Of a DNA stretch of 48,093 nucleotides, positions 1-48,093 are shown in pieces (positions within the stretch are counted from its first letter, which is position 1; each line of letters starts with the position of its first letter). The DNA is from Flavobacteriales bacterium UBA1494 (GTDB lineage Bacteria > Bacteroidota > Bacteroidia > Flavobacteriales_E > Vicingaceae). The stretch lies in the NCBI GenBank assembly GCA_905182175.1, contig CAJJAT010000031.1, positions 1 through 48,093 on the forward strand, written 5' to 3'. The translations under genes and the position numbers were made by a program. The notes beneath the pieces are model-generated. The model searched no databases and had not been told where the DNA came from. It worked only from the letters and a program-made list of their open reading frames with translations.

Positions 1-1
1 G

Positions 2-94
2 TCTATTTCTTATGCTAAAGAAGGGCTGAATCAATTTCCTCAAAATGAAAAGTTGAATGAATTATTTTTCGACTTGCAAAGACGAATGCCTTAA
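2..94 (+). CDS. 3' end of a gene, probably a TPR-repeat protein (partial)
   Basis: An open frame enters from the left edge and stops at TAA 92-94, leaving 30 residues. The tail reads as two amphipathic helices, with AKEGLNQFPQNEKLNELF followed by FDLQRRMP. The spacing of Ala, Gly, Pro and Leu is what one expects for the last half of a tetratricopeptide repeat. Nothing else of the protein is visible, so the assignment is only structural. The gene ends about 160 bp before the palindrome that controls the next operon. Confidence 0.5.
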   Translation, partial: SISYAKEGLNQFPQNEKLNELFFDLQRRMP

Positions 95-252
95 ATACTG
101 AGTCAGGGTTAAAATTATTTAAGGGAGTAATTCTTTAGAATATTTCATCAAGATCATTTCTTACATGCAGGTAAGTGTTTGAATAGAAGTACAATATACC
201 TAAATTTTAGCTAACAATTCGCTTTTGGCAAAAAAATTAACATATCTTAGTT

Positions 253-281
253 AAAAATAGATGTATATACATCTATTTTTG
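253..281 (+). promoter_or_regulatory. Perfect 28-bp palindrome over the promoter of the pirin operon (likely operator)
   Basis: Positions 253-280 are a perfect palindrome: each arm is 14 nt and the left arm begins AAAAATAGATGTA. Bases 274-281 (TATTTTTG) fit the Bacteroidota -7 consensus TAnnTTTG, so the right arm of the palindrome contains the core promoter. The start codon follows at 289, which implies a leader of only a few bases or a leaderless mRNA. ATGTATATACAT-type centres are typical of MarR-family dimer sites (family knowledge). No regulator gene is present in the window, so the repressor's identity is inference. Confidence 0.7.
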
Positions 282-288
282 TAGCGTT

Positions 289-1161
289 ATGAAAAGAAAA
301 GATTTTTTGAAACGAGCACTTTTAGGCGGAGCGGCAGCAGCGATTAGTCCAACCTTTGCTTTTGCAAATTCAGAAAGCACTTCTACCTATGATAAATTAA
401 TGGAAAGGGTAGGGTTTAATCACCTACCAAACAAAGAATTAAAAACGATGAAGACAGTAGTACACAAAGCAACAACAAGAGGTCATGCCAATCACGGTTG
501 GCTGGATTCACACCATTCTTTTAGTTTTGCCAACTATCATAACCCAGAGCGAATGAATTTTGGGGTGTTGCGGGTTTTGAATGATGACCAAGTGGACAAG
601 GGAATGGGGTTTGGAACGCACCCGCATGACAATATGGAAATTATTTCCATTCCACTGGAAGGGGACTTGGAGCACAAAGACAGTATGGGCAACACCACGG
701 TTATAAAAAGTGGTGACGTTCAAGCGATGAGCGCAGGAACAGGAATTCAACATTCTGAATACAATGAGAGCAAGACGGAGGACGTCAAGTTTTTACAGAT
801 TTGGTTGTTCCCCAATCAACGAAACGTAACTCCGCGCTACGATCAGATCTCCATTCAAGACATTAAGAAGAAAAATGAATTGTTTCAAATCCTTTCTCCA
901 AATAGGGATGATGAAGGAGTTTGGATTCATCAAGATGCTTGGTTTCATTTAGGTGAGTTCGACAACGAAACGGCTTCTACCTATCAACTTAAAAAAGAAG
1001 GGAATGGAGTATACTTTTTTGTATTGGAAGGAAATGTGGAGGTTCAAGGAGAAAATTTAAACAAAAGAGACGGCTTTGGGGTTTGGGATACCAGCTCAAT
1101 AGCATTTATAGCGGCCAAAGGAGCCAAGTTTTTGGCCATGGAAGTACCAATGAATATTTAA
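289..1161 (+). CDS. Pirin family protein (bicupin), with an exported-type N-terminus
   Basis: This 290-residue protein is a pirin/YhaK-type bicupin, a family of iron-binding proteins some of which act as quercetin dioxygenases. The metal site is visible as HPH (H111, H113) in GFGTHPHDNMEI, and as H155 and E157 in GIQHSEYN, with spacing close to that of human pirin. The N-terminus (KRKDFLKRALLGG, then AAAAISPTFAFA) looks like a twin-arginine-like or Sec signal peptide. This is unusual, because most pirins are cytosolic; the internal Met54 would give a normal-length pirin. The nitroreductase gene starts 9 bp downstream, so the two form an operon, probably answering to electrophile or quinone stress through the upstream palindrome. 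Family assignment is firm; substrate is unknown. Confidence 0.9.
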   Translation: MKRKDFLKRALLGGAAAAISPTFAFANSESTSTYDKLMERVGFNHLPNKELKTMKTVVHKATTRGHANHGWLDSHHSFSFANYHNPERMNFGVLRVLNDDQVDKGMGFGTHPHDNMEIISIPLEGDLEHKDSMGNTTVIKSGDVQAMSAGTGIQHSEYNESKTEDVKFLQIWLFPNQRNVTPRYDQISIQDIKKKNELFQILSPNRDDEGVWIHQDAWFHLGEFDNETASTYQLKKEGNGVYFFVLEGNVEVQGENLNKRDGFGVWDTSSIAFIAAKGAKFLAMEVPMNI

Positions 1162-1170
1162 AAAGAAAAA

Positions 1171-1800
1171 ATGGGATTTATAGAAGATCAAAAATGGCGT
1201 TATGCAACAAAAAAGTTTGACGCAACGAAAAAAATAAGCAACAAAGATTTAGACGTATTAAAAGAATCAATTCAATTGGCGGCAACCTCTTATGGTTTGC
1301 AGTTATTTAAAGTTTTAATTGTTGAGAACAAGCAAAAAAGAGATTTATTACAACCTGCTTCCTGGGGTCAATCTCAAATTGTTGATGCATCTCATTTAAT
1401 GGTTTTTTGCAACTTTACTGAAGTTACAGAGGAGCATCTAAACCATTATGCTGGAATAAAAGCTAATGCGAGTAATATTCCTGTTGAAAGTTTGTCTGGG
1501 TACATGCAATTTATTCAAAGCACTTTAGAGGCGAGAACGCCGGAGCAAATTGACACTTGGACAGCGAAGCAAACGTACATTGGACTAGCGAATCTTATGA
1601 ATGCAGCAGCGGAGTTACACATAGATACGTGCCCAATGGAAGGGTTTGATGCAAGTAAATACGACGAGATTTTAGGGTTAAGTGACAAAGGATTAGCAGC
1701 GGCTGTAGTTTGCCCTGTTGGTTACCGTTCCGAAGAGGACACGACGAAAGATGCGCCTAAAGTTAGAAAATCACTAGAAGATTTATTTGAGGTAGTTTAA
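1171..1800 (+). CDS. NAD(P)H-dependent oxidoreductase, nitroreductase family (NfsB-like)
   Basis: This 209-residue flavoprotein of the nitroreductase fold opens with the family signature WRYATKKFD and has SYGLQLFKVLIV where the FMN-binding segment sits. The C-terminal part contains the substrate-pocket region (PMEGFDASKYDEILGL) and the usual PVGYRSEEDTTKDAPKVR tail. Such enzymes reduce quinones, nitroaromatics or related electrophiles with NAD(P)H. It is the second gene of the operon with pirin, and a strong hairpin terminator begins 17 bp after its stop. Pairing of a nitroreductase with a pirin and a palindromic operator is consistent with an inducible detoxification unit. The substrate cannot be read from sequence. 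Confidence 0.9.
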   Translation: MGFIEDQKWRYATKKFDATKKISNKDLDVLKESIQLAATSYGLQLFKVLIVENKQKRDLLQPASWGQSQIVDASHLMVFCNFTEVTEEHLNHYAGIKANASNIPVESLSGYMQFIQSTLEARTPEQIDTWTAKQTYIGLANLMNAAAELHIDTCPMEGFDASKYDEILGLSDKGLAAAVVCPVGYRSEEDTTKDAPKVRKSLEDLFEVV

Positions 1801-1816
1801 TAATACCGTTTTATTG

Positions 1817-1852
1817 AACCTGACAGGTAAGCCCTACCTGTCAGGTTTTTTT
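1817..1852 (+). terminator. Rho-independent terminator of the pirin-nitroreductase operon
   Basis: A perfect 13-bp stem (AACCTGACAGGTA at 1817-1829, complement at 1835-1847) encloses a 5-nt loop and runs into a tract of seven T. The AACCTG...CAGGTT stem recurs in weaker form at about 10696-10733 after the SusD gene. Confidence 0.9.
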
Positions 1853-1936
1853 GTGCCCAAATTTTCCGTTCATCAAGTTTTGCTTGTGTTTTGCTTTAAC
1901 TGGTTTTATCTTAGGATAAACGAATCAATACAGACC

Positions 1937-2158
1937 ATGAACCAACAAAACCAACCATTAAGATTCAGCTGCCCAAAATGCAGTAACATAACCTACAACA
2001 AAGGAGAAATAAGAGCAACAGGTGGTATTTTTAGCAAGATATTTGACGTACAAAATAAAAAATTCTTTTGCGTTTCTTGCTACAGATGCACTTACACCGA
2101 GTTCTACAAAAGTAAAAGTAGTGCCCTTGGGAATGTGTTTGACTTCTTTACAGGATAA
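1937..2158 (+). CDS. Small zinc-ribbon nucleic-acid-binding-type protein (zinc_ribbon_13/DUF2082-like)
   Basis: This 73-residue protein begins at ATG 1937. The frame is open further upstream, but a start at TTG 1814 would lie before the operon terminator, so the ATG is preferred. Two CxxC knuckles, CPKC (C12/C15) and CYRC (C48/C51), form a single zinc ribbon, with an extra Cys at 45. The middle block GEIRATGGIFSKIFDVQN and the tail SSALGNVFDFF match the family described as Zn-ribbon nucleic-acid-binding proteins. Its length is normal for the family. The biological role is unknown. It is monocistronic, bracketed by hairpin terminators on both sides. Confidence 0.85.
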   Translation: MNQQNQPLRFSCPKCSNITYNKGEIRATGGIFSKIFDVQNKKFFCVSCYRCTYTEFYKSKSSALGNVFDFFTG

Positions 2159-2187
2159 TATCCGATAACTAAACCAGCCTAGTTTTG

Positions 2188-2216
2188 AGGACATGCGCCT
2201 ATGCATGTCCTTTTTT
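2188..2216 (+). terminator. Rho-independent terminator after the zinc-ribbon gene
   Basis: The stem GGACATGC (2189-2196) pairs with GCATGTCC (2203-2210) around a 6-nt loop and is followed by six T. Confidence 0.85.
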
Positions 2217-2295
2217 CTTTGTTCAAAAAGAATGTTTGTTGATAGATTTCTCTGAATAAAAAACTCATTGAGTTTTTAGTAATAATTTTACAGTG

Positions 2296-3171
2296 ATGAA
2301 CGCAGCGATTTACTACCTCAGCTTACCATTTATCTACGCCATTTCTATTCTGCCATTTTGGTGGCTGTATCGCTTGTCTGACTTCTTATTTGTGATGCTG
2401 TATCACCTGTTTGGCTATCGAAAGGAGATTGTTTTCGAAAACCTTAAAAACTCTTTTCCAGAAAAACCTGAAAAGGAATTGTTAGAAATTCAACGAAAGT
2501 TTTATCGTTATTTCTGCGATTTGGTGATGGAGACTTTGAAAAGCATCACTATTTCTAAATCAACTTTAGCAAAAAGAGTAAAATTTACTGGGACAGAAAT
2601 TTTTGAAGAATACTACAATCAGGACCAGAGTGTGATCATTGCAATGGGTCACTTTGGAAACTGGGAATTAGGTGGGGCACGCTTTGCCATTGAGCCTTTT
2701 CACCAGTTGTTTGTGATTTACCATCCACTGCAGAACAAATACTTCGATGGCTTAGTCTACCGAATGCGAACCCGACTAGGGAATGGTTTGTATTCTATGA
2801 AAGAATCATTGAGAGGAATTATTGGAGATCGAAAAAAAGTAACGGCTACAGCGTTTATAGCAGATCAAACTCCTTCGCCAAAAGGGGCACATTGGATGCA
2901 ATTTTTGAATCAAGACACTCCAGTTTTTGTTGGTACAGGTAAGATTGCTGAAAAAATGAAGTACCCAGTAGTATATATTGGAATTCATCGGTTAAAGAGA
3001 GGGCAATATGAAATGAGAGCCGAGAAATTGGTGACAAATCCTGCAGAACAAGAGGCGATTGATATCGTTGAAGCATTTACTAAACGATTGGAAAATGACA
3101 TTATAAAAAATCCAGAAATATGGCTGTGGACACACCGTCGTTGGAAACACAAAAGACAAATAAATTTGTAA
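2296..3171 (+). CDS. Lysophospholipid/lipid A acyltransferase, LpxL/HtrB family
   Basis: This 291-residue inner-membrane acyltransferase belongs to the LpxL/HtrB family, which adds secondary acyl chains to lipid A precursors or related lipids. The catalytic HX4E box is HFGNWE near residues 119-124, preceded by an N-terminal hydrophobic segment (IYYLSLPFIYAISILPFWW). The later FIADQTPSPKGAHWMQFLN block is the conserved acceptor-binding region. ATG 2296 is chosen over the overlapping GTG 2293 because it is the stronger start codon. The next gene, a membrane desaturase, begins 4 bp after the stop, so the two are co-transcribed and probably both modify envelope lipids. The acyl donor and exact acceptor are not determined. 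Confidence 0.9.
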   Translation: MNAAIYYLSLPFIYAISILPFWWLYRLSDFLFVMLYHLFGYRKEIVFENLKNSFPEKPEKELLEIQRKFYRYFCDLVMETLKSITISKSTLAKRVKFTGTEIFEEYYNQDQSVIIAMGHFGNWELGGARFAIEPFHQLFVIYHPLQNKYFDGLVYRMRTRLGNGLYSMKESLRGIIGDRKKVTATAFIADQTPSPKGAHWMQFLNQDTPVFVGTGKIAEKMKYPVVYIGIHRLKRGQYEMRAEKLVTNPAEQEAIDIVEAFTKRLENDIIKNPEIWLWTHRRWKHKRQINL

Positions 3172-3175
3172 TAAT

Positions 3176-4159
3176 ATGTTGAACGGAAAGGAATTAATTA
3201 TTGCAACAAGGCCTTACGCTAAGGAAGACAGGCGTAAAAGCTGGCTGTATACTTGGACAACCTTGCTTTTATTAGTAGGGGCATTTTTGGGCGCTCTTTA
3301 TCCTTTTCATTGGGGCATTCGCACTGTTTTCTGTGTTTTAGAAGCTTTATTGTTGGCTAGAATGTTTGTTATTTATCACGATTACTTGCATTTGGCAATT
3401 TTGAGAAAGTCAATAATGGCGAACCTAATTTTCACTTTCTTCGGTTTTTACATGCTTACTCCGCGTAGCATTTGGAAACGCTCGCACGATCACCACCACA
3501 AGCACAATTCGAAATTATTTACCTCTAATATCGGCTCATTTCCCATTGTAACGAAGGAAAAGTTTAACTTTATGTCGCGGAAAGAGCGATTGAATTACCT
3601 ATTTATTCGCCATCCGTTAACCATTGCATTCGGTTACATATTTGCCTTCACCTGGGGCATGTCAATTTTATCTTTGTTGAGAAGTCCTACAAGACATTGG
3701 GATTCGTTATTGGCTTTAATTTTTCACTTTGGCCTGGCCGTTGTCCTTTTCTTAAATTTTGGATTAGCTGCTATGCTTTTTAGTCTTATTATTCCGGTTA
3801 CATTAGCCCATGGCTTAGGCTCTTATTTGTTTTATGTGCAGCACAATTTCCCCGAAGCTACCTTCGAAGAAAAGGAAGGATGGACATACATAGGAGCAGC
3901 GATGAACTCGACCAGTTTTTTAAGGTTGAGCAAGCTTATGCATTGGTTTACAGCAAACATTGGATACCATCACATTCACCATGCGAATGCTAAAATTCCT
4001 TTCTACCGCTTGCCTGAAGCATTCGATGCTTTTCCTGAATTTCAGAATCCTAAGACATCTTCACTAATGCCAAAAGACATTATTAAATGTCTGCAGCTTA
4101 AAGTTTGGGATCCGGAATTGGGAAGGATGCTGAAGCGAAGTGAATTGAGGATGGACTAA
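3176..4159 (+). CDS. Membrane fatty acid desaturase family protein
   Basis: This 327-residue integral membrane protein carries the three histidine boxes of di-iron desaturases: HDYLH (68-72), HDHHHKH (104-110), and a C-terminal HHIHH in GYHHIHHANAKIP. Hydrophobic spans at about 28-45, 50-66, 82-95 and 148-220 separate the boxes in the usual way, and the length is typical of acyl-lipid desaturases. It sits directly behind the LpxL-like acyltransferase, which suggests that its substrate is an acyl chain of a membrane lipid or lipid A-like molecule. Carotenoid hydroxylase or ketolase relatives share these boxes, so the exact reaction is open. No terminator is obvious after it. Confidence 0.88.
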   Translation: MLNGKELIIATRPYAKEDRRKSWLYTWTTLLLLVGAFLGALYPFHWGIRTVFCVLEALLLARMFVIYHDYLHLAILRKSIMANLIFTFFGFYMLTPRSIWKRSHDHHHKHNSKLFTSNIGSFPIVTKEKFNFMSRKERLNYLFIRHPLTIAFGYIFAFTWGMSILSLLRSPTRHWDSLLALIFHFGLAVVLFLNFGLAAMLFSLIIPVTLAHGLGSYLFYVQHNFPEATFEEKEGWTYIGAAMNSTSFLRLSKLMHWFTANIGYHHIHHANAKIPFYRLPEAFDAFPEFQNPKTSSLMPKDIIKCLQLKVWDPELGRMLKRSELRMD

Positions 4160-5131
4160 AATTCATTCTGATGTAAGTAATAATCTTTGGAAATAGCGGG
4201 TAACAAATTTTATTGTTTTACAACTTATGTGTGGAGCGTTAAAAAGAAGTAGGTACTCTTCAACATTCGCAATTTTGTTTCACTCTTGCTCGCACTGCAT
4301 TACACCTGCAATTGCCCCAAAGGCATTTAAAGAAAGAAATGATAAAAGTAGTGCGGTATTCGCAAGTTTACAAAGGGTGTTTGCAAACGTGGCTTATTCA
4401 CCAATTAAACACGTATGCATAGTTGCTCATGGCGGCAAGTCAAGCCAATCGTATAACTATGCCACAGGATTAGGCGGTTATTTATTAACAGCGTAAAGTT
4501 ATAGTATTAAATTAATTACAACTTACAGAGTAGAGAAGTTTAATTGGGTGACCCCTTTAACGGATTATCTACCCCTTCTCAAATTAACAATGCAGAAGGG
4601 AATTTACGGCAGCTGAATTCCATGTTTGCTTTAAATCGACAGTTTAAAAAAATACACACTATCGGTTGCTAGTGTCCACAGATATTTAGATGTTGATTTT
4701 GAAAATTCAACTTTCGATAGTTACCATCCTAGATGGAGCTTGAATTAAAAGCGCAGCGTTTCATTCATTTGGAGGGCACGTATTTTTTCGATAAAACAGT
4801 ATTAAAGGTCGTTGCTTTCTCACCTGCAGATTAGGAGCCGAACAATCTCTTGCATGAAACCTTGTGTATATTAAAATTCCATTTTTCTTGAGAATAGGTC
4901 TAGAATTTAGATAAAAGCTTGTTTTACGTGGTACCGGAAATATTTTCAACCTAAAAATAGTCTAAGTCAGAAAGTAAACAAAGTAGGGGAAACTCATTTA
5001 AATGAGAGTTAATGTAACGTTTTATGTAACTCTTAAATTTAAAGTTAAGAAGAATTTTAAATATCAGTCTGTTAAAAATGGCTTAACTAATTAATTCGTT
5101 GTGTCTTTTAACCTACAGTATAGCTTCATTC
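4160..5131. other. About 1 kb without a convincing gene; probably decayed DNA
   Basis: No frame in this stretch recalls a known family. The longest frame (4227-4496, + strand) has an odd mix of Cys, Ser and Arg, no ribosome-binding context and no recognisable motif. Short frames interrupted by stops, for example 4748-4837 (AQRFIHLEGTYFFDKTVL), look like remains of a protein gene. Around 5007-5033 there is a partial inverted repeat (GAGTTA...TAACTC). I see no RNA gene here. Confidence 0.4.
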
Positions 5132-5139
5132 TACTTTTG
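5132..5139 (+). promoter_or_regulatory. -7 promoter element for the DUF2064 gene
   Basis: TACTTTTG at 5132-5139 is an exact match to the Bacteroidota -7 consensus TAnnTTTG. A start of transcription near 5145 would leave a leader of about 20 bases before the TTG start at 5165. No well-spaced -33 TTG is visible. Confidence 0.45.
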
Positions 5140-5164
5140 TATCTTACAAGTTTTAAAATAAACC

Positions 5165-5863
5165 TTGCCCAACCAACTAAGCACATCCAAAACAGCAGTA
5201 TTGCTGTTCAATTCAACAAGCAAGCAGCAGGCTAGTATTATGCAATTGGCGCCTAACATGCCTGCTAAAAAAGTTAGTGGCTTATTAGAAGTGTTGAATA
5301 GTCGAGTTAGGTCTTTGGTTAAAAAAACAAAGTTGCCATTATTTCAAGTAGAGATTGGGAAACATTCAGACTTTGGTTCCAAAACGCATGAAGCGTATCA
5401 AAAGCTATTTGATTTAGGGTTTGAATCTGTTGTAGGAATTACAAACGATTGTCCTGCCCTAACAATTGAAGATATTTTACTTGCTGCTACATCGTTAAAA
5501 TCTCAGCAGGTAGTTTTAGGGCCTGCAAAAGACGGAGGCTTGTACTTATTTGGTCTTCGGAAGAATCAACTCTCAAAACAAGATTTTACTCAATTAAATT
5601 GGCAGTCTAAGTCCCTGATTAATGGGGTAAAAGAAACATGTATTACCAAGTCAGTCGTTGTTCTTGCAACGAAGGCAGACATGGATACTGCGGCAGACAT
5701 TATTGCTGTTTTTCATTTAAAATTTGAATTTCTAAGCGACTTTTTCAAGCAAATCTTTTCGTTCACGCAAAGAATAGTTCGCGAGTTAACAGAAGTTAGA
5801 ATTCAGCTTTTTTTCAAAAGTCTCTCCCTCAGAGCCCCACCAATGTTATTAATTGCGAGATAG
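5165..5863 (+). CDS. DUF2064 (glycosyltransferase-A fold, CofC-like) protein
   Basis: This 232-residue protein has the DUF2064 signatures: TAVLLFNSTSK at the first beta strand, GITNDCPALT around D95, and VLGPAKDGGLYLFGL at 117-131. The family has the GT-A nucleotidyl/glycosyltransferase fold and is usually of unknown substrate. A TTG start at 5165 is required, because an in-frame TAA lies two codons upstream and the next ATG (5240) would remove the first strand. The C-terminal 55 residues after DMDTAADII are basic and not conserved in any way I recognise. It lies 46 bp before the SusC gene in the same direction. Whether the two are linked functionally is unknown. Confidence 0.75.
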   Translation: MPNQLSTSKTAVLLFNSTSKQQASIMQLAPNMPAKKVSGLLEVLNSRVRSLVKKTKLPLFQVEIGKHSDFGSKTHEAYQKLFDLGFESVVGITNDCPALTIEDILLAATSLKSQQVVLGPAKDGGLYLFGLRKNQLSKQDFTQLNWQSKSLINGVKETCITKSVVVLATKADMDTAADIIAVFHLKFEFLSDFFKQIFSFTQRIVRELTEVRIQLFFKSLSLRAPPMLLIAR

Positions 5864-5909
5864 AACTATCTCATAATTCATTTAACTTTTTTACGATTCA
5901 TATATTCTA

Positions 5910-8900
5910 ATGAAACATTATTTTTTGGTGTTGGCGGCAATTTGCTGTTCATTCACTGCATTTTCTCAGTTTACCATTTCAGGAATTGTGTACGATAATA
6001 ACAACTCTACTTTACCGGGTGCTTCTGTAGTGATTGAAGGCACAAATCAAGGCGTTTCAACAACTTCTGAGGGAACATTTAAAATTGAAGTACCAACTAA
6101 CTCAGCTACTTTAGTTGTTTCTTTTTTAGGTTTTGAACCACAAGAAATTGAAGTCAATTTTGGGGTATGGGTAAAAGCGGTGTTGCAGCCTTCAAGTCAG
6201 CAAATTGATGAAATTGTTGTAACAGCCTTGGGTGTTAAGCGAGATCAGAGAAATTTGGGCTACGCTCTTCAAAAAATTAACAGCAACGATATTATCGAAG
6301 TTCAGGCGGTAAACTTTGTAGATAATTTAGCAGCTAAAGTCGCAGGTGTTGCGGTTTCTCAAGGAGCAACAGGAGTGGGTTCTACTTCAAAAATTACAAT
6401 TCGTGGAGAAGCCTCTTTTACCAACAACAACCCTCTTTTTGTGGTAGATGGAACACCGATAAACAACAATACAATTGTCCCTTTTACAACCGATGCAGCG
6501 GCGGGGTTTCAAGAGATTGATTTCGGCAACGGAGCCATGGAAATTAATCCAGACGATGTAGAATCTGTTTCTGTATTGAAAGGTCCTTCTGCCGCCGCGT
6601 TATACGGAACAAGAGCAGCAAACGGCGTGATTTTAATTACAACCAAAGATGGGAGTGGCAAGAGAGGAATTGGAGTGAGTTTTAACAGCACTAATTCTGT
6701 TGAGACGGCATTTCGCTTGCCGCAATTTCAAAATTCGTATGGTCAGGGGAATTCTGGCGAATTCGAATTTGTTGACGGCCTTGGTGGAGGAACAAACGAT
6801 AACATATCTTACTCTTGGGGTCCGCGAACAGATGGTCGATTAATTCCTCAATTTACAAGTGCTGCTGGTGGAGTGCGAGGAGGAGATGTTGCAGTTCATG
6901 GAGGAGCAACAATTTCAGCAACCCCTTTTTTATCCTATGGAAATAACGTAAAAGATTTTTATCAAGTTGGAAATACACACATCAATAATCTGGCAATTAC
7001 GAACACTTTTGACGGCGGAAATATGCGTTTGTCGTATACTGATTTGCGCAGTAATTCAATTATTCCTGGAGTGAATTTAGACCGGAAAAATTTGGCTGCG
7101 AGGCTGAATATAAACGCTTCTGACAGATTAAAAGTTAGTTCTTCAATTAATTATGTAAACTCTCAAAGTGACAACCGACCTTCCAACGGTTACGGTTCTG
7201 AAAATGCAAATTATTCTTTAGTTGCTTGGGGTCCTCGATCGCTCGATATAGGAGCATTGAAAGATTATTGGCAACCGGGCTTGGAAGGCCTTCAGCAGTA
7301 TAATTTCAACTATACTTTCTTCGATAATCCCTATTTTATTTTACAGGAGAATACCAACTCGTTTAACCGAGACAGGATTTTCGGAAACGTAATGGCGAGC
7401 TATCAGATGGATGAATATTGGTCACTTTCTTTGCGGAGCGGAATGGATTACTCAACAGAACTTCGACAATTTAAAAGAGCTTTCAGCACCAACCGTTTTA
7501 AACAAGGAGCATATGCTGAGCACCAAGTTGGGTTTAGAGAAAATAACACAGATTTCTTATTGAACTACAATCGGAAATTTGGTAAAATCTCAACCGATTT
7601 TTCTGCAGGAGCGAATCGCTTAGACCAGCGAGCAACCACTGTTCAAACACAAACTACTCAACTGGCGCAACCGGGAGTGTACAGTTTGACAAATGCTGCT
7701 TCTCCAATTCAAGTATTTCAAGTATATGGAAAAAAGCGAATTAACTCTGTATATGGAATTGCAAAATTTGGATACGAGAATTACCTGTATGTTGATGTTA
7801 CTGCGAGAAACGATTGGTCAAGTGCTTTAGCAACCATAAGTTCTTCTGAAAATACATCGTTCTTCTACCCATCTGTATCAATGAGTTTTATTGCCTCACA
7901 TCGTTTTGATTTACCACAAAAGATTTCATTCTTGAAGTTTAGAGCAAACGTTGCTCAGGTTGGGAATGACACAGATCCGTATCAAACACAAGGGGTATTC
8001 AATGCACAAACTCCGGTAAACGGGCAGCCAACGTTGAGCGATCAAAGTACCATTCCAAATCAAAATTTGAAACCAGAACAAGCTACTTCGTTTGAAACTG
8101 GGTTTGATTTTAGAATGTTTGACGACCGTTTAATTGTTGACTTCACATATTACAATGCGGTTACAAAGAATCAAATCATTTCATTACCGGTTTCGGTAAC
8201 CTCCGGCTATACACAGCAAGTAGTTAATGGTGGGGAAGTTCGTTCTCAAGGAATTGAAGTTGTTTTAATGGGAAAAATCATCAAAAAGAAAGATTTTGAA
8301 TGGACCACGACTTTAAACTTTAGCAGGAATGTGGCAACGGTTGAGTCCCTTCCGCAGTCTAATGGTAGATTAACATTAGGTTATTCAGGAGTATATGACA
8401 ATACCAATCAAAGAGTTTGGTTTCAAGTGGAAGAAGGCGGTCAAGTAGGCGACATGTATGGAACAGGTTACAAAAGAACTGCCGACGGAACTCTTTTGTT
8501 AAACGATCAAGGGGCGTTAATTGCGGATAATGAATTGAAAAAATTAGGCAATTATAATCCTGATTTCATTTTGGGAATTGGCAATCGTTTCAAGTACAAA
8601 CGGTGGGACGCCAACATATTATTGGATTGGAGGCAAGGAGGAATTATTGTTTCTAGAACACAGGCTCTGGCAGGAGTTGCCGGCCAATTAGAAGAAACTG
8701 AGTTTAGACCTGAAACTGGATTTGTAATAAAAGGGGTAGTAAATAAAGGTACTGATGCCAATCCAATTTATGAGCAAAATACGACTGCGGTATCAGCTGA
8801 AAGGTATTACCGACAGTATTACGATCGGAATCACGAAGAAAACAATACGTTTAATGCTACTTATATAAAAATAAGAGAGGTGGCCTTTGGGTATACTTTT

Positions 8901-9107
8901 CCTGCAGATAAGAATACAGGCATTTGGAAAAACGTGGAAACGTTAAAAATCTCTTTCATTGGTCGTAATATTTTTGCATTTAGTGAAATACCGCATTTCG
9001 ATCCGGAGCAAGTGGCCGTTCAAGGGCAACAATTTGTGAGTGGAGTAGAGGATATGTCTTATGCTACTTCACGAAGCATTGGAATTAAATTAGGGGTTAA
9101 TTTTTAA
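5910..9107 (+). CDS. SusC/RagA-family TonB-dependent outer membrane transporter
   Basis: This 1065-residue protein has a signal peptide (MKHYFLVLAAICCSFTAFSQ), then a carboxypeptidase-regulatory-like domain (about 22-95, ISGIVYDNN to EVNFG), the SusC linker DEIVVTALGVKRDQRNLGYA, a plug domain (about 125-250, with AALYGTRAANGVILITTK), and a long beta barrel ending in GIKLGVNF with the terminal aromatic residue. It imports oligomers through the outer membrane using TonB energy, with the adjacent SusD-like lipoprotein as lid. No glycoside hydrolase, peptidase, sigma or anti-sigma gene lies beside it, so the ligand cannot be inferred; the standalone arrangement often occurs in peptide-type or orphan systems. 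Confidence 0.97.
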   Translation: MKHYFLVLAAICCSFTAFSQFTISGIVYDNNNSTLPGASVVIEGTNQGVSTTSEGTFKIEVPTNSATLVVSFLGFEPQEIEVNFGVWVKAVLQPSSQQIDEIVVTALGVKRDQRNLGYALQKINSNDIIEVQAVNFVDNLAAKVAGVAVSQGATGVGSTSKITIRGEASFTNNNPLFVVDGTPINNNTIVPFTTDAAAGFQEIDFGNGAMEINPDDVESVSVLKGPSAAALYGTRAANGVILITTKDGSGKRGIGVSFNSTNSVETAFRLPQFQNSYGQGNSGEFEFVDGLGGGTNDNISYSWGPRTDGRLIPQFTSAAGGVRGGDVAVHGGATISATPFLSYGNNVKDFYQVGNTHINNLAITNTFDGGNMRLSYTDLRSNSIIPGVNLDRKNLAARLNINASDRLKVSSSINYVNSQSDNRPSNGYGSENANYSLVAWGPRSLDIGALKDYWQPGLEGLQQYNFNYTFFDNPYFILQENTNSFNRDRIFGNVMASYQMDEYWSLSLRSGMDYSTELRQFKRAFSTNRFKQGAYAEHQVGFRENNTDFLLNYNRKFGKISTDFSAGANRLDQRATTVQTQTTQLAQPGVYSLTNAASPIQVFQVYGKKRINSVYGIAKFGYENYLYVDVTARNDWSSALATISSSENTSFFYPSVSMSFIASHRFDLPQKISFLKFRANVAQVGNDTDPYQTQGVFNAQTPVNGQPTLSDQSTIPNQNLKPEQATSFETGFDFRMFDDRLIVDFTYYNAVTKNQIISLPVSVTSGYTQQVVNGGEVRSQGIEVVLMGKIIKKKDFEWTTTLNFSRNVATVESLPQSNGRLTLGYSGVYDNTNQRVWFQVEEGGQVGDMYGTGYKRTADGTLLLNDQGALIADNELKKLGNYNPDFILGIGNRFKYKRWDANILLDWRQGGIIVSRTQALAGVAGQLEETEFRPETGFVIKGVVNKGTDANPIYEQNTTAVSAERYYRQYYDRNHEENNTFNATYIKIREVAFGYTFPADKNTGIWKNVETLKISFIGRNIFAFSEIPHFDPEQVAVQGQQFVSGVEDMSYATSRSIGIKLGVNF

Positions 9108-9118
9108 AATTGAAGAAC

Positions 9119-10564
9119 ATGAAAACGAATAAATGCAGAACACTCTTCTTGGTTCTAACAATAGCGTTAGTAGCTTGTAAAAAAGACTTTGAAGAGATAA
9201 ACACCAATGAAAATGCACCTGTTGATGCGCAACCTAGCTTGTTATTGCGACAAGTAATTTACAACACTGGAGAAGAGATGAGTTACGAAGGCTTTGTCGC
9301 CGGAAACCTTTTGAGTCAGCATTTTACCATGGTTGATTTTAATTTATTTGACCGTCACAATTTGGCACAACCTCAATTGGGTGGAAACCCTTGGCCTGTA
9401 TTGTATCAGAATTTGCGAGACAATGAAATTCTGTTGAGTAAAGCTCGTTCTTCGGCAGCTTTTGCGGTGTATGAAGGGCCGGCCATGATTATGAAGGCAC
9501 ACCTCGCAGGAATGTTGACCGACATTTACGGGGATGTTCCATTCTTTCAGGCTTTTGACGGTAAAAATGGAACAACTACTCCGGTTTACGATTCGCAAAT
9601 GGCCATTTACACAGCTCAAGGTGGAATTTTAGACTTGCTGAAAACAGGTGTTGAAAAGGTAGCAAATTACCAAGGGTCTTTTTCTTTGGAAGGAGATGTT
9701 TTGTACAACGGCGATTTGGCGGCTTGGGAAAGATTTGGGAATTCGCTGCGGGTTAAATACTTGATGCGGTCGTCAAGTAAATTGTCAAATAGTGCAGAGT
9801 TGCAAGCAATAGTTAGTGGTTTAAAATACGTGAACAGTAACGCAGAAAATGCGGTATATAATTTTACAAACGGTCAGCCGAATAATTTTAGAATGGCAAA
9901 TTTGAGGGATGGAGATTTTAATCTTTACATCATGTCAGAAACGTCTGAAGATATATTTGCTAAATACAACGATTCAAGAAACGAAGTGTTTTTTAGACAA
10001 ATTTCGAATAACCCAACAGGCGCAATACGTTACAAAGGTTTGTTGAATGGGCCCGATGCTTCTGCAACGTCAATTTCTATAGGAGATTATTCTTTACCAG
10101 GAACAATATTTAGGGAAGAAACAGCTCGTTTAGATGCCAATTATATGACAGCTTGGGAAACAAACTTCCTACTGGCTGAAGCTGCAGAAAAGGGATTAAT
10201 TGGCGGTTCCGCAAAAGCGTATTATGATGTAGCTGTTCAGCAGGCTTTTGACTATTGGGGCTTGCAAATACCGACAAGCTACCTGTCAAGCGGTGCAGCT
10301 GTTTATGGCACAAATAACTTGGAGCTAATAGCAGAACAAAAGTGGATCGCCAATAGTATCAATGGATATGAAAGCTGGATAGAATTTCGAAGAACTGGAT
10401 TCCCAGCCTTAAAAACAGTCGCAGCTAGTTTAAATGGAGACTTAATTCCTACCAGAATGCCCTACCCAACTAACGAGCAAGCATTAAATGTAGACAACTA
10501 CAACGCAGCTGAAGTGAATTCAGCAGGTAACAGCATAAATGCAAAAACATGGTGGGCCAAGTAA
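9119..10564 (+). CDS. SusD/RagB-family surface lipoprotein (SusD-like_2 type)
   Basis: This 481-residue lipoprotein has the lipobox ALVAC directly followed by KKDFEEINTNENAP, the usual opening of this SusD subfamily. Conserved internal features include FLAEAAEKG-type text (NFLLAEAAEKGLIGG), the helix-rich region with YYDVAVQQAFDYWG, and the C-terminal RMPYPTNEQALN with NAKTWWAK. ATG 9119 is preferred over TTG 9110, which lies in the same frame 9 bp upstream. The gene follows SusC by 11 bp, so the two are translated from one transcript and form the SusCD import complex. The gene is followed not by a clean terminator but by a cluster of palindromic repeats. Confidence 0.95.
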   Translation: MKTNKCRTLFLVLTIALVACKKDFEEINTNENAPVDAQPSLLLRQVIYNTGEEMSYEGFVAGNLLSQHFTMVDFNLFDRHNLAQPQLGGNPWPVLYQNLRDNEILLSKARSSAAFAVYEGPAMIMKAHLAGMLTDIYGDVPFFQAFDGKNGTTTPVYDSQMAIYTAQGGILDLLKTGVEKVANYQGSFSLEGDVLYNGDLAAWERFGNSLRVKYLMRSSSKLSNSAELQAIVSGLKYVNSNAENAVYNFTNGQPNNFRMANLRDGDFNLYIMSETSEDIFAKYNDSRNEVFFRQISNNPTGAIRYKGLLNGPDASATSISIGDYSLPGTIFREETARLDANYMTAWETNFLLAEAAEKGLIGGSAKAYYDVAVQQAFDYWGLQIPTSYLSSGAAVYGTNNLELIAEQKWIANSINGYESWIEFRRTGFPALKTVAASLNGDLIPTRMPYPTNEQALNVDNYNAAEVNSAGNSINAKTWWAK

Positions 10565-10604
10565 AAAAAAACACGAATTAGAAATAAAAGTGCCCTTTGG
10601 TACA

Positions 10605-10670
10605 ATTTGTCTAAGAACCCTGAGTGGCCAAAGCTTTGCTTTGGATTTACCGAAGAGCACTTAGACAAAT
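10605..10670. repeat. Nested inverted repeat (66 bp) after the SusD gene
   Basis: Outer arms ATTTGTCTAAG (10605-10615) and CTTAGACAAAT (10660-10670) are perfect complements of 11 bp. Inside is a second hairpin, CCAAAGC (10628-10634) and GCTTTGG (10638-10644), with a 3-nt loop. An offset CCCTGA/TCAGGG pair (10618-10623, 10674-10679) gives an alternative fold. There is no T tract, so this is more like a REP-type or small mobile palindrome than a terminator. Confidence 0.6.
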
Positions 10671-10691
10671 CAATCAGGGAACTTTTTAGGA

Positions 10692-10745
10692 TAACCTGGC
10701 AGGGTTTTAACCAAGTAAATGCTAACCTGCAAGGTTTTGGTTCTC
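10692..10745 (+). repeat. Two small AACCTG...GGTT hairpin-like repeats
   Basis: Two copies of an AACCT-GGCA-GGGTT and AACCT-GCA-AGGTT element lie about 35 bp apart, each followed by a short T run. They resemble the perfect terminator stem at 1817-1847 and may be degenerate terminators of the SusCD operon. Confidence 0.4.
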
Positions 10746-10768
10746 GAATTTAAGTGAATAAATTGTCT

Positions 10769-10860
10769 GCACTTCGATACATTTTCTATTGTACCCGAAG
10801 TCGTTAGTTTTATGATTAAACGGTATCGAAGGGTACAATAAAAAATACTCAGTGTGACAA
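10769..10860. repeat. Interleaved inverted repeats of the Bacteroidota dispersed-palindrome type
   Basis: CTTCGATAC (10772-10780) pairs with GTATCGAAG (10823-10831), and TATTGTACCC (10787-10796) pairs with GGGTACAATA (10831-10840). The two stems overlap, so the structure can switch between folds. The end CTCAGTGTGACA (10848-10859) is a fragment of the dispersed repeat family also seen at 10931 and 11071. Confidence 0.55.
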
Positions 10861-10930
10861 TTGAAGATGAGAATTGATAATTACGAATAAAGAGTTAGAA
10901 ATGAAAAATTATCTATGAAGAAATTAGAGT

Positions 10931-10974
10931 TGTTATGCTGAGCGGAAAAGTTTACACTGAGCTTTGCCGAAGTG
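10931..10974. repeat. Dispersed repeat copy (TGCTGAGCGG...CACTGAGCTTTGCCGAAGTG)
   Basis: The segment contains TATGCTGAGCGG and then CACTGAGCTTTGCCGAAGTG, two halves of a repeat often seen between genes in Bacteroidota. Its first half matches the copy at 11071-11097. The rest of 10861-11070 holds no gene that I can see. Confidence 0.55.
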
Positions 10975-11070
10975 AAGTACTGCAACTTTTTTTCTTCAAT
11001 ATAAATCAGTAAAAACTTGAAATAATAAAATAAAAATTAATTGATAGAAATGCATAAAATATACAATCAC

Positions 11071-11097
11071 TTGTCATGCTGAGCGGAGTTGAAGCAT
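11071..11097 (+). repeat. Dispersed repeat copy overlapping the start of the symporter gene
   Basis: TTGTCATGCTGAGCGGAGTT and the following GAAGCAT form a near-consensus copy of the same dispersed repeat as at 10931. The ATG inside it (11076) is the only start codon before the first membrane helix of the downstream symporter, so the repeat encodes that protein's first seven residues (MLSGVEA). Confidence 0.65.
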
Positions 11098-12440
11098 ATC
11101 AATGGATCTTAGTTCTCCTTTTCGGAGTTCTTCTTTTTGTGTCTTCACCTTTGGCGAAAAACAAAGAGATATTTTTTCGCGCAGCATCTGCTAAAGGGAA
11201 AACACCCGGTTTTTGGTTGTTAACTTCAAGCCTAGTTATTTCTTGGATTTTTGCCAAATCAATCACCAACGCTGCCAACTTAGGGTTGAGTTTTGGAATG
11301 GTTGGAGGAGTTGCGTATGCAGCTTATTACCTCTCCTTTTTAGTAGCAGGATTTGTGATTTATTACATGCGTACGAAAGGTGGTTTCGAAAGTATTCATC
11401 AATTTTTAAGAAGCAAGTTTGGCAGTAACGCAATTCGCATTTTTTCAGCTCTAATTGCGTTCAGAATGTTCAATGAAGTATGGTCAAATACCATGGTAAT
11501 TGGCACCTATTTTGGTGAAAAAGGGGAAAGCATGTATTACATTGCGATTTTGGTTTTCACAGGAATAACCTTGGCATATGCATTAAAAGGAGGTCTGCGT
11601 AGTTCGTTGATTACCGATACGATTCAAATGGTACTTTTTGGAGTGCTATTGTTTGTTATTTTAGGAATGGTTTTACCCGAATCCGAGGCAACTGTTTCTG
11701 AATATGTGTCATCAGGAGAGTGGTCACTAGCCGGAGGAGTTGATTTATTAGTAGTGGCTTTACTCCAAGTTTTATCCTATCCCTTTCACGATCCGGTCAT
11801 GACTGATCGAGGGTTTATTGCAAGCCCAAAGCTGACTTTAAAGAGTTTCTTTTGGGCGAGTTTGATTGGAATAGTTTGTATTGTCTTATTTTCATGGATA
11901 GGGATTTATGCTCAATTTAAAGGGTTGGAAGGTCAGGCAACAGTGGAGGTTAGTAAATCCATGGGTGTGGGCATGATGTTATTAATGAACTTCATTATGA
12001 TTACTTCTGCGTCCTCTACGTTAGACTCAGCCTTTGCTTCCTTCTCAAAGTTAGTGGCTGTAGATTTAAATTTTGGTAAAACAGTAAGCATCAGTCTCTC
12101 AAAAGGTCGTTGGGCGATGGTAGCACTCACTATTTTAGGAACAGTTCCAATTTTCTTAGGACCTGAAATTTTATCCGCTACTACCATTTCAGGCACCATG
12201 GTCATTGGCTTAGCGCCAGTTTTTCTCTTTTGGAAAATGAAGGTTCCTAAGTCATCTTTTTTTCTCTCCGTTTTAGGAGGTATTACAATTGGACTTGCAT
12301 ATACTCTGGGGCTTTTCCCTGAAATAGTATCCATAGGAACAGGAAAATATGCTGCTTTGTTAGGAGCTAACTTATATGGAACACTTTTGTGTTTTGGATT
12401 GTATTTTTTGCCAACTTTATTCAACCATGTCAAAAGCTAA
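11076..12440 (+). CDS. Sodium:solute symporter family (SSS) transporter
   Basis: This 454-residue integral membrane protein has about 12-13 hydrophobic spans. Family features include WIFAKSITNAANLGLSFGMV in the second helix, the ALKGGLRSSLITDTIQMVL segment typical of SSS proteins, and SASSTLDSAFASFSKL near residue 310, where the sodium site of the family lies. It couples uptake of an unidentified solute to sodium. The start codon lies inside a dispersed repeat, and no other ATG, GTG or TTG precedes the first helix (WILVLLFGVLLFV), so the repeat-derived start is accepted. The 3' end overlaps the next gene by 14 bp, showing translational coupling. Confidence 0.88.
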   Translation: MLSGVEAYQWILVLLFGVLLFVSSPLAKNKEIFFRAASAKGKTPGFWLLTSSLVISWIFAKSITNAANLGLSFGMVGGVAYAAYYLSFLVAGFVIYYMRTKGGFESIHQFLRSKFGSNAIRIFSALIAFRMFNEVWSNTMVIGTYFGEKGESMYYIAILVFTGITLAYALKGGLRSSLITDTIQMVLFGVLLFVILGMVLPESEATVSEYVSSGEWSLAGGVDLLVVALLQVLSYPFHDPVMTDRGFIASPKLTLKSFFWASLIGIVCIVLFSWIGIYAQFKGLEGQATVEVSKSMGVGMMLLMNFIMITSASSTLDSAFASFSKLVAVDLNFGKTVSISLSKGRWAMVALTILGTVPIFLGPEILSATTISGTMVIGLAPVFLFWKMKVPKSSFFLSVLGGITIGLAYTLGLFPEIVSIGTGKYAALLGANLYGTLLCFGLYFLPTLFNHVKS

Positions 12441-13248
12441 AAACATTAAAATTCCATCCAATAAAATTCTTTTGTTTGGAGGAGTCTACAGCAATCTGCA
12501 AGCGTTGCAACAAATGCAAAGAATTGCGAGCGAAAAGGGATTCACTCCTGATGAAATCATTTGCAATGGCGACATTGTTGGTTACTGCGCTCAACCTGAG
12601 GAGACAGTTCAGTTGATCAAAGAATGGGGAATTCATAACATTATTGGAAATGTTGAAGAAAACCTAAGAGAAGGAGTAGATGATTGTGGTTGCGACTTTG
12701 ACGAAGGAACGAGGTGTGATATTTTATCCAGACAGTGGTACCCATTTGCCCAACAAGCAGTTTCAATACAGTCCGTCGAATGGATGAACGAGTTACCCAA
12801 TCAATTAAGATTTGAATTTGCGGGTAAAAAATGGGCCGTTATGCATGGGTCGCCAGATCATATATCAGAGTTCATCTTCAACTCAACTTCATGGCAAGTG
12901 AAAAAATCTCACTTGAACACCTTGCACGTGGATGGAATTATTGCTGGTCATTCGGGCTTGCCATTTTCAAATGAGAAGGATGGAAAATATTGGGTCAATC
13001 CGGGAGTAATTGGCATGCCCGCTAATGACGGTCAAGCTGCAGTTTGGTATGCTATTTTAAAACAGGAGAATGGAGCAATTAAAATCGAGCACCATTCGTT
13101 TAATTATGATCACCAAAAAGCAAATGAATTGATGTTGGAAAAAGGTTTGCCTGCGTCGTATACTAAAACGCTACTCACCGGAATTTGGGACAATTGTGAA
13201 ATATTGCCTGAGAAGGAGACTAGAAATCAAGGAAAGCCAATTTTTTAA
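12427..13248 (+). CDS. Metallophosphoesterase-fold protein with an incomplete metal site
   Basis: This 273-residue protein has the layout of the calcineurin-like YfcE/MJ0936 phosphoesterases. The block FGGVYSNLQAL (17-27) stands where the family has a DxH motif, so both metal ligands are replaced (G19, Y21). CNGDIVGY keeps D49. IIGNVEE (72-78) keeps N75 but lacks the GNHD histidine (V76). VMHGSP keeps H140, and AGHSG keeps H175 but loses the second His of GHxH (G177). Four usual ligands are therefore missing, which makes normal two-metal catalysis unlikely. The start at ATG 12427 gives a 14-bp overlap with the symporter gene; a longer frame from 12376 is rejected. It is not the PdeM nuclease normally found with the ligase genes downstream. 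Confidence 0.8.
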   Translation: MSKAKNIKIPSNKILLFGGVYSNLQALQQMQRIASEKGFTPDEIICNGDIVGYCAQPEETVQLIKEWGIHNIIGNVEENLREGVDDCGCDFDEGTRCDILSRQWYPFAQQAVSIQSVEWMNELPNQLRFEFAGKKWAVMHGSPDHISEFIFNSTSWQVKKSHLNTLHVDGIIAGHSGLPFSNEKDGKYWVNPGVIGMPANDGQAAVWYAILKQENGAIKIEHHSFNYDHQKANELMLEKGLPASYTKTLLTGIWDNCEILPEKETRNQGKPIF

Positions 13249-13366
13249 AGAACCCCAATGCACTTAGCCTTCGATCGGCATATGGTTGATAGATATTCGT
13301 AATTCTCAGATTCATAATTCCAAATTTTTACGAAAAACTAATTTAGATCTCTAGCGTTTATCCAAT

Positions 13367-14392
13367 ATGCCTCTCTTACAATTCACAGAAAAAGGAATAT
13401 ACTGCAAGCAAGCGAACGTTTACATCGACCCTTGGAAGCCGGTTGATTATGCTATCATTACGCATGCCCATGCAGATCATTCTCGTTGGGGTAATAAGTT
13501 TTACTTGAGCCATCACTTATCAAAGCCAATAATTCAGCATCGTTTGGGGCAAGACATTTCCATTGAAAGTATGGAGTACGGAGAAAGTCGAACGATAAAC
13601 GGAGTTCATTTTTCTTTTCATCCTGCAGGACATATAATTGGTTCGGCACAAGTTCGAGTAGAGTACAAAGGAGAAGTTTGGGTAGCCTCCGGTGATTACA
13701 AGTTAGAGAATGACGGCTTCTGCGCTCCTTTTGAGTCCGTAAAATGCAATGTGTTTATTACCGAATGTACCTTTGGCTTACCTGTTTTTAAATGGAAACC
13801 ACAAGAAGAAGTTTTTGCGGCCATTAATGCCTGGTGGCGGCAAAATAAAGCCGATGGAAAAGCGACTGTTTTAACGGGCTATTCGTTGGGAAAAGCACAA
13901 CGAATTCTGCAAGGAGTTGACCCTTCGATTGGTAAAATATACACTCACGGAGCCATCGAAAAAACGAATGAGGTAATTCGAAACATGGGAGTTAAGTTGA
14001 ATGATACGATTTACGTTACGCCTGAAATTCAGAAAAAAGAGTATGAGGGTAGTTTAATTATTGCACCACCGGCGGCCTTGGGAACCTCTTGGCAAAAAAA
14101 GTTTCCTGCATTTGAAGTAGGCATTGCTTCTGGTTGGATGAACATGCGAGGGCCACGCAGAAGGCAATCGGTTGACCGAGGCTTTGTACTTTCCGACCAT
14201 GCAGATTTTGAGAGCCTAAATATTGCAATAAATGCAACCGGTTGCGAAAAGGTGATTGTTACTCACGGCTACACCAATATTTTTAGCAAATGGCTGAACG
14301 AAAACGGAATAGATTCTCAAGTAGAGAGTACAGAATTTGAAGGTGAGTTAGCTGAAGTAGGTCAAGGAAAAGGAGAAAAAGAAAGTGAATAG
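13367..14392 (+). CDS. Ligase-associated DNA exonuclease (metallo-beta-lactamase/beta-CASP fold)
   Basis: This 341-residue nuclease carries the metallo-beta-lactamase motif HAHADH (33-38), a second His in HPAGHIIGSAQV, Asp in VASGDYK, and the beta-CASP-side elements LSDHADFESL and VTHGYTNIF. The ECTFGLP block is typical of the ligase-associated exonuclease family, which resembles mRNA 3'-processing factors and takes part in a bacterial DNA repair pathway with an ATP-dependent ligase. The ligase lies 1.6 kb downstream, separated by an exported protein gene. The usual Lhr-type helicase and PdeM partners are not in this window. Confidence 0.9.
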   Translation: MPLLQFTEKGIYCKQANVYIDPWKPVDYAIITHAHADHSRWGNKFYLSHHLSKPIIQHRLGQDISIESMEYGESRTINGVHFSFHPAGHIIGSAQVRVEYKGEVWVASGDYKLENDGFCAPFESVKCNVFITECTFGLPVFKWKPQEEVFAAINAWWRQNKADGKATVLTGYSLGKAQRILQGVDPSIGKIYTHGAIEKTNEVIRNMGVKLNDTIYVTPEIQKKEYEGSLIIAPPAALGTSWQKKFPAFEVGIASGWMNMRGPRRRQSVDRGFVLSDHADFESLNIAINATGCEKVIVTHGYTNIFSKWLNENGIDSQVESTEFEGELAEVGQGKGEKESE

Positions 14393-14447
14393 CATTTGTT
14401 CGCTCATTTTGACTAATTTAGGAAGGTGAAATACCAAACCCTTGGCT

Positions 14448-15947
14448 ATGAAAAAAATACTACTCTATTTTCTCCTTTGTCTTTCATTTACTGGCTTCGC
14501 TCAAGATTGGGCGCCGTTTAAAACAACGGATGTGGTAAAACAATTTGTTGCAGAAGATAGTATGCAAGCACAATTAAGATTGAGATATATTTATCCCATT
14601 CAATCTGTTGCTGCGAAAACATTCTCTGTTACGTCAAATGAAACAACTGTTGTTTTTCAACAAGGTTATTCCGCGTTGAAACTGTTCTATCGACACCCTT
14701 TTAGCCCTGCTTTCCCATATCCTTTCTCAAAAGACATTATAAAGGGGAGGATATTGGGCGACACCGCAAGGATTTTTTCTGATTCTACAATGTTTACTTC
14801 TATTGATTCATTAGGGTTTACATTGAATTTTTACCATTCATACAAACAGGGTATGGTGTGGGAATTTGGTCACTCCGTGGATTTTGAATTGGTTGGGACG
14901 GTTGATTCTTTATACACAGAGTCTATTGAAGGAACAATTGACTCAATTGCTAAGATTTCATTAGTGGTGTTAGATTTTATGCAATTTGTAGTCAATAGTC
15001 ATCCTTTTAATAACCAAGAAATATTAATAAGTAAGAATCATGGGTTAATCTCTACTTTAGATTTTACACACCTCTCCGACAGCTCATTTAAATACAACTA
15101 CTATGTTGGACTTCAAGATTCTATCTTACTAAACGATCACGCGTCATTAACAGTTGGTGATGAGTTCCATTTTCAAACAATTGAAAATAATTACGGACCT
15201 TATTTGTACTCTAGAATAAACAATAGAATTTCTGTTCTTGCAGATTCGATTATTGTGACGAGGCGTAAAGTGGATTACAAATTAGAAAAATGGAGAGTTA
15301 GTCCTGTTTCTCAAATATTTTCGGATGGATTTTTTACTAGGGAGTTTGAATTGGATAGTATATATACGTCCAATAAATCAATGATAAATGAATCAAATCC
15401 TTCTCAATCTTATTTTACACAAATGTTTGGAGTAAGTTCAACTACCGGCTGCGTTGATTTGATTCAATCCACTTTAGGACCCAGCGAGTTTAGATTCACT
15501 TATCCAATTTTAAGTAATGAGCCAGATTCCATACAATTTGTAGGCGGAAGTTTAGCAGGAGGACCGAACAATATCTTTATCGGTATTGGGGCAGAGTTTT
15601 ACTCATATGGTCATGGAGGGGTTGGAAGTAGCATTTTATCGGAAACAATAGTTTACATCAAAAAAGGCAACCAAACTTGGGGAACCCCATTAAACTTAAC
15701 GGTTGGAATGCAAGAAGTAAGTCAAAATGGAGCTATAAAGTTATACCCTAACCCTGCTTCAAACCAAATTCAACTGGGAACAGAGGAACGGTTAAAGTCC
15801 GTTTTAGTTTCAGACGTTAACGGAAAACTGGTTGAGGTAAACCGCGTGAATAACTTAATCGATGTTTCAAATCTAAGTTCAGGCTTGTATTTCATTCAAG
15901 TAGAAACGGAAAACGGAATGTTTAGAGAGAAGTTTATAAAACAGTAA
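14448..15947 (+). CDS. Exported protein of unknown function with T9SS type A sorting domain
   Basis: This 499-residue protein has a signal peptide (MKKILLYFLLCLSFTGFAQ) and a C-terminal Por-secretion sorting domain: IKLYPNPASNQIQLGTEE, then VLVSDVNGKLVEV and LSSGLYFIQVETENG, ending FIKQ. The T9SS machine would export it to the cell surface or medium. The 400 residues between are rich in Ser, Asp, Tyr and Phe and show no catalytic signature that I recognise. ATG 14448 is preferred over TTG 14442, six bases upstream. It lies between the exonuclease and ligase genes, which normally adjoin, so it probably inserted into an older operon. Confidence 0.85.
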   Translation: MKKILLYFLLCLSFTGFAQDWAPFKTTDVVKQFVAEDSMQAQLRLRYIYPIQSVAAKTFSVTSNETTVVFQQGYSALKLFYRHPFSPAFPYPFSKDIIKGRILGDTARIFSDSTMFTSIDSLGFTLNFYHSYKQGMVWEFGHSVDFELVGTVDSLYTESIEGTIDSIAKISLVVLDFMQFVVNSHPFNNQEILISKNHGLISTLDFTHLSDSSFKYNYYVGLQDSILLNDHASLTVGDEFHFQTIENNYGPYLYSRINNRISVLADSIIVTRRKVDYKLEKWRVSPVSQIFSDGFFTREFELDSIYTSNKSMINESNPSQSYFTQMFGVSSTTGCVDLIQSTLGPSEFRFTYPILSNEPDSIQFVGGSLAGGPNNIFIGIGAEFYSYGHGGVGSSILSETIVYIKKGNQTWGTPLNLTVGMQEVSQNGAIKLYPNPASNQIQLGTEERLKSVLVSDVNGKLVEVNRVNNLIDVSNLSSGLYFIQVETENGMFREKFIKQ

Positions 15948-15980
15948 TCTTTTTTCATTCTTCCATGTTAATTTGATGCT

Positions 15981-17570
15981 ATGAAAGACTTCGTTCGCCT
16001 CTTTAATCAGCTAGATCAAACTACAAAAACCAACAGGAAGGTGGCAGTGCTCAAAAGCTATTTTGATGCAGCCAACGACATGGACAAGTTATGGACAATA
16101 GCCATACTAAGTCACAGAAGGCCAAAGCGTAGTGTCCGAACTGCATTGCTAAGAGAATGGGCGGCAGCGGAGGCCAATTTACCGGTATGGTTATTCGAAG
16201 AATCGTATCATATTGTTGGCGATTTGGCTGAAACAATCGCCCTAGTTCATCCCAATTTAGAATCTAAAAACGATAAAAGTTTAACTGAATGGATTCAGTT
16301 CATCATCGACTTAAAACCACTTTCAGATGAAGAACAAAAAAAGAAAGTACGGTGGGCGTGGAATCAGTTGGATGAACGAGAACGTTTTGTGTTTAACAAA
16401 CTATTAACCGGAGGTTGGCGTGTTGGGTTGTCTCAAAAATTAATGACCCGTGCGCTTGCACTGCATGCAGAAGTGGAAGAAAATACTTTGACTCATCGAT
16501 TAATGGGAGACTGGAGGGCAGAAACTTCCAACTACCATGATTTGGTAGAAGCGACAAACGCAGCAGATCAATTGTCTAAACCCTATCCGTTTTATTTGGC
16601 GTATGCAGTGGAAGGAGAAGTGCAAGAATTGGGAAATGTTGAAGATTGGCAAGCCGAATGGAAGTGGGACGGTATTAGAGGGCAAATTATTATCCGGAAC
16701 AACGAACTATTTGTGTGGAGTAGAGGAGAAGAGCTGGTAACAGACAAGTTTCCCGAATTTCAAGAGTTGGTGGAAGCTTTACCAAACGGAACCGTTTTAG
16801 ACGGAGAAATTATTCCTTTCCAAGATGGCAAACCACTCAGTTTTGCAACCATGCAAACTAGGATTTCTAGAAAAAATGTGAGTAAAGCCATTTTGAAATC
16901 GGCGCCTATTGTTATGATAGCTTACGATATTTTAGAGTTTGAAGGGCAAGATTTGCGAGAAACTTCAATGGCAGATCGCAGGAAAATTTTAGAAAATTTG
17001 GTTCAAAATCAAGAGTCTGAAAAATTGTTGATTTCTGAAGTATTGGAATTAAATTCTTGGGAAAAGTTAATTGAAGTTCGCACGAAGTCTAGAGAAAACA
17101 ATGCGGAGGGTTTGATGCTAAAGCGCAAAGAGTCAACTTATAAAATTGGCCGTAAAAAAGGCGATTGGTGGAAGTGGAAAGTAGACCCTCTAACAATCGA
17201 TGCTGTTATGATTTACGCCATGCGTGGCCACGGCCGACGAGCAAATTTATATACGGATTACACCTTTGCCGTTTGGGATGGAGAGAAATTAGTTCCCTGT
17301 GCAAAAGCCTATTCCGGCTTGACTGATAAGGAAATAAAAAGAGTAGATTCATTTGTAAAAAAGAACACAGTAGATAAATTTGGGCCTGTTAGAAGCGTTA
17401 CACCTGAATTAGTTTTTGAAATTGCTTTTGAAGGAATTGCAAAGTCAAGCAGACATAAATCTGGAGTTGCATTGCGATTTCCTAGAATACACAGATGGCG
17501 AGAAGATAAGCCCGCAGGAGAGGCCAATACAATGGCAGACTTGAATAAACTATTGGCAGAATTTGGTTAA
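15981..17570 (+). CDS. ATP-dependent DNA ligase (bacterial LigC/ligase-cluster type)
   Basis: This 529-residue ligase has an N-terminal DNA-binding domain (1-200) and a nucleotidyltransferase core with motif I EWKWDGIRG, where K228 accepts AMP. Motif III is LDGEIIPF, motif IV is EGLMLKRKES and motif V is DWWKWKVDP. A C-terminal OB fold follows (about 400-529). The family belongs to the DNA-damage-response ligase cluster that normally includes the exonuclease seen upstream, an Lhr-type helicase and the nuclease PdeM. It would seal nicks using ATP, alongside the NAD-dependent replicative ligase expected elsewhere in the genome. A loose TAATTTG (15969-15975) may be its own -7 element. Confidence 0.92.
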   Translation: MKDFVRLFNQLDQTTKTNRKVAVLKSYFDAANDMDKLWTIAILSHRRPKRSVRTALLREWAAAEANLPVWLFEESYHIVGDLAETIALVHPNLESKNDKSLTEWIQFIIDLKPLSDEEQKKKVRWAWNQLDERERFVFNKLLTGGWRVGLSQKLMTRALALHAEVEENTLTHRLMGDWRAETSNYHDLVEATNAADQLSKPYPFYLAYAVEGEVQELGNVEDWQAEWKWDGIRGQIIIRNNELFVWSRGEELVTDKFPEFQELVEALPNGTVLDGEIIPFQDGKPLSFATMQTRISRKNVSKAILKSAPIVMIAYDILEFEGQDLRETSMADRRKILENLVQNQESEKLLISEVLELNSWEKLIEVRTKSRENNAEGLMLKRKESTYKIGRKKGDWWKWKVDPLTIDAVMIYAMRGHGRRANLYTDYTFAVWDGEKLVPCAKAYSGLTDKEIKRVDSFVKKNTVDKFGPVRSVTPELVFEIAFEGIAKSSRHKSGVALRFPRIHRWREDKPAGEANTMADLNKLLAEFG

Positions 17571-17611
17571 ACTTCGTTCGATCAAATTCTAACTGATAAA
17601 AGATGAAAGAA

Positions 17612-17676
17612 AAAGGATAAAAGGACTATGGTTTAAAGTATACTAGTGGATGTAAATCTTTCCGCTTTTATCCTTT
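17612..17676. repeat. Inverted repeat between the ligase and aldo/keto reductase genes
   Basis: AAAGGATAAAAG (17612-17623) is the exact complement of CTTTTATCCTTT (17665-17676), with 41 bp between. The right arm and what follows (CTTTTATCCTTTACCTTTAA) recur as looser pyrimidine-rich copies at 18820-18935. Confidence 0.5.
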
Positions 17677-17714
17677 ACCTTTAACCCAATTTTTTAGAAT
17701 AAAAAATTAAAACA

Positions 17715-18698
17715 ATGGAATATAAAAATTTAGGAAAATCAGGATTAAAAGTAAGTCAATTATCACTTGGTTCTTGGTTGACATTTGGGAAACAAATTGG
17801 AAATAGCATTGCGGGAGATTTAATGGATTTGGCGTACGATAATGGGGTGAACTTTTTTGACAATGCGGAGATCTACGCGAAAGGAGAGTCAGAGCAAGTG
17901 ATGGGAGAAATTTTGAGTAAAAGGAATTGGAGAAGAGACTCTTACATCGTTTCTTCTAAGGCATTTTTTGGGGAAGGTGGGGAATTGCCAACCCAAAGAG
18001 GATTGAGCAGAAAGCATTTGGTTGAAGCTTGTGAAGCAGCATTAAAAAGAATGAAGCTAGATTATTTAGATTTATATTACTGTCACCGACCCGATAAAGA
18101 AACTCCAATATCTGAGACGGTTTGGACAATGCACAACCTAATTCAGCAAGGTAAAATTTTATATTGGGGAACCTCAGAATGGAGTGCACAAGAAATTATG
18201 GAAGCTCACATGGTGGCAGAACGGTACAACTTAATTGGACCAACTATGGAGCAGCCACAATACAACATGCTACACAGAGATAAAGTAGAAGTGGAATACG
18301 ATCAAATCTATAAAACAGTAGGTTTAGGAACCACCATTTGGAGCCCCTTAGGAAGTGGGATTCTAACTGGGAAATACAACGAAGGCATGGCGGAGAAAAC
18401 CAGACTCTCGATGGATGGAATGGAATGGTTGAAAGATAAAAGCTTAGTTGAAGAAAATTTAGAAAAAGTTAGAAAACTGACTGTTTTTGCAAAGGAGATT
18501 GGAACAACAATGCCAAAATTAGCGATTGCTTGGTGTTTGAAAAATGAGAACGTTTCCACAGCTATTTTAGGTGCCTCAAAAGTGAATCAATTAGAAGAAA
18601 CCTTAACTGCAATTGATGATGTTCAATTGCTGACGACAGAGGTTATGGAAAAGATTGGGGAAATTTTGGACAATGAGCCTTTCAGTCCAATGTTTTAA
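17715..18698 (+). CDS. Aldo/keto reductase, voltage-gated K+ channel beta-subunit (Kv-beta)-like family
   Basis: This 327-residue NADPH-dependent oxidoreductase has the full AKR tetrad: D49 and Y54 in FFDNAEIYAKGESE, K82 in YIVSSKAF, and H124 in YLDLYYCHRPD. The opening MEYKNLGKSGLKVSQLSLG and the GTSEWSAQEI and PLGSGILTGKY blocks place it in the Kv-beta/YghZ-like group, which reduces aldehydes and ketones. Length is normal. It is a single gene: a separate leader with an inverted repeat lies upstream and a strong terminator follows. The physiological substrate is not known. Confidence 0.93.
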   Translation: MEYKNLGKSGLKVSQLSLGSWLTFGKQIGNSIAGDLMDLAYDNGVNFFDNAEIYAKGESEQVMGEILSKRNWRRDSYIVSSKAFFGEGGELPTQRGLSRKHLVEACEAALKRMKLDYLDLYYCHRPDKETPISETVWTMHNLIQQGKILYWGTSEWSAQEIMEAHMVAERYNLIGPTMEQPQYNMLHRDKVEVEYDQIYKTVGLGTTIWSPLGSGILTGKYNEGMAEKTRLSMDGMEWLKDKSLVEENLEKVRKLTVFAKEIGTTMPKLAIAWCLKNENVSTAILGASKVNQLEETLTAIDDVQLLTTEVMEKIGEILDNEPFSPMF

Positions 18699-18710
18699 AT
18701 TTTGTAAAAG

Positions 18711-18750
18711 AAAAGGGTGACAATTAAAACTGTCACCCTTTTTCTTTTTT
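18711..18750 (+). terminator. Rho-independent terminator of the aldo/keto reductase gene
   Basis: AAAAGGGTGACA (18711-18722) pairs with TGTCACCCTTTT (18731-18742) around an 8-nt loop, followed by a T-rich run. Confidence 0.9.
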
Positions 18751-18932
18751 TAAAAACTCTTTAATTTTTACCTTTAGTCCTTAATAGTCTGAAAAACGAA
18801 TTTTGCTAGACTATTTTGACTTTTATTCCTTCTTCTTTTACCCTGTTAAAGAGCTAAATTTTTTCAATCTTTATCCTTTGTCTTTTAACCTTGCATTTTT
18901 ATTCTTTTATCAACCTTAGTCTTTTATCTTTC
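18750..18932. repeat. Pyrimidine-rich degenerate repeats between convergent genes
   Basis: The + strand is almost all T and C, with loosely repeated units such as TTTATCCTTTGTCTTTTAACC and TTTATCAACCTTAGTCTTTT. These resemble the right arm of the inverted repeat at 17665. No open frame of interest is present. Confidence 0.4.
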
Positions 18933-18965
18933 ATTGGTTTAAAAAGCGAAGCTTTTTAAACCAAT
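18933..18965 (-). terminator. Hairpin overlapping the 3' end of gpsA
   Basis: A perfect 15-bp stem (18933-18947 with 18951-18965, loop GAA) includes the last two sense codons and the stop of gpsA on the minus strand. There is no long T tract on that strand, so it may protect the mRNA end or act as a weak terminator. Confidence 0.7.
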
Positions 18966-19951
18966 TTGTCTGCCAATATTCTCATTTCTACTACTGGTGA
19001 AATTCCTTCGTAAAGCACTCTATAAACAGCCTCTGCAATTGGAATGTCTACTTTAAACTTTTCGTTTATTTTAATAATACTTTTTGCTGCATAGTATCCT
19101 TCTGCAGTCATGTTCATTTCCATTTGAGCAGAGGTTACGGAATAACCTTTGCCTACCATGCTTCCAAAAGTCCTATTTCTAGAAAAGTTAGAATAAGCAG
19201 TTACCAATAAATCCCCCAAATAAGCAGAAGATTTTACGTCTCTGTGTATTGGATTTAAGGCATCAACAAAACGTTCAATCTCTTGAACAGCATTTGAAAT
19301 TAGTACAGCTTGAAAATTATCACCATATCCTAAACCATTGTAAATTCCTGCAGCAACAGCATAAATATTTTTTAAAATTGCAGATATTTCAGTTCCAAAG
19401 AGATCTTCAGAAAGGTGTGTCTTAATGTAGCGGCATTCCAATAAGTCAGCTAGTATCTTGGCATTTTCTTGGCTTTGACAAGCGATGGTTAAATAACTTA
19501 AACGCTCTAATGCAACCTCTTCAGCATGGCAGGGGCCACTTATAATTCCAATATTTTCGTAGGGTGTTCCAAAACGTTTATGAAAAAATCGAGCAGGTAT
19601 TTGATGCACTTCAGGCACAATACCTTTTACGGCAGAATAAACAATTTTATGCTCTAGATCGCTATTATCTCTGTCTCCAAATACGTCCATTAAAAAAGCC
19701 GAAGGCGTGGCAATTACAACACATTGGGCCTTAGAAATTATTTCCGTAAGGTCATTGCTTACGTTAATTTTTTCTCTTACAAACTGAACAGAAGATAAGT
19801 AACGGGGATTATGTAAGTATTTGTTAATGTATTTTGCTTTGTCGGCATCTCTCATCCACCAATGAACTTTTTCAGCATTGTTGCTAAGCATTTTTACGAT
19901 GGCAGTAGCCCAACTACCTCCGCCAATAACAGCTATTTCCTTTGCTTCCAA
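18956..19951 (-). CDS. gpsA: Glycerol-3-phosphate dehydrogenase [NAD(P)+]
   Basis: This 331-residue cytosolic enzyme makes sn-glycerol-3-phosphate from dihydroxyacetone phosphate for phospholipid synthesis. The N-terminal dinucleotide site is VIGGGSWATA, a small variation on the common GAGSWGTA. SGPCHAEEVA and the catalytic-lysine segment KNIYAVAAGIYNGLGYGDN follow. The C-terminal GKGYSVTSAQMEMNMTAEGY block carries the substrate-binding residues. Length and order are standard. It runs convergently to the aldo/keto reductase and ends inside a hairpin. A pseudogene on the same strand lies directly upstream. Confidence 0.95.
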   Translation of the reverse strand: MEAKEIAVIGGGSWATAIVKMLSNNAEKVHWWMRDADKAKYINKYLHNPRYLSSVQFVREKINVSNDLTEIISKAQCVVIATPSAFLMDVFGDRDNSDLEHKIVYSAVKGIVPEVHQIPARFFHKRFGTPYENIGIISGPCHAEEVALERLSYLTIACQSQENAKILADLLECRYIKTHLSEDLFGTEISAILKNIYAVAAGIYNGLGYGDNFQAVLISNAVQEIERFVDALNPIHRDVKSSAYLGDLLVTAYSNFSRNRTFGSMVGKGYSVTSAQMEMNMTAEGYYAAKSIIKINEKFKVDIPIAEAVYRVLYEGISPVVEMRILADKLV

Positions 19952-20026
19952 ATTTTATATTTAGGGATTCAATCTTATGAAATTATACTCAAACTTAATG
20001 TTTCCTATTCTAACAGAGCACCTATT

Positions 20027-20571
20027 TTAAATAACTATACTTATAATTAAACCAATAAGCATCAAGGGGGAAATAAAAAACAGTTGGCTTAAAAAAATCC
20101 AAAACAGGAAAAGTAGAGCTGAAATGACATTATTTCTTTTAGTTTTTACGAATAGTACTGTTGATTTAATCGTTTTAATGTCGCTTTTTAGCAGCTCTTT
20201 TTTACGCAGGCCTAATTCTATTACTCCTTTGCAAGATTGCCCTATATTGAACCCAATATAAACTGCCTTTGGATGGATTCACAAACCATAATCCATTGCC
20301 CAAAAACTTAAAAAGCCAAGAGGTAAGTTCTTGAAAAGGAATGTTTAAATCTCCCAATCTGAAATGAATGCTTCACCCCTTCCAGCTTGTGTCGCACTCA
20401 AATAATACATGCTCTATATCATGTATGTGAGTTACTCTTTTTCTAAACTCAGGCTTGGGAAGAGTTAGTGTTAGATCAATAATTTTGAACTCGAATGTGT
20501 TGTCATTCGATCCTCCATTTTTTCGAATCCCATTGTGACTATTAAATTCCTCGAGATGGCGCTGTAAAATT
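20027..20571 (-). pseudogene. Frameshifted remains of a protein-coding gene (possibly Coq4-like)
   Basis: On the minus strand three successive frames join into one plausible protein. The first (about 20569-20388) reads LQRHLEEFNSHNGIRKNGG, then FKIIDLTLTLPKPEFRKRV, then THIHDIEHVLFECDTSWKG and a TGA. A one-base shift restores GEAFISDWEI, then a stop. Further shifts give LTSWLFKFLGNGLWFVNP and finally GFNIGQSCKGVIELGLRKKE, with a C-terminal membrane helix (ISALLFLFWIFLSQLFFISP) ending at TAA 20027-20029. The HDIEHVLF...GE pattern weakly recalls Coq4-type proteins, but I cannot confirm this. At least three frame breaks and a lost start show that the gene is dead, and the residual similarity suggests recent loss. 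Confidence 0.75.
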
Positions 20572-20583
20572 ATTACTCATCAC

Positions 20584-21744
20584 TTAATGCTCTATCCAAC
20601 TCTTATAGTACTTCCCGTCGTCTAACTTTATTGCATTTTCTGTTACCATTAGCGGTTTAAAAGTATCTATCATCACAGCTAATTCCTCCGTCTCAGTTTT
20701 TCCAACACTCCTTTCGTAAGCTCCGGGGTGTGGTCCATGAGGTATTCCCGCTTGGTGCAAAGTAATTTGACCTTGATCTATGTCATTTCTACTCATAAAG
20801 TCACCATCTACATAGTACAAGACTTCGTCAGAGTCAATGTTGGAATGATTGTAAGGTGACGGAATTGATTCTGGATGATAATCGTACTTACGGGGCACAA
20901 ATGAGCAAATTACAAAACCGGCAGCTTCAAATGTTTGGTGCACAGGTGGGGGCTGGTGAACTCTTCCTGTAATCGGTTCAAAATCGTGAATAGAGAAAGC
21001 ATATGGATAGTTGAACCCATCCCAACCAACAACATCAAATGGGTGCGATGCATAAAGGTAATCGTGAAGTACGCCTTCTTTTTTTATTTTAATGATAAAG
21101 TCGCCCATTTTGTCATGGGTTTCCAAATTTTTAGGAGTTCTAAAATCTCGCTCACAGTAAGGGGAGTGTTCTAGTAATTGACCAAAATAGTTGCGGTAGC
21201 GTTTTGGAGTGTAAATAGGGGAGTATGACTCAACCACAAAATGTCTGTTGTTTTCGTCAGTAAACTCCATCTGATAAATCATTCCTCTAGGGATGACCAA
21301 ATAATCTCCGTATTTGAATTCGATGTTCCCTAAAAAAGTTCGCAGTGTCCCACTTCCTTTGTGAATGAAAATTACTTCATCAGCATCAGTGTTTTTGTAA
21401 AAATATGCTGTCATCGACTTTTTAGGAGCGGCTAACGCTACCAAAACATCGTTGTTGCAAAGCATCGGTTCTCTGCTCTCTAAGTAATCATCCTGCGGTT
21501 GAACATCAAATCCAATTAACCGCCTTGATTTAAAGTTTTTTTGAATCGCAATCTTCGGACTAACATCCTTTGATCCTAGGTATTCTTTCACCATCGTAGG
21601 GCGGTGTAGATGGTACAATAAACTCGACATTCCATCGAATCCTACCGTTCCAAACAATTCCTCATAATGCAGACTTCCGTCTTTTTTCTTAAAGGTGGTA
21701 TGTCTTTTATGTGGTATTTTTCCTAACTCTCTGTAAAATGGCAT
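20584..21744 (-). CDS. hmgA: Homogentisate 1,2-dioxygenase
   Basis: This 386-residue iron enzyme opens the ring of homogentisate in tyrosine and phenylalanine breakdown, giving maleylacetoacetate. It starts with the bacterial HGD signature MPFYRELGKIPHKRHTTF and FGTVGFDGMSSLLYHLH. The central cupin has DADEVIFIHKGSGTLRTFLG. The iron-ligand region is YNHSNIDSDEVLYYVDG followed by IPHGPHPGAYERSVGKTE. The length matches the shorter bacterial forms. Other genes of the pathway (4-hydroxyphenylpyruvate dioxygenase, fumarylacetoacetase) are not adjacent. The gene just downstream on the same strand is the pseudogene at 20027-20571. Confidence 0.95.
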   Translation of the reverse strand: MPFYRELGKIPHKRHTTFKKKDGSLHYEELFGTVGFDGMSSLLYHLHRPTMVKEYLGSKDVSPKIAIQKNFKSRRLIGFDVQPQDDYLESREPMLCNNDVLVALAAPKKSMTAYFYKNTDADEVIFIHKGSGTLRTFLGNIEFKYGDYLVIPRGMIYQMEFTDENNRHFVVESYSPIYTPKRYRNYFGQLLEHSPYCERDFRTPKNLETHDKMGDFIIKIKKEGVLHDYLYASHPFDVVGWDGFNYPYAFSIHDFEPITGRVHQPPPVHQTFEAAGFVICSFVPRKYDYHPESIPSPYNHSNIDSDEVLYYVDGDFMSRNDIDQGQITLHQAGIPHGPHPGAYERSVGKTETEELAVMIDTFKPLMVTENAIKLDDGKYYKSWIEH

Positions 21745-21821
21745 TTTTCTAATTTTCTAATTTAACAACGGCCCAATGTATAAATGTACCGATTTTCATT
21801 ATTTATACTTACTATATCATT

Positions 21822-22862
21822 TCAGTCATCCACTTTGGAATTCAGTTTCGGTCTAAGTCGACTTTTGTAAACTGAATCATTCTCTGAATTCTCTTTTAAT
21901 TTTCTTATTTCTCGCCGATCTTCGGCGGGCAAGCTAGCAACTTCTTGGCAATCAACCTTACACGCCCCGGCAAATTTATCTGCACATTCTGTACATTGAA
22001 TAAAGAGTAAATGGCAGTTGTCGTTTGAGCAGTTTGTGTGGTCGTCGCAAGGTTTGCCACATTGATGACATTCGGAAATAATTTCACTAGAAATTCGTTC
22101 TCCTAAACGCTCATCAAAAACAAAATTTTTCCCAATAAATTTGTTGTCTAAATTTTCAGCCTTTATTTGTCTAACGTAGTCAATAATACCACCATGTAAT
22201 TGATTTACATCCTTTATTCCTTTGTGTTTTAAGTAAGCACTTGCTTTTTCGCAACGAATTCCTCCTGTACAATACAACAGTATTTTTTTATCCTCATTCC
22301 CTTTTAGCATCTCCTCAACCTGGGGTAATTCTTCTCTAAATGTATCAGAATCAGGGCAAATAGCGCCTGCAAAATGCCCGACTTCACTTTCGTAATAATT
22401 TCTCATGTCAATCACCATAGAATTTGGATCTGCAAGAGCTTCGTTGAATTGCGCTGCAGTCAGGTGCTTTCCGACATTGGTAACATCAAAATCGCCATCA
22501 TTTAACCCATCCGCAACAATTTTATTTCGAACTTTTATTTTCAGCTTGTAGAACGATTTCCCGTCATCCTCTACCGCAATTTTAAAAGGGATGTTTTCAA
22601 AGTATTTTCTTGCGTGAACCTTTGTTATAAACTCTTCCCAATTTTCTTCAGGAATAGACATTTGAGCATTTACTCCCTCTTTGGCTAAGTAAGTTCGGCC
22701 AAAAGCGTTTAAATCGCTCCACTCCCGGTAAAGCTCATCTCTCAAGTCGTTTGGGTTCTCAATAATTACATAACGATAAAAAGAAACCGTAACTCGCTGG
22801 AAGGATTCTTCCATTAGTTTCTCTTTCATGACGTTCTTATCCTCTAAATTGTACAATTGCAT
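21822..22862 (-). CDS. trhO: tRNA uridine(34) hydroxylase / rhodanese-domain protein TrhO (YceA)
   Basis: This 346-residue protein has an N-terminal acylphosphatase-like domain with YVIIENPNDLRDELYREW and GRTYLAKEGVNAQMSIP, then a rhodanese domain with MVIDMRNYYESEVGHFAGA and the catalytic loop YCTGGIRCEKA (C198). A Cys-rich tail (CHQCGKPCDDHTNC to CTECADKFAGAC) probably binds zinc. This is the TrhO/YceA architecture, which hydroxylates U34 of certain tRNAs on the way to 5-oxyacetyl-type modifications. The gene is monocistronic. On the minus strand a TACTTTTT (22894-22901) with TTG (22918-22920) upstream resembles a promoter. Confidence 0.93.
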   Translation of the reverse strand: MQLYNLEDKNVMKEKLMEESFQRVTVSFYRYVIIENPNDLRDELYREWSDLNAFGRTYLAKEGVNAQMSIPEENWEEFITKVHARKYFENIPFKIAVEDDGKSFYKLKIKVRNKIVADGLNDGDFDVTNVGKHLTAAQFNEALADPNSMVIDMRNYYESEVGHFAGAICPDSDTFREELPQVEEMLKGNEDKKILLYCTGGIRCEKASAYLKHKGIKDVNQLHGGIIDYVRQIKAENLDNKFIGKNFVFDERLGERISSEIISECHQCGKPCDDHTNCSNDNCHLLFIQCTECADKFAGACKVDCQEVASLPAEDRREIRKLKENSENDSVYKSRLRPKLNSKVDD

Positions 22863-22978
22863 GTTATACTTTTAAAATGGTAGATGGTTTAATAAAAAGT
22901 AAAGTTACACAAAGAGCCAATCTGCAGAAAATGATAAATGTCGTTCGCAAATGAATGAAATGCCTGCAAGCCTTTTGT

Positions 22979-22986
22979 TATTTTTG
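22979..22986 (+). promoter_or_regulatory. -7 promoter element for the threonine dehydrogenase gene
   Basis: TATTTTTG at 22979-22986 matches TAnnTTTG exactly. A transcript starting near 22992 excludes the earlier in-frame ATG at 22951 and supports ATG 23008 as the start. Confidence 0.45.
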
Positions 22987-23007
22987 ATTCAATTTAAAAG
23001 CAATTAC

Positions 23008-23928
23008 ATGATTTTAGTTTTAGGAGCCGGAGGGCAAGTTGGGAGTGAATTGGTAGAGAAGTTGAGAGCGAAGCATGGCAATGATAAAGTTCTAGCGACC
23101 GACGTAAGAGAATTAGAGAACCAAAATGGACCCTTTGAGGTTTTGGACGCTTTAGATAAGGAAAAGCTTCACGACATCGTAGATCAATATAAAATTGAGG
23201 AGGTGTATCACTTGGTAGCGTTACTTTCTGCTACAGCAGAGAAAAATCCCGAGTTTGGTTGGAAACTGAATATGGAAACACTGTTTACCGTGCTAGATTT
23301 AGCGAAAGATAAAAAAATTAAGAAAGTATTTTGGCCAAGTTCAATTGCCGTTTTTGGGCCAAATACTCCTCGTGAAAATACGCCACAGCAAACTATCACA
23401 GATCCGTCTACCGTTTATGGAATTTCTAAATTAGCAGGTGAGCGCTGGTGTGAGTATTATGCCAACAACTATGGTGTTGATGTTCGTAGTATTCGTTATC
23501 CAGGCTTAATTGGGTACAAAAGCTTACCAGGTGGGGGTACCACAGATTATGCAGTCGATATTTATCACAAGGCGATTGAGAACGGGAATTACGAGTGTTT
23601 TTTACAGAAAGGAACTTTTTTGCCAATGATGTACATGGAGGATGCGATACGGGCAACTATTGAATTAATGGAGGCGCCTGAAGAAAGTGTTAAAATTCGA
23701 TCAAGTTATAATCTTGGCGGAATTTCTTTCGCCCCTGAGGAAATTGCAGCTGAAATAAAAAAGCACATCAAAAATTTTGAAATAACTTACGCCCCTGATT
23801 TTCGCCAGAAAATTGCAGAAAGTTGGCCTGCTAGTATCGACGATGCTGCAGCAAGAGATGATTGGGGATGGAGGTTAGAATACGATATGACAAAAATGAC
23901 AACGGACATGCTAGACAGTTTGACCTAA
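23008..23928 (+). CDS. L-threonine 3-dehydrogenase, short-chain (NAD-dependent epimerase-like) type
   Basis: This 306-residue extended SDR protein has the Rossmann motif MILVLGAGGQVGSELVEKL at the extreme N-terminus, and the SDR catalytic pair in VYGISKLAGERWCEYY (Y135, K139). The run VALLSATAEKNPEFGWKLNM and the block RYPGLIGYKSLPGGGTTDYA are characteristic of the SDR-type threonine dehydrogenases that oxidise threonine to 2-amino-3-ketobutyrate, rather than of sugar epimerases. A start at ATG 23008 is preferred to ATG 22951, because the Rossmann strand begins there and a promoter element lies between the two. 2-Amino-3-ketobutyrate ligase is not adjacent. Confidence 0.88.
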   Translation: MILVLGAGGQVGSELVEKLRAKHGNDKVLATDVRELENQNGPFEVLDALDKEKLHDIVDQYKIEEVYHLVALLSATAEKNPEFGWKLNMETLFTVLDLAKDKKIKKVFWPSSIAVFGPNTPRENTPQQTITDPSTVYGISKLAGERWCEYYANNYGVDVRSIRYPGLIGYKSLPGGGTTDYAVDIYHKAIENGNYECFLQKGTFLPMMYMEDAIRATIELMEAPEESVKIRSSYNLGGISFAPEEIAAEIKKHIKNFEITYAPDFRQKIAESWPASIDDAAARDDWGWRLEYDMTKMTTDMLDSLT

Positions 23929-23972
23929 AGTTGGAAATCTTTCCTTATTTTTAGGGGCTACTATTGAAATCT

Positions 23973-24848
23973 ATGAAGTTTTTAAGCATTTTTATTTTTT
24001 TATTGTTTTTTTCATGGGGTGCCATTGCACAATCATTTGAATTAAATGGAACAGATACCATTAATAAAATAGATTTAACTAGAAAGCGCCAAGGACGTTG
24101 GTTGATAAAAGCAGCTGCGCCAAAGTTTAAAGAATACCCGGTTGGAAATTTAGTTGAAGAAGGAAATTATATAAACAGTCGAAAGGAAGATATCTGGAAA
24201 AAGTACTTCCCTTCGACTACGCTAAAAAGTGAAATAACGTATAAAGGAAGTCGACCTTTTGGAAAGTACATTCTGTATTATGCAAATGGCAACGTTGAGG
24301 AGGCTAGTACTTGGGAGAGAACTAAAAACACAGGGAGCTTTAAGCGGTATCACGAGAATGGAAAATTAGCTCAAGATTTCACTTTTACCGAAGGGGGAAA
24401 GCGCTCAGGGAAGCAAGTGTACTATCACTCGAATGGGAAGTTGAGATTAGAAGGAACTTGGAATAAGGGTTTAGCAACAGGAGAGCAGAAAGCATATTAC
24501 GAGAATGGAGACTTAATGTCTGTAAAAAAATTTAGCGCTGATGGATTACTAGACCCTACAAGTTTTGAGAGTTATGCTTCAAAAGTACAGGTTGAAAAGC
24601 CTGTTGAGGGCAAAGAAGTTAACGTTACTGTTGCGGAAGAAGAAAAAGCCAATCAAGGAGGCTTTGATGGCAATGGGTATAAAAAGCTGTTTAACCAAAA
24701 CAAGCAAATTGCTAAGGATGGTGAGTTTCAAAATTACCGTTTAATCAGTGGCAAGAATTACTTGTACGATGAGAACGGTATTCTTGCAACTATCATGATC
24801 TTTAAGGACGGGAGATATGTCGGTAATGGGGTAATTACCAAAGAATAA
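23973..24848 (+). CDS. Exported YwqK-family (MORN-like repeat) protein
   Basis: This 291-residue protein has a signal peptide (MKFLSIFIFLLFFSWGAIAQ) and several MORN-like repeats, for example YANGNVEEASTWERTKNTG, YHENGKLAQDFTFTEGGKRSG, YYHSNGKLRLEGTWNKGLATG and YYENGDLMSVKKF. Databases label such proteins 'toxin-antitoxin system YwqK family antitoxin', but the leader peptide and the absence of a toxin gene nearby argue against that role here. It is better described as a periplasmic or surface repeat protein of unknown function. ATG 23973 is chosen over TTG 23964. A hairpin follows the stop. Confidence 0.8.
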   Translation: MKFLSIFIFLLFFSWGAIAQSFELNGTDTINKIDLTRKRQGRWLIKAAAPKFKEYPVGNLVEEGNYINSRKEDIWKKYFPSTTLKSEITYKGSRPFGKYILYYANGNVEEASTWERTKNTGSFKRYHENGKLAQDFTFTEGGKRSGKQVYYHSNGKLRLEGTWNKGLATGEQKAYYENGDLMSVKKFSADGLLDPTSFESYASKVQVEKPVEGKEVNVTVAEEEKANQGGFDGNGYKKLFNQNKQIAKDGEFQNYRLISGKNYLYDENGILATIMIFKDGRYVGNGVITKE

Positions 24849-24849
24849 G

Positions 24850-24892
24850 CACAAGCCTCTAAGGGGACTTATTGAAAACCTTAGGTTGTGCG
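24850..24892 (+). terminator. Hairpin after the YwqK-like gene / in the cysS leader
   Basis: GCACAA (24850-24855) pairs with TTGTGC (24887-24892), and inside it CCTCTAAGG pairs imperfectly with CCTTAGG. There is no T tract. It may be an imperfect terminator or a structured leader of cysS; nothing in it looks like a T-box. Confidence 0.4.
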
Positions 24893-24976
24893 TTAAACTG
24901 AAAGACTCAATGCGTTTTGAGCCTGAATCAATGGTTTATTTGCTTTTCTTTGTATTTCAAAACCAAACAAAACAAA

Positions 24977-26461
24977 ATGGAGTCTAAATTAGTGGTGTAC
25001 AATACACTAACCCGAAAAAAAGAGGCATTCAAACCAATTGACAGAGAGGTGATTGGAATGTACGTTTGCGGACCAACGGTGTATGGGAACGCCCATTTAG
25101 GACATGCTAAATCATATGTTTCTTTTGATTTAATTTATCGATATTTAGTACATGTTTTTCCAAAAGTGAAGTATGTCCAAAATATAACAGATGTTGGCCA
25201 TTTGACAGATGATGCGGATGAAGGGGATGATAAAATTGCAAAACAATCTCGGTTAGAGAAGATAGATCCTATGGCTGTTGTTGAACGTTATATGTACAAC
25301 TATTTTAGAGACATGGATGCTTTAAATGTTCGTAGGGCAGATATCTATCCAAGGCCATCTGGTCACATTCCCGAGCAAATTGAAATTATTGAAAATTTGA
25401 TTAATAAAGGTTTTGCTTACAAAGTAAACGGCTCTGTTTATTTTGACGTGGCTAAATATGACGAGACGTTCGACTATGGAAAGTTGTCTGGTCGATCTGT
25501 TGAAGAAATGATGGAAGGGGCTGCTAATCGCGTTCTAGCAGGTCAATCTGAGAAGAAAAATGGGTTTGATTTTGCACTTTGGAAAAAGGCTGATTCTTCG
25601 CATTTAATGCAATGGAACTCTCCTTGGGGGAAAGGTTTTCCCGGATGGCACATTGAGTGCACGGTAATGAGTCAAAAGTATTTAGGAGATAATTTTGATA
25701 TTCACGGAGGTGGCTTGGAAAATCAATTTCCACACCACGAATGTGAGATTGCTCAAGCTGAAGCTCATACAGGTAAGCCATTTGCGAACTATTGGTTGCA
25801 CAATAACATGGTGACTATTAACGGGCAAAAGATGGGTAAATCTTTGGGGAACGGAATCTTTTGTGCGGAGCTTTTTACAGGAGATAACTTTCAATTAGAA
25901 AGGGCTTATTCTCCAATGACAATTCGTTTTTTTATCCTTCAGTCTCACTACCGAAGCACGTTAGATTTCTCTAATGAGGCATTAAATGCTGCTTCGAAGG
26001 GTTTTGATCGTTTGCAAAAAGGATTAGACAGAATAAACGATCTTAAAGTATCAAATAAGTCAACTGTTGATATATCATCTTTAAAAGAGTCATTGTATCA
26101 TGCAATGAACGACGATTTTAACTCGCCAATTGCAATTTCTAAATTGTTTGATAGTCTAAAAATGATCGCAGCAATTGAAGGAGGAAACGAAACTATTTCT
26201 AAGGTAGATCTAGTTGAATTTAAAGCGCTTTTTGAAGTTTTCTTTTTTAGTATTCTAGGATTGCAAGTTGAAAATAACGAGGTGGTTTCGAATGAAATTA
26301 CGGATGAGTTAATGCAGTTAATTTTGGATTACAGAAAAGCGGCTAAGACAGAAAAAAATTGGGCAGTTGCTGACCAAATTAGAGATCGACTGAAAGAACT
26401 GAACATTTCAATAAAAGATGGAAAAGATGGGGCTGACTGGTCGTTTGAAAAGAAAAATTAG
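24977..26461 (+). CDS. cysS: Cysteine--tRNA ligase
   Basis: This 494-residue class I aminoacyl-tRNA synthetase charges tRNA-Cys. MYVCGPTVYGNAHLGHAK holds the zinc-binding C31 and the HIGH box as HLGH (40-43). GFPGWHIECTVMS and GGGLENQFPHHECEIAQ carry the other zinc ligands and substrate contacts, and KMGKS (284-288) is the KMSKS loop with a Ser-to-Gly change. The C-terminal DALR-like and tRNA-binding parts are complete. ATG 24977 is preferred to an in-frame ATG 60 bp upstream, whose product would add 20 residues unlike the family. Its last 44 bp overlap the next gene. Confidence 0.95.
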   Translation: MESKLVVYNTLTRKKEAFKPIDREVIGMYVCGPTVYGNAHLGHAKSYVSFDLIYRYLVHVFPKVKYVQNITDVGHLTDDADEGDDKIAKQSRLEKIDPMAVVERYMYNYFRDMDALNVRRADIYPRPSGHIPEQIEIIENLINKGFAYKVNGSVYFDVAKYDETFDYGKLSGRSVEEMMEGAANRVLAGQSEKKNGFDFALWKKADSSHLMQWNSPWGKGFPGWHIECTVMSQKYLGDNFDIHGGGLENQFPHHECEIAQAEAHTGKPFANYWLHNNMVTINGQKMGKSLGNGIFCAELFTGDNFQLERAYSPMTIRFFILQSHYRSTLDFSNEALNAASKGFDRLQKGLDRINDLKVSNKSTVDISSLKESLYHAMNDDFNSPIAISKLFDSLKMIAAIEGGNETISKVDLVEFKALFEVFFFSILGLQVENNEVVSNEITDELMQLILDYRKAAKTEKNWAVADQIRDRLKELNISIKDGKDGADWSFEKKN

Positions 26462-27419
26462 TGTTGCTATAGCTCTACTTGTAGTGGTAGCATGTGGTGA
26501 AGAATCTTCAAAAACAAAGAAAACAGTAAAGTCTGTTGAGCGAGAGAAAGCTCAAAGGCCAACTTTTAGTGCTGATTCAGCTTATACATTCATTAAAAAT
26601 CAGGTTGACTATGGACCAAGGGTTCCAAATACTAAAGAGCATGTTGCTGCTGGAAATTATTTGGTTCGTGAACTTAAACGTTTCGATTTTGAAGTTATTG
26701 AACAACAGACACAAGTTGAAGCTTTCGATAAAACGAGATTGAATATAAAAAATATAATAGGAGCGTACAAACCTGAATTGAATAATCGAGTTTTATTATT
26801 TGCACATTGGGATACTAGACCAAATGCAGATCAAGATGATGAGCGCAAGGATGAGCCAATTTTAGGGGCAAACGATGGAGGTAGTGGTGTTGGTGTTTTG
26901 TTGGAAATCGCTCGCCAAGTTCAAAATAAGCGACCTAACGTAGGGGTAGATATTATATTTTTTGATGCTGAAGATTATGTTGGCGAAAATGGTAATTCCG
27001 AAGATTATTGTTTAGGGAGCAGGTATTGGGCTAATAATCTTCATAAAATAGGGTATAGTGCGAATTTTGGAATTTTGTTAGATATGGTTGGTGCGAAAAA
27101 TGCTATGTTTACTAAAGAATACCACTCCATGAATTATGCTTCTGCTTACATGCAACATGTTTGGAATATAGCTGCAGATCTAGGACACAAAAACCATTTC
27201 AATTCAAGAATGACTAAACATGTTGGTATCGACGACCATATTCCGGTGAATGAAATTGCGAAAATTCCGAGTATTGATATTATCCAATATGATCCTGAAA
27301 CAAGAGGCTTTTCCCCACATTGGCATACGCACGACGACAATATGGATGTAATTGATAAAGAGACACTTCAAGCGGTTGGGGAAACGGTCTTGGCAACAGT
27401 TTTAATGGAGGCGAATTAG
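26418..27419 (+). CDS. M28-family lipoprotein, glutaminyl-peptide cyclotransferase-like
   Basis: This 333-residue protein has a lipoprotein signal, KRKISVAIALLVVVACGEE, with the lipidated Cys at 26. The catalytic domain has FAHWDTRPNADQDD, GANDGGSGVGVLLEIA, IIFFDAEDYVGENG, DDHIPVNEI and a terminal HWHTHDDNMDVID. The DDHIP and WHTxDDN elements are features of animal-type glutaminyl cyclases, which Bacteroidota use to form N-terminal pyroglutamate on exported proteins; a plain M28 aminopeptidase is the alternative. The start lies inside cysS, and the signal peptide is encoded by the overlap and the bases just after it. ATG 26427 would serve equally well. The location is probably the periplasmic face of a membrane. 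Confidence 0.82.
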   Translation: MEKMGLTGRLKRKISVAIALLVVVACGEESSKTKKTVKSVEREKAQRPTFSADSAYTFIKNQVDYGPRVPNTKEHVAAGNYLVRELKRFDFEVIEQQTQVEAFDKTRLNIKNIIGAYKPELNNRVLLFAHWDTRPNADQDDERKDEPILGANDGGSGVGVLLEIARQVQNKRPNVGVDIIFFDAEDYVGENGNSEDYCLGSRYWANNLHKIGYSANFGILLDMVGAKNAMFTKEYHSMNYASAYMQHVWNIAADLGHKNHFNSRMTKHVGIDDHIPVNEIAKIPSIDIIQYDPETRGFSPHWHTHDDNMDVIDKETLQAVGETVLATVLMEAN

Positions 27420-27488
27420 TTCTAAAATCTTTCTTATTTCCTTTTGCTTTTTTCTTATCTTCAAACCTCAATAAAATCATAATTTTTC

Positions 27489-30296
27489 ATGTCAGAAGAT
27501 AATAAAACACTTTGGTTGTTAGATGCATATGCTTTAATTTACAGAGCGCACTTTGCTTTTAGTCAAAATCAAATGATTAATTCCAAAGGATTGAATACCT
27601 CGGCTATTTATGGGTTTACAACTACTTTGTTTGATGTTCTCACAACGCACAACCCGACTCACATTGCTGTAGTATTTGACACTAGCGCTCCTACGGCCCG
27701 GCATGTAGAGTTTCCGGCGTACAAAGCAAATCGCGAAGAAACCCCTGATGACATAAGGACTGCTATTCCCTATATTAAAAAAATTATAAAAGGATTTAAT
27801 ATCCCAACGCTTTATTCTGACGGATTTGAGGCAGACGATGTAATTGGAACCCTAGCTAAAAAAGCAGAGAAAGAGGGTTACAAAACATTTATGATGACTC
27901 CTGACAAGGATTTTGGACAATTAGTTAGTGAGAATATTTTCATGTACAAGCCTTCTCGAATGGGCAATAAGGCCGAGGTTTGGGGAGTAGACGAAGTTTG
28001 TGCTCGATTTGAGATTACTGACCCACTACAAGTAATTGATTATTTGGGAATGTGTGGCGATGCTGTAGATAATATTCCTGGAATTCCTGGAGTCGGCGAT
28101 AAAACTGCTAAGAAGTTTTTGAAGCAATATGGCAGCATGGAAGGATTGTTGGCAAATACAGCTGACTTAAAAGGTAAAATGAGAGAGAAGGTGGAAGGTT
28201 CTACTGAGCTTGCTCTGCTTTCTAAAAAGCTTGCTACCATTATAATCGATGTTCCAATAGAATTTGATGCTAACGATCTAAAGCGAGATCCGTTAAATAA
28301 AAAAGAATTAGAGCAGATATTTGCTGATGTAGAATTTAGGACCTTAAGTAAAAGAATACTTGGCGAAGAGGTTTCTATCGCTCCTTCAAATGAAGGGCAA
28401 ATGGACTTGTTTAGTGCTGGAGCCTCTTCCCTCAGTCAAAATTCAGTTGAACAGGAACTTGTAACAAGTGAACCTGTTCAGTTGGCTACTTTAGCAGACA
28501 CACAACATACCTACCATTTGGTAGATACGGATGAAAAAATACAAGATTTAATAAAGCTTCTGGAAAAAGCGAATTCTTACTGTTTCGATACTGAAACAAC
28601 GAGCATCGATTCTATGGTGGCTGAATTAGTTGGGTTGTCTTTTTCAATTAAAAAAGGAGAAGCATATTACGTCCCTGTAGGAGAAAACCTAGATGAGGCG
28701 AAAGAGTTGGTTGCACAGTTTAAATCAATTTTCGAGGATTCGAAAAAAGAAGTAATAGCCCAAAATTTAAAGTATGATTTAACGGTTCTTAAAAATTACG
28801 GAGTCGGGTTAAAAGGAAAGTTTTTTGACACCATGATTGCTCACTACTTGTTGGAGCCAGACCAGAAACATGGAATGGATATTTTAGCTGAAACTTATTT
28901 GAGTTATAAGCCTCAATCTATTGTTGAGCTAATTGGTAAAAAAGGAAAGAACCAAGGAAGCATGAGAGATGTGGAGGTGGAAAAAGTAGTTGAATATGCG
29001 GGAGAAGATGCAGATATAACTTTTCAGTTAAAAGAAGTCTTTGATAAATTGTTGGGAACGGACGAATTGAGAACTCTTTTCGATGAAGTAGAGATGCCCC
29101 TTATTTCAGTTCTGGCAGCAATGGAATACGAAGGAATCAATTTAGATTGCGATAATCTTGCGGAGTTCTCAAAAGAGTTAGCAATTTCTTTAATTGACTT
29201 GAGCAAAGAAATTACAGATTTGGCGACAACAGAGTTTAATATTGATTCGCCGAAACAATTAGGTCAAGTTTTGTTTGAGGTATTGAAGATTGATGAAAAG
29301 GCGAAGAAGACGAAAACAGGCCAGTACTCCACATCAGAAGAAACATTGGCGAAGTTGGCTTTAAAGCATGAGATTATTCCAAAGGTTCTGGAGTACCGCT
29401 CGCTGAAAAAGTTGAAGTCGACATATGTAGATAGTTTGCCTGATTTGGTTAATCCTAAAACTGGGAGAATACATACCAATTACATGCAGACTGTTGCAGC
29501 GACTGGTCGTTTGAGTTCGAATAGCCCCAATTTGCAGAACATTCCCATTCGAACAGAAAAAGGGAGAGAAATTCGAAAAGCATTTATTCCTAGAGATAAA
29601 GATTATCAATTATTGGCGGCTGATTACTCTCAGATTGAATTGAGAATAATTGCTGCATTGAGCGGAGACGAAGGAATGATTGATGCATTTAAAAATGAAA
29701 TTGATATTCACTCTGTTACAGCTTCGAAAGTCTTTGATGTGGCATTAGAGGAGGTTGACAGAGATATGCGAAGTAAAGCTAAGACAGTAAACTTTGGTAT
29801 TATATACGGTATTTCTGCTTTTGGTTTATCACAACGAATGAACATTGGTAGAAAGGAAGCAAAAGTAATTATTGACAATTACTTTGAGAAGTACCCTGGT
29901 ATTAAAAAGTACATGGATGACAGTATCGCTTTTGCCAAAGAACATGGTTACGTAGAAACAATTATGAAGCGACGCAGGTATTTGAAAGACATTAACGGTA
30001 AAAATGCCATCATGCGAGGATTTGCTGAACGAAACGCCATCAATGCGCCCATTCAGGGGTCTGCCGCAGACGTTATTAAAGTTGCTATGATTAATCTTCA
30101 GAAAGAGTTGTTAGATCAAAATTTTAAATCAAAACTATTGTTGCAAGTGCATGATGAATTGGTTTTTGATGTTTATAAGGATGAAGTAGAAAAAATAAAA
30201 CCACTTATTAAGGAGAAAATGGAACAGGCAATTGAAATGGTTGTCCCGTTAACTATAGAAATGGATATCGCATCAAATTGGTTGGAAGCGCACTAA
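27489..30296 (+). CDS. polA: DNA polymerase I
   Basis: This 935-residue enzyme has three complete domains. The N-terminal 5'-3' exonuclease (about 1-290) has FEADDVIGTLA, MTPDKDFGQLV and the GIPGVGDKTAKKFL helix-hairpin-helix. The 3'-5' proofreading domain (about 340-520) keeps the acidic motifs FDTETT near 365, NLKYDLTVLKNYG, and YAGEDADITF, so it should be active. The polymerase domain has DYSQIELR near 711, the RDMRSKAKTVNFGIIYGIS O-helix region, and QVHDELVFD near 886. It acts in Okazaki-fragment processing and repair. The gene is monocistronic with a T/C-rich leader. Confidence 0.97.
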   Translation: MSEDNKTLWLLDAYALIYRAHFAFSQNQMINSKGLNTSAIYGFTTTLFDVLTTHNPTHIAVVFDTSAPTARHVEFPAYKANREETPDDIRTAIPYIKKIIKGFNIPTLYSDGFEADDVIGTLAKKAEKEGYKTFMMTPDKDFGQLVSENIFMYKPSRMGNKAEVWGVDEVCARFEITDPLQVIDYLGMCGDAVDNIPGIPGVGDKTAKKFLKQYGSMEGLLANTADLKGKMREKVEGSTELALLSKKLATIIIDVPIEFDANDLKRDPLNKKELEQIFADVEFRTLSKRILGEEVSIAPSNEGQMDLFSAGASSLSQNSVEQELVTSEPVQLATLADTQHTYHLVDTDEKIQDLIKLLEKANSYCFDTETTSIDSMVAELVGLSFSIKKGEAYYVPVGENLDEAKELVAQFKSIFEDSKKEVIAQNLKYDLTVLKNYGVGLKGKFFDTMIAHYLLEPDQKHGMDILAETYLSYKPQSIVELIGKKGKNQGSMRDVEVEKVVEYAGEDADITFQLKEVFDKLLGTDELRTLFDEVEMPLISVLAAMEYEGINLDCDNLAEFSKELAISLIDLSKEITDLATTEFNIDSPKQLGQVLFEVLKIDEKAKKTKTGQYSTSEETLAKLALKHEIIPKVLEYRSLKKLKSTYVDSLPDLVNPKTGRIHTNYMQTVAATGRLSSNSPNLQNIPIRTEKGREIRKAFIPRDKDYQLLAADYSQIELRIIAALSGDEGMIDAFKNEIDIHSVTASKVFDVALEEVDRDMRSKAKTVNFGIIYGISAFGLSQRMNIGRKEAKVIIDNYFEKYPGIKKYMDDSIAFAKEHGYVETIMKRRRYLKDINGKNAIMRGFAERNAINAPIQGSAADVIKVAMINLQKELLDQNFKSKLLLQVHDELVFDVYKDEVEKIKPLIKEKMEQAIEMVVPLTIEMDIASNWLEAH

Positions 30297-31146
30297 TTAG
30301 AACTCTGCATTTAGTAGCAGAAAAAAAAGATACTATGCACACCTATTTAAAGGTTAACAATAAGTTCCTGCGCAGCTGATAAATGCCATGAAGAGCGATG
30401 CAAAGCATTGATGCTGGGTAAGAAACTGATGAAGCAGTTGAAGTAAAAATTGAAAGGATTAGGAAAGTACTTTCTCCTTTTACAGTCATTGGTGGTTTTT
30501 AAGAAAGAAGAGGAGCAATATCATGCTGGTTCCTCGTTTAAGTTTCGAAACGAAAAAATATAACAAGCAGTTTATCAACGCTATAAACGTTCCGGTTCGC
30601 AGGGAGATCGATGTATATGGGTTTACTTGTCAAAGATAAAGCAGCTATTCAATTCTGTAACTCTTCATAAATCATAGCCGCTGATTCGAGCAGTAGAACT
30701 GCACTTTGCGAAGGGTTTATTTCTAGTTTAGACACAACAGCTTGGAGTAAAAATATCTTGCTGAAAGTGGCAGGGCATGTCTTTTCAACAAATGATAAAT
30801 CTGTAAAGGAAAATCAGCAACAAGGCTTGTCCACATTTGTACTAAGCAATAGGAGGCTTGAAGGAGTGTAATTAGGGATTGATATTGTATAGTCGGTCGC
30901 AAATCCAAAAGTAATTTACCTGTTATCTCCTATAAGAGATAACCCTTGCACAACCTAAGAGTACTTTTTTAAAATACATAGCCTACTAATGCTTTAGCTA
31001 AGCTATTGAAGTTGTAGGTTCAATTATAAGGTATTTACAATGGTGTTTAAGGAGTCACGGCACGTGGCCAAGACAATAAGGTAAAAGCAAAAATTCATTA
31101 ATCAAACAATCCATAATATCGCTTCATTAGGAGACTTTACTCAAAT
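30297..31146 (+). pseudogene. Decayed stretch with remains of an unidentified + strand gene
   Basis: No intact gene lies here. Between about 30370 and 30870 fragments of coding sequence in shifting frames look like one old gene: EERCKALMLGKKLMKQLK, then QSLVVFKKEEEQYHAGSS with FKFRNEKI, then a frame 30617-30871 that reads MGLLVKDKAAIQFCNSS, a TAA at 30668, then IIAADSSSRTALCEGFISS, LDTTAWSKNILLKVAGHVF and a stop. I do not recognise the family. The rest (30872-31146) shows no gene or RNA that I can identify. Confidence 0.45.
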
Positions 31147-31184
31147 AAAAAAGCCCGAATTGTAGTAACAATCCGGGCTTTTTT
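31147..31184 (-). terminator. Bidirectional rho-independent terminator
   Basis: AAAAAAGCCCG (31147-31157) pairs with CGGGCTTTTTT (31174-31184). After one mismatch the stem continues as ATTGT/ACAAT around the loop AGTA. On the minus strand it ends the M43 protease gene that stops at 31202. Confidence 0.9.
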
Positions 31185-31201
31185 ATAATTCAATAAAACC
31201 G

Positions 31202-33343
31202 TTACTGAATAATAACCTTTTTAGTAATGTTTCGCGTTTCTGTTCTCAGCGTTATGAAGTAAACTCCTGCACTTAAATCGTCTGTATTAATTTCAAACTG
31301 ATAAGGATCGTTGTTAAGTGAGCCATTAAATACTTCTTTTACTTGCTGTCCTATAATGCTAGTAACAAAAAGACTTGCATTGTTAGCTTCATCGTCTAGC
31401 ATAAAGTTAATATTTAGTTTGCCATTAATTACCGGGTTAGGGAATGCTGTAAAGCTGTTTTCTAGCAATTGGTTATCATTTATACCAACTGTCAATCCAT
31501 CCACTCTGAAGTCATCAATATAAATATTATTTCCCCCACCTGATCTGAATTCAAATCTAAAAAGCACATTACTGCTTGCTCGCATTGCTGCCGTAGTAGT
31601 TATAAAAATAGTTTTCCAGTCTGAAGCTGATGAAGGAATAAAGTAAGAATTATTAAGTGTTCCGGTATTCAGTGTAGATGCAGGGATAACCCCTCTAGTT
31701 GTCCAATTTTGACCACAATCAATGGAAATTGAACACCACAATTGATCCGAGGCACCTGTTTGACTTTTAAATGAGACATCAAAAGCAAACCTTGGATTAA
31801 GCACCTGTGTTAAGTCTATTGAAGGGGATATTAAGAAATCAGATTCGTTGGTTCCAACACCAAAATTTGGAAGTAATACAGAAGAGTTTCCGGTTAATGA
31901 ACCTGTTTGAGTTCTATTCCATTTAGAATTACCCGTAGGGTCTATAACGATCCACTCTGCTCCAAAGCCTGTGAAGGATTCAAAGCCGTCAGTATAACCA
32001 AACCCATTATATGCAACTGCAGGGTCATTAACGTTAACATAATCTTGAATTAGTATCGTATCAGAGCCCCCATTGTTTGTTACAATTAACGTTACATCGT
32101 GCTTTCCAGCAGTTGTATAGGTAACGGTAGGATTAGCAACGGAGGAAGTTGACGGGTTAGCACCGGGAAAAGACCAATTGTATGCAGTAATTGTATCACC
32201 TTGGTAAGAATCTTCGCTAAAAGTTGCCTGGCCACCAACACAGACTAATTTTTGTTGTGTATTTACGATGTAAGCTTTTGGAGGGCAGTTTTGAGTTACA
32301 AAACCGTTGTTCGTCCCCGTTGCTACTAGGTTAGCGTTGCTTCTAAGGGTATTTAAAAACGAATAAACCCCAAAAGATCCTTGCATTCTAGTTCTTTGGC
32401 CCTCTGTAAATAACGATTGGCAATCATCATAACTCATATAATTCTCCAATTGATCTGCAACATTTGTAGTATAAGGATTAGGGTTTTGACCGCTAGTTCC
32501 TGTTGCGTCATTAGAACATGTGTTATTGGTGTAATCGCAACCAAAAGTTGATGTGGATGTTGGAGGTGTATCGCAAACAAAATCGCCACTATTGACACAT
32601 GAAAAGCCACAGCCAGATTGAAATGGGTGAAATAAACCGAAACAGTGACCTACTTCGTGAGTAGCTGTTCTTCCACCTGTGCCACCAGCAGATCCAATAT
32701 TACCCCATTGATCATTTCTACAAACAAGGCCATAGGTAGACAAGTTGCCTGAATTTGGAAATTGAGCGTATCCGAGTGTTGTTCCACCTGTTGTTGAACC
32801 AGACCTGATAGTGTTCACTAACCAAACATTTAAATATTCGTTAGACGGCCAAAAAGAGAGGGCTTTAACTTCGTTTCTGTTGTTATAAGTCAGGTATGAA
32901 TTGATTCTGTTTATACCTTCAGTACAATTGCCACTCGGGTCAATATTTGCTAACGTAAATTCAATCTGAACATCAGCAGCAATATTTCTAAATAGCGCTC
33001 TAGTATTTGTTGTGTCTGAATTTAATTTCTGAAAGTCTTCGTTAATTACTCGAATACCATCATCAACTTGTTGCTTTGAAATATTTCCAAATCCGTCGTA
33101 ATGGATTACGTGAACTACAACAGGCACAGTAATAATAGGAGCTTTATTGTTTTGACTACCTTTTATTGAACTTAGTTGAGAGAGTTCAGAAAGTTTCGTT
33201 TGATCGTCCCAAAATGTTCTTTCTGCTTCAGGGTTTTCTGCAAAGTACTGTTGAAGCATTTGATCAGTTGCACACCATTCAGCTTGGGCAAAAGAAAACT
33301 GGGACACTATAAAAGCAAAAGCAATTAAAATTATTTTTTTCAT
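31202..33343 (-). CDS. Secreted M43-family zinc metalloprotease with PKD and T9SS sorting domains (copy 1)
   Basis: This 713-residue protein has a signal peptide ([20 protein letters not shown]), a pappalysin-type M43 catalytic domain with HEVGHCFGLFH (229-239) and a Met-turn in [13 protein letters not shown], a PKD domain (about 395-475, YNWSFPGANPS and TAGKHDVTLIVTNNGG), a jelly-roll region with FESFTGFGAEW and [19 protein letters not shown], and a T9SS type A tail ([19 protein letters not shown] to [12 protein letters not shown]). It would be exported by T9SS to digest extracellular protein. The start at 33343 (MKK) is used; an upstream GTG-type extension adds a non-signal sequence. It is a near twin of the gene at 33568-35709. 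Confidence 0.93.
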   Translation of the reverse strand: MKKIILIAFAFIVSQFSFAQAEWCATDQMLQQYFAENPEAERTFWDDQTKLSELSQLSSIKGSQNNKAPIITVPVVVHVIHYDGFGNISKQQVDDGIRVINEDFQKLNSDTTNTRALFRNIAADVQIEFTLANIDPSGNCTEGINRINSYLTYNNRNEVKALSFWPSNEYLNVWLVNTIRSGSTTGGTTLGYAQFPNSGNLSTYGLVCRNDQWGNIGSAGGTGGRTATHEVGHCFGLFHPFQSGCGFSCVNSGDFVCDTPPTSTSTFGCDYTNNTCSNDATGTSGQNPNPYTTNVADQLENYMSYDDCQSLFTEGQRTRMQGSFGVYSFLNTLRSNANLVATGTNNGFVTQNCPPKAYIVNTQQKLVCVGGQATFSEDSYQGDTITAYNWSFPGANPSTSSVANPTVTYTTAGKHDVTLIVTNNGGSDTILIQDYVNVNDPAVAYNGFGYTDGFESFTGFGAEWIVIDPTGNSKWNRTQTGSLTGNSSVLLPNFGVGTNESDFLISPSIDLTQVLNPRFAFDVSFKSQTGASDQLWCSISIDCGQNWTTRGVIPASTLNTGTLNNSYFIPSSASDWKTIFITTTAAMRASSNVLFRFEFRSGGGNNIYIDDFRVDGLTVGINDNQLLENSFTAFPNPVINGKLNINFMLDDEANNASLFVTSIIGQQVKEVFNGSLNNDPYQFEINTDDLSAGVYFITLRTETRNITKKVIIQ

Positions 33344-33567
33344 AAAGTATAAATAGTGAACTTTTAGGTTCAAGGTTAATATTACCAAGCCTTAAATTTA
33401 ATAAAATCAACTTTAAGATATTGAAGGGTGACTATAAATGGCATTAATTTAGGGTATTTTATGACAACATTTAGCGCCAAGCAAGATGTTTAAGTTGATA
33501 CAATAAGCGGAAAAGTATCATTCTATATATCAACAAGATAAAGTTTTATTGTAACCTAAAGGACTGT

Positions 33568-35709
33568 TTAGTTTATAATAATTTTTCTAGTGATGTTCTG
33601 TTTCTCAGTTCTCAGCGTTATGAAGTAAATACCAGCACTTAATTTATCTGTGTTAACTTCAAATTGATAAGGGCCGTTGTTAAGCGCACCACTAAAAATC
33701 TTTGTTACTCGGTGTCCTAAAATGCTTGTAACAAAAAGACTTGCATCGTCAGATGCCTCATCTAGCATGAAATTAATGTTTAGCTTACCGTTAGTATTAG
33801 GGTTTGGGAAAGCTGTAAAGCTATTTTCTAGCAAGTTGTTATCTTCTATTCCCACCGTTAAACCATCTACTCTAAAGTCGTCGATGTAAATATTATTCCC
33901 CCCTCCTGATCTAAATTCAAATCTAAAAAGCACGTTGGTACTTGCTCGCATGGCTGTGGTAGTCGTTATAAAAACTGTTTTCCAATCTGAGGGTGAGGAA
34001 GGAATAAAATTAGCGTTATTCAACGTGCCGGTATTCAACGTTGATGCCGGTAATACTCCTCGGGTTGTCCAAGTTTGACCGCAATCGATTGAGATCGCAC
34101 ACCACAATTGGTCACTAGAACCCGTTTGGTTTTTAAACGCCACATCGAATGCAAATCTTGGATTAAGTACTTGCGTTAAATTAATTGAAGGAGAAATTAA
34201 GAAATCAGATTCATTACTTCCAACATTGTAATTGGGAAGGAATACAGAAGAGTTTCCTGTTAGCGAGGCAGTTTGCGTTCTATTCCACCTCGAATTTCCG
34301 GTAGGGTCTTGAACGATCCAATCAGTGTTAAACCCTGTGAACGATTCAAAGCCGTCTGAATAATTAAATCCATTGTTAGCAGCTGCCGGATCCCGCACAT
34401 CAATGTAGTTTTGGATGGTTAACGTATCCGAACCTCCGCTGTTTGTGACGACAAGGGTAACGTCATACTTTCCTCCTGTGTTATAAACAATGGAAGGGTT
34501 AGATGAAGTTGAGGAAGAAGGTGTTCCTCCTTGAAAAGACCAATTGTATCGAGTAATTGTATCTCCCTGAAAAGACTGCTCGCTAAAATTAAAAGCACTC
34601 CCTAAACAGACCGTTTTGCTTTGTGTATCTTCAATGTAGGCTATAGGCCGGCAATTTGGAGTTAAAAAGCCATTGTTTGTTCCTGTAGCTACTAAATTGC
34701 TATTTGAGCGTAAATTATTTAGAAACCAATAGGTGCTAAACGACCCTTGCATCCTGTTCTTCTGTCCTTCTGTGAAGAGAGATTGACAGTCGTCATAACT
34801 CATATAGTTTTCTAATTGGTCAGGAACGTTCGTAGTAAAAGGGTTTAGGTTAAGGGCACTGCCTCCTGTGGCATCGTTAGAGCAGGTGTTGTTTGTATAA
34901 TTACATCCAAAAGTTTGTCCCGAGGTTGGAGGTGTGTCACACACTCGGTCTCCACTGTTAGTGCAAGAAAAGCCACAACCAGATTGAAATGGATGAAACA
35001 AATTAAAACAGTGACCTACTTCGTGGGTAACTGTTCTTCCGCCGGAGCCAATTGCAGATTCTATTGAGCCCCACTGATCATTCCTACAAACTAATCCATA
35101 AGTGTTTAATCTCCCTGAACTTGGAAATTGAGCATATCCTAGAATTGTTCCGGCAAGGCTTCCAAATGATCCAATAGTATTTACCAACCATACGTTCAAA
35201 TACTTGTTGGATGGCCAATAAGAAAGGGCTTTCACACTGTTACTACTTCCGTATGCTAAATTAGAATTCACTCTATTAACTCCACCTGTGCAGTTGCCGT
35301 TTGGGTCAACGTTTGCTAGTTTGAATTCAATTTGGATGTCAGCGGCTACGTTTCTGAATACGGTTCTTGTACTCGAGGTATCTGCGTTCAATTTTTGAAA
35401 ATCTTCGTTCAGTATTCTCATGCCGTCATCAATCTGCTGTTTGCTAATATTTCCGGCACCATTGTAATGGATTATGTGAACGACCACGGGTACAGTAATA
35501 ATAGGAGTCTTATTGTTCTGACTACCTTTTATTGAATTCAGGTTAGAAAGTTCCGAAAGTAGATCTTGGTTATCCCAAAAGGTTTTCTCTGCTCCCGGGT
35601 TTTCAGAAAAGAACTGTTGAAGCATTTGATCACTGGCACACCATTCTGTTTGGCTAAAAGCTAGTTGTGATGTTATAAATACAAAAGCGATTAAAATTAT
35701 TTTTTTCAT
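33568..35709 (-). CDS. Secreted M43-family zinc metalloprotease with PKD and T9SS sorting domains (copy 2)
   Basis: This 713-residue protein is exactly as long as its downstream neighbour and collinear with it throughout: signal peptide [20 protein letters not shown], active site [11 protein letters not shown], Met-turn [16 protein letters not shown] ([12 protein letters not shown]), the [11 protein letters not shown] jelly-roll, and the sorting domain [20 protein letters not shown]. Differences are scattered substitutions, including CFN for CFG in the zinc helix (the HExxH and third His remain). This is a tandem duplication followed by divergence, probably giving proteases of slightly different specificity. 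About 220 bp separate the genes, with no terminator between, so they may share a transcript. Confidence 0.93.
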
Positions 35710-35877
35710 AAAGTACAAATATGAACCATTACGGTCCTGAGTTAATATTTCTGCCTATTGAAATTAGAGAAATTGATTTAAAAAAATACAGCGAATAACA
35801 ACAGCAATCAACAGTATCTTTTGCGACAATAATAAATTCATTAGTTAGACGACAGTTTAAGTAATAAAGTTGTTCGA

Positions 35878-37038
35878 TTAGACGAAACTCAAGGCCGCTT
35901 CCAAGTCCTCTTGCAGGTCTCTTACGTCTTCTACACCAACACTTAGTCGTATTAACGAGTCGATAATTCCTGAATTTTCTCTATCTTTTTTTGGAATCGC
36001 TGCATGGGTCATAGTAACTGGGTGGCAAACTAAGCTTTCAACACCGCCAAGAGACTCCGCTAAAGTGAAGACTCTGAGCGACGACATTACCTTATAAGCA
36101 TCTTCTTTACTATTGCCACGGATAGTGAATGAAATCATACCGCCGAAATCATTCATTTGCTTTTTAGCTATGTCATGATTTGGGTGATCCTCAAAACCTG
36201 GCCAATACACGTTGTCGATTTTGGGATGATTCCGAAGGAAATGTGCGATTACTTTACCATTTTCGCAATGACGTTGCATTCTCAAATGAAGTGTTTTAAT
36301 ACCTCGTAATACTAAAAAGCAGTCCTGTGGACCACACACGGCTCCACTGCTATTTTGTATAAAATACAATCGTTCTGCTAAAGCGGCATCCTTGCAAACT
36401 AAGCCACCCATTATAACATCAGAATGACCCCCTAAGTATTTTGTTAAGGAATGCATTACAATATCAGCCCCTAAGTTTAGAGGTGTCTGCAGATAAGGGG
36501 TTGCAAAAGTATTGTCTACTGCCAATAATACATTGTGTTTTTTTGCAACTTCAGATATTGCAGCGATATCAATAATGTTCATCATAGGGTTGGTAGGGGT
36601 TTCCGCCCAAATCAACTTTGTATTTGAAGTAATAGCTTGTTCAATTTTAGAAGCATCTTCCATGGAAATAAATTTGAACTTGATTCCAAATGGCTCAAAA
36701 ATTTCGGTAAAAATCCGATAGGATCCACCGTACAAATCATTGGTAGAAATTACCTCGTCACCTGCTTTTAGAAGTTTTATGACGGCATCGATTGCAGCTA
36801 AACCGCTGCCAAAACAAAGGCCATATTTCCCATTTTCTAAAGCGGCTAAATTATCTTCCAATGCCTTTCTAGTTGGATTCCCCGTTCTAGAATATGCGAA
36901 ACCCTTATGATCTCCGGGAGCTTTTTGAAGGTAGGTGGATGTTTGGTAAATAGGTGTCATTACTGCCCCTGTAGCAGGGTCGGGGGATAATCCTGCGTGA
37001 ATAACCTTTGTTCCAAATCTCATCTTATCGTTCGCCAT
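35878..37038 (-). CDS. Cystathionine gamma-synthase/lyase (trans-sulfuration PLP enzyme)
   Basis: This 386-residue cytosolic PLP enzyme of the Cys/Met metabolism family starts MRFGTKVIHAGLSPDPATGAVM after a short leader. It has YSRTGNPTRKALE, CFGSGLAAIDAV, ETPTNPMMNIIDI and VDNTFATPY, and the PLP lysine in SLTKYLGGHSD (K200). The GGVESLVCHPVTMTHAAIP segment near the C-terminus is typical of cystathionine gamma-synthases and lyases. Sequence alone does not separate synthase (MetB) from lyase (MetC/CTH) activity, so no symbol is given. No methionine-biosynthesis neighbour or riboswitch is visible. Confidence 0.92.
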   Translation of the reverse strand: MANDKMRFGTKVIHAGLSPDPATGAVMTPIYQTSTYLQKAPGDHKGFAYSRTGNPTRKALEDNLAALENGKYGLCFGSGLAAIDAVIKLLKAGDEVISTNDLYGGSYRIFTEIFEPFGIKFKFISMEDASKIEQAITSNTKLIWAETPTNPMMNIIDIAAISEVAKKHNVLLAVDNTFATPYLQTPLNLGADIVMHSLTKYLGGHSDVIMGGLVCKDAALAERLYFIQNSSGAVCGPQDCFLVLRGIKTLHLRMQRHCENGKVIAHFLRNHPKIDNVYWPGFEDHPNHDIAKKQMNDFGGMISFTIRGNSKEDAYKVMSSLRVFTLAESLGGVESLVCHPVTMTHAAIPKKDRENSGIIDSLIRLSVGVEDVRDLQEDLEAALSFV

Positions 37039-37097
37039 AATGGGGTTTTTAATAACGGTTAACTAAATTAATCAAACATCAATTGAATGAGAAGGAA

Positions 37098-38150
37098 TTA
37101 AGGTTTTTTAGCAGAATGTGTTCTTTTTATCCAGCGAGGTAATATAATAGCGCCAATAAACAAGTATGGATAGTAACTAATCAGTCGCCAAATGAAAGCT
37201 AAAGTACCTGCTAGACCAAAGGGTATAAAGAGAGACAGGAAACCGGAAAATGCGAATTCAGCAACACCTGTGCCTCCGGGAGTTGGGCTAATTAGTAAGA
37301 TGACCCACATAACTAGTTGCCTAGCATAAATTAATAAATGACTATCAACAGCAGTAAATGCAAGAATTATAAAGTTAACAACCCAGAAGCGTGCAGTCCA
37401 CGAAGCAAACGTTGCACCAAAGGCTTTGATCCAGAATGAGAACGGTTTATGCCGAAGTTCTTTTGAGGTTACCATAATTTCATCGCCCGTCTCACTTGCT
37501 TGAATTCTCCATTTGCGTAAAAACGGAAGATTAAAAACCTTTAACAAAAGCCATTTAAATCCTCTTGGTTGAAAAAAGATGGCATAACAGATAAAAGAGG
37601 TTAAAAATAAGATGAAACAGTACCCTAAAATAAAGAGATCTTTAGTACCCCAGAGTACTCCAAATATTTCCTTGTCCATTCCTTCGGGGAATAGATTAGA
37701 AATACCAACTGCAGCGATAATAGTTGGCACCATTAAGATGTAAAATAGTTCGTCTAGAAAAGCAGAAGACAAGACCACAGCTGTGCTTCTTCCTAAACGC
37801 ACTCCTTCTTTATTTACAATATAAATTGCAACACCAGAGCCACCAACTACAGAGGGTGTAATGGCAGAGGCAAACTCCCATAGCATAATGGTATCGAAGC
37901 TATTACGCCAAGATATTTTATTGTCGGTTAAAATTCGAATACGCACCATGTAAGCGAAATCTCTGATGGCAATCATCAATACAGCCACGGCAATCCACAA
38001 TGTGGCAGTCCAAGACCAGCTTAAGTTTTCGAAACTTTTGGGATCGTATTCTTTGTATACTAGGTAACTAGCAACTGCCAAACCAATAAAAATGGTAAGA
38101 CCAATTCTTAGTGGTGAAAATAATTTCAGTGCTTTTGGATTTTCGCTCAT
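37098..38150 (-). CDS. YbhN/UPF0104-family membrane protein (lysylphosphatidylglycerol-synthase TM-domain-like)
   Basis: This 350-residue integral membrane protein has about eight hydrophobic spans. Family features are the PSVVGGSGVAIYIVNKEGVRLGRS block, where the TM1-TM3 substrate groove lies, and the late SPTPGGTGVAEFAFSGF motif near residue 280, both of which mark the flippase-like transmembrane domain of this family. Proteins of this group are thought to move or protect lipids or glycolipids; the actual cargo is unknown. The start at ATG 38150 (MSENPKALKLF) is used because the longer form would run into the divergent gene's promoter. It ends 60 bp before the trans-sulfuration gene on the same strand. 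Confidence 0.85.
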   Translation of the reverse strand: MSENPKALKLFSPLRIGLTIFIGLAVASYLVYKEYDPKSFENLSWSWTATLWIAVAVLMIAIRDFAYMVRIRILTDNKISWRNSFDTIMLWEFASAITPSVVGGSGVAIYIVNKEGVRLGRSTAVVLSSAFLDELFYILMVPTIIAAVGISNLFPEGMDKEIFGVLWGTKDLFILGYCFILFLTSFICYAIFFQPRGFKWLLLKVFNLPFLRKWRIQASETGDEIMVTSKELRHKPFSFWIKAFGATFASWTARFWVVNFIILAFTAVDSHLLIYARQLVMWVILLISPTPGGTGVAEFAFSGFLSLFIPFGLAGTLAFIWRLISYYPYLFIGAIILPRWIKRTHSAKKP

Positions 38151-38168
38151 TTGAGTCGTGATTCCGTT

Positions 38169-38176
38169 TACTTTTG
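38169..38176 (+). promoter_or_regulatory. -7 promoter element for the ArsC/Spx-like gene
   Basis: TACTTTTG at 38169-38176 is an exact TAnnTTTG match inside the 43-bp gap between two divergent genes. It would start transcription about 10 bases before ATG 38194 and supports that start. Confidence 0.5.
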
Positions 38177-38193
38177 TGGTTGAAAATAATACC

Positions 38194-38544
38194 ATGCGGA
38201 AGGCCTATTTTTTATCAACCTGTTCTACTTGCCAAAAGATTATTGCACAAATCAACGAGCCAAAATCTTTTGAAATGCAAGATATTAAAACTAGTTCAAT
38301 TACAGTTGAGCAAGTTGAAGAAATGAAAGACATGGCTGGAACTTATGAATCGTTGTTTAGTAGAAGGGCCATGAAATACCGAAGCATGGATTTGAATGAG
38401 AAAACGTTAACTGAAGAAGACTATAAAATTCATATAACTGAAGAGTATACCTTTTTAAAAAGGCCTGTTTTCGTGGTTGATGGAAAAATCTTTATTGGTA
38501 ATTCTAAAAAAGTGGTGGAAGCATTTCTTGCTGAGATCCAATAA
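38194..38544 (+). CDS. ArsC/Spx-like thioredoxin-fold protein
   Basis: This 116-residue protein has CSTC (C10, C13) right after the first strand (MRKAYFLSTCSTCQKI). It also has the Spx/ArsC-type helical insertion (EQVEEMKDMAGTYESLFSRR), LTEEDYKIHI, and the RPVFVVDGKIFIGN strand with a cis-proline. It belongs to the arsenate-reductase-like family; the arsenate-binding arginine triad is not clear. A role as a thiol oxidoreductase or stress regulator is as likely as arsenate reduction. It precedes a DMT transporter by 5 bp, so the two form an operon driven from 38169. An in-frame upstream start at 38158 would overlap the promoter and is rejected. Confidence 0.82.
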   Translation: MRKAYFLSTCSTCQKIIAQINEPKSFEMQDIKTSSITVEQVEEMKDMAGTYESLFSRRAMKYRSMDLNEKTLTEEDYKIHITEEYTFLKRPVFVVDGKIFIGNSKKVVEAFLAEIQ

Positions 38545-38549
38545 GAGTT

Positions 38550-39446
38550 TTGTCAAAGAAGTTTTGGGCGCATCTTGCCATATTAGGAGCTAACATTATA
38601 TACGGATTAAACTACTCCATTGCGAAAGACGTAATGCCTGACTTTATTCAGCCATTTGGTTTTATTTTTTGCAGGGTTTCAGGTGCATTGCTCCTTTTTT
38701 GGCTGTTTGCACAATTCACGGAACGTGAAAAAGTAAGGCCCAAAGATTTGGGACTTTTGGCAATTTGTGGAGCATTTGGAGTTGCTGCGAATCAACTCAT
38801 GTTTTTTTATGGATTAAATCTAACAAGTCCTATTAATGCCGCAATAATACTAACCTGTAACCCAATTTTGGTACTTGTTATCTCGGCTATTGTTTTAAAA
38901 GAGAGAATTACTTCTCGTAAGATTATTGGGATAGGATTAGGGCTGACAGGAGCATTGGGGTTAATCCTTTTTAAAGGGACTTCTGCACTAAATTCCGATG
39001 GGTTTGTAGGTGACTTATTTGTTTTTTTAAATGCAACTTCATATGCAGTTTACTTGGTTTTGGTTAAACCTTTAATGCAAAAGTATAAACCTATGACGGT
39101 TATTAAGTGGGTGTTCTTATTTGGATTTATATACGTTATTCCGTTTGGGTTTATAGAGTTCCAAGAAATCGACTGGTCTAGCTTCACAACAAATATTTGG
39201 GGAGCATTTATTTTTGTTGTGTTGGGCACAACCTTTTTAGCCTACCTATTTAATATTTACGGATTAACAGAATTGAGCCCATCTGTGGTAAGTATTTATA
39301 TCTACTCTCAACCATTGATTGCAAGCATTATGGCAATAGCCTTGCAGAAAGATGCATTAAGCTATGAAAAAATTACAGCTGCTATTTTTATCTTTACAGG
39401 AGTTTACTTAGTAAGTTCCAGAAGATCAATTAAAAATATCACTTAG
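38550..39446 (+). CDS. EamA/DMT-family inner membrane transporter
   Basis: This 298-residue protein has about ten hydrophobic helices in two EamA repeats, the first with ANIIYGLNYSIAKDVMP and the second with FLNATSYAVYLVLVKPLMQKY and VLGTTFLAYLFNIYGLTELSP. Proteins of this group export amino acids or other small metabolites, but the substrate cannot be told. TTG 38550 is taken as the start, because no ATG lies near and the first helix begins right after it. Translation is likely coupled to the upstream ArsC-like gene. The 3' end overlaps the convergent HAD gene by 21 bp. Confidence 0.88.
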   Translation: MSKKFWAHLAILGANIIYGLNYSIAKDVMPDFIQPFGFIFCRVSGALLLFWLFAQFTEREKVRPKDLGLLAICGAFGVAANQLMFFYGLNLTSPINAAIILTCNPILVLVISAIVLKERITSRKIIGIGLGLTGALGLILFKGTSALNSDGFVGDLFVFLNATSYAVYLVLVKPLMQKYKPMTVIKWVFLFGFIYVIPFGFIEFQEIDWSSFTTNIWGAFIFVVLGTTFLAYLFNIYGLTELSPSVVSIYIYSQPLIASIMAIALQKDALSYEKITAAIFIFTGVYLVSSRRSIKNIT

Positions 39447-40052
39447 TCTCATATCTTCATCCATGTGAAGAGTTCTTATGCCTAATTTCTCAGCTCCTAC
39501 AAGGTGCTTTTTTATGTCGTCGATGAACAAAGTCTCAGAAGGAACTAAATTGTGATTGTCTAAAACAAGTTGGAAAATATCTTCGTTTGGCTTTCTCTTA
39601 CCAACCTCGTGAGATAGATATACCTTTTCAAAAAACCCGTTTAAATTAGTAACGCCTTTCGTAGATTTTAGTTGCTTGTAAATAAAATCAATGTGTAACT
39701 TATTTGTATTGCTAAGACAGAACGTTTTGTAGTTTTCTTTTGTCTTTTTTAGAATCTTATAGTTTTCTTCAGGGATATCTAATAACATTGCACTCCATGC
39801 GTTTTTAATCTCATCAAAAGTAATGTTGTCATCGTAGCTTGCTAACTCATTCAAAAATGTCTGGGTCGAAATACTGCCGGTTTCAAATTTTTTGAATACA
39901 TTCCTCTCTTTTAAGTCAGCCATCACTTCTTCGTAGTCAGGGCCGTATAAAAATTTAAAATCTTGTTTTGTCGCTTCTGTATCTAAATCAATGATCACAT
40001 TTCCTAGATCGAAAATGATGTTTTTGATACCTTCAATATTTTTAAGAGTCAT
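39426..40052 (-). CDS. HAD-superfamily phosphatase (YihX-like, subfamily IA)
   Basis: This 208-residue cytosolic hydrolase has motif I FDLGNVIIDLD with nucleophile D15, motif II FCLSNTNKLH, and motif III/IV GKRKPNEDIF followed by TLFIDDIKKHLVGAEKLG. The DLG in motif I is typical of the YihX-type sugar-phosphate phosphatases (alpha-glucose-1-phosphate class). The true substrate is unknown. The gene runs on the same strand as the decarboxylase upstream, 32 bp away, and converges with the DMT gene. Confidence 0.88.
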   Translation of the reverse strand: MTLKNIEGIKNIIFDLGNVIIDLDTEATKQDFKFLYGPDYEEVMADLKERNVFKKFETGSISTQTFLNELASYDDNITFDEIKNAWSAMLLDIPEENYKILKKTKENYKTFCLSNTNKLHIDFIYKQLKSTKGVTNLNGFFEKVYLSHEVGKRKPNEDIFQLVLDNHNLVPSETLFIDDIKKHLVGAEKLGIRTLHMDEDMRLSDIFN

Positions 40053-40084
40053 TTTTTTTTGGCTGAAAATTAGTTGATATTTTC

Positions 40085-41455
40085 CTACTGTAAGATTAAA
40101 GTATTTTCCCTTACGAATTGTTCAAGTTTTTTGAAAAATTCTACTATTTCTTCCTCTGAATTATCAGAGTTAATGGTTACTAAACGAACAAAGGTTTGAT
40201 CCTTGAAGCTACCGTAACTCACCATTAACTTGGCATGCTTGTGTAGAGCAGCGGTTAAGACTTTAGGATCAATATTTTTGTAGTTAAAACAAATTGAAAT
40301 TGAATTGTCAAAACTAAATAGTTGATAGTCAATATTTTTTCTAATGTATTTTCTAGCAATTTCGCTCAATTTAAATTGATGGTTAACTAGTTTTTCAAGT
40401 CCTGATGTTCCAATTGACTTCCAAAGCGTCCATAATTTCAAGGCATCGTTTCTTCTTCCACATTGAAAAGAAGTTTTACCAGGGTTGAATTCATCCTCTT
40501 CTGATTGGAATAGATAACTAGCTTCGCTGGAGAACGATTGTTCTAATTGTTCCTTATGTGGCGTTACAAAAACAGAACAAGTTAAGGGGGTGCCTAACAT
40601 TTTGTGTGAACTTATGCTAAAAGAGTCTGATAGCTCAACTCCTTTTAAAAGATGTTTGTATTCATGGCTAAAAATTGCTGCACCGCAGTAAGCTCCGTCT
40701 ACATGAAGCCAAAGTTGGTGCTTTTTGCAAATAACCGATGCTTTTTCGATGTCGTCGAATGCTCCGAGAACTGTTGTTCCTGAGGTGACATTGACGAAAA
40801 AAGGTAATTTATTTTGAGCATAATCCGCAATAATTTGGGCTTCTAAAAGTGCCATGTCCATCTCTCCAACCTCATTTGTTGGAATGAAACGCACTTGTTT
40901 TCGGCCAATTCCCATGAGGCTGGCATTTTTAGCGACCGAATAGTGACAAGCCTCCGACGTATAGAGGATCATTGGATGATTAATTCCATCTTCAATGGTA
41001 TTCGCCTTTGCATCCCTACCTAATACCATTGCCATAAAGTTGCTAATAGATCCGCCAGAAGCAATGGTGCCGGAATAGGATGCAGGATAACCTAAAAGGT
41101 CAGCAGTCTTTTTAATTATTTCTTTCTCAACAGCTACCATTGGCCCCGCTACTTTGTAAGTATACATGCTGTTATTCAGAACGCTAGAAACCAAGTCGCC
41201 CAATACAGCTCTACTTCGTCTTCCACCAATGAGCTGATTGAAAAAAGATTTACTGGCTGTTTTGGGAGTATGTTTTACTAACTCTTTGAAAGAGGCGAAA
41301 AAGATTTCATCTGATACAGGCTCATCCTCTAATTTCAAATCTAAAAGGGAGTGAAGTTCCTCTATATTTAACGGTTTGGTCACAGGAATCTCCTGCTCTT
41401 CTTGTACAATTAATTGGACTATTTCGAGGAATTGCTCGAGGTCTTTTTGATTCAT
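40085..41455 (-). CDS. PLP-dependent group II amino acid decarboxylase family
   Basis: This 456-residue enzyme has the family motifs GTIASGGSISNFMAM, EACHYSVAKNASLMG (H171 stacks on PLP), VNVTSGTTVLGAFDDI, WLHVDGAYCGAA (D253) and SISSHKMLGTPL with the PLP lysine K285. These place it with aromatic-amino-acid, glutamate and diaminobutyrate decarboxylases. The substrate cannot be decided from the motifs. It starts the two-gene unit with the HAD phosphatase. To its right the genes stop being housekeeping in character. Confidence 0.9.
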   Translation of the reverse strand: MNQKDLEQFLEIVQLIVQEEQEIPVTKPLNIEELHSLLDLKLEDEPVSDEIFFASFKELVKHTPKTASKSFFNQLIGGRRSRAVLGDLVSSVLNNSMYTYKVAGPMVAVEKEIIKKTADLLGYPASYSGTIASGGSISNFMAMVLGRDAKANTIEDGINHPMILYTSEACHYSVAKNASLMGIGRKQVRFIPTNEVGEMDMALLEAQIIADYAQNKLPFFVNVTSGTTVLGAFDDIEKASVICKKHQLWLHVDGAYCGAAIFSHEYKHLLKGVELSDSFSISSHKMLGTPLTCSVFVTPHKEQLEQSFSSEASYLFQSEEDEFNPGKTSFQCGRRNDALKLWTLWKSIGTSGLEKLVNHQFKLSEIARKYIRKNIDYQLFSFDNSISICFNYKNIDPKVLTAALHKHAKLMVSYGSFKDQTFVRLVTINSDNSEEEIVEFFKKLEQFVRENTLILQ

Positions 41456-41699
41456 TTACCGGGGCTAATTCAAAATGTAAGCATGCTAAATTAATGCTAA
41501 GTGGTCTTATTTTGTCGCTCTTAATTAAACTTATTTGCAAAATGAGCGGTTAGCTATACTGTAGGTCACTCCAATTAGACTCACTGTGATTCGTTTTTGT
41601 ATAACGGAGAAATTTTGAAAAATATGAGGGGGTTTTTGACGGGAAACAGGGTAAAAACGTAAAAACCCTCATCAAAAATTGAAGGATTCTCTATTTTTT
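41456..41699. other. Intergenic DNA with a large hairpin; left edge of the accessory island
   Basis: No gene is seen. ATGAGGG then TTTTT (41624-41637, with a 2-nt bulge) pairs with AAAAACCCTCAT (41661-41672) around a loop of about 23 nt. The right arm also starts a degenerate terminator (41661-41699) of the kind that follows each tRNA-like relic further right. Confidence 0.45.
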
Positions 41700-41766
41700 G
41701 TGGGCCTTGATGGGCTCACTTCTTCTCGTTCCTAGCTCAGTATAAACTTCTCGCCCTCTATAGGGC
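41700..41766 (-). repeat. tRNA-like relic repeat, copy A
   Basis: On the minus strand it starts GCCCTATAG, contains the shared core GCGAGAAGTTTATACTGAGC, and ends TGAGCCCATCAAGGCCCAC. The 3' end matches the acceptor and T-arm side of the tRNA-Met fragment at 47396-47442, but the anticodon arm is absent. It is the shortest copy (67 bp). Confidence 0.6.
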
Positions 41767-41884
41767 AAAAAAAAGACCCAAGTAAAAATTTAGCATAAAT
41801 TGTAGCCTGTTAAATAGCAAGTAATGTATAATACCTCGACAAATTCGAACCACTAGTTAAGCTGAAAAAAGTATAACTTAGAAA

Positions 41885-42167
41885 ATGGAAATGTATAAAG
41901 AGAACTAGAAGAAAGTTAAGTAACTAATTCAAGGCAAAAGTTGCGATTGAAACTTTAAAAGCAGGAGAAACACTTGCGAAGCTTGCCCTTCGTTTTGAGG
42001 TACATTAAAATCAAATAAGTCAGTAAAAGCTAGAATTTTTTAAAAACGGTAACTCAGTATTTGAAGTCAAAACCTTAAAAACTGATTTAAATGAAGCAGA
42101 AACCGAGAAGCTTTATACCAAGATAGGGCGGTTAGAAATGGAGCTCGACTTTTTAAAAAAAGCTTAG
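41885..42167 (+). pseudogene. IS3 family OrfA remnant (helix-turn-helix subunit)
   Basis: The frame reads FKAKVAIETLKAGETLAKLALRFEVH after a stop at 41925, then a TAA (42006) and a TAA (42021) interrupt NQISQ and KLEFFKNGNSVF. The leucine-zipper end KLYTKIGRLEMELDFLKKA finishes at TAG 42165-42167. Just before the end is a run of seven A (42155-42161), the usual site of programmed -1 frameshifting into OrfB in this family; it is still intact. Confidence 0.8.
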
Positions 42168-43002
42168 CCAAATTGGGGTATACGACATAAAAAAGGATCT
42201 GATTAGCAAAGATTCAGGCATCTCAATAAATCGTCAACTCTGCTTGCTAAATATGTCGAAAGGCGGATTTTATTATGTTAGAAAAGTAGAGTCTGCGGAA
42301 AATTTAGAGATGATGCGTTTAATGAATCAGCAAATTACAGAAGACCCAACAGCGGAAGTATTAACTATACAGACGATGCTTGAAGAAAACAGATACAAAG
42401 CAGGACTTGAGAGAGTGCATCGGCTAATGCGTCTAGCGGATATTATTCCAATCTATCCCCGAAAGCAGCTAACAGTACTAGACGAAAAGAAGTACATACA
42501 TCCTTATCTGTTTAAAAACTTGCAGATCGAACGACCTAATTAAATCTAGGAAATAGACATCACTTATGTTACTATGAAGGATGGCTTTATCTATTTAACT
42601 GCTATAATAGATGTATTTAGCTGAAAAATTGTTTCATGGGGTTTGTCTAATTCGTTAGATGCAGAATCTAGCTTAAGAGTGGTTAGACATGGTATTGAAA
42701 CAACCGTGAAGCCTGAAATACTTAACTCTGACCAAGGTTCTCAATTTACTTGTTTAGAATACACTAATCTATTAAAAAGAGAAAAAATACAGATTTCTAT
42801 GGATGGTAAAGGAAGAGCATTAGACAATATTTATAGTGAGCGTTTTTGGCGTTCAATAAAGTATCGACATATATACTTGAACCCTGCTAAAGATTGATTA
42901 GAACTGTATAGAGGAATAGATAAATGGATTAACATGTATACTAATAGAAAACATCAAGGAACAGTTCAGAAACCAGAAAATAAATACCAAAATGCCGCTT
43001 AA
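42166..43002 (+). pseudogene. IS3 family OrfB remnant (DDE transposase)
   Basis: One continuous reading frame contains the whole catalytic protein, broken only by stop codons at 42541 (TAA), 42547 (TAG), 42622 (TGA) and 42895 (TGA). Text includes YKAGLERVHRLMRLADI, EIDITYVTMKDGFIYL (first D), LNSDQGSQFTC (second D) and ALDNIYSERFWRSIKYRHIY (E), so all three DDE residues survive. Most of the stops are explained by single base changes from expected Gln, Trp or Arg codons. No indel is visible, which suggests decay by point mutation. Confidence 0.85.
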
Positions 43003-43079
43003 AATTCAAATAAGAATCAACCAAAAATGGTCCGAATAATCAAAGTGTTATAGGTGAAGGGAGTAGGAGCATCTTTGGT

Positions 43080-43337
43080 GTAGAGACAGAGCTATACAAC
43101 ATCGGCTACTTTAAAAGTCATTGGAGTAAGTATAAGGCAAAATCTAAGTTACTGGAAGAGCATTAGGCATTTTACTCCTTCAGACATACAGAAGCTATTG
43201 ATATATTTAAATGGCCAGATTCTTTAACCAAGCTACAGAAGGATATGGGTCACTTTAGTTTGGACGTATCGTTAACCTACTTAAGAAGGTTTGAGGTAGC
43301 TGAATTACAAGGAGAGAATATGCCGATGATTAACTAG
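43080..43337 (+). pseudogene. C-terminal remnant of a tyrosine recombinase (integrase)
   Basis: The frame reads VETELYNIGYFKSHWSKYK, a TAG at 43164, then AFYSFRHTEAIDIFKWP, SLTKLQKDMGHFSLDVSL, TYLRRFEVAELQGENMPMI and a stop. This is box II of a phage-type integrase: R and H of RHT, H of GHF and the catalytic Tyr of TYLRR. The N-terminal two thirds are gone, presumably replaced by the IS element to the left. The tail EVAELQGENMPM matches a second fragment at 44506-44568. Confidence 0.85.
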
Positions 43338-43417
43338 AGGACTATATAGTTGACATTTTTTGTATGCAACGGTATATTTATGAGTGTTTAACGTACAATT
43401 ACTTCTCTTTTTTTAGC

Positions 43418-44461
43418 TTACCTAATGGGTTTATCAAAGTTATTTCGTTCGAAAGAGGGGTACATTATTGCTTTATTATTCCTTAAATCAAGAGAAGTTA
43501 ATTTATTATCGCGGCAAAACAGACGTGTTAGCAATATATTATTGTTTAAATCTAATCTTGTAAGCTTATTATTATCACAATCCAGATAATTTAGTAAAGT
43601 ATTTTGACTTACATCTAAGTTTTTAAGTTTATTATTACGACAATCCAGTTGAGTTAGTAAAGCATTTTGACTGATATTTAATTTTTTAAGTTCATTCTCG
43701 CCACAACCAAGATGAGTTAGTAAAGTATTTTGACTTATATCTAATTTTTTAAGTTGATTATTATCACAAACCAAATAAGTTAAAGAATTATGTTCTCTAA
43801 CATTTAAGCTTTCCATACTGTTATATTGACACCGCAATGAAGTTAAAGCAGTATTTTGGTTTAGGTCTAATTTTTTCAGATTATTACCTGAACAGTCTAA
43901 ATTAGTTAATAATGTACTTTGGCTTAGGTCTAAATTTAGAAGATTGTTTCCATCACAATACAAGTCAGTTAGTAAAGTGTTTTGACTGACATCTAATTTC
44001 TTAAGTCCGCTTCCACTACAAGATAAAACTTCTAAAGCAGTATTTTTACTCAAATTTAAAGTCTCTACCAAACCGTTGTAATGATTATCAAAGCGTAGTT
44101 CTTTTAACGCTATATTTTTACTTAAATCTAAAACAGCAAGTACACTTCCCATATCGTGGTCACCAATTATTTCTAGATGAGTTAAAGAAGTAAAACCCTC
44201 AATTCCTGTTAAATCTTTGATTCCAATTATGTGCCACGAATTATCTGCATCAGACCGAATAGCTTCTCCCATCTCTTCAGTTGCTACATACAATTCCAAA
44301 GAAGTTACATCTTTAATATTTTTTGTAGTTATCCTACCATCAATTTTATTATCGTAGCCTTGACTTATTAATTCTTTTTCAAAGAGTTGGTCTGGAATTG
44401 AAGTGTATTGACTAAAGCCAATAATTGGGATAAATAGTAAAAGGAGTAATAATTTATTCAT
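43418..44461 (-). CDS. Exported leucine-rich-repeat protein
   Basis: This 347-residue protein has a signal peptide (MNKLLLLLLFIPIIGFSQ), then about 100 residues leading into a run of roughly ten 21-residue LRR units with the pattern LTxLxCxxNxLxxLDxSxN, for example LTNLDCSGNNLKKLDLNQN and LTHLGCGENELKKLNISQN. The units are repeated also at the DNA level (63-bp period). No T9SS sorting domain or membrane anchor is present at the C-terminus, which ends SFERNNFDKPIR. A surface or extracellular binding protein is likely. It stands between two integrase tails and is the first gene of the accessory island that is still intact. Confidence 0.88.
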   Translation of the reverse strand: MNKLLLLLLFIPIIGFSQYTSIPDQLFEKELISQGYDNKIDGRITTKNIKDVTSLELYVATEEMGEAIRSDADNSWHIIGIKDLTGIEGFTSLTHLEIIGDHDMGSVLAVLDLSKNIALKELRFDNHYNGLVETLNLSKNTALEVLSCSGSGLKKLDVSQNTLLTDLYCDGNNLLNLDLSQSTLLTNLDCSGNNLKKLDLNQNTALTSLRCQYNSMESLNVREHNSLTYLVCDNNQLKKLDISQNTLLTHLGCGENELKKLNISQNALLTQLDCRNNKLKNLDVSQNTLLNYLDCDNNKLTRLDLNNNILLTRLFCRDNKLTSLDLRNNKAIMYPSFERNNFDKPIR

Positions 44462-44505
44462 ATGCTAAATTCAATATTTAAATAATGCAACTGAAACCAT
44501 TAAAT

Positions 44506-44568
44506 TACTTAAGTGGGCTTGAGGTCGCTGAATTACAGGAAAAGGATATTCCGATGATTAGTCTATAA
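44506..44568 (+). pseudogene. Second tyrosine-recombinase C-terminal fragment
   Basis: This 20-codon fragment reads YLSGLEVAELQEKDIPMISL then stop. It matches the end of the relic at 43080-43337 (YLRRFEVAELQGENMPMI) and begins exactly at the catalytic tyrosine. It lies in the 170-bp space between two minus-strand genes. Confidence 0.75.
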
Positions 44569-44574
44569 AAACAA

Positions 44575-44600
44575 AAAAGTCCCACCGAAGCAGGACTTTT
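44575..44600 (-). terminator. Hairpin terminator of the lipocalin-like lipoprotein gene
   Basis: AAAAGTCC (44575-44582) pairs with GGACTTTT (44593-44600) around a 10-nt loop. On the minus strand it is followed by T-rich sequence. A diverged copy follows the next gene (45389-45417). Confidence 0.75.
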
Positions 44601-44629
44601 AATTAAACGATTTAAAATAGTAAGGTAAT

Positions 44630-45112
44630 TTATTGTGCTGTTAAGGTCTGAACAAATTCAATGGTATCGCCCATATCAATATAACTAAGGCCTACAGCTA
44701 ATAAAGTGCCATCATTTGTTATAATATTTAAAGTGTCCCCATCTGGGCCTTTGTCAAAGATTAACTTTGTCTCTGAATCATAAAATTCCCAAGTTCCATA
44801 AAGTATTTGAGGTTCGGTAGTGTCGCACTTGATTGCTCCTGAATCATCCGTGTAAATACCGCTTGTCTCACACCTTAATATATCGTCCAAAGCACAAGCA
44901 TCAAAACTATTAGTATCGAGACCTGTTGATATAGTATCTCCATTTAAAATGGTAGTAACATCAGTAAGAATGAAATTCTTCGCACACAACTTTTCAGTAT
45001 TTGTTGGAGTCGCTGGGCGAATCATTGGACCTGTATCATCATCATCCTTACAAGAAGAAAAAGATAAAATACTAAAAAATAGAATAATTAGAATTGGTTT
45101 TTTATTTTTCAT
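44630..45112 (-). CDS. Lipoprotein with lipocalin-like domain
   Basis: This 160-residue protein has a lipobox, ILSFSSCKDDDD, at the end of the signal MKNKKPILIILFFSILSFSSC, followed by an acidic linker typical of Bacteroidota surface lipoproteins. The folded part CAKNFILTDVTTILNG to YGTWEFYDSETKLIFDKG, and TIEFVQTLTAQ at the end, has the alternating strand pattern of the short lipocalin-like domains. A ligand is unknown. ATG 45112 is preferred to TTG 45127 because it is the normal start of such a signal. A hairpin terminator lies 30 bp after the stop. Confidence 0.75.
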   Translation of the reverse strand: MKNKKPILIILFFSILSFSSCKDDDDTGPMIRPATPTNTEKLCAKNFILTDVTTILNGDTISTGLDTNSFDACALDDILRCETSGIYTDDSGAIKCDTTEPQILYGTWEFYDSETKLIFDKGPDGDTLNIITNDGTLLAVGLSYIDMGDTIEFVQTLTAQ

Positions 45113-45388
45113 CAGATTTTTTCTCAAATAAAAGAATAAAAAAGGAATTAAACAAATTAGAAATATAAATAGCTTTTTTTTTAAAAATCGAAATAAATGA
45201 CCTCCTTCTAGAAGTCATCCATTTATTTTCATAATTGGAATTAGATAGGCCCCTTTAATTGTCAAGAAGTATTTTTTACAGGTGGCAACGTTTAACGAGA
45301 AGGATAGAAAAAAGCAGCGATGTATAGCAAGGTTATAACGCAAAAACAAGAGGAGTGCGATAATACAGTAATTGAGGTTTTGGGGTAA

Positions 45389-45417
45389 CAAAAAAGTCCT
45401 AACGAAGTAGGAATCTT
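45389..45417 (-). terminator. Hairpin terminator of the BspA-like gene
   Basis: TCCTA and TAGGA (45397-45401 and 45408-45412) form the core of a stem flanked by an A/T-rich extension. Its sequence is recognisably related to the terminator at 44575-44600. Confidence 0.55.
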
Positions 45418-45438
45418 AATTCTGGATTTAAATAAGCC

Positions 45439-46473
45439 TTATGGATTACAATTCGTAAAGGTTGGTTTTGGGAGTGTCCAAGCTGTTGTATTATCACTAA
45501 AGCTTCTGCAATCAGTTACATTAATGACATTCCAAGAGCTAAGATTTTGATTAAAATTTGTTGAGTTTGAAAACATCCTCCACATATCGGTCACATTAGC
45601 TACATTCCACCCGCTAATATCCTGATTAAAATTTGTTGCTCCTGTAAACATAAAACCCATATTAGTCGCATTAGCCACATTCCAGGAGCTAATATCTTGA
45701 TTAAAATTTGTTGCTCCTGAAAACATAAAACCCATATTAGTCGCATTAGCCACATCCCACAAACTTATATCTTGATTAAAATTTGTTGCATTTTCAAACA
45801 TACTATTCATATCAGTTACATTAGATACATCCCATGAACCAATGTCTTGGTTAAAGGAAGATGCATTGGCGAACATTCCATAAGCGCTGCTAAGATTAGT
45901 AACATTCCAAGAACTTATATCTTGGTTAAAGTTAATGGCTAAGAAGAACATTCCTGAAGCGTCAACTACATTTGACAAATTCCAGGAGCTAATGTCTTGG
46001 TTGAATAACGAGGCAGTATAGAACATTAGTCCCATTCTGCGAACTTTGGAAACGTTCCAAGAACCGATGTCTTGATTGAAGGACGAGGCATTGCGAAACA
46101 TATAGTCCATATTAGTGACATTGGACACATCCCACGAGCCTATATCTTGATTAAAACCTATCGCAGAGTCTAGCATAGAGGTCATATTAGTTATTTTAGT
46201 TACACAAATATTGGTAACATCTTGGTTGCTAACAATTCTATTTTTAAGTTGAGTAGCGTTAACTACAGTGTATAAAAGACCATTTACAGTTCCTGTATCT
46301 CCTATTATGGAAGTTGCGCTTGCCTTTATCGTCACTCCATTGGCATCAAGATAGATTAATTCATTATTTGTTGGAGTTGTCGGTGTTGTTGGTTCAGTAG
46401 TATCGTCATCCTTTTCACAAGAGAATAGGGAAATTGATATAAGTGCTATCAGAGAATATTTTAATGGTTTCAT
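45439..46473 (-). CDS. BspA-family (DUF285) repeat surface lipoprotein
   Basis: This 344-residue protein has a lipoprotein signal ([19 protein letters not shown], then [16 protein letters not shown]) and nine consecutive 25-residue DUF285 units, [16 protein letters not shown] followed by xxMFxxAxx. The pattern is kept in every unit, with two neighbouring units almost identical ([10 protein letters not shown] and [10 protein letters not shown]). DUF285/BspA proteins act in adhesion and surface binding in other bacteria; the target is unknown here. It ends TNCNP without a T9SS domain, so anchoring is by the lipid. The start at 46473 is preferred to a longer form whose first 12 residues do not look like a signal. 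It may be laterally acquired, as it lies in the island. Confidence 0.9.
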
Positions 46474-47027
46474 AGTTTTTTGTTTTATTTTTTTAAGCAA
46501 ATAAAGCAATATTTTTAATAACCTAAAACCTTAGCTAGAATCTCACCAAAAGCTGAAACCATTCGGCCGTATTAATAGAATCAACCTGGGGTGGGTTTAA
46601 CAGAAATGGTTTTCTATTTCAAAGGGTGTTGTATAGCAATAGTATAACCCTACTTTTGGGTATATTCAGTTAACTTTTTTTTTAATTATCTTATAACTTA
46701 ATGCTGACTTATATAAGTACTGTTGAAATTCAATAAAGGCATCGGCAATGATTGAAAGTGAGGATTTGTTTAGAGGGGTAGAAAAAGAAGAGGTTGTTAA
46801 ACGACTGTCTGAAATCACATCCCTTAAGGGGGAAAAGAAGGGTGTTGTTGATTTAACGTATTGATAGTATATGTTATAATTCGGATTATGGTAGAAATAT
46901 TAACTGTCTAAAAACGGTCTGTAGTAGGTTAAAATGGCAAAAATTAGTGCTTTTATGGTAGTATAACTCGTTATTACTATTGTGAAAAATTACTCTTAAA
47001 AGCGAAGTTTTGGGTAAAGCATTAAAG
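46474..47027. other. Intergenic DNA with no convincing gene
   Basis: A frame of 38 codons at 46748-46864 (+ strand, MIESEDLFRGVEKEEVVKRL and onward to DLTY) is amphipathic, but it has no recognisable family and no clear ribosome-binding site. The rest is AT-rich with a partial inverted repeat around 46625-46650 (GGGTGTTG...AACCC). Confidence 0.35.
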
Positions 47028-47056
47028 AAAACTGTTGTTTGAAAAACAACAGTTTT
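47028..47056. terminator. Orphan 13-bp hairpin
   Basis: AAAACTGTTGTTT (47028-47040) and AAACAACAGTTTT (47044-47056) are perfect complements with a 3-nt loop. No intact gene ends here on either strand, so the gene it served has been lost. Confidence 0.7.
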
Positions 47057-47087
47057 ATCCCGTCAGTACAAGGCTTGAAAAGACTTG

Positions 47088-47103
47088 TGAGACATCTGTC
47101 TCA
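47088..47103. repeat. Short perfect inverted repeat TGAGACA-TC-TGTCTCA
   Basis: A 7-bp stem with a 2-nt centre lies between the orphan hairpin and the next terminator. It may be a protein-binding site or chance. Confidence 0.4.
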
Positions 47104-47107
47104 TAAT

Positions 47108-47144
47108 AAAAAAAGGACTCAATGAAATCATTGAATCCTTTTTT
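47108..47144 (-). terminator. Hairpin terminator paired with tRNA-like relic B
   Basis: A-rich sequence and GGACTCAATGA pair, with one mismatch, with TCATTGAATCC and T-rich sequence. It lies on the 3' side of relic B on the minus strand. Confidence 0.75.
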
Positions 47145-47149
47145 GCTAG

Positions 47150-47232
47150 GTGGGCCCTGATGGGCTTACTTCGTCTATCATTGCGCTATCGCTTAATGAA
47201 GCTCAGTATAAACTTCTCGCTCGCTATAGGGC
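47150..47232 (-). repeat. tRNA-like relic repeat, copy B
   Basis: This 83-nt unit starts GCCCTATAGC on the minus strand, has the shared core GCGAGAAGTTTATACTGAGC, and ends AGCCCATCAGGGCCCAC. The two ends can pair (GCCCT with AGGGC), as in an acceptor stem. No anticodon arm equivalent to tRNA-Met is present, and the T-loop consensus is lost. Confidence 0.65.
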
Positions 47233-47265
47233 AAAAAAAGACCTAATCTTTCGATTGAGTCTTTC
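47233..47265 (-). terminator. Hairpin terminator paired with tRNA-like relic C
   Basis: AAAGAC and AATC pair with GATT and GTCTTT around TTTCG-type loop sequence. It lies between relics B and C. Confidence 0.6.
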
Positions 47266-47266
47266 T

Positions 47267-47338
47267 GTGGCCCTTGATGGGCTCACTTCGTCTATTATTT
47301 CGTTTCACTCATAATGCTCAGTATAAACTTCTCGCCCC
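47267..47338 (-). repeat. tRNA-like relic repeat, copy C
   Basis: On the minus strand the copy contains the core GCGAGAAGTTTATACTGAGC and ends GTGAGCCCATCAAGGGCCAC. Its 5' end has lost the GCCCTATAG start seen in copies A and B. Confidence 0.6.
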
Positions 47339-47353
47339 TCAGCAACTAAGAAA

Positions 47354-47386
47354 CAAAAAATCCCTCACTAAAAAGTGAAGGATTTT
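47354..47386 (-). terminator. Hairpin terminator behind the tRNA-Met 3' fragment
   Basis: AAAATCC and TCAC pair with GTGA and GGATTTT around a short A-rich loop. It occupies the position of the original transcription terminator of the tRNA gene. Confidence 0.65.
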
Positions 47387-47395
47387 ATATTTCTA

Positions 47396-47442
47396 GTGGG
47401 CCCTGATGGGCTCGAACCATCGACCACCTGATTATGAGTCAG
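47396..47442 (-). tRNA. 3' half of a tRNA-Met(CAT) gene: attachment-site scar
   Basis: The minus strand reads CTGA-CTCATAA-TCAG (anticodon stem and loop with CAT), then GTGGTC, then GATGG-TTCGAGC-CCATC (T arm with perfect 5-bp stem), then AGGGCCC for the 3' acceptor strand. Everything 5' of the anticodon stem is missing: above 47442 the sequence is unrelated. A tRNA cut at the anticodon arm is the classic footprint of tyrosine-recombinase integration. An intact tRNA-Met should lie at the other end of the element, to the right of this window. Confidence 0.85.
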
Positions 47443-47554
47443 TAATTAATAGGTTTCATTAAGTATCATTTTATTGCAAATATTTGATTTACAAGTTAAA
47501 CACAGAATTTGTGTTTTCATCTATTAATAGTAATTGTCATTAATTGTTTTAAAA

Positions 47555-47576
47555 AGTCTGACCAAAGTCTGACCAA
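47555..47576. repeat. Tandem 11-bp direct repeat (AGTCTGACCAA x2)
   Basis: AGTCTGACCAA occurs twice with no gap (47555-47565 and 47566-47576), about 110 bp inside the proposed element end and just after the stop of the RadC-like gene. Short direct repeats at such places can be recombinase or excisionase arm sites. Confidence 0.7.
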
Positions 47577-47580
47577 GGAA

Positions 47581-48015
47581 TTATAGTAGACCATTATCTG
47601 CAAAACTAAAGTAGCTAGTTCTAGTAATTATTAAATGATCTAATATTTTTAATTCTAGAAGCTCACCTGCTTGTTTAATTCTATTAGTTAATTGTTTATC
47701 ACTATTACTTGGTTTAAGTACTCCGCTAGGATGATTATGTGCGATAACAATACAAGTAGAATTGCATTTTAAAGCTACAGAAAAAAGAATTTTAGTGTCT
47801 ACTATAGTAGATGATCTGCCACCTTTAGACAGAGGGTATATTCCGATTAATTGGTTTGAATTATTAAGCATTACTAGAAAGAATTCTTCAAGTATTTCAA
47901 TTTGATTAAGATTCCAATTTTGAATCAAAACTTTGTATGCTGATTTGCTATCGGTGATTGCAGTTGAATCTTTAATCCCTTTTTTATAAGATATTTCAAT
48001 TTCAGTTACTTTCAT
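47581..48015 (-). CDS. RadC-like JAB/MPN-domain protein of mobile-element type
   Basis: This 144-residue protein consists of the JAB (JAMM) domain only. The metal motif is HNHPSGVLKPSNSD (H93, H95, D106), with the usual Glu in ILEEFFLVML (43-44) and KGGRSSTIVD between. Full RadC has an additional N-terminal helix-hairpin-helix domain of about 100 residues that is absent here. Such short JAB proteins are common cargo of integrative elements in Bacteroidota, and their function is not established despite the RadC name. The gene lies directly inside the proposed element end at 47443. Confidence 0.88.
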   Translation of the reverse strand: MKVTEIEISYKKGIKDSTAITDSKSAYKVLIQNWNLNQIEILEEFFLVMLNNSNQLIGIYPLSKGGRSSTIVDTKILFSVALKCNSTCIVIAHNHPSGVLKPSNSDKQLTNRIKQAGELLELKILDHLIITRTSYFSFADNGLL

Positions 48016-48093
48016 ATCGTTATTTTTTGAATGATGAAATATTAGATCTACAGTCCATTTTAGCTATATATTTATGTAGTAGAAACTGAAACT
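48016..48093. other. Upstream region of the RadC-like gene, cut by the window edge
   Basis: AT-rich sequence containing the presumed promoter and ribosome-binding site of the minus-strand gene. No further feature can be supported. Confidence 0.4.

Follow-up and report, generated by a model that had tools for sequence, protein, structure and literature searches.

The window (48,093 nucleotides of contig CAJJAT010000031.1 from Flavobacteriales bacterium UBA1494) carries three repeats on its minus strand, copies A, B and C, which lie exactly where the preliminary description had placed them and which all contain, as stated there, the 20-nt core GCGAGAAGTTTATACTGAGC without a mismatch (Table 1). 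No further exact core was found elsewhere in the genome, and a single copy with one mismatch lies behind a tRNA-Lys gene on contig C1. The 3' ends of A, B and C had been assigned to the 3' strand of the T-stem and acceptor of tRNA-Met, and this is correct over 17 nt in each copy. Each copy is indeed followed by a hairpin terminator of different sequence. Since terminators also stand in front of each copy (for A, part of one), the repeats divide most naturally into units of the order terminator - hairpin - tail.

The stretch 41655-41781 matches an alpha-hairpin-tail-beta stretch of the congener G004 at 86.6%, and the gene-bearing stretch that separates B from A in the window is absent from the corresponding place in G004. 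The neighbouring tRNA-Met reported earlier is present, but as a 3' half only, which starts with the anticodon stem; the complete tRNA-Met gene lies on another contig (C11:337483-337557). At the half gene another island, with the radC gene beside it, probably joins.

The copies had also been described as a tRNA whose middle was replaced by other sequence. This picture is not supported, because only tRNA nt 58-74 are present in the copies and the 5' piece is not a tRNA 5' end. The 5' piece in question, GCCCTATAG, occurs in A and B and is absent from C; it is interpreted most plausibly not as the tRNA 5' end (GGGCCCTTAGCTCAG) but as the tail in reverse complement (GCCCTGATGGGC). Its counterpart in G024, which belongs to a different genus, is exactly that reverse complement, and at locus L022 the local tRNA-Gln tail recurs in reverse complement, exact over 13 nt.

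Table 1. Features of the repeat units and their surroundings in the window.
Feature	Position	Strand	Remark
Beta-like terminator after A	41655..41699	-	From sequence comparison with the alpha-hairpin-tail-beta stretch of G004
Copy A tail (copy of tRNA-Met nt 58-74)	41700..41716	-	AGCCCATCAAGGCCCAC, 1 mismatch to the gene
Copy A hairpin element	41717..41766	-	Foot GCCCTATAGAGGGC; exact 20-nt core 41735-41754; short loop
Terminator alpha, right half, in front of A	41767..41781	-	Left half lost towards IS3-like remnant
Gene-bearing stretch between units B and A	41782..47107	.	IS3-like remnant and genes
LRR protein, between units B and A	43418-44461		
ORF between units B and A	44630-45127		
DUF285 protein, between units B and A	45439-46509		
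Terminator gamma	47108..47149	-	Stands immediately behind tRNA-Met at the empty site of congeners G001 and G002
Copy B tail (copy of tRNA-Met nt 58-74)	47150..47166	-	Exact
Copy B hairpin element	47167..47232	-	Core 47201-47220; inner stem TCATT/AATGA in loop
Terminator alpha, between the tail of C and B	47233..47266	-	Shared with congener G004 and with G024, a member of another genus
Copy C tail (copy of tRNA-Met nt 58-74)	47267..47283	-	2 mismatches
Copy C hairpin element	47284..47338	-	Core 47316-47335; inner stem ATTAT/ATAAT in loop
Terminator beta, between tRNA 3' half and C	47339..47395	-	Also in congeners G004 and G005
tRNA-Met 3' half	47396..47442	-	Anticodon stem to C74; radC gene beside

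Distribution of the core and the hairpin

The repeat family proposed in the preliminary description is real and far wider than the source genome: the exact core was found in 15 other species of ~85,000, all of them Bacteroidota. In 12 of these 15 species an intact tRNA gene of the same strand directly precedes it, and in two it comes after a tRNA fragment. Neither outcome that the preliminary description had named as refuting a repeat family, a core missing elsewhere or copies without a common interior, was observed. In nearly every intact case there is a hairpin (GAGAAGTTTATNCTGAGC-loop-TCGAAGN') and then a copy of nt 58-74 of the local tRNA. Six isotypes (Met, Gln, Trp, Lys, Asn and Gly) carry the hairpin together with a copy of their own tail; among the about 29 tRNA genes of the source genome it occurs at Met, Lys and Asn only. 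Chance is excluded, because the reversed control pattern had no match in any of 100 genomes. The presence of the hairpin is patchy, even among congeners. Moreover, the hairpin CTGAGCGNAGTCGAAG is a dispersed palindromic repeat, with 13 exact copies in the source genome and about 65 in two others (reversed controls, 0), and the subtype GAGAAGTTTAT is found mostly at tRNAs.

The edges of the copied block are sharp, both on the T-loop side and at C74. When gene and copy are compared across 24 loci, identity is 0 from position -4 to -2, 0.46 at -1 and 0.79-1.00 inside the block; at +17 it drops to 0.54, or to 0.39 without the tandem loci. Behind the hairpin, 12.6 of 14 nt agree with the local tRNA; the figure is 6.8 +/- 0.5 when partners are shuffled (2000 shuffles, maximum 8.7) and 5.6 when tRNAs of other isotypes are used. 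The tRNA genes at filled sites are still intact tRNAs, the identity block reaching the tRNA 3' end, and the tail copies are kept better than the linkers. Reverse transcription of a mature tRNA was considered as their source and rejected, as the copies have not gained C75-A76. A DNA origin is more likely, because the copies stop at C74 and because at L048, where the gene itself encodes CCA, the copy lacks it.

Empty and filled sites

In the congeners G001 and G002 the tRNA-Met gene is followed directly by the sequence that follows copy B in the source genome; compared with them, the source genome has 246 bp (two units) inserted, with a flank about 90% identical. Further empty/filled pairs were found at tRNA-Met (G015 versus G024) and at tRNA-Trp/secE (the source genome versus G010 and G017), and in the Met and Trp pairs there is one copy of the target at the empty sites and two at the filled ones. 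The alpha unit is present both in G004 and in the different genus G024, where its foot is the reverse complement of the source genus's tail and both flanking tails are of G024's own type. The order of units is alpha-beta in G004 and beta-alpha in the source genome, and tandem units elsewhere measure 72 bp (L041), 100 bp (L050) and 112 bp (L024). No known phage or plasmid carrying the G004 array was found, and terminator alpha was not found in viral contigs.

Discussion

The empty and filled sites, together with the recurrence of the terminator in another genus, led us to regard the units as miniature insertions flanked by a 17-bp tail repeat. We therefore favour, with a probability of roughly 60%, the reading that a miniature DNA element of Bacteroidota, non-autonomous and site-specific in its insertion, is present as copies A, B and C. 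The element would consist of a terminator and an imperfect hairpin and would insert at the 3' end of a tRNA gene, so that tail nt 58-74 of the target come to stand on both flanks. This tail would be shared or duplicated on insertion, and therefore the tRNA gene would stay whole and still have a terminator. A recombinase acting in trans might cut the T-loop, or exchange its strands, between nt 57 and 58, with the hairpin as its putative binding site. Tandem arrays could then arise by repeated insertion and by recombination between units, and might be shuffled, split by larger insertions (as B and A here) or moved between genera. The preliminary guesses of a tRNA-associated mobile repeat or of attachment-site relics both fit, because there are empty and filled sites, the unit occurs in different genera and the placement is always at tRNA 3' ends.

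Several observations count against a mobile element. The right end of the unit (the hairpin) is conserved, whereas the left end varies by isotype, which is odd for a transposon. The predicted folding is weak, a number of tandem units are plain duplications, and many of the loci come from metagenome assemblies. As possible engines, RAYT transposases and tyrosine integrases were both examined, and neither is systematically linked to the units, which weakens the reading; a tyrosine integrase adjoins only two of the examined loci and none lies inside the short units.

It is possible, although on balance doubtful, that the units belong to an undescribed Bacteroidota integration system, in which a recombinase recognising the near-universal tRNA T-loop would insert gene-less cassettes of terminator and hairpin, and cells would accumulate and exchange interchangeable tRNA 3' ends in integron-like arrays. 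In the open-access literature no published description of such elements was found: core and hairpin strings appeared in no paper, and topic searches gave nothing on them. Integron gene-cassette arrays consist of directional units that have a folded, variable-loop site at their end and stand behind a fixed primary site. By analogy only, the arrays described here resemble them in directional stacking, a folded variable-loop end and a fixed primary site; in contrast to cassettes, no integron integrase was noticed in passing, the units are mostly without genes and the primary site is the tRNA T-loop.

The closest precedent is provided by the islands in ssrA of Dehalococcoides, which enter a tRNA-like gene at its T-loop, leave tandem ~20-bp direct repeats of its 3' end with a conserved short motif directly before each repeat, and include units without their own integrase (PMC3146451). 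The hairpin units resemble them in these respects. However, the ssrA islands are kilobase-sized, carry cargo, have a serine recombinase and use one gene, that of tmRNA (PMC3146451), whereas the hairpin units are about 70-130 bp long, gene-less, found at six or more isotypes and distinct in their motif. Similarly, Ms6-type tyrosine integrase sites share a T-loop crossover (here inferred), an identity block to the tRNA 3' end and a restored gene (PMC1762012). In Ms6, attP corresponds to one tRNA-Ala, and one change in the T-loop is enough to alter targeting (PMC1762012); the units differ in joining one hairpin to tails of many isotypes and in the lack of an integrase in short units.

Such precedents also lend weight to the most serious alternative, which we nevertheless consider unlikely: full-size integrative elements with a T-loop-specific integrase might have entered tRNA genes repeatedly, each leaving an attR (the hairpin as conserved element end, plus the tRNA tail), with the interiors lost later, as in cis-mobilizable elements. 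T-loop crossover is known for both tyrosine integrases (Ms6, PMC1762012) and serine integrases (Dehalococcoides, PMC3146451), and in ssrA each 20-bp direct repeat likewise has a 15-bp motif before it (PMC3146451). Moreover, the tRNA-Asn array at L120 is adjoined by a provirus with a tyrosine integrase, the tRNA-Gln array at L034 by an island, and gene-bearing stretches lie between units in the source genome and at L030. Yet an integrase is absent near most loci, and one element end would have to outlast repeated changes of att specificity, as the same hairpin stands at six isotypes. Furthermore, the island joined in the window has another boundary, in the anticodon stem, and both G024 tails are of the recipient's type.

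It is improbable that the hairpin represents a REP mobilised by a Y1 (HUH) transposase of the IS200-like kind. Like REP elements, the hairpins are small, imperfect, dispersed and often near terminators (PMC3733652), many intergenic palindromes being present (CTGAGCGNAGTCGAAG, 13-65 copies in several genomes), and a RAYT gene between two hairpin-plus-tail units at L030 had suggested this enzyme as the engine. This RAYT, however, has a different hairpin of its own, AGAGATGCC, so that no Y1 gene flanked by the cognate hairpin was found; the REPs on either side of its relatives differ in sequence, some of them being GTAG-type, and none of the other RAYT loci checked is near a unit. Nor is Y1_Tnp commoner in carriers (21 of 32 genomes, compared with 89 of 119 sampled from the class), and the source genome has none. 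Unlike REPs, the units show no GTAG/CGTC tag and no linked RAYT, and are placed exactly at a tRNA tail with a 17-nt block.

Quite improbable, too, is an origin without mobility, in which palindrome-prone slippage or unequal recombination tandemly duplicated a tRNA 3' end with its terminator. Whole-unit copies with near-identical linkers at L024, L026, L028, L041 and L050 do point to such events, but the identical nt 57/58 junction in six isotypes would be left unexplained, as would the sharp C74 end followed by unrelated linkers (in just 9 of 30 are the linkers more similar to each other than to those of every other locus); the alpha unit common to two genera and the empty sites argue against duplication as the sole process. 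Highly improbable is a transcribed structured RNA kept by selection (e.g., a tRNA minihelix mimic or a processing/decoy element), akin to the RNA with tRNA-like ends suggested earlier: foot-tail pairing (3.45 versus 2.76 +/- 0.16 in shuffles, p = 0.0006, relatedness being uncontrolled), an inner pair that switches between A-T and C-G (24 and 16 of 44) and the better-kept tails speak for it, but the hairpins usually lie downstream of an intrinsic terminator, are patchy even between congeners and have no Rfam match, and, as DNA, the copies fold barely better than shuffled sequence (z -1.6 to -2.0), which led us to reject a strong RNA or DNA structure.

If the reading as a site-specific miniature element is true, tRNA genes across the phylum would host a mobile element of only about 50-110 bp and a further 17 bp of tail, and the empty/filled pairs make this directly testable. 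Many tRNA genes would be usable, because the element would key on the common T-loop and take its tail from the target. It would account for partial tRNA repeats of the kind seen downstream of tRNA genes, would offer tRNA genes a route to exchange terminators, and would point to a recombinase acting at a site present in every genome.

Anatomy of the repeat units

The window is the complete contig C31 of a 3.33-Mb genome in 45 contigs. The repeat family that the preliminary description had proposed from a shared 20-nt core is real: GCGAGAAGTTTATACTGAGC occurs exactly in copies A, B and C, on the minus strand, and has no other exact occurrence genome-wide. After the loop, copies B and C continue with GACGAAGT and copy A with GAAGAAGT, and all three then run, as had been noticed, into the 3' end of tRNA-Met (AGCCCATCARGGSCCAC, the last 17 nt, nt 58-74; hereafter the tail). 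The tRNA-Met described as their neighbour does adjoin the copies, but only as its 3' half, from the anticodon stem onward; the intact gene lies on contig C11. Since this half stands alone beside a radC gene, a further island probably joins there, its remainder lying between contigs C31 and C11. On the minus strand, the tRNA 3' half is followed by terminator beta, hairpin C and a tail, then by terminator alpha, hairpin B and a tail, and then by terminator gamma; beyond ~5.3 kb of genes come the right half of alpha, hairpin A, a tail and a beta-like terminator.

Positions of the units and associated features
Feature	Location	Strand	Remarks
Copy A	41700-41766	minus	
Copy B	47150-47232	minus	
Copy C	47267-47338	minus	
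Terminator alpha	47233-47266	minus	
Terminator beta	47339-47395	minus	
Terminator gamma	47108-47149	minus	
tRNA-Met 3' half	47396-47442		
tRNA-Met 3' half and radC gene	47396-48015		probable island end
IS3-type transposase	41840-43010	plus	decayed; HTH_21 and rve pieces, in-frame stops
Dispersed hairpin (CTGAGC...CGAAG), copy pair	10938-11094	plus	around start of ORF 11076-12440; no tRNA near
Dispersed hairpin L184	C11:313517		own genome
tRNA-Lys hairpin and IS relative	L004:1540-1850		adjoined by relative of the window's IS3-type element
tRNA-Asn and following diverged hairpin (L090)	C15:39969-40540		own genome; second T-arm-like tRNA-Asn remnant ~470 bp further
Array behind tRNA-Met	L030:2978-5480		RAYT gene in one interval; sigma-factor-like and membrane-protein-like genes in the next; ends in broken tRNA-Met copy
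Provirus terminal repeats (L120)	about 1-83 and 13661-13743		identical; tRNA-Asn 3' end and terminator

The hairpin's inner motif can be assigned to a dispersed palindrome, CTGAGCGNAGTCGAAG, of which the own genome contains 13 exact copies and two other genomes about 65 (reversed control, none); elsewhere its outer stems are locus-specific and often complementary. At one site (L184) the dispersed hairpin occupies the loop of a palindrome resembling a terminator, a hint that it inserts into hairpin loops generally. In the subtype linked to tRNA genes, the motif is extended by GAGAAGTTTAT; the pair at N is A-T in 24 of 44 cases and C-G in 16. Pairing of the foot (the outer arm before the core) with the local tail start exceeds that with shuffled partners (3.45 vs 2.76 +/- 0.16, p = 0.0006, relatedness not controlled), chiefly through pairs 4, 5 and 7. 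Because predicted folding is weak, we infer the hairpin mainly from comparison of sequences.

Of the 14 nt that follow the hairpin, 12.6 match the local tRNA gene, compared to 6.8 +/- 0.5 for shuffled partners and 5.6 for other isotypes' tails. When gene and copy were aligned on A58 at 24 loci, identity was 0 at positions -4 to -2 and 0.46 at -1, 0.79-1.00 from 0 to +16, and 0.54 at +17 (0.39 without loci having tandem units). These steps at -1/0 and +16/+17 define the copied block as tRNA nt 58-74. An RNA template is disfavoured, since the copies have not gained the CCA of the mature tRNA. The linkers on either side of hairpin units are mostly unrelated to one another.

Distribution of the family

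The family proved far wider than a single genome could reveal. In a scan of ~85,000 species, one genome each, the exact core was found in 15 further species, without exception Bacteroidota, with an intact tRNA gene immediately upstream on the same strand in 12, a tRNA fragment in two and neither in one. With relaxed matching it turned up in 14 of 395 genomes from the class, there too usually downstream of tRNA genes. Units occur at six isotypes (Gln, Trp, Lys, Met, Asn and Gly); among about 29 tRNA genes of the own genome, only those for Met, Lys and Asn carry the hairpin, and at the Lys gene the tail has been lost at the point where part of an IS of the same IS3 type follows.

Insertion, transfer and shuffling of units

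In the congeners G001 and G002, the gamma sequence directly follows tRNA-Met, while in the own genome it follows the tail of copy B (~90% identical over 120-150 nt), separated from tRNA-Met by 246 bp comprising beta, C and tail, then alpha, B and tail. In another genus, G015 is empty and G024 has the alpha terminator inserted, then a hairpin and tail copy, after which a recognisable form of the native G015 terminator resumes. Between tRNA-Trp and secE the own genome is empty; G010 and G017 carry an inserted linker, hairpin and tail, with the native secE leader after the second tail. As judged by genome comparison, these empty and filled sites show insertion of units. The congener G004 has the two-unit array immediately between the genes that here flank C11 and the window's HAD gene; the interval has therefore expanded in the own genome, by several kilobases, and copy A lies to one side, copies B and C to the other.

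Unit order is alpha to beta in G004 and beta to alpha in the own genome, and G005, a further congener, combines the beta terminator with the loop of copy C. Whole units are also tandemly multiplied, as at L024, L026, L041 and L050. The alpha terminator is letter-for-letter identical in G004 and G024. The foot of the G024 alpha unit, GCCCTGATGGGC, is the reverse complement of the tail used in the genus of UBA1494, and both surrounding tails are of G024's own type. Foreign foot and native tails are best explained by transfer of terminator, foot and hairpin between genera, the recipient supplying the tails.

Probable nature of the units

The best reading of the units is a miniature site-specific mobile element with tRNA tails as its site; the second is that they are scars of larger elements using these tails. 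Tyrosine integrases adjoin two arrays, in a provirus at tRNA-Asn (L120) and an island at tRNA-Gln (L034); such neighbours are expected at tRNA hot spots, and the remaining arrays examined have none. The 13.7-kb provirus (IMGVR_UViG_2778261482_000001) has a hairpin and tail unit just inside one end, beside its integrase. A RAYT (Y1 transposase) as mover is disfavoured: one such gene lies between two units at L030, but it has a hairpin of its own, the REPs of its relatives differ in sequence, no other RAYT examined is near units, and Y1_Tnp, which the own genome lacks, is no more frequent among carriers (21/32) than among genomes sampled across the class (89/119).

We found no description of such units in the open-access literature searched. 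The closest published architecture is that of the Dehalococcoides ssrA islands, which insert in the T-loop and show tandem 20-bp repeats, each immediately preceded by a conserved 15-bp motif (PMC3146451); the integrase of phage Ms6 also crosses over in the T-loop (PMC1762012). For a miniature mobile element, the hairpin would serve as recognition site for a putative recombinase acting in trans, with strand exchange probably at nt 57/58.

Follow-up and report, generated by a model that had tools for sequence, protein, structure and literature searches.

The window analyzed here, i.e., the whole stretch of 48,093 nt, is the entire contig C31 of a draft genome (45 contigs, 3.33 Mb, 96.2% complete), and its right edge is therefore a contig end. 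Close to this edge, a CAT tRNA gene is represented by its 3' part, which on the minus strand comprises the anticodon stem-loop with CAT, the variable loop, the T arm and the 3' acceptor strand (Table 1). A scan of the window with ARAGORN gave zero tRNA calls, as the fragment lacks the 5' part, and an Rfam scan of the window gave no match that reached the gathering threshold. Beyond the fragment, a tandem repeat of 11 bp (2.2 copies, 100% matches) was found at 47553-47576, followed by a gene encoding a RadC protein of 144 aa (Pfam RadC, E=1.8e-36, residues 20-143). An earlier note on this DNA had described a tRNA 3' portion consisting of anticodon stem-loop, T arm and acceptor strand, a break at 47443, a tandem 11-bp repeat and a short JAB/RadC-type gene, and all four were found again in the present analysis.

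Table 1. Positions of the features discussed in the text, in window coordinates
Feature	Position	Strand	Remarks
Conserved chromosomal right flank, ending in HAD and decarboxylase-like genes	35849..41456		73.6% identical to and collinear with G001:C47
Oldest tRNA tail copy, 17/18	41700..41717	-	hairpin motif 41735-41752; unit 41655-41781 is 86.6% identical to DNA behind the G004 tRNA
Tyrosine integrase relic	43047..43331	+	95 residues, 71.6% identical to the C-terminus of the G001 integrase, one internal stop
Putative left end of older G001-type element	46996..47157		93.2% identical to DNA directly behind the G001 tRNA
Older tRNA tail copy, 17/18	47150..47167	-	hairpin motif 47201-47218
Older tRNA tail copy, 16/18	47267..47284	-	hairpin motif 47316-47333
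Displaced CAT tRNA 3' part (very likely attR)	47396..47442	-	47 nt identical to intact tRNA C11:337483-337557
Very likely right end of integrated element, up to contig end	47443..48093		same-genus genomes match the tRNA part only; contig end
Direct repeats TTGGTCAGACTTT(T/G), putative integrase arm-type sites	47552..47576	-	exact partner C11:337620-337633
RadC/JAB-domain gene at element end	47581..48015	-	Pfam PF04002

The 47-nt sequence of the fragment has a second genomic copy at C11:337511-337557, where it forms the 3' part of an intact tRNA gene, and the identity between fragment and tRNA ends at 47443. Even with up to 3 mismatches allowed, only these two places were found in the 3.33-Mb genome, one being the intact tRNA and one the fragment, and chance is therefore excluded. 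While the earlier note had labeled the split gene tRNA-Met, the intact gene on C11, one of three CAT tRNAs in the genome, is closer to E. coli ileX (tRNA-Ile CAU; 61/75 columns) than to the elongator metU (54/76); the split gene is therefore probably tRNA-Ile2(CAU), an assignment that reflects similarity to E. coli tRNAs rather than a reading of the anticodon modification.

The 14-mer TTGGTCAGACTTTT occurs in exactly two copies in the genome, 63 bp beyond the tRNA on C11 and 110 bp beyond the fragment in the window, in equal orientation relative to the tRNA and thus one inside each end of the presumed element; one copy with 1 mismatch adjoins the window copy. Since a search at 1 mismatch found 3 places and the reversed-pattern control also found 3, the weight of this repeat lies in its exactness and position and not in its count. 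The repeats may represent integrase arm-type sites. A role of the RadC gene as a marker of mobile elements was not supported, because integrase-like ORFs, as detected with a small home-made model within the fetched flanks, were found near its relatives in only 5 of 80 named loci.

Based on these findings, we consider it very likely that the fragment at 47396-47442 is the attR scar of an integrative element, which entered the CAT tRNA gene in the anticodon region through site-specific recombination by a tyrosine integrase. Because such an element would have brought along its own version of the tRNA 3' part, its insertion at the anticodon region would have rebuilt the gene at the left end (attL, on C11), and the original 3' part of the host gene would have been pushed to the right end, where it is now found in the window.

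Only the two ends of this element, 421 bp on C11 and 651 bp on C31, are seen. C11 runs 421 bp past the intact tRNA into an ORF, for which no relatives were found in the collections searched (genome contigs, phages), and then ends. Both contigs thus end inside the element, the body of which is absent from the assembly, and consequently no integrase was seen for it; we infer both an integrase and excision of the element. No overlap of the C11 and C31 ends with other contig ends was found among the readable ends (C33 and C36 of the 45 contigs read N); overlaps of 127 bp do exist for two other pairs of contig ends. A search of the genome with PF00589 identified 6 places. Among the candidates, the integrase on C22 was rejected as it is part of another site, located at tRNA-Arg(TCG), that on C44 because its contig carries no tRNA, and that on C45 because the gene is broken. 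The repeat pair was absent from the integrase contigs searched, C44 having no more than a single 10-mer, and neither the attP core nor the doubled repeat was found in viral contigs.

Further analysis of five genomes of the same genus showed that the element DNA matched none of them (0/5) beyond its 47-nt tRNA part. In G004, both flanks are on a single contig (C60) without an element, which represents the empty site; this contig carries YraN-like and LD-carboxypeptidase-like genes, then the tRNA and, after about 0.6 kb, the HAD gene known from the left flank of the window, where these gene names are a reading of the ORFs and not the result of a family search. When the two flanks from the window's own genome were joined in silico, the tRNA could again be called by ARAGORN and the map was collinear with G004:C60 on both sides. 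In G001, where the tRNA is found on C87, a tRNA fragment on C47 adjoins a tyrosine integrase ORF (Pfam Phage_integrase, E=1e-9) and faces the same decarboxylase-like and HAD genes. In G003, a fragment of 46-47 nt on C17 adjoins an integrase ORF that is 92% identical to that of G001 over 219 residues; this ORF is cut and had no Pfam match, and the tRNA contig (C12) stops 12 nt past the tRNA. The G002 contig stops about 120 nt past the tRNA, and G005 carries other genes behind it. The five relatives therefore include one empty site (G004), two sites occupied by other, integrase-bearing elements (G001 and G003) and one different arrangement (G005). The element DNA is not fixed in relatives; an arrangement fixed as ordinary chromosome was what the earlier note had named as the contrary case. 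The two predictions of the note, namely an integrated element that starts at about 47443 and continues beyond the window and an intact tRNA that shares 47396-47442, are supported by the intact gene located 421 bp from the end of C11, by the repeat at both ends and by the empty site in G004.

The Islander paper (PMC4383910) defines tRNA-targeted integrative islands, and the present case fits that definition apart from the integrase. Islander also sets an element length of 2-200 kb, against which 421 and 651 bp can be seen here. The genome contains both an intact tRNA and a terminal fragment; the position of the 3' fragment downstream of the tRNA and in the same orientation is deduced from G004 synteny, the flanks themselves being on two contigs; and an integrase is found between the two tRNA copies in the sister cases of G001 and G003. 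Like the islands so defined, the island of the window combines an intact tRNA with a 3' fragment that is displaced but keeps the strand, has the element in between and has a fragment that starts in the anticodon region. Unlike them, its element body and integrase are absent from the assembly and its site is layered with older scars. An empty site in relatives, although not a rule of Islander, is the usual proof of an island, and contig C60 of G004 carries one. An island that splits a tRNA gene and rebuilds it at its other end is an ordinary, textbook event; this one is useful, because empty, occupied and decayed states of one tRNA gene can be seen side by side within one genus.

The CAT tRNA site has been used repeatedly, as the window also contains three scars with tail copies and an older element in decay, layers that the earlier note does not mention. 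The older element appears to extend over about 41.8-47.2 kb, with the new element adjoining it. Upstream (in the sense of the tRNA) of each of the three tail copies the same hairpin motif was found, and the tails are on the strand of the fragment. One further place in the window, at 20946, showed a 13/18 tail match; by comparison, between 0 and 2 matches at 13/18 or better were obtained with each of 20 shuffled tails. The units between the tails recur behind the tRNA of relatives, in changed order. For example, 47276-47413 is 92.9% identical to G004 and 47028-47166 is 93.5% identical to G002, values that exceed those of most long matches in the flanks (roughly 74-80%). RNA folding of two window units gave z values of -2.2 and -2.6, and that of the G004 unit, its terminator hairpin included, gave -4.3; we do not read these values as evidence for a structured RNA. 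Between the older tail scars, 42244-46509 contains, besides genes for a DUF285 repeat protein and a leucine-rich-repeat protein, a small ORF that is lipoprotein-like and an HTH_21 fragment that is transposase-like; these genes probably are remains of the older element.

With three short tail copies on the same strand within 6 kb, and with CAT tRNAs of relatives that carry cassettes of a GIY-YIG gene and a tail copy, the 47-nt fragment could be seen as another tail duplication of this type instead of an integrase attachment site. We regard this as highly improbable, since the fragment extends over 47 nt into the anticodon stem, while cassette tail copies start in or near the T arm, since neither a hairpin motif before it nor a GIY-YIG gene beside it was found, and since its flanks are on two contigs with a common repeat at both ends and the same long fragment is found next to an integrase in G001 and G003. 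More improbable still is an assembly artefact by which a tRNA half was misjoined to foreign DNA; although the assembly is a draft of 45 contigs and the fragment is only 651 bp from a contig end, the 47-bp repeat is far shorter than the 127-bp overlaps of other contig ends, the contigs continue for 421 and 651 bp beyond it, and exactly these two flanks are predicted by the synteny with G004 and G001.

While the fragment is thus best read as the attR of an integrative element, the short tail scars led into a wider set of tRNA loci. A downstream copy of the tRNA's own tail, at 13/18 or better, was found for 9 of 64 distinct tRNAs in the loci sampled, compared to 1, at 13, for the reversed-tail control. 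These 9 are the CAT tRNAs of G004, G006, G007, G010, G017, G024 and G011, the tRNA-Asn of G005 and the tRNA-Arg of Aequorivita vladivostokensis (L171); the G011 entry (L148) looks like a further tRNA remnant. In the window's own genome, a series of such features was found behind tRNA-Asn (C15:39969-40446; L270, L386): first a hairpin and a short tail copy, then a second hairpin, which is terminator-like, and finally a GIY-YIG gene that is broken and a tail copy of 17/18, located 468 nt behind the tRNA. When the GIY-YIG protein encoded beside the G001 fragment (domain PF01541) was used as query, 50 places were found in 22 of the 46 genomes of the family, some in tandem with a spacing of about 376-379 bp. 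Seven exact tail copies at this spacing were found behind the CAT tRNA of G018 (C2, L347) and four tail copies behind the tRNA-Asn of G015 (C9, L348). A class-wide search found the GIY-YIG family in 55 of 80 genomes.

To these searches we can add a survey of 97 loci (among L317-L346 and L360-L429), comprising 28 from the family search, the 29 best and 20 further high-scoring loci from the class search, and 20 lower-scoring loci, where the latter two groups of 20 were hand-picked from the listing; the survey did not include 7 of 35 family clusters, for which longer stretches had been fetched, nor one class locus that the family set already contained. A tRNA on the same strand and no more than 700 nt upstream was found for 18/28, 21/29, 14/20 and 5/20 loci, respectively (58/97 in total, representing 11 isotypes), where the chance expectation at about 30 tRNAs per genome is well under 1/97. 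Group medians of the gap between tRNA and GIY-YIG gene were 47-69 nt. Other placements among the 97 loci were a tRNA downstream only (9 loci) and an antisense tRNA (2 loci), and 39 loci, some of them at contig ends, had no tRNA upstream. The lower-scoring group (5/20) is clearly weaker and, therefore, not all GIY-YIG genes are linked to tRNAs. Copies of the own tail at 14/18 or better were found in 36 of the 58 tRNA-linked loci, from 27 genomes, and 27 of these 36 copies sit 319-383 nt from the tRNA end; one, at 1653 nt, is probably due to chance. In controls, the reversed tail was found in 1/58 loci and tails of other isotypes in 27 of 2,936 trials. Among the 80 named RadC loci, which hold only 25 tRNAs, a single GIY-YIG gene was found, away from any tRNA. 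The association of GIY-YIG genes with tRNA 3' ends is firm, and the large number of isotypes, together with the copies of the own tail and the arrangement in tandem arrays, suggests that these cassettes may be mobile.

A cassette of roughly 320-380 bp would combine a GIY-YIG endonuclease gene, about 70-100 codons long, with a terminator and a hairpin, and would insert at a tRNA 3' end with duplication of that tRNA's own 3' tail, so that the tRNA is preserved. At unoccupied tRNA ends the nuclease would make a cut, and the tail copy would arise either from repair or from a long target duplication. Two mobile systems could thus be stacked at one gene, the anticodon arm being used by integrase islands and the T arm by GIY-YIG cassettes. 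We see an even chance that the short tail scars of the window are relics of such a minimal mobile cassette, widespread in Bacteroidia, whose nuclease cuts unoccupied tRNA ends, and that tRNA 3' ends are targets of two unrelated mobile systems. A hairpin followed by the upstream tRNA's own tail was found in the scars at 47150-47333 and 41655-41781 (three copies, 16-17/18). However, no GIY-YIG gene was seen between tRNA and tail in the window units, and these scars are therefore at most relics and not members of the cassette family; as a guess from their layout, they may be cassettes that have lost the nuclease. The genome itself has 4 GIY-YIG matches, with C15, C11 and C20 among the matches listed.

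A similar layout has been found in E. coli K-12 (NC_000913, 1285800-1287700; L430), where exact 19-nt copies of the tRNA-Tyr tail occur every 178 bp behind tyrV. Like the cassettes, these rttR units of tyrT/tyrV repeat, in tandem and behind the tRNA, the 3' tail of the very tRNA that lies upstream; unlike them, they have another unit sequence and no GIY-YIG gene annotated in that stretch, and only one tRNA locus was compared. GIY-YIG homing endonucleases, the superfamily reviewed in PMC1564403, are likewise encoded by small GIY-YIG domain genes, and homing is the means of spread proposed for the cassettes, whereas each cassette gene is linked to the 3' end of a tRNA, with a copy of that tRNA's own tail behind the gene; in the review's passages on tRNA and paralogs, tRNA is mentioned for unrelated points only. 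Titles and abstract starts in the openly licensed PMC literature yielded no description of cassettes that combine GIY-YIG genes and tRNA tails. If mobile, these cassettes would be among the smallest self-spreading DNA units and could represent an origin for the arrays of tail copies behind bacterial tRNA genes, to which E. coli rttR is similar in layout. They matter more than the island itself, which is a textbook case.

A second element was found in the same genome, at tRNA-Arg(TCG). This tRNA (C9:6301-6374; L280) has a doubled CCCCAC-type repeat behind it, and contig C22 (L021) carries an integrase gene (618-1874), two CCCCAC-type repeats (1905 and 1916) and a 14-nt copy of the tail of this tRNA (2071-2084). 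The layout is that of the window's case, with the integrase in place and the repeat common to both ends. In addition, C45:4495-5280 (L023) contains another CAT tRNA, which is elongator-like and is followed, at a distance of a few hundred bases, by an integrase gene that is broken.
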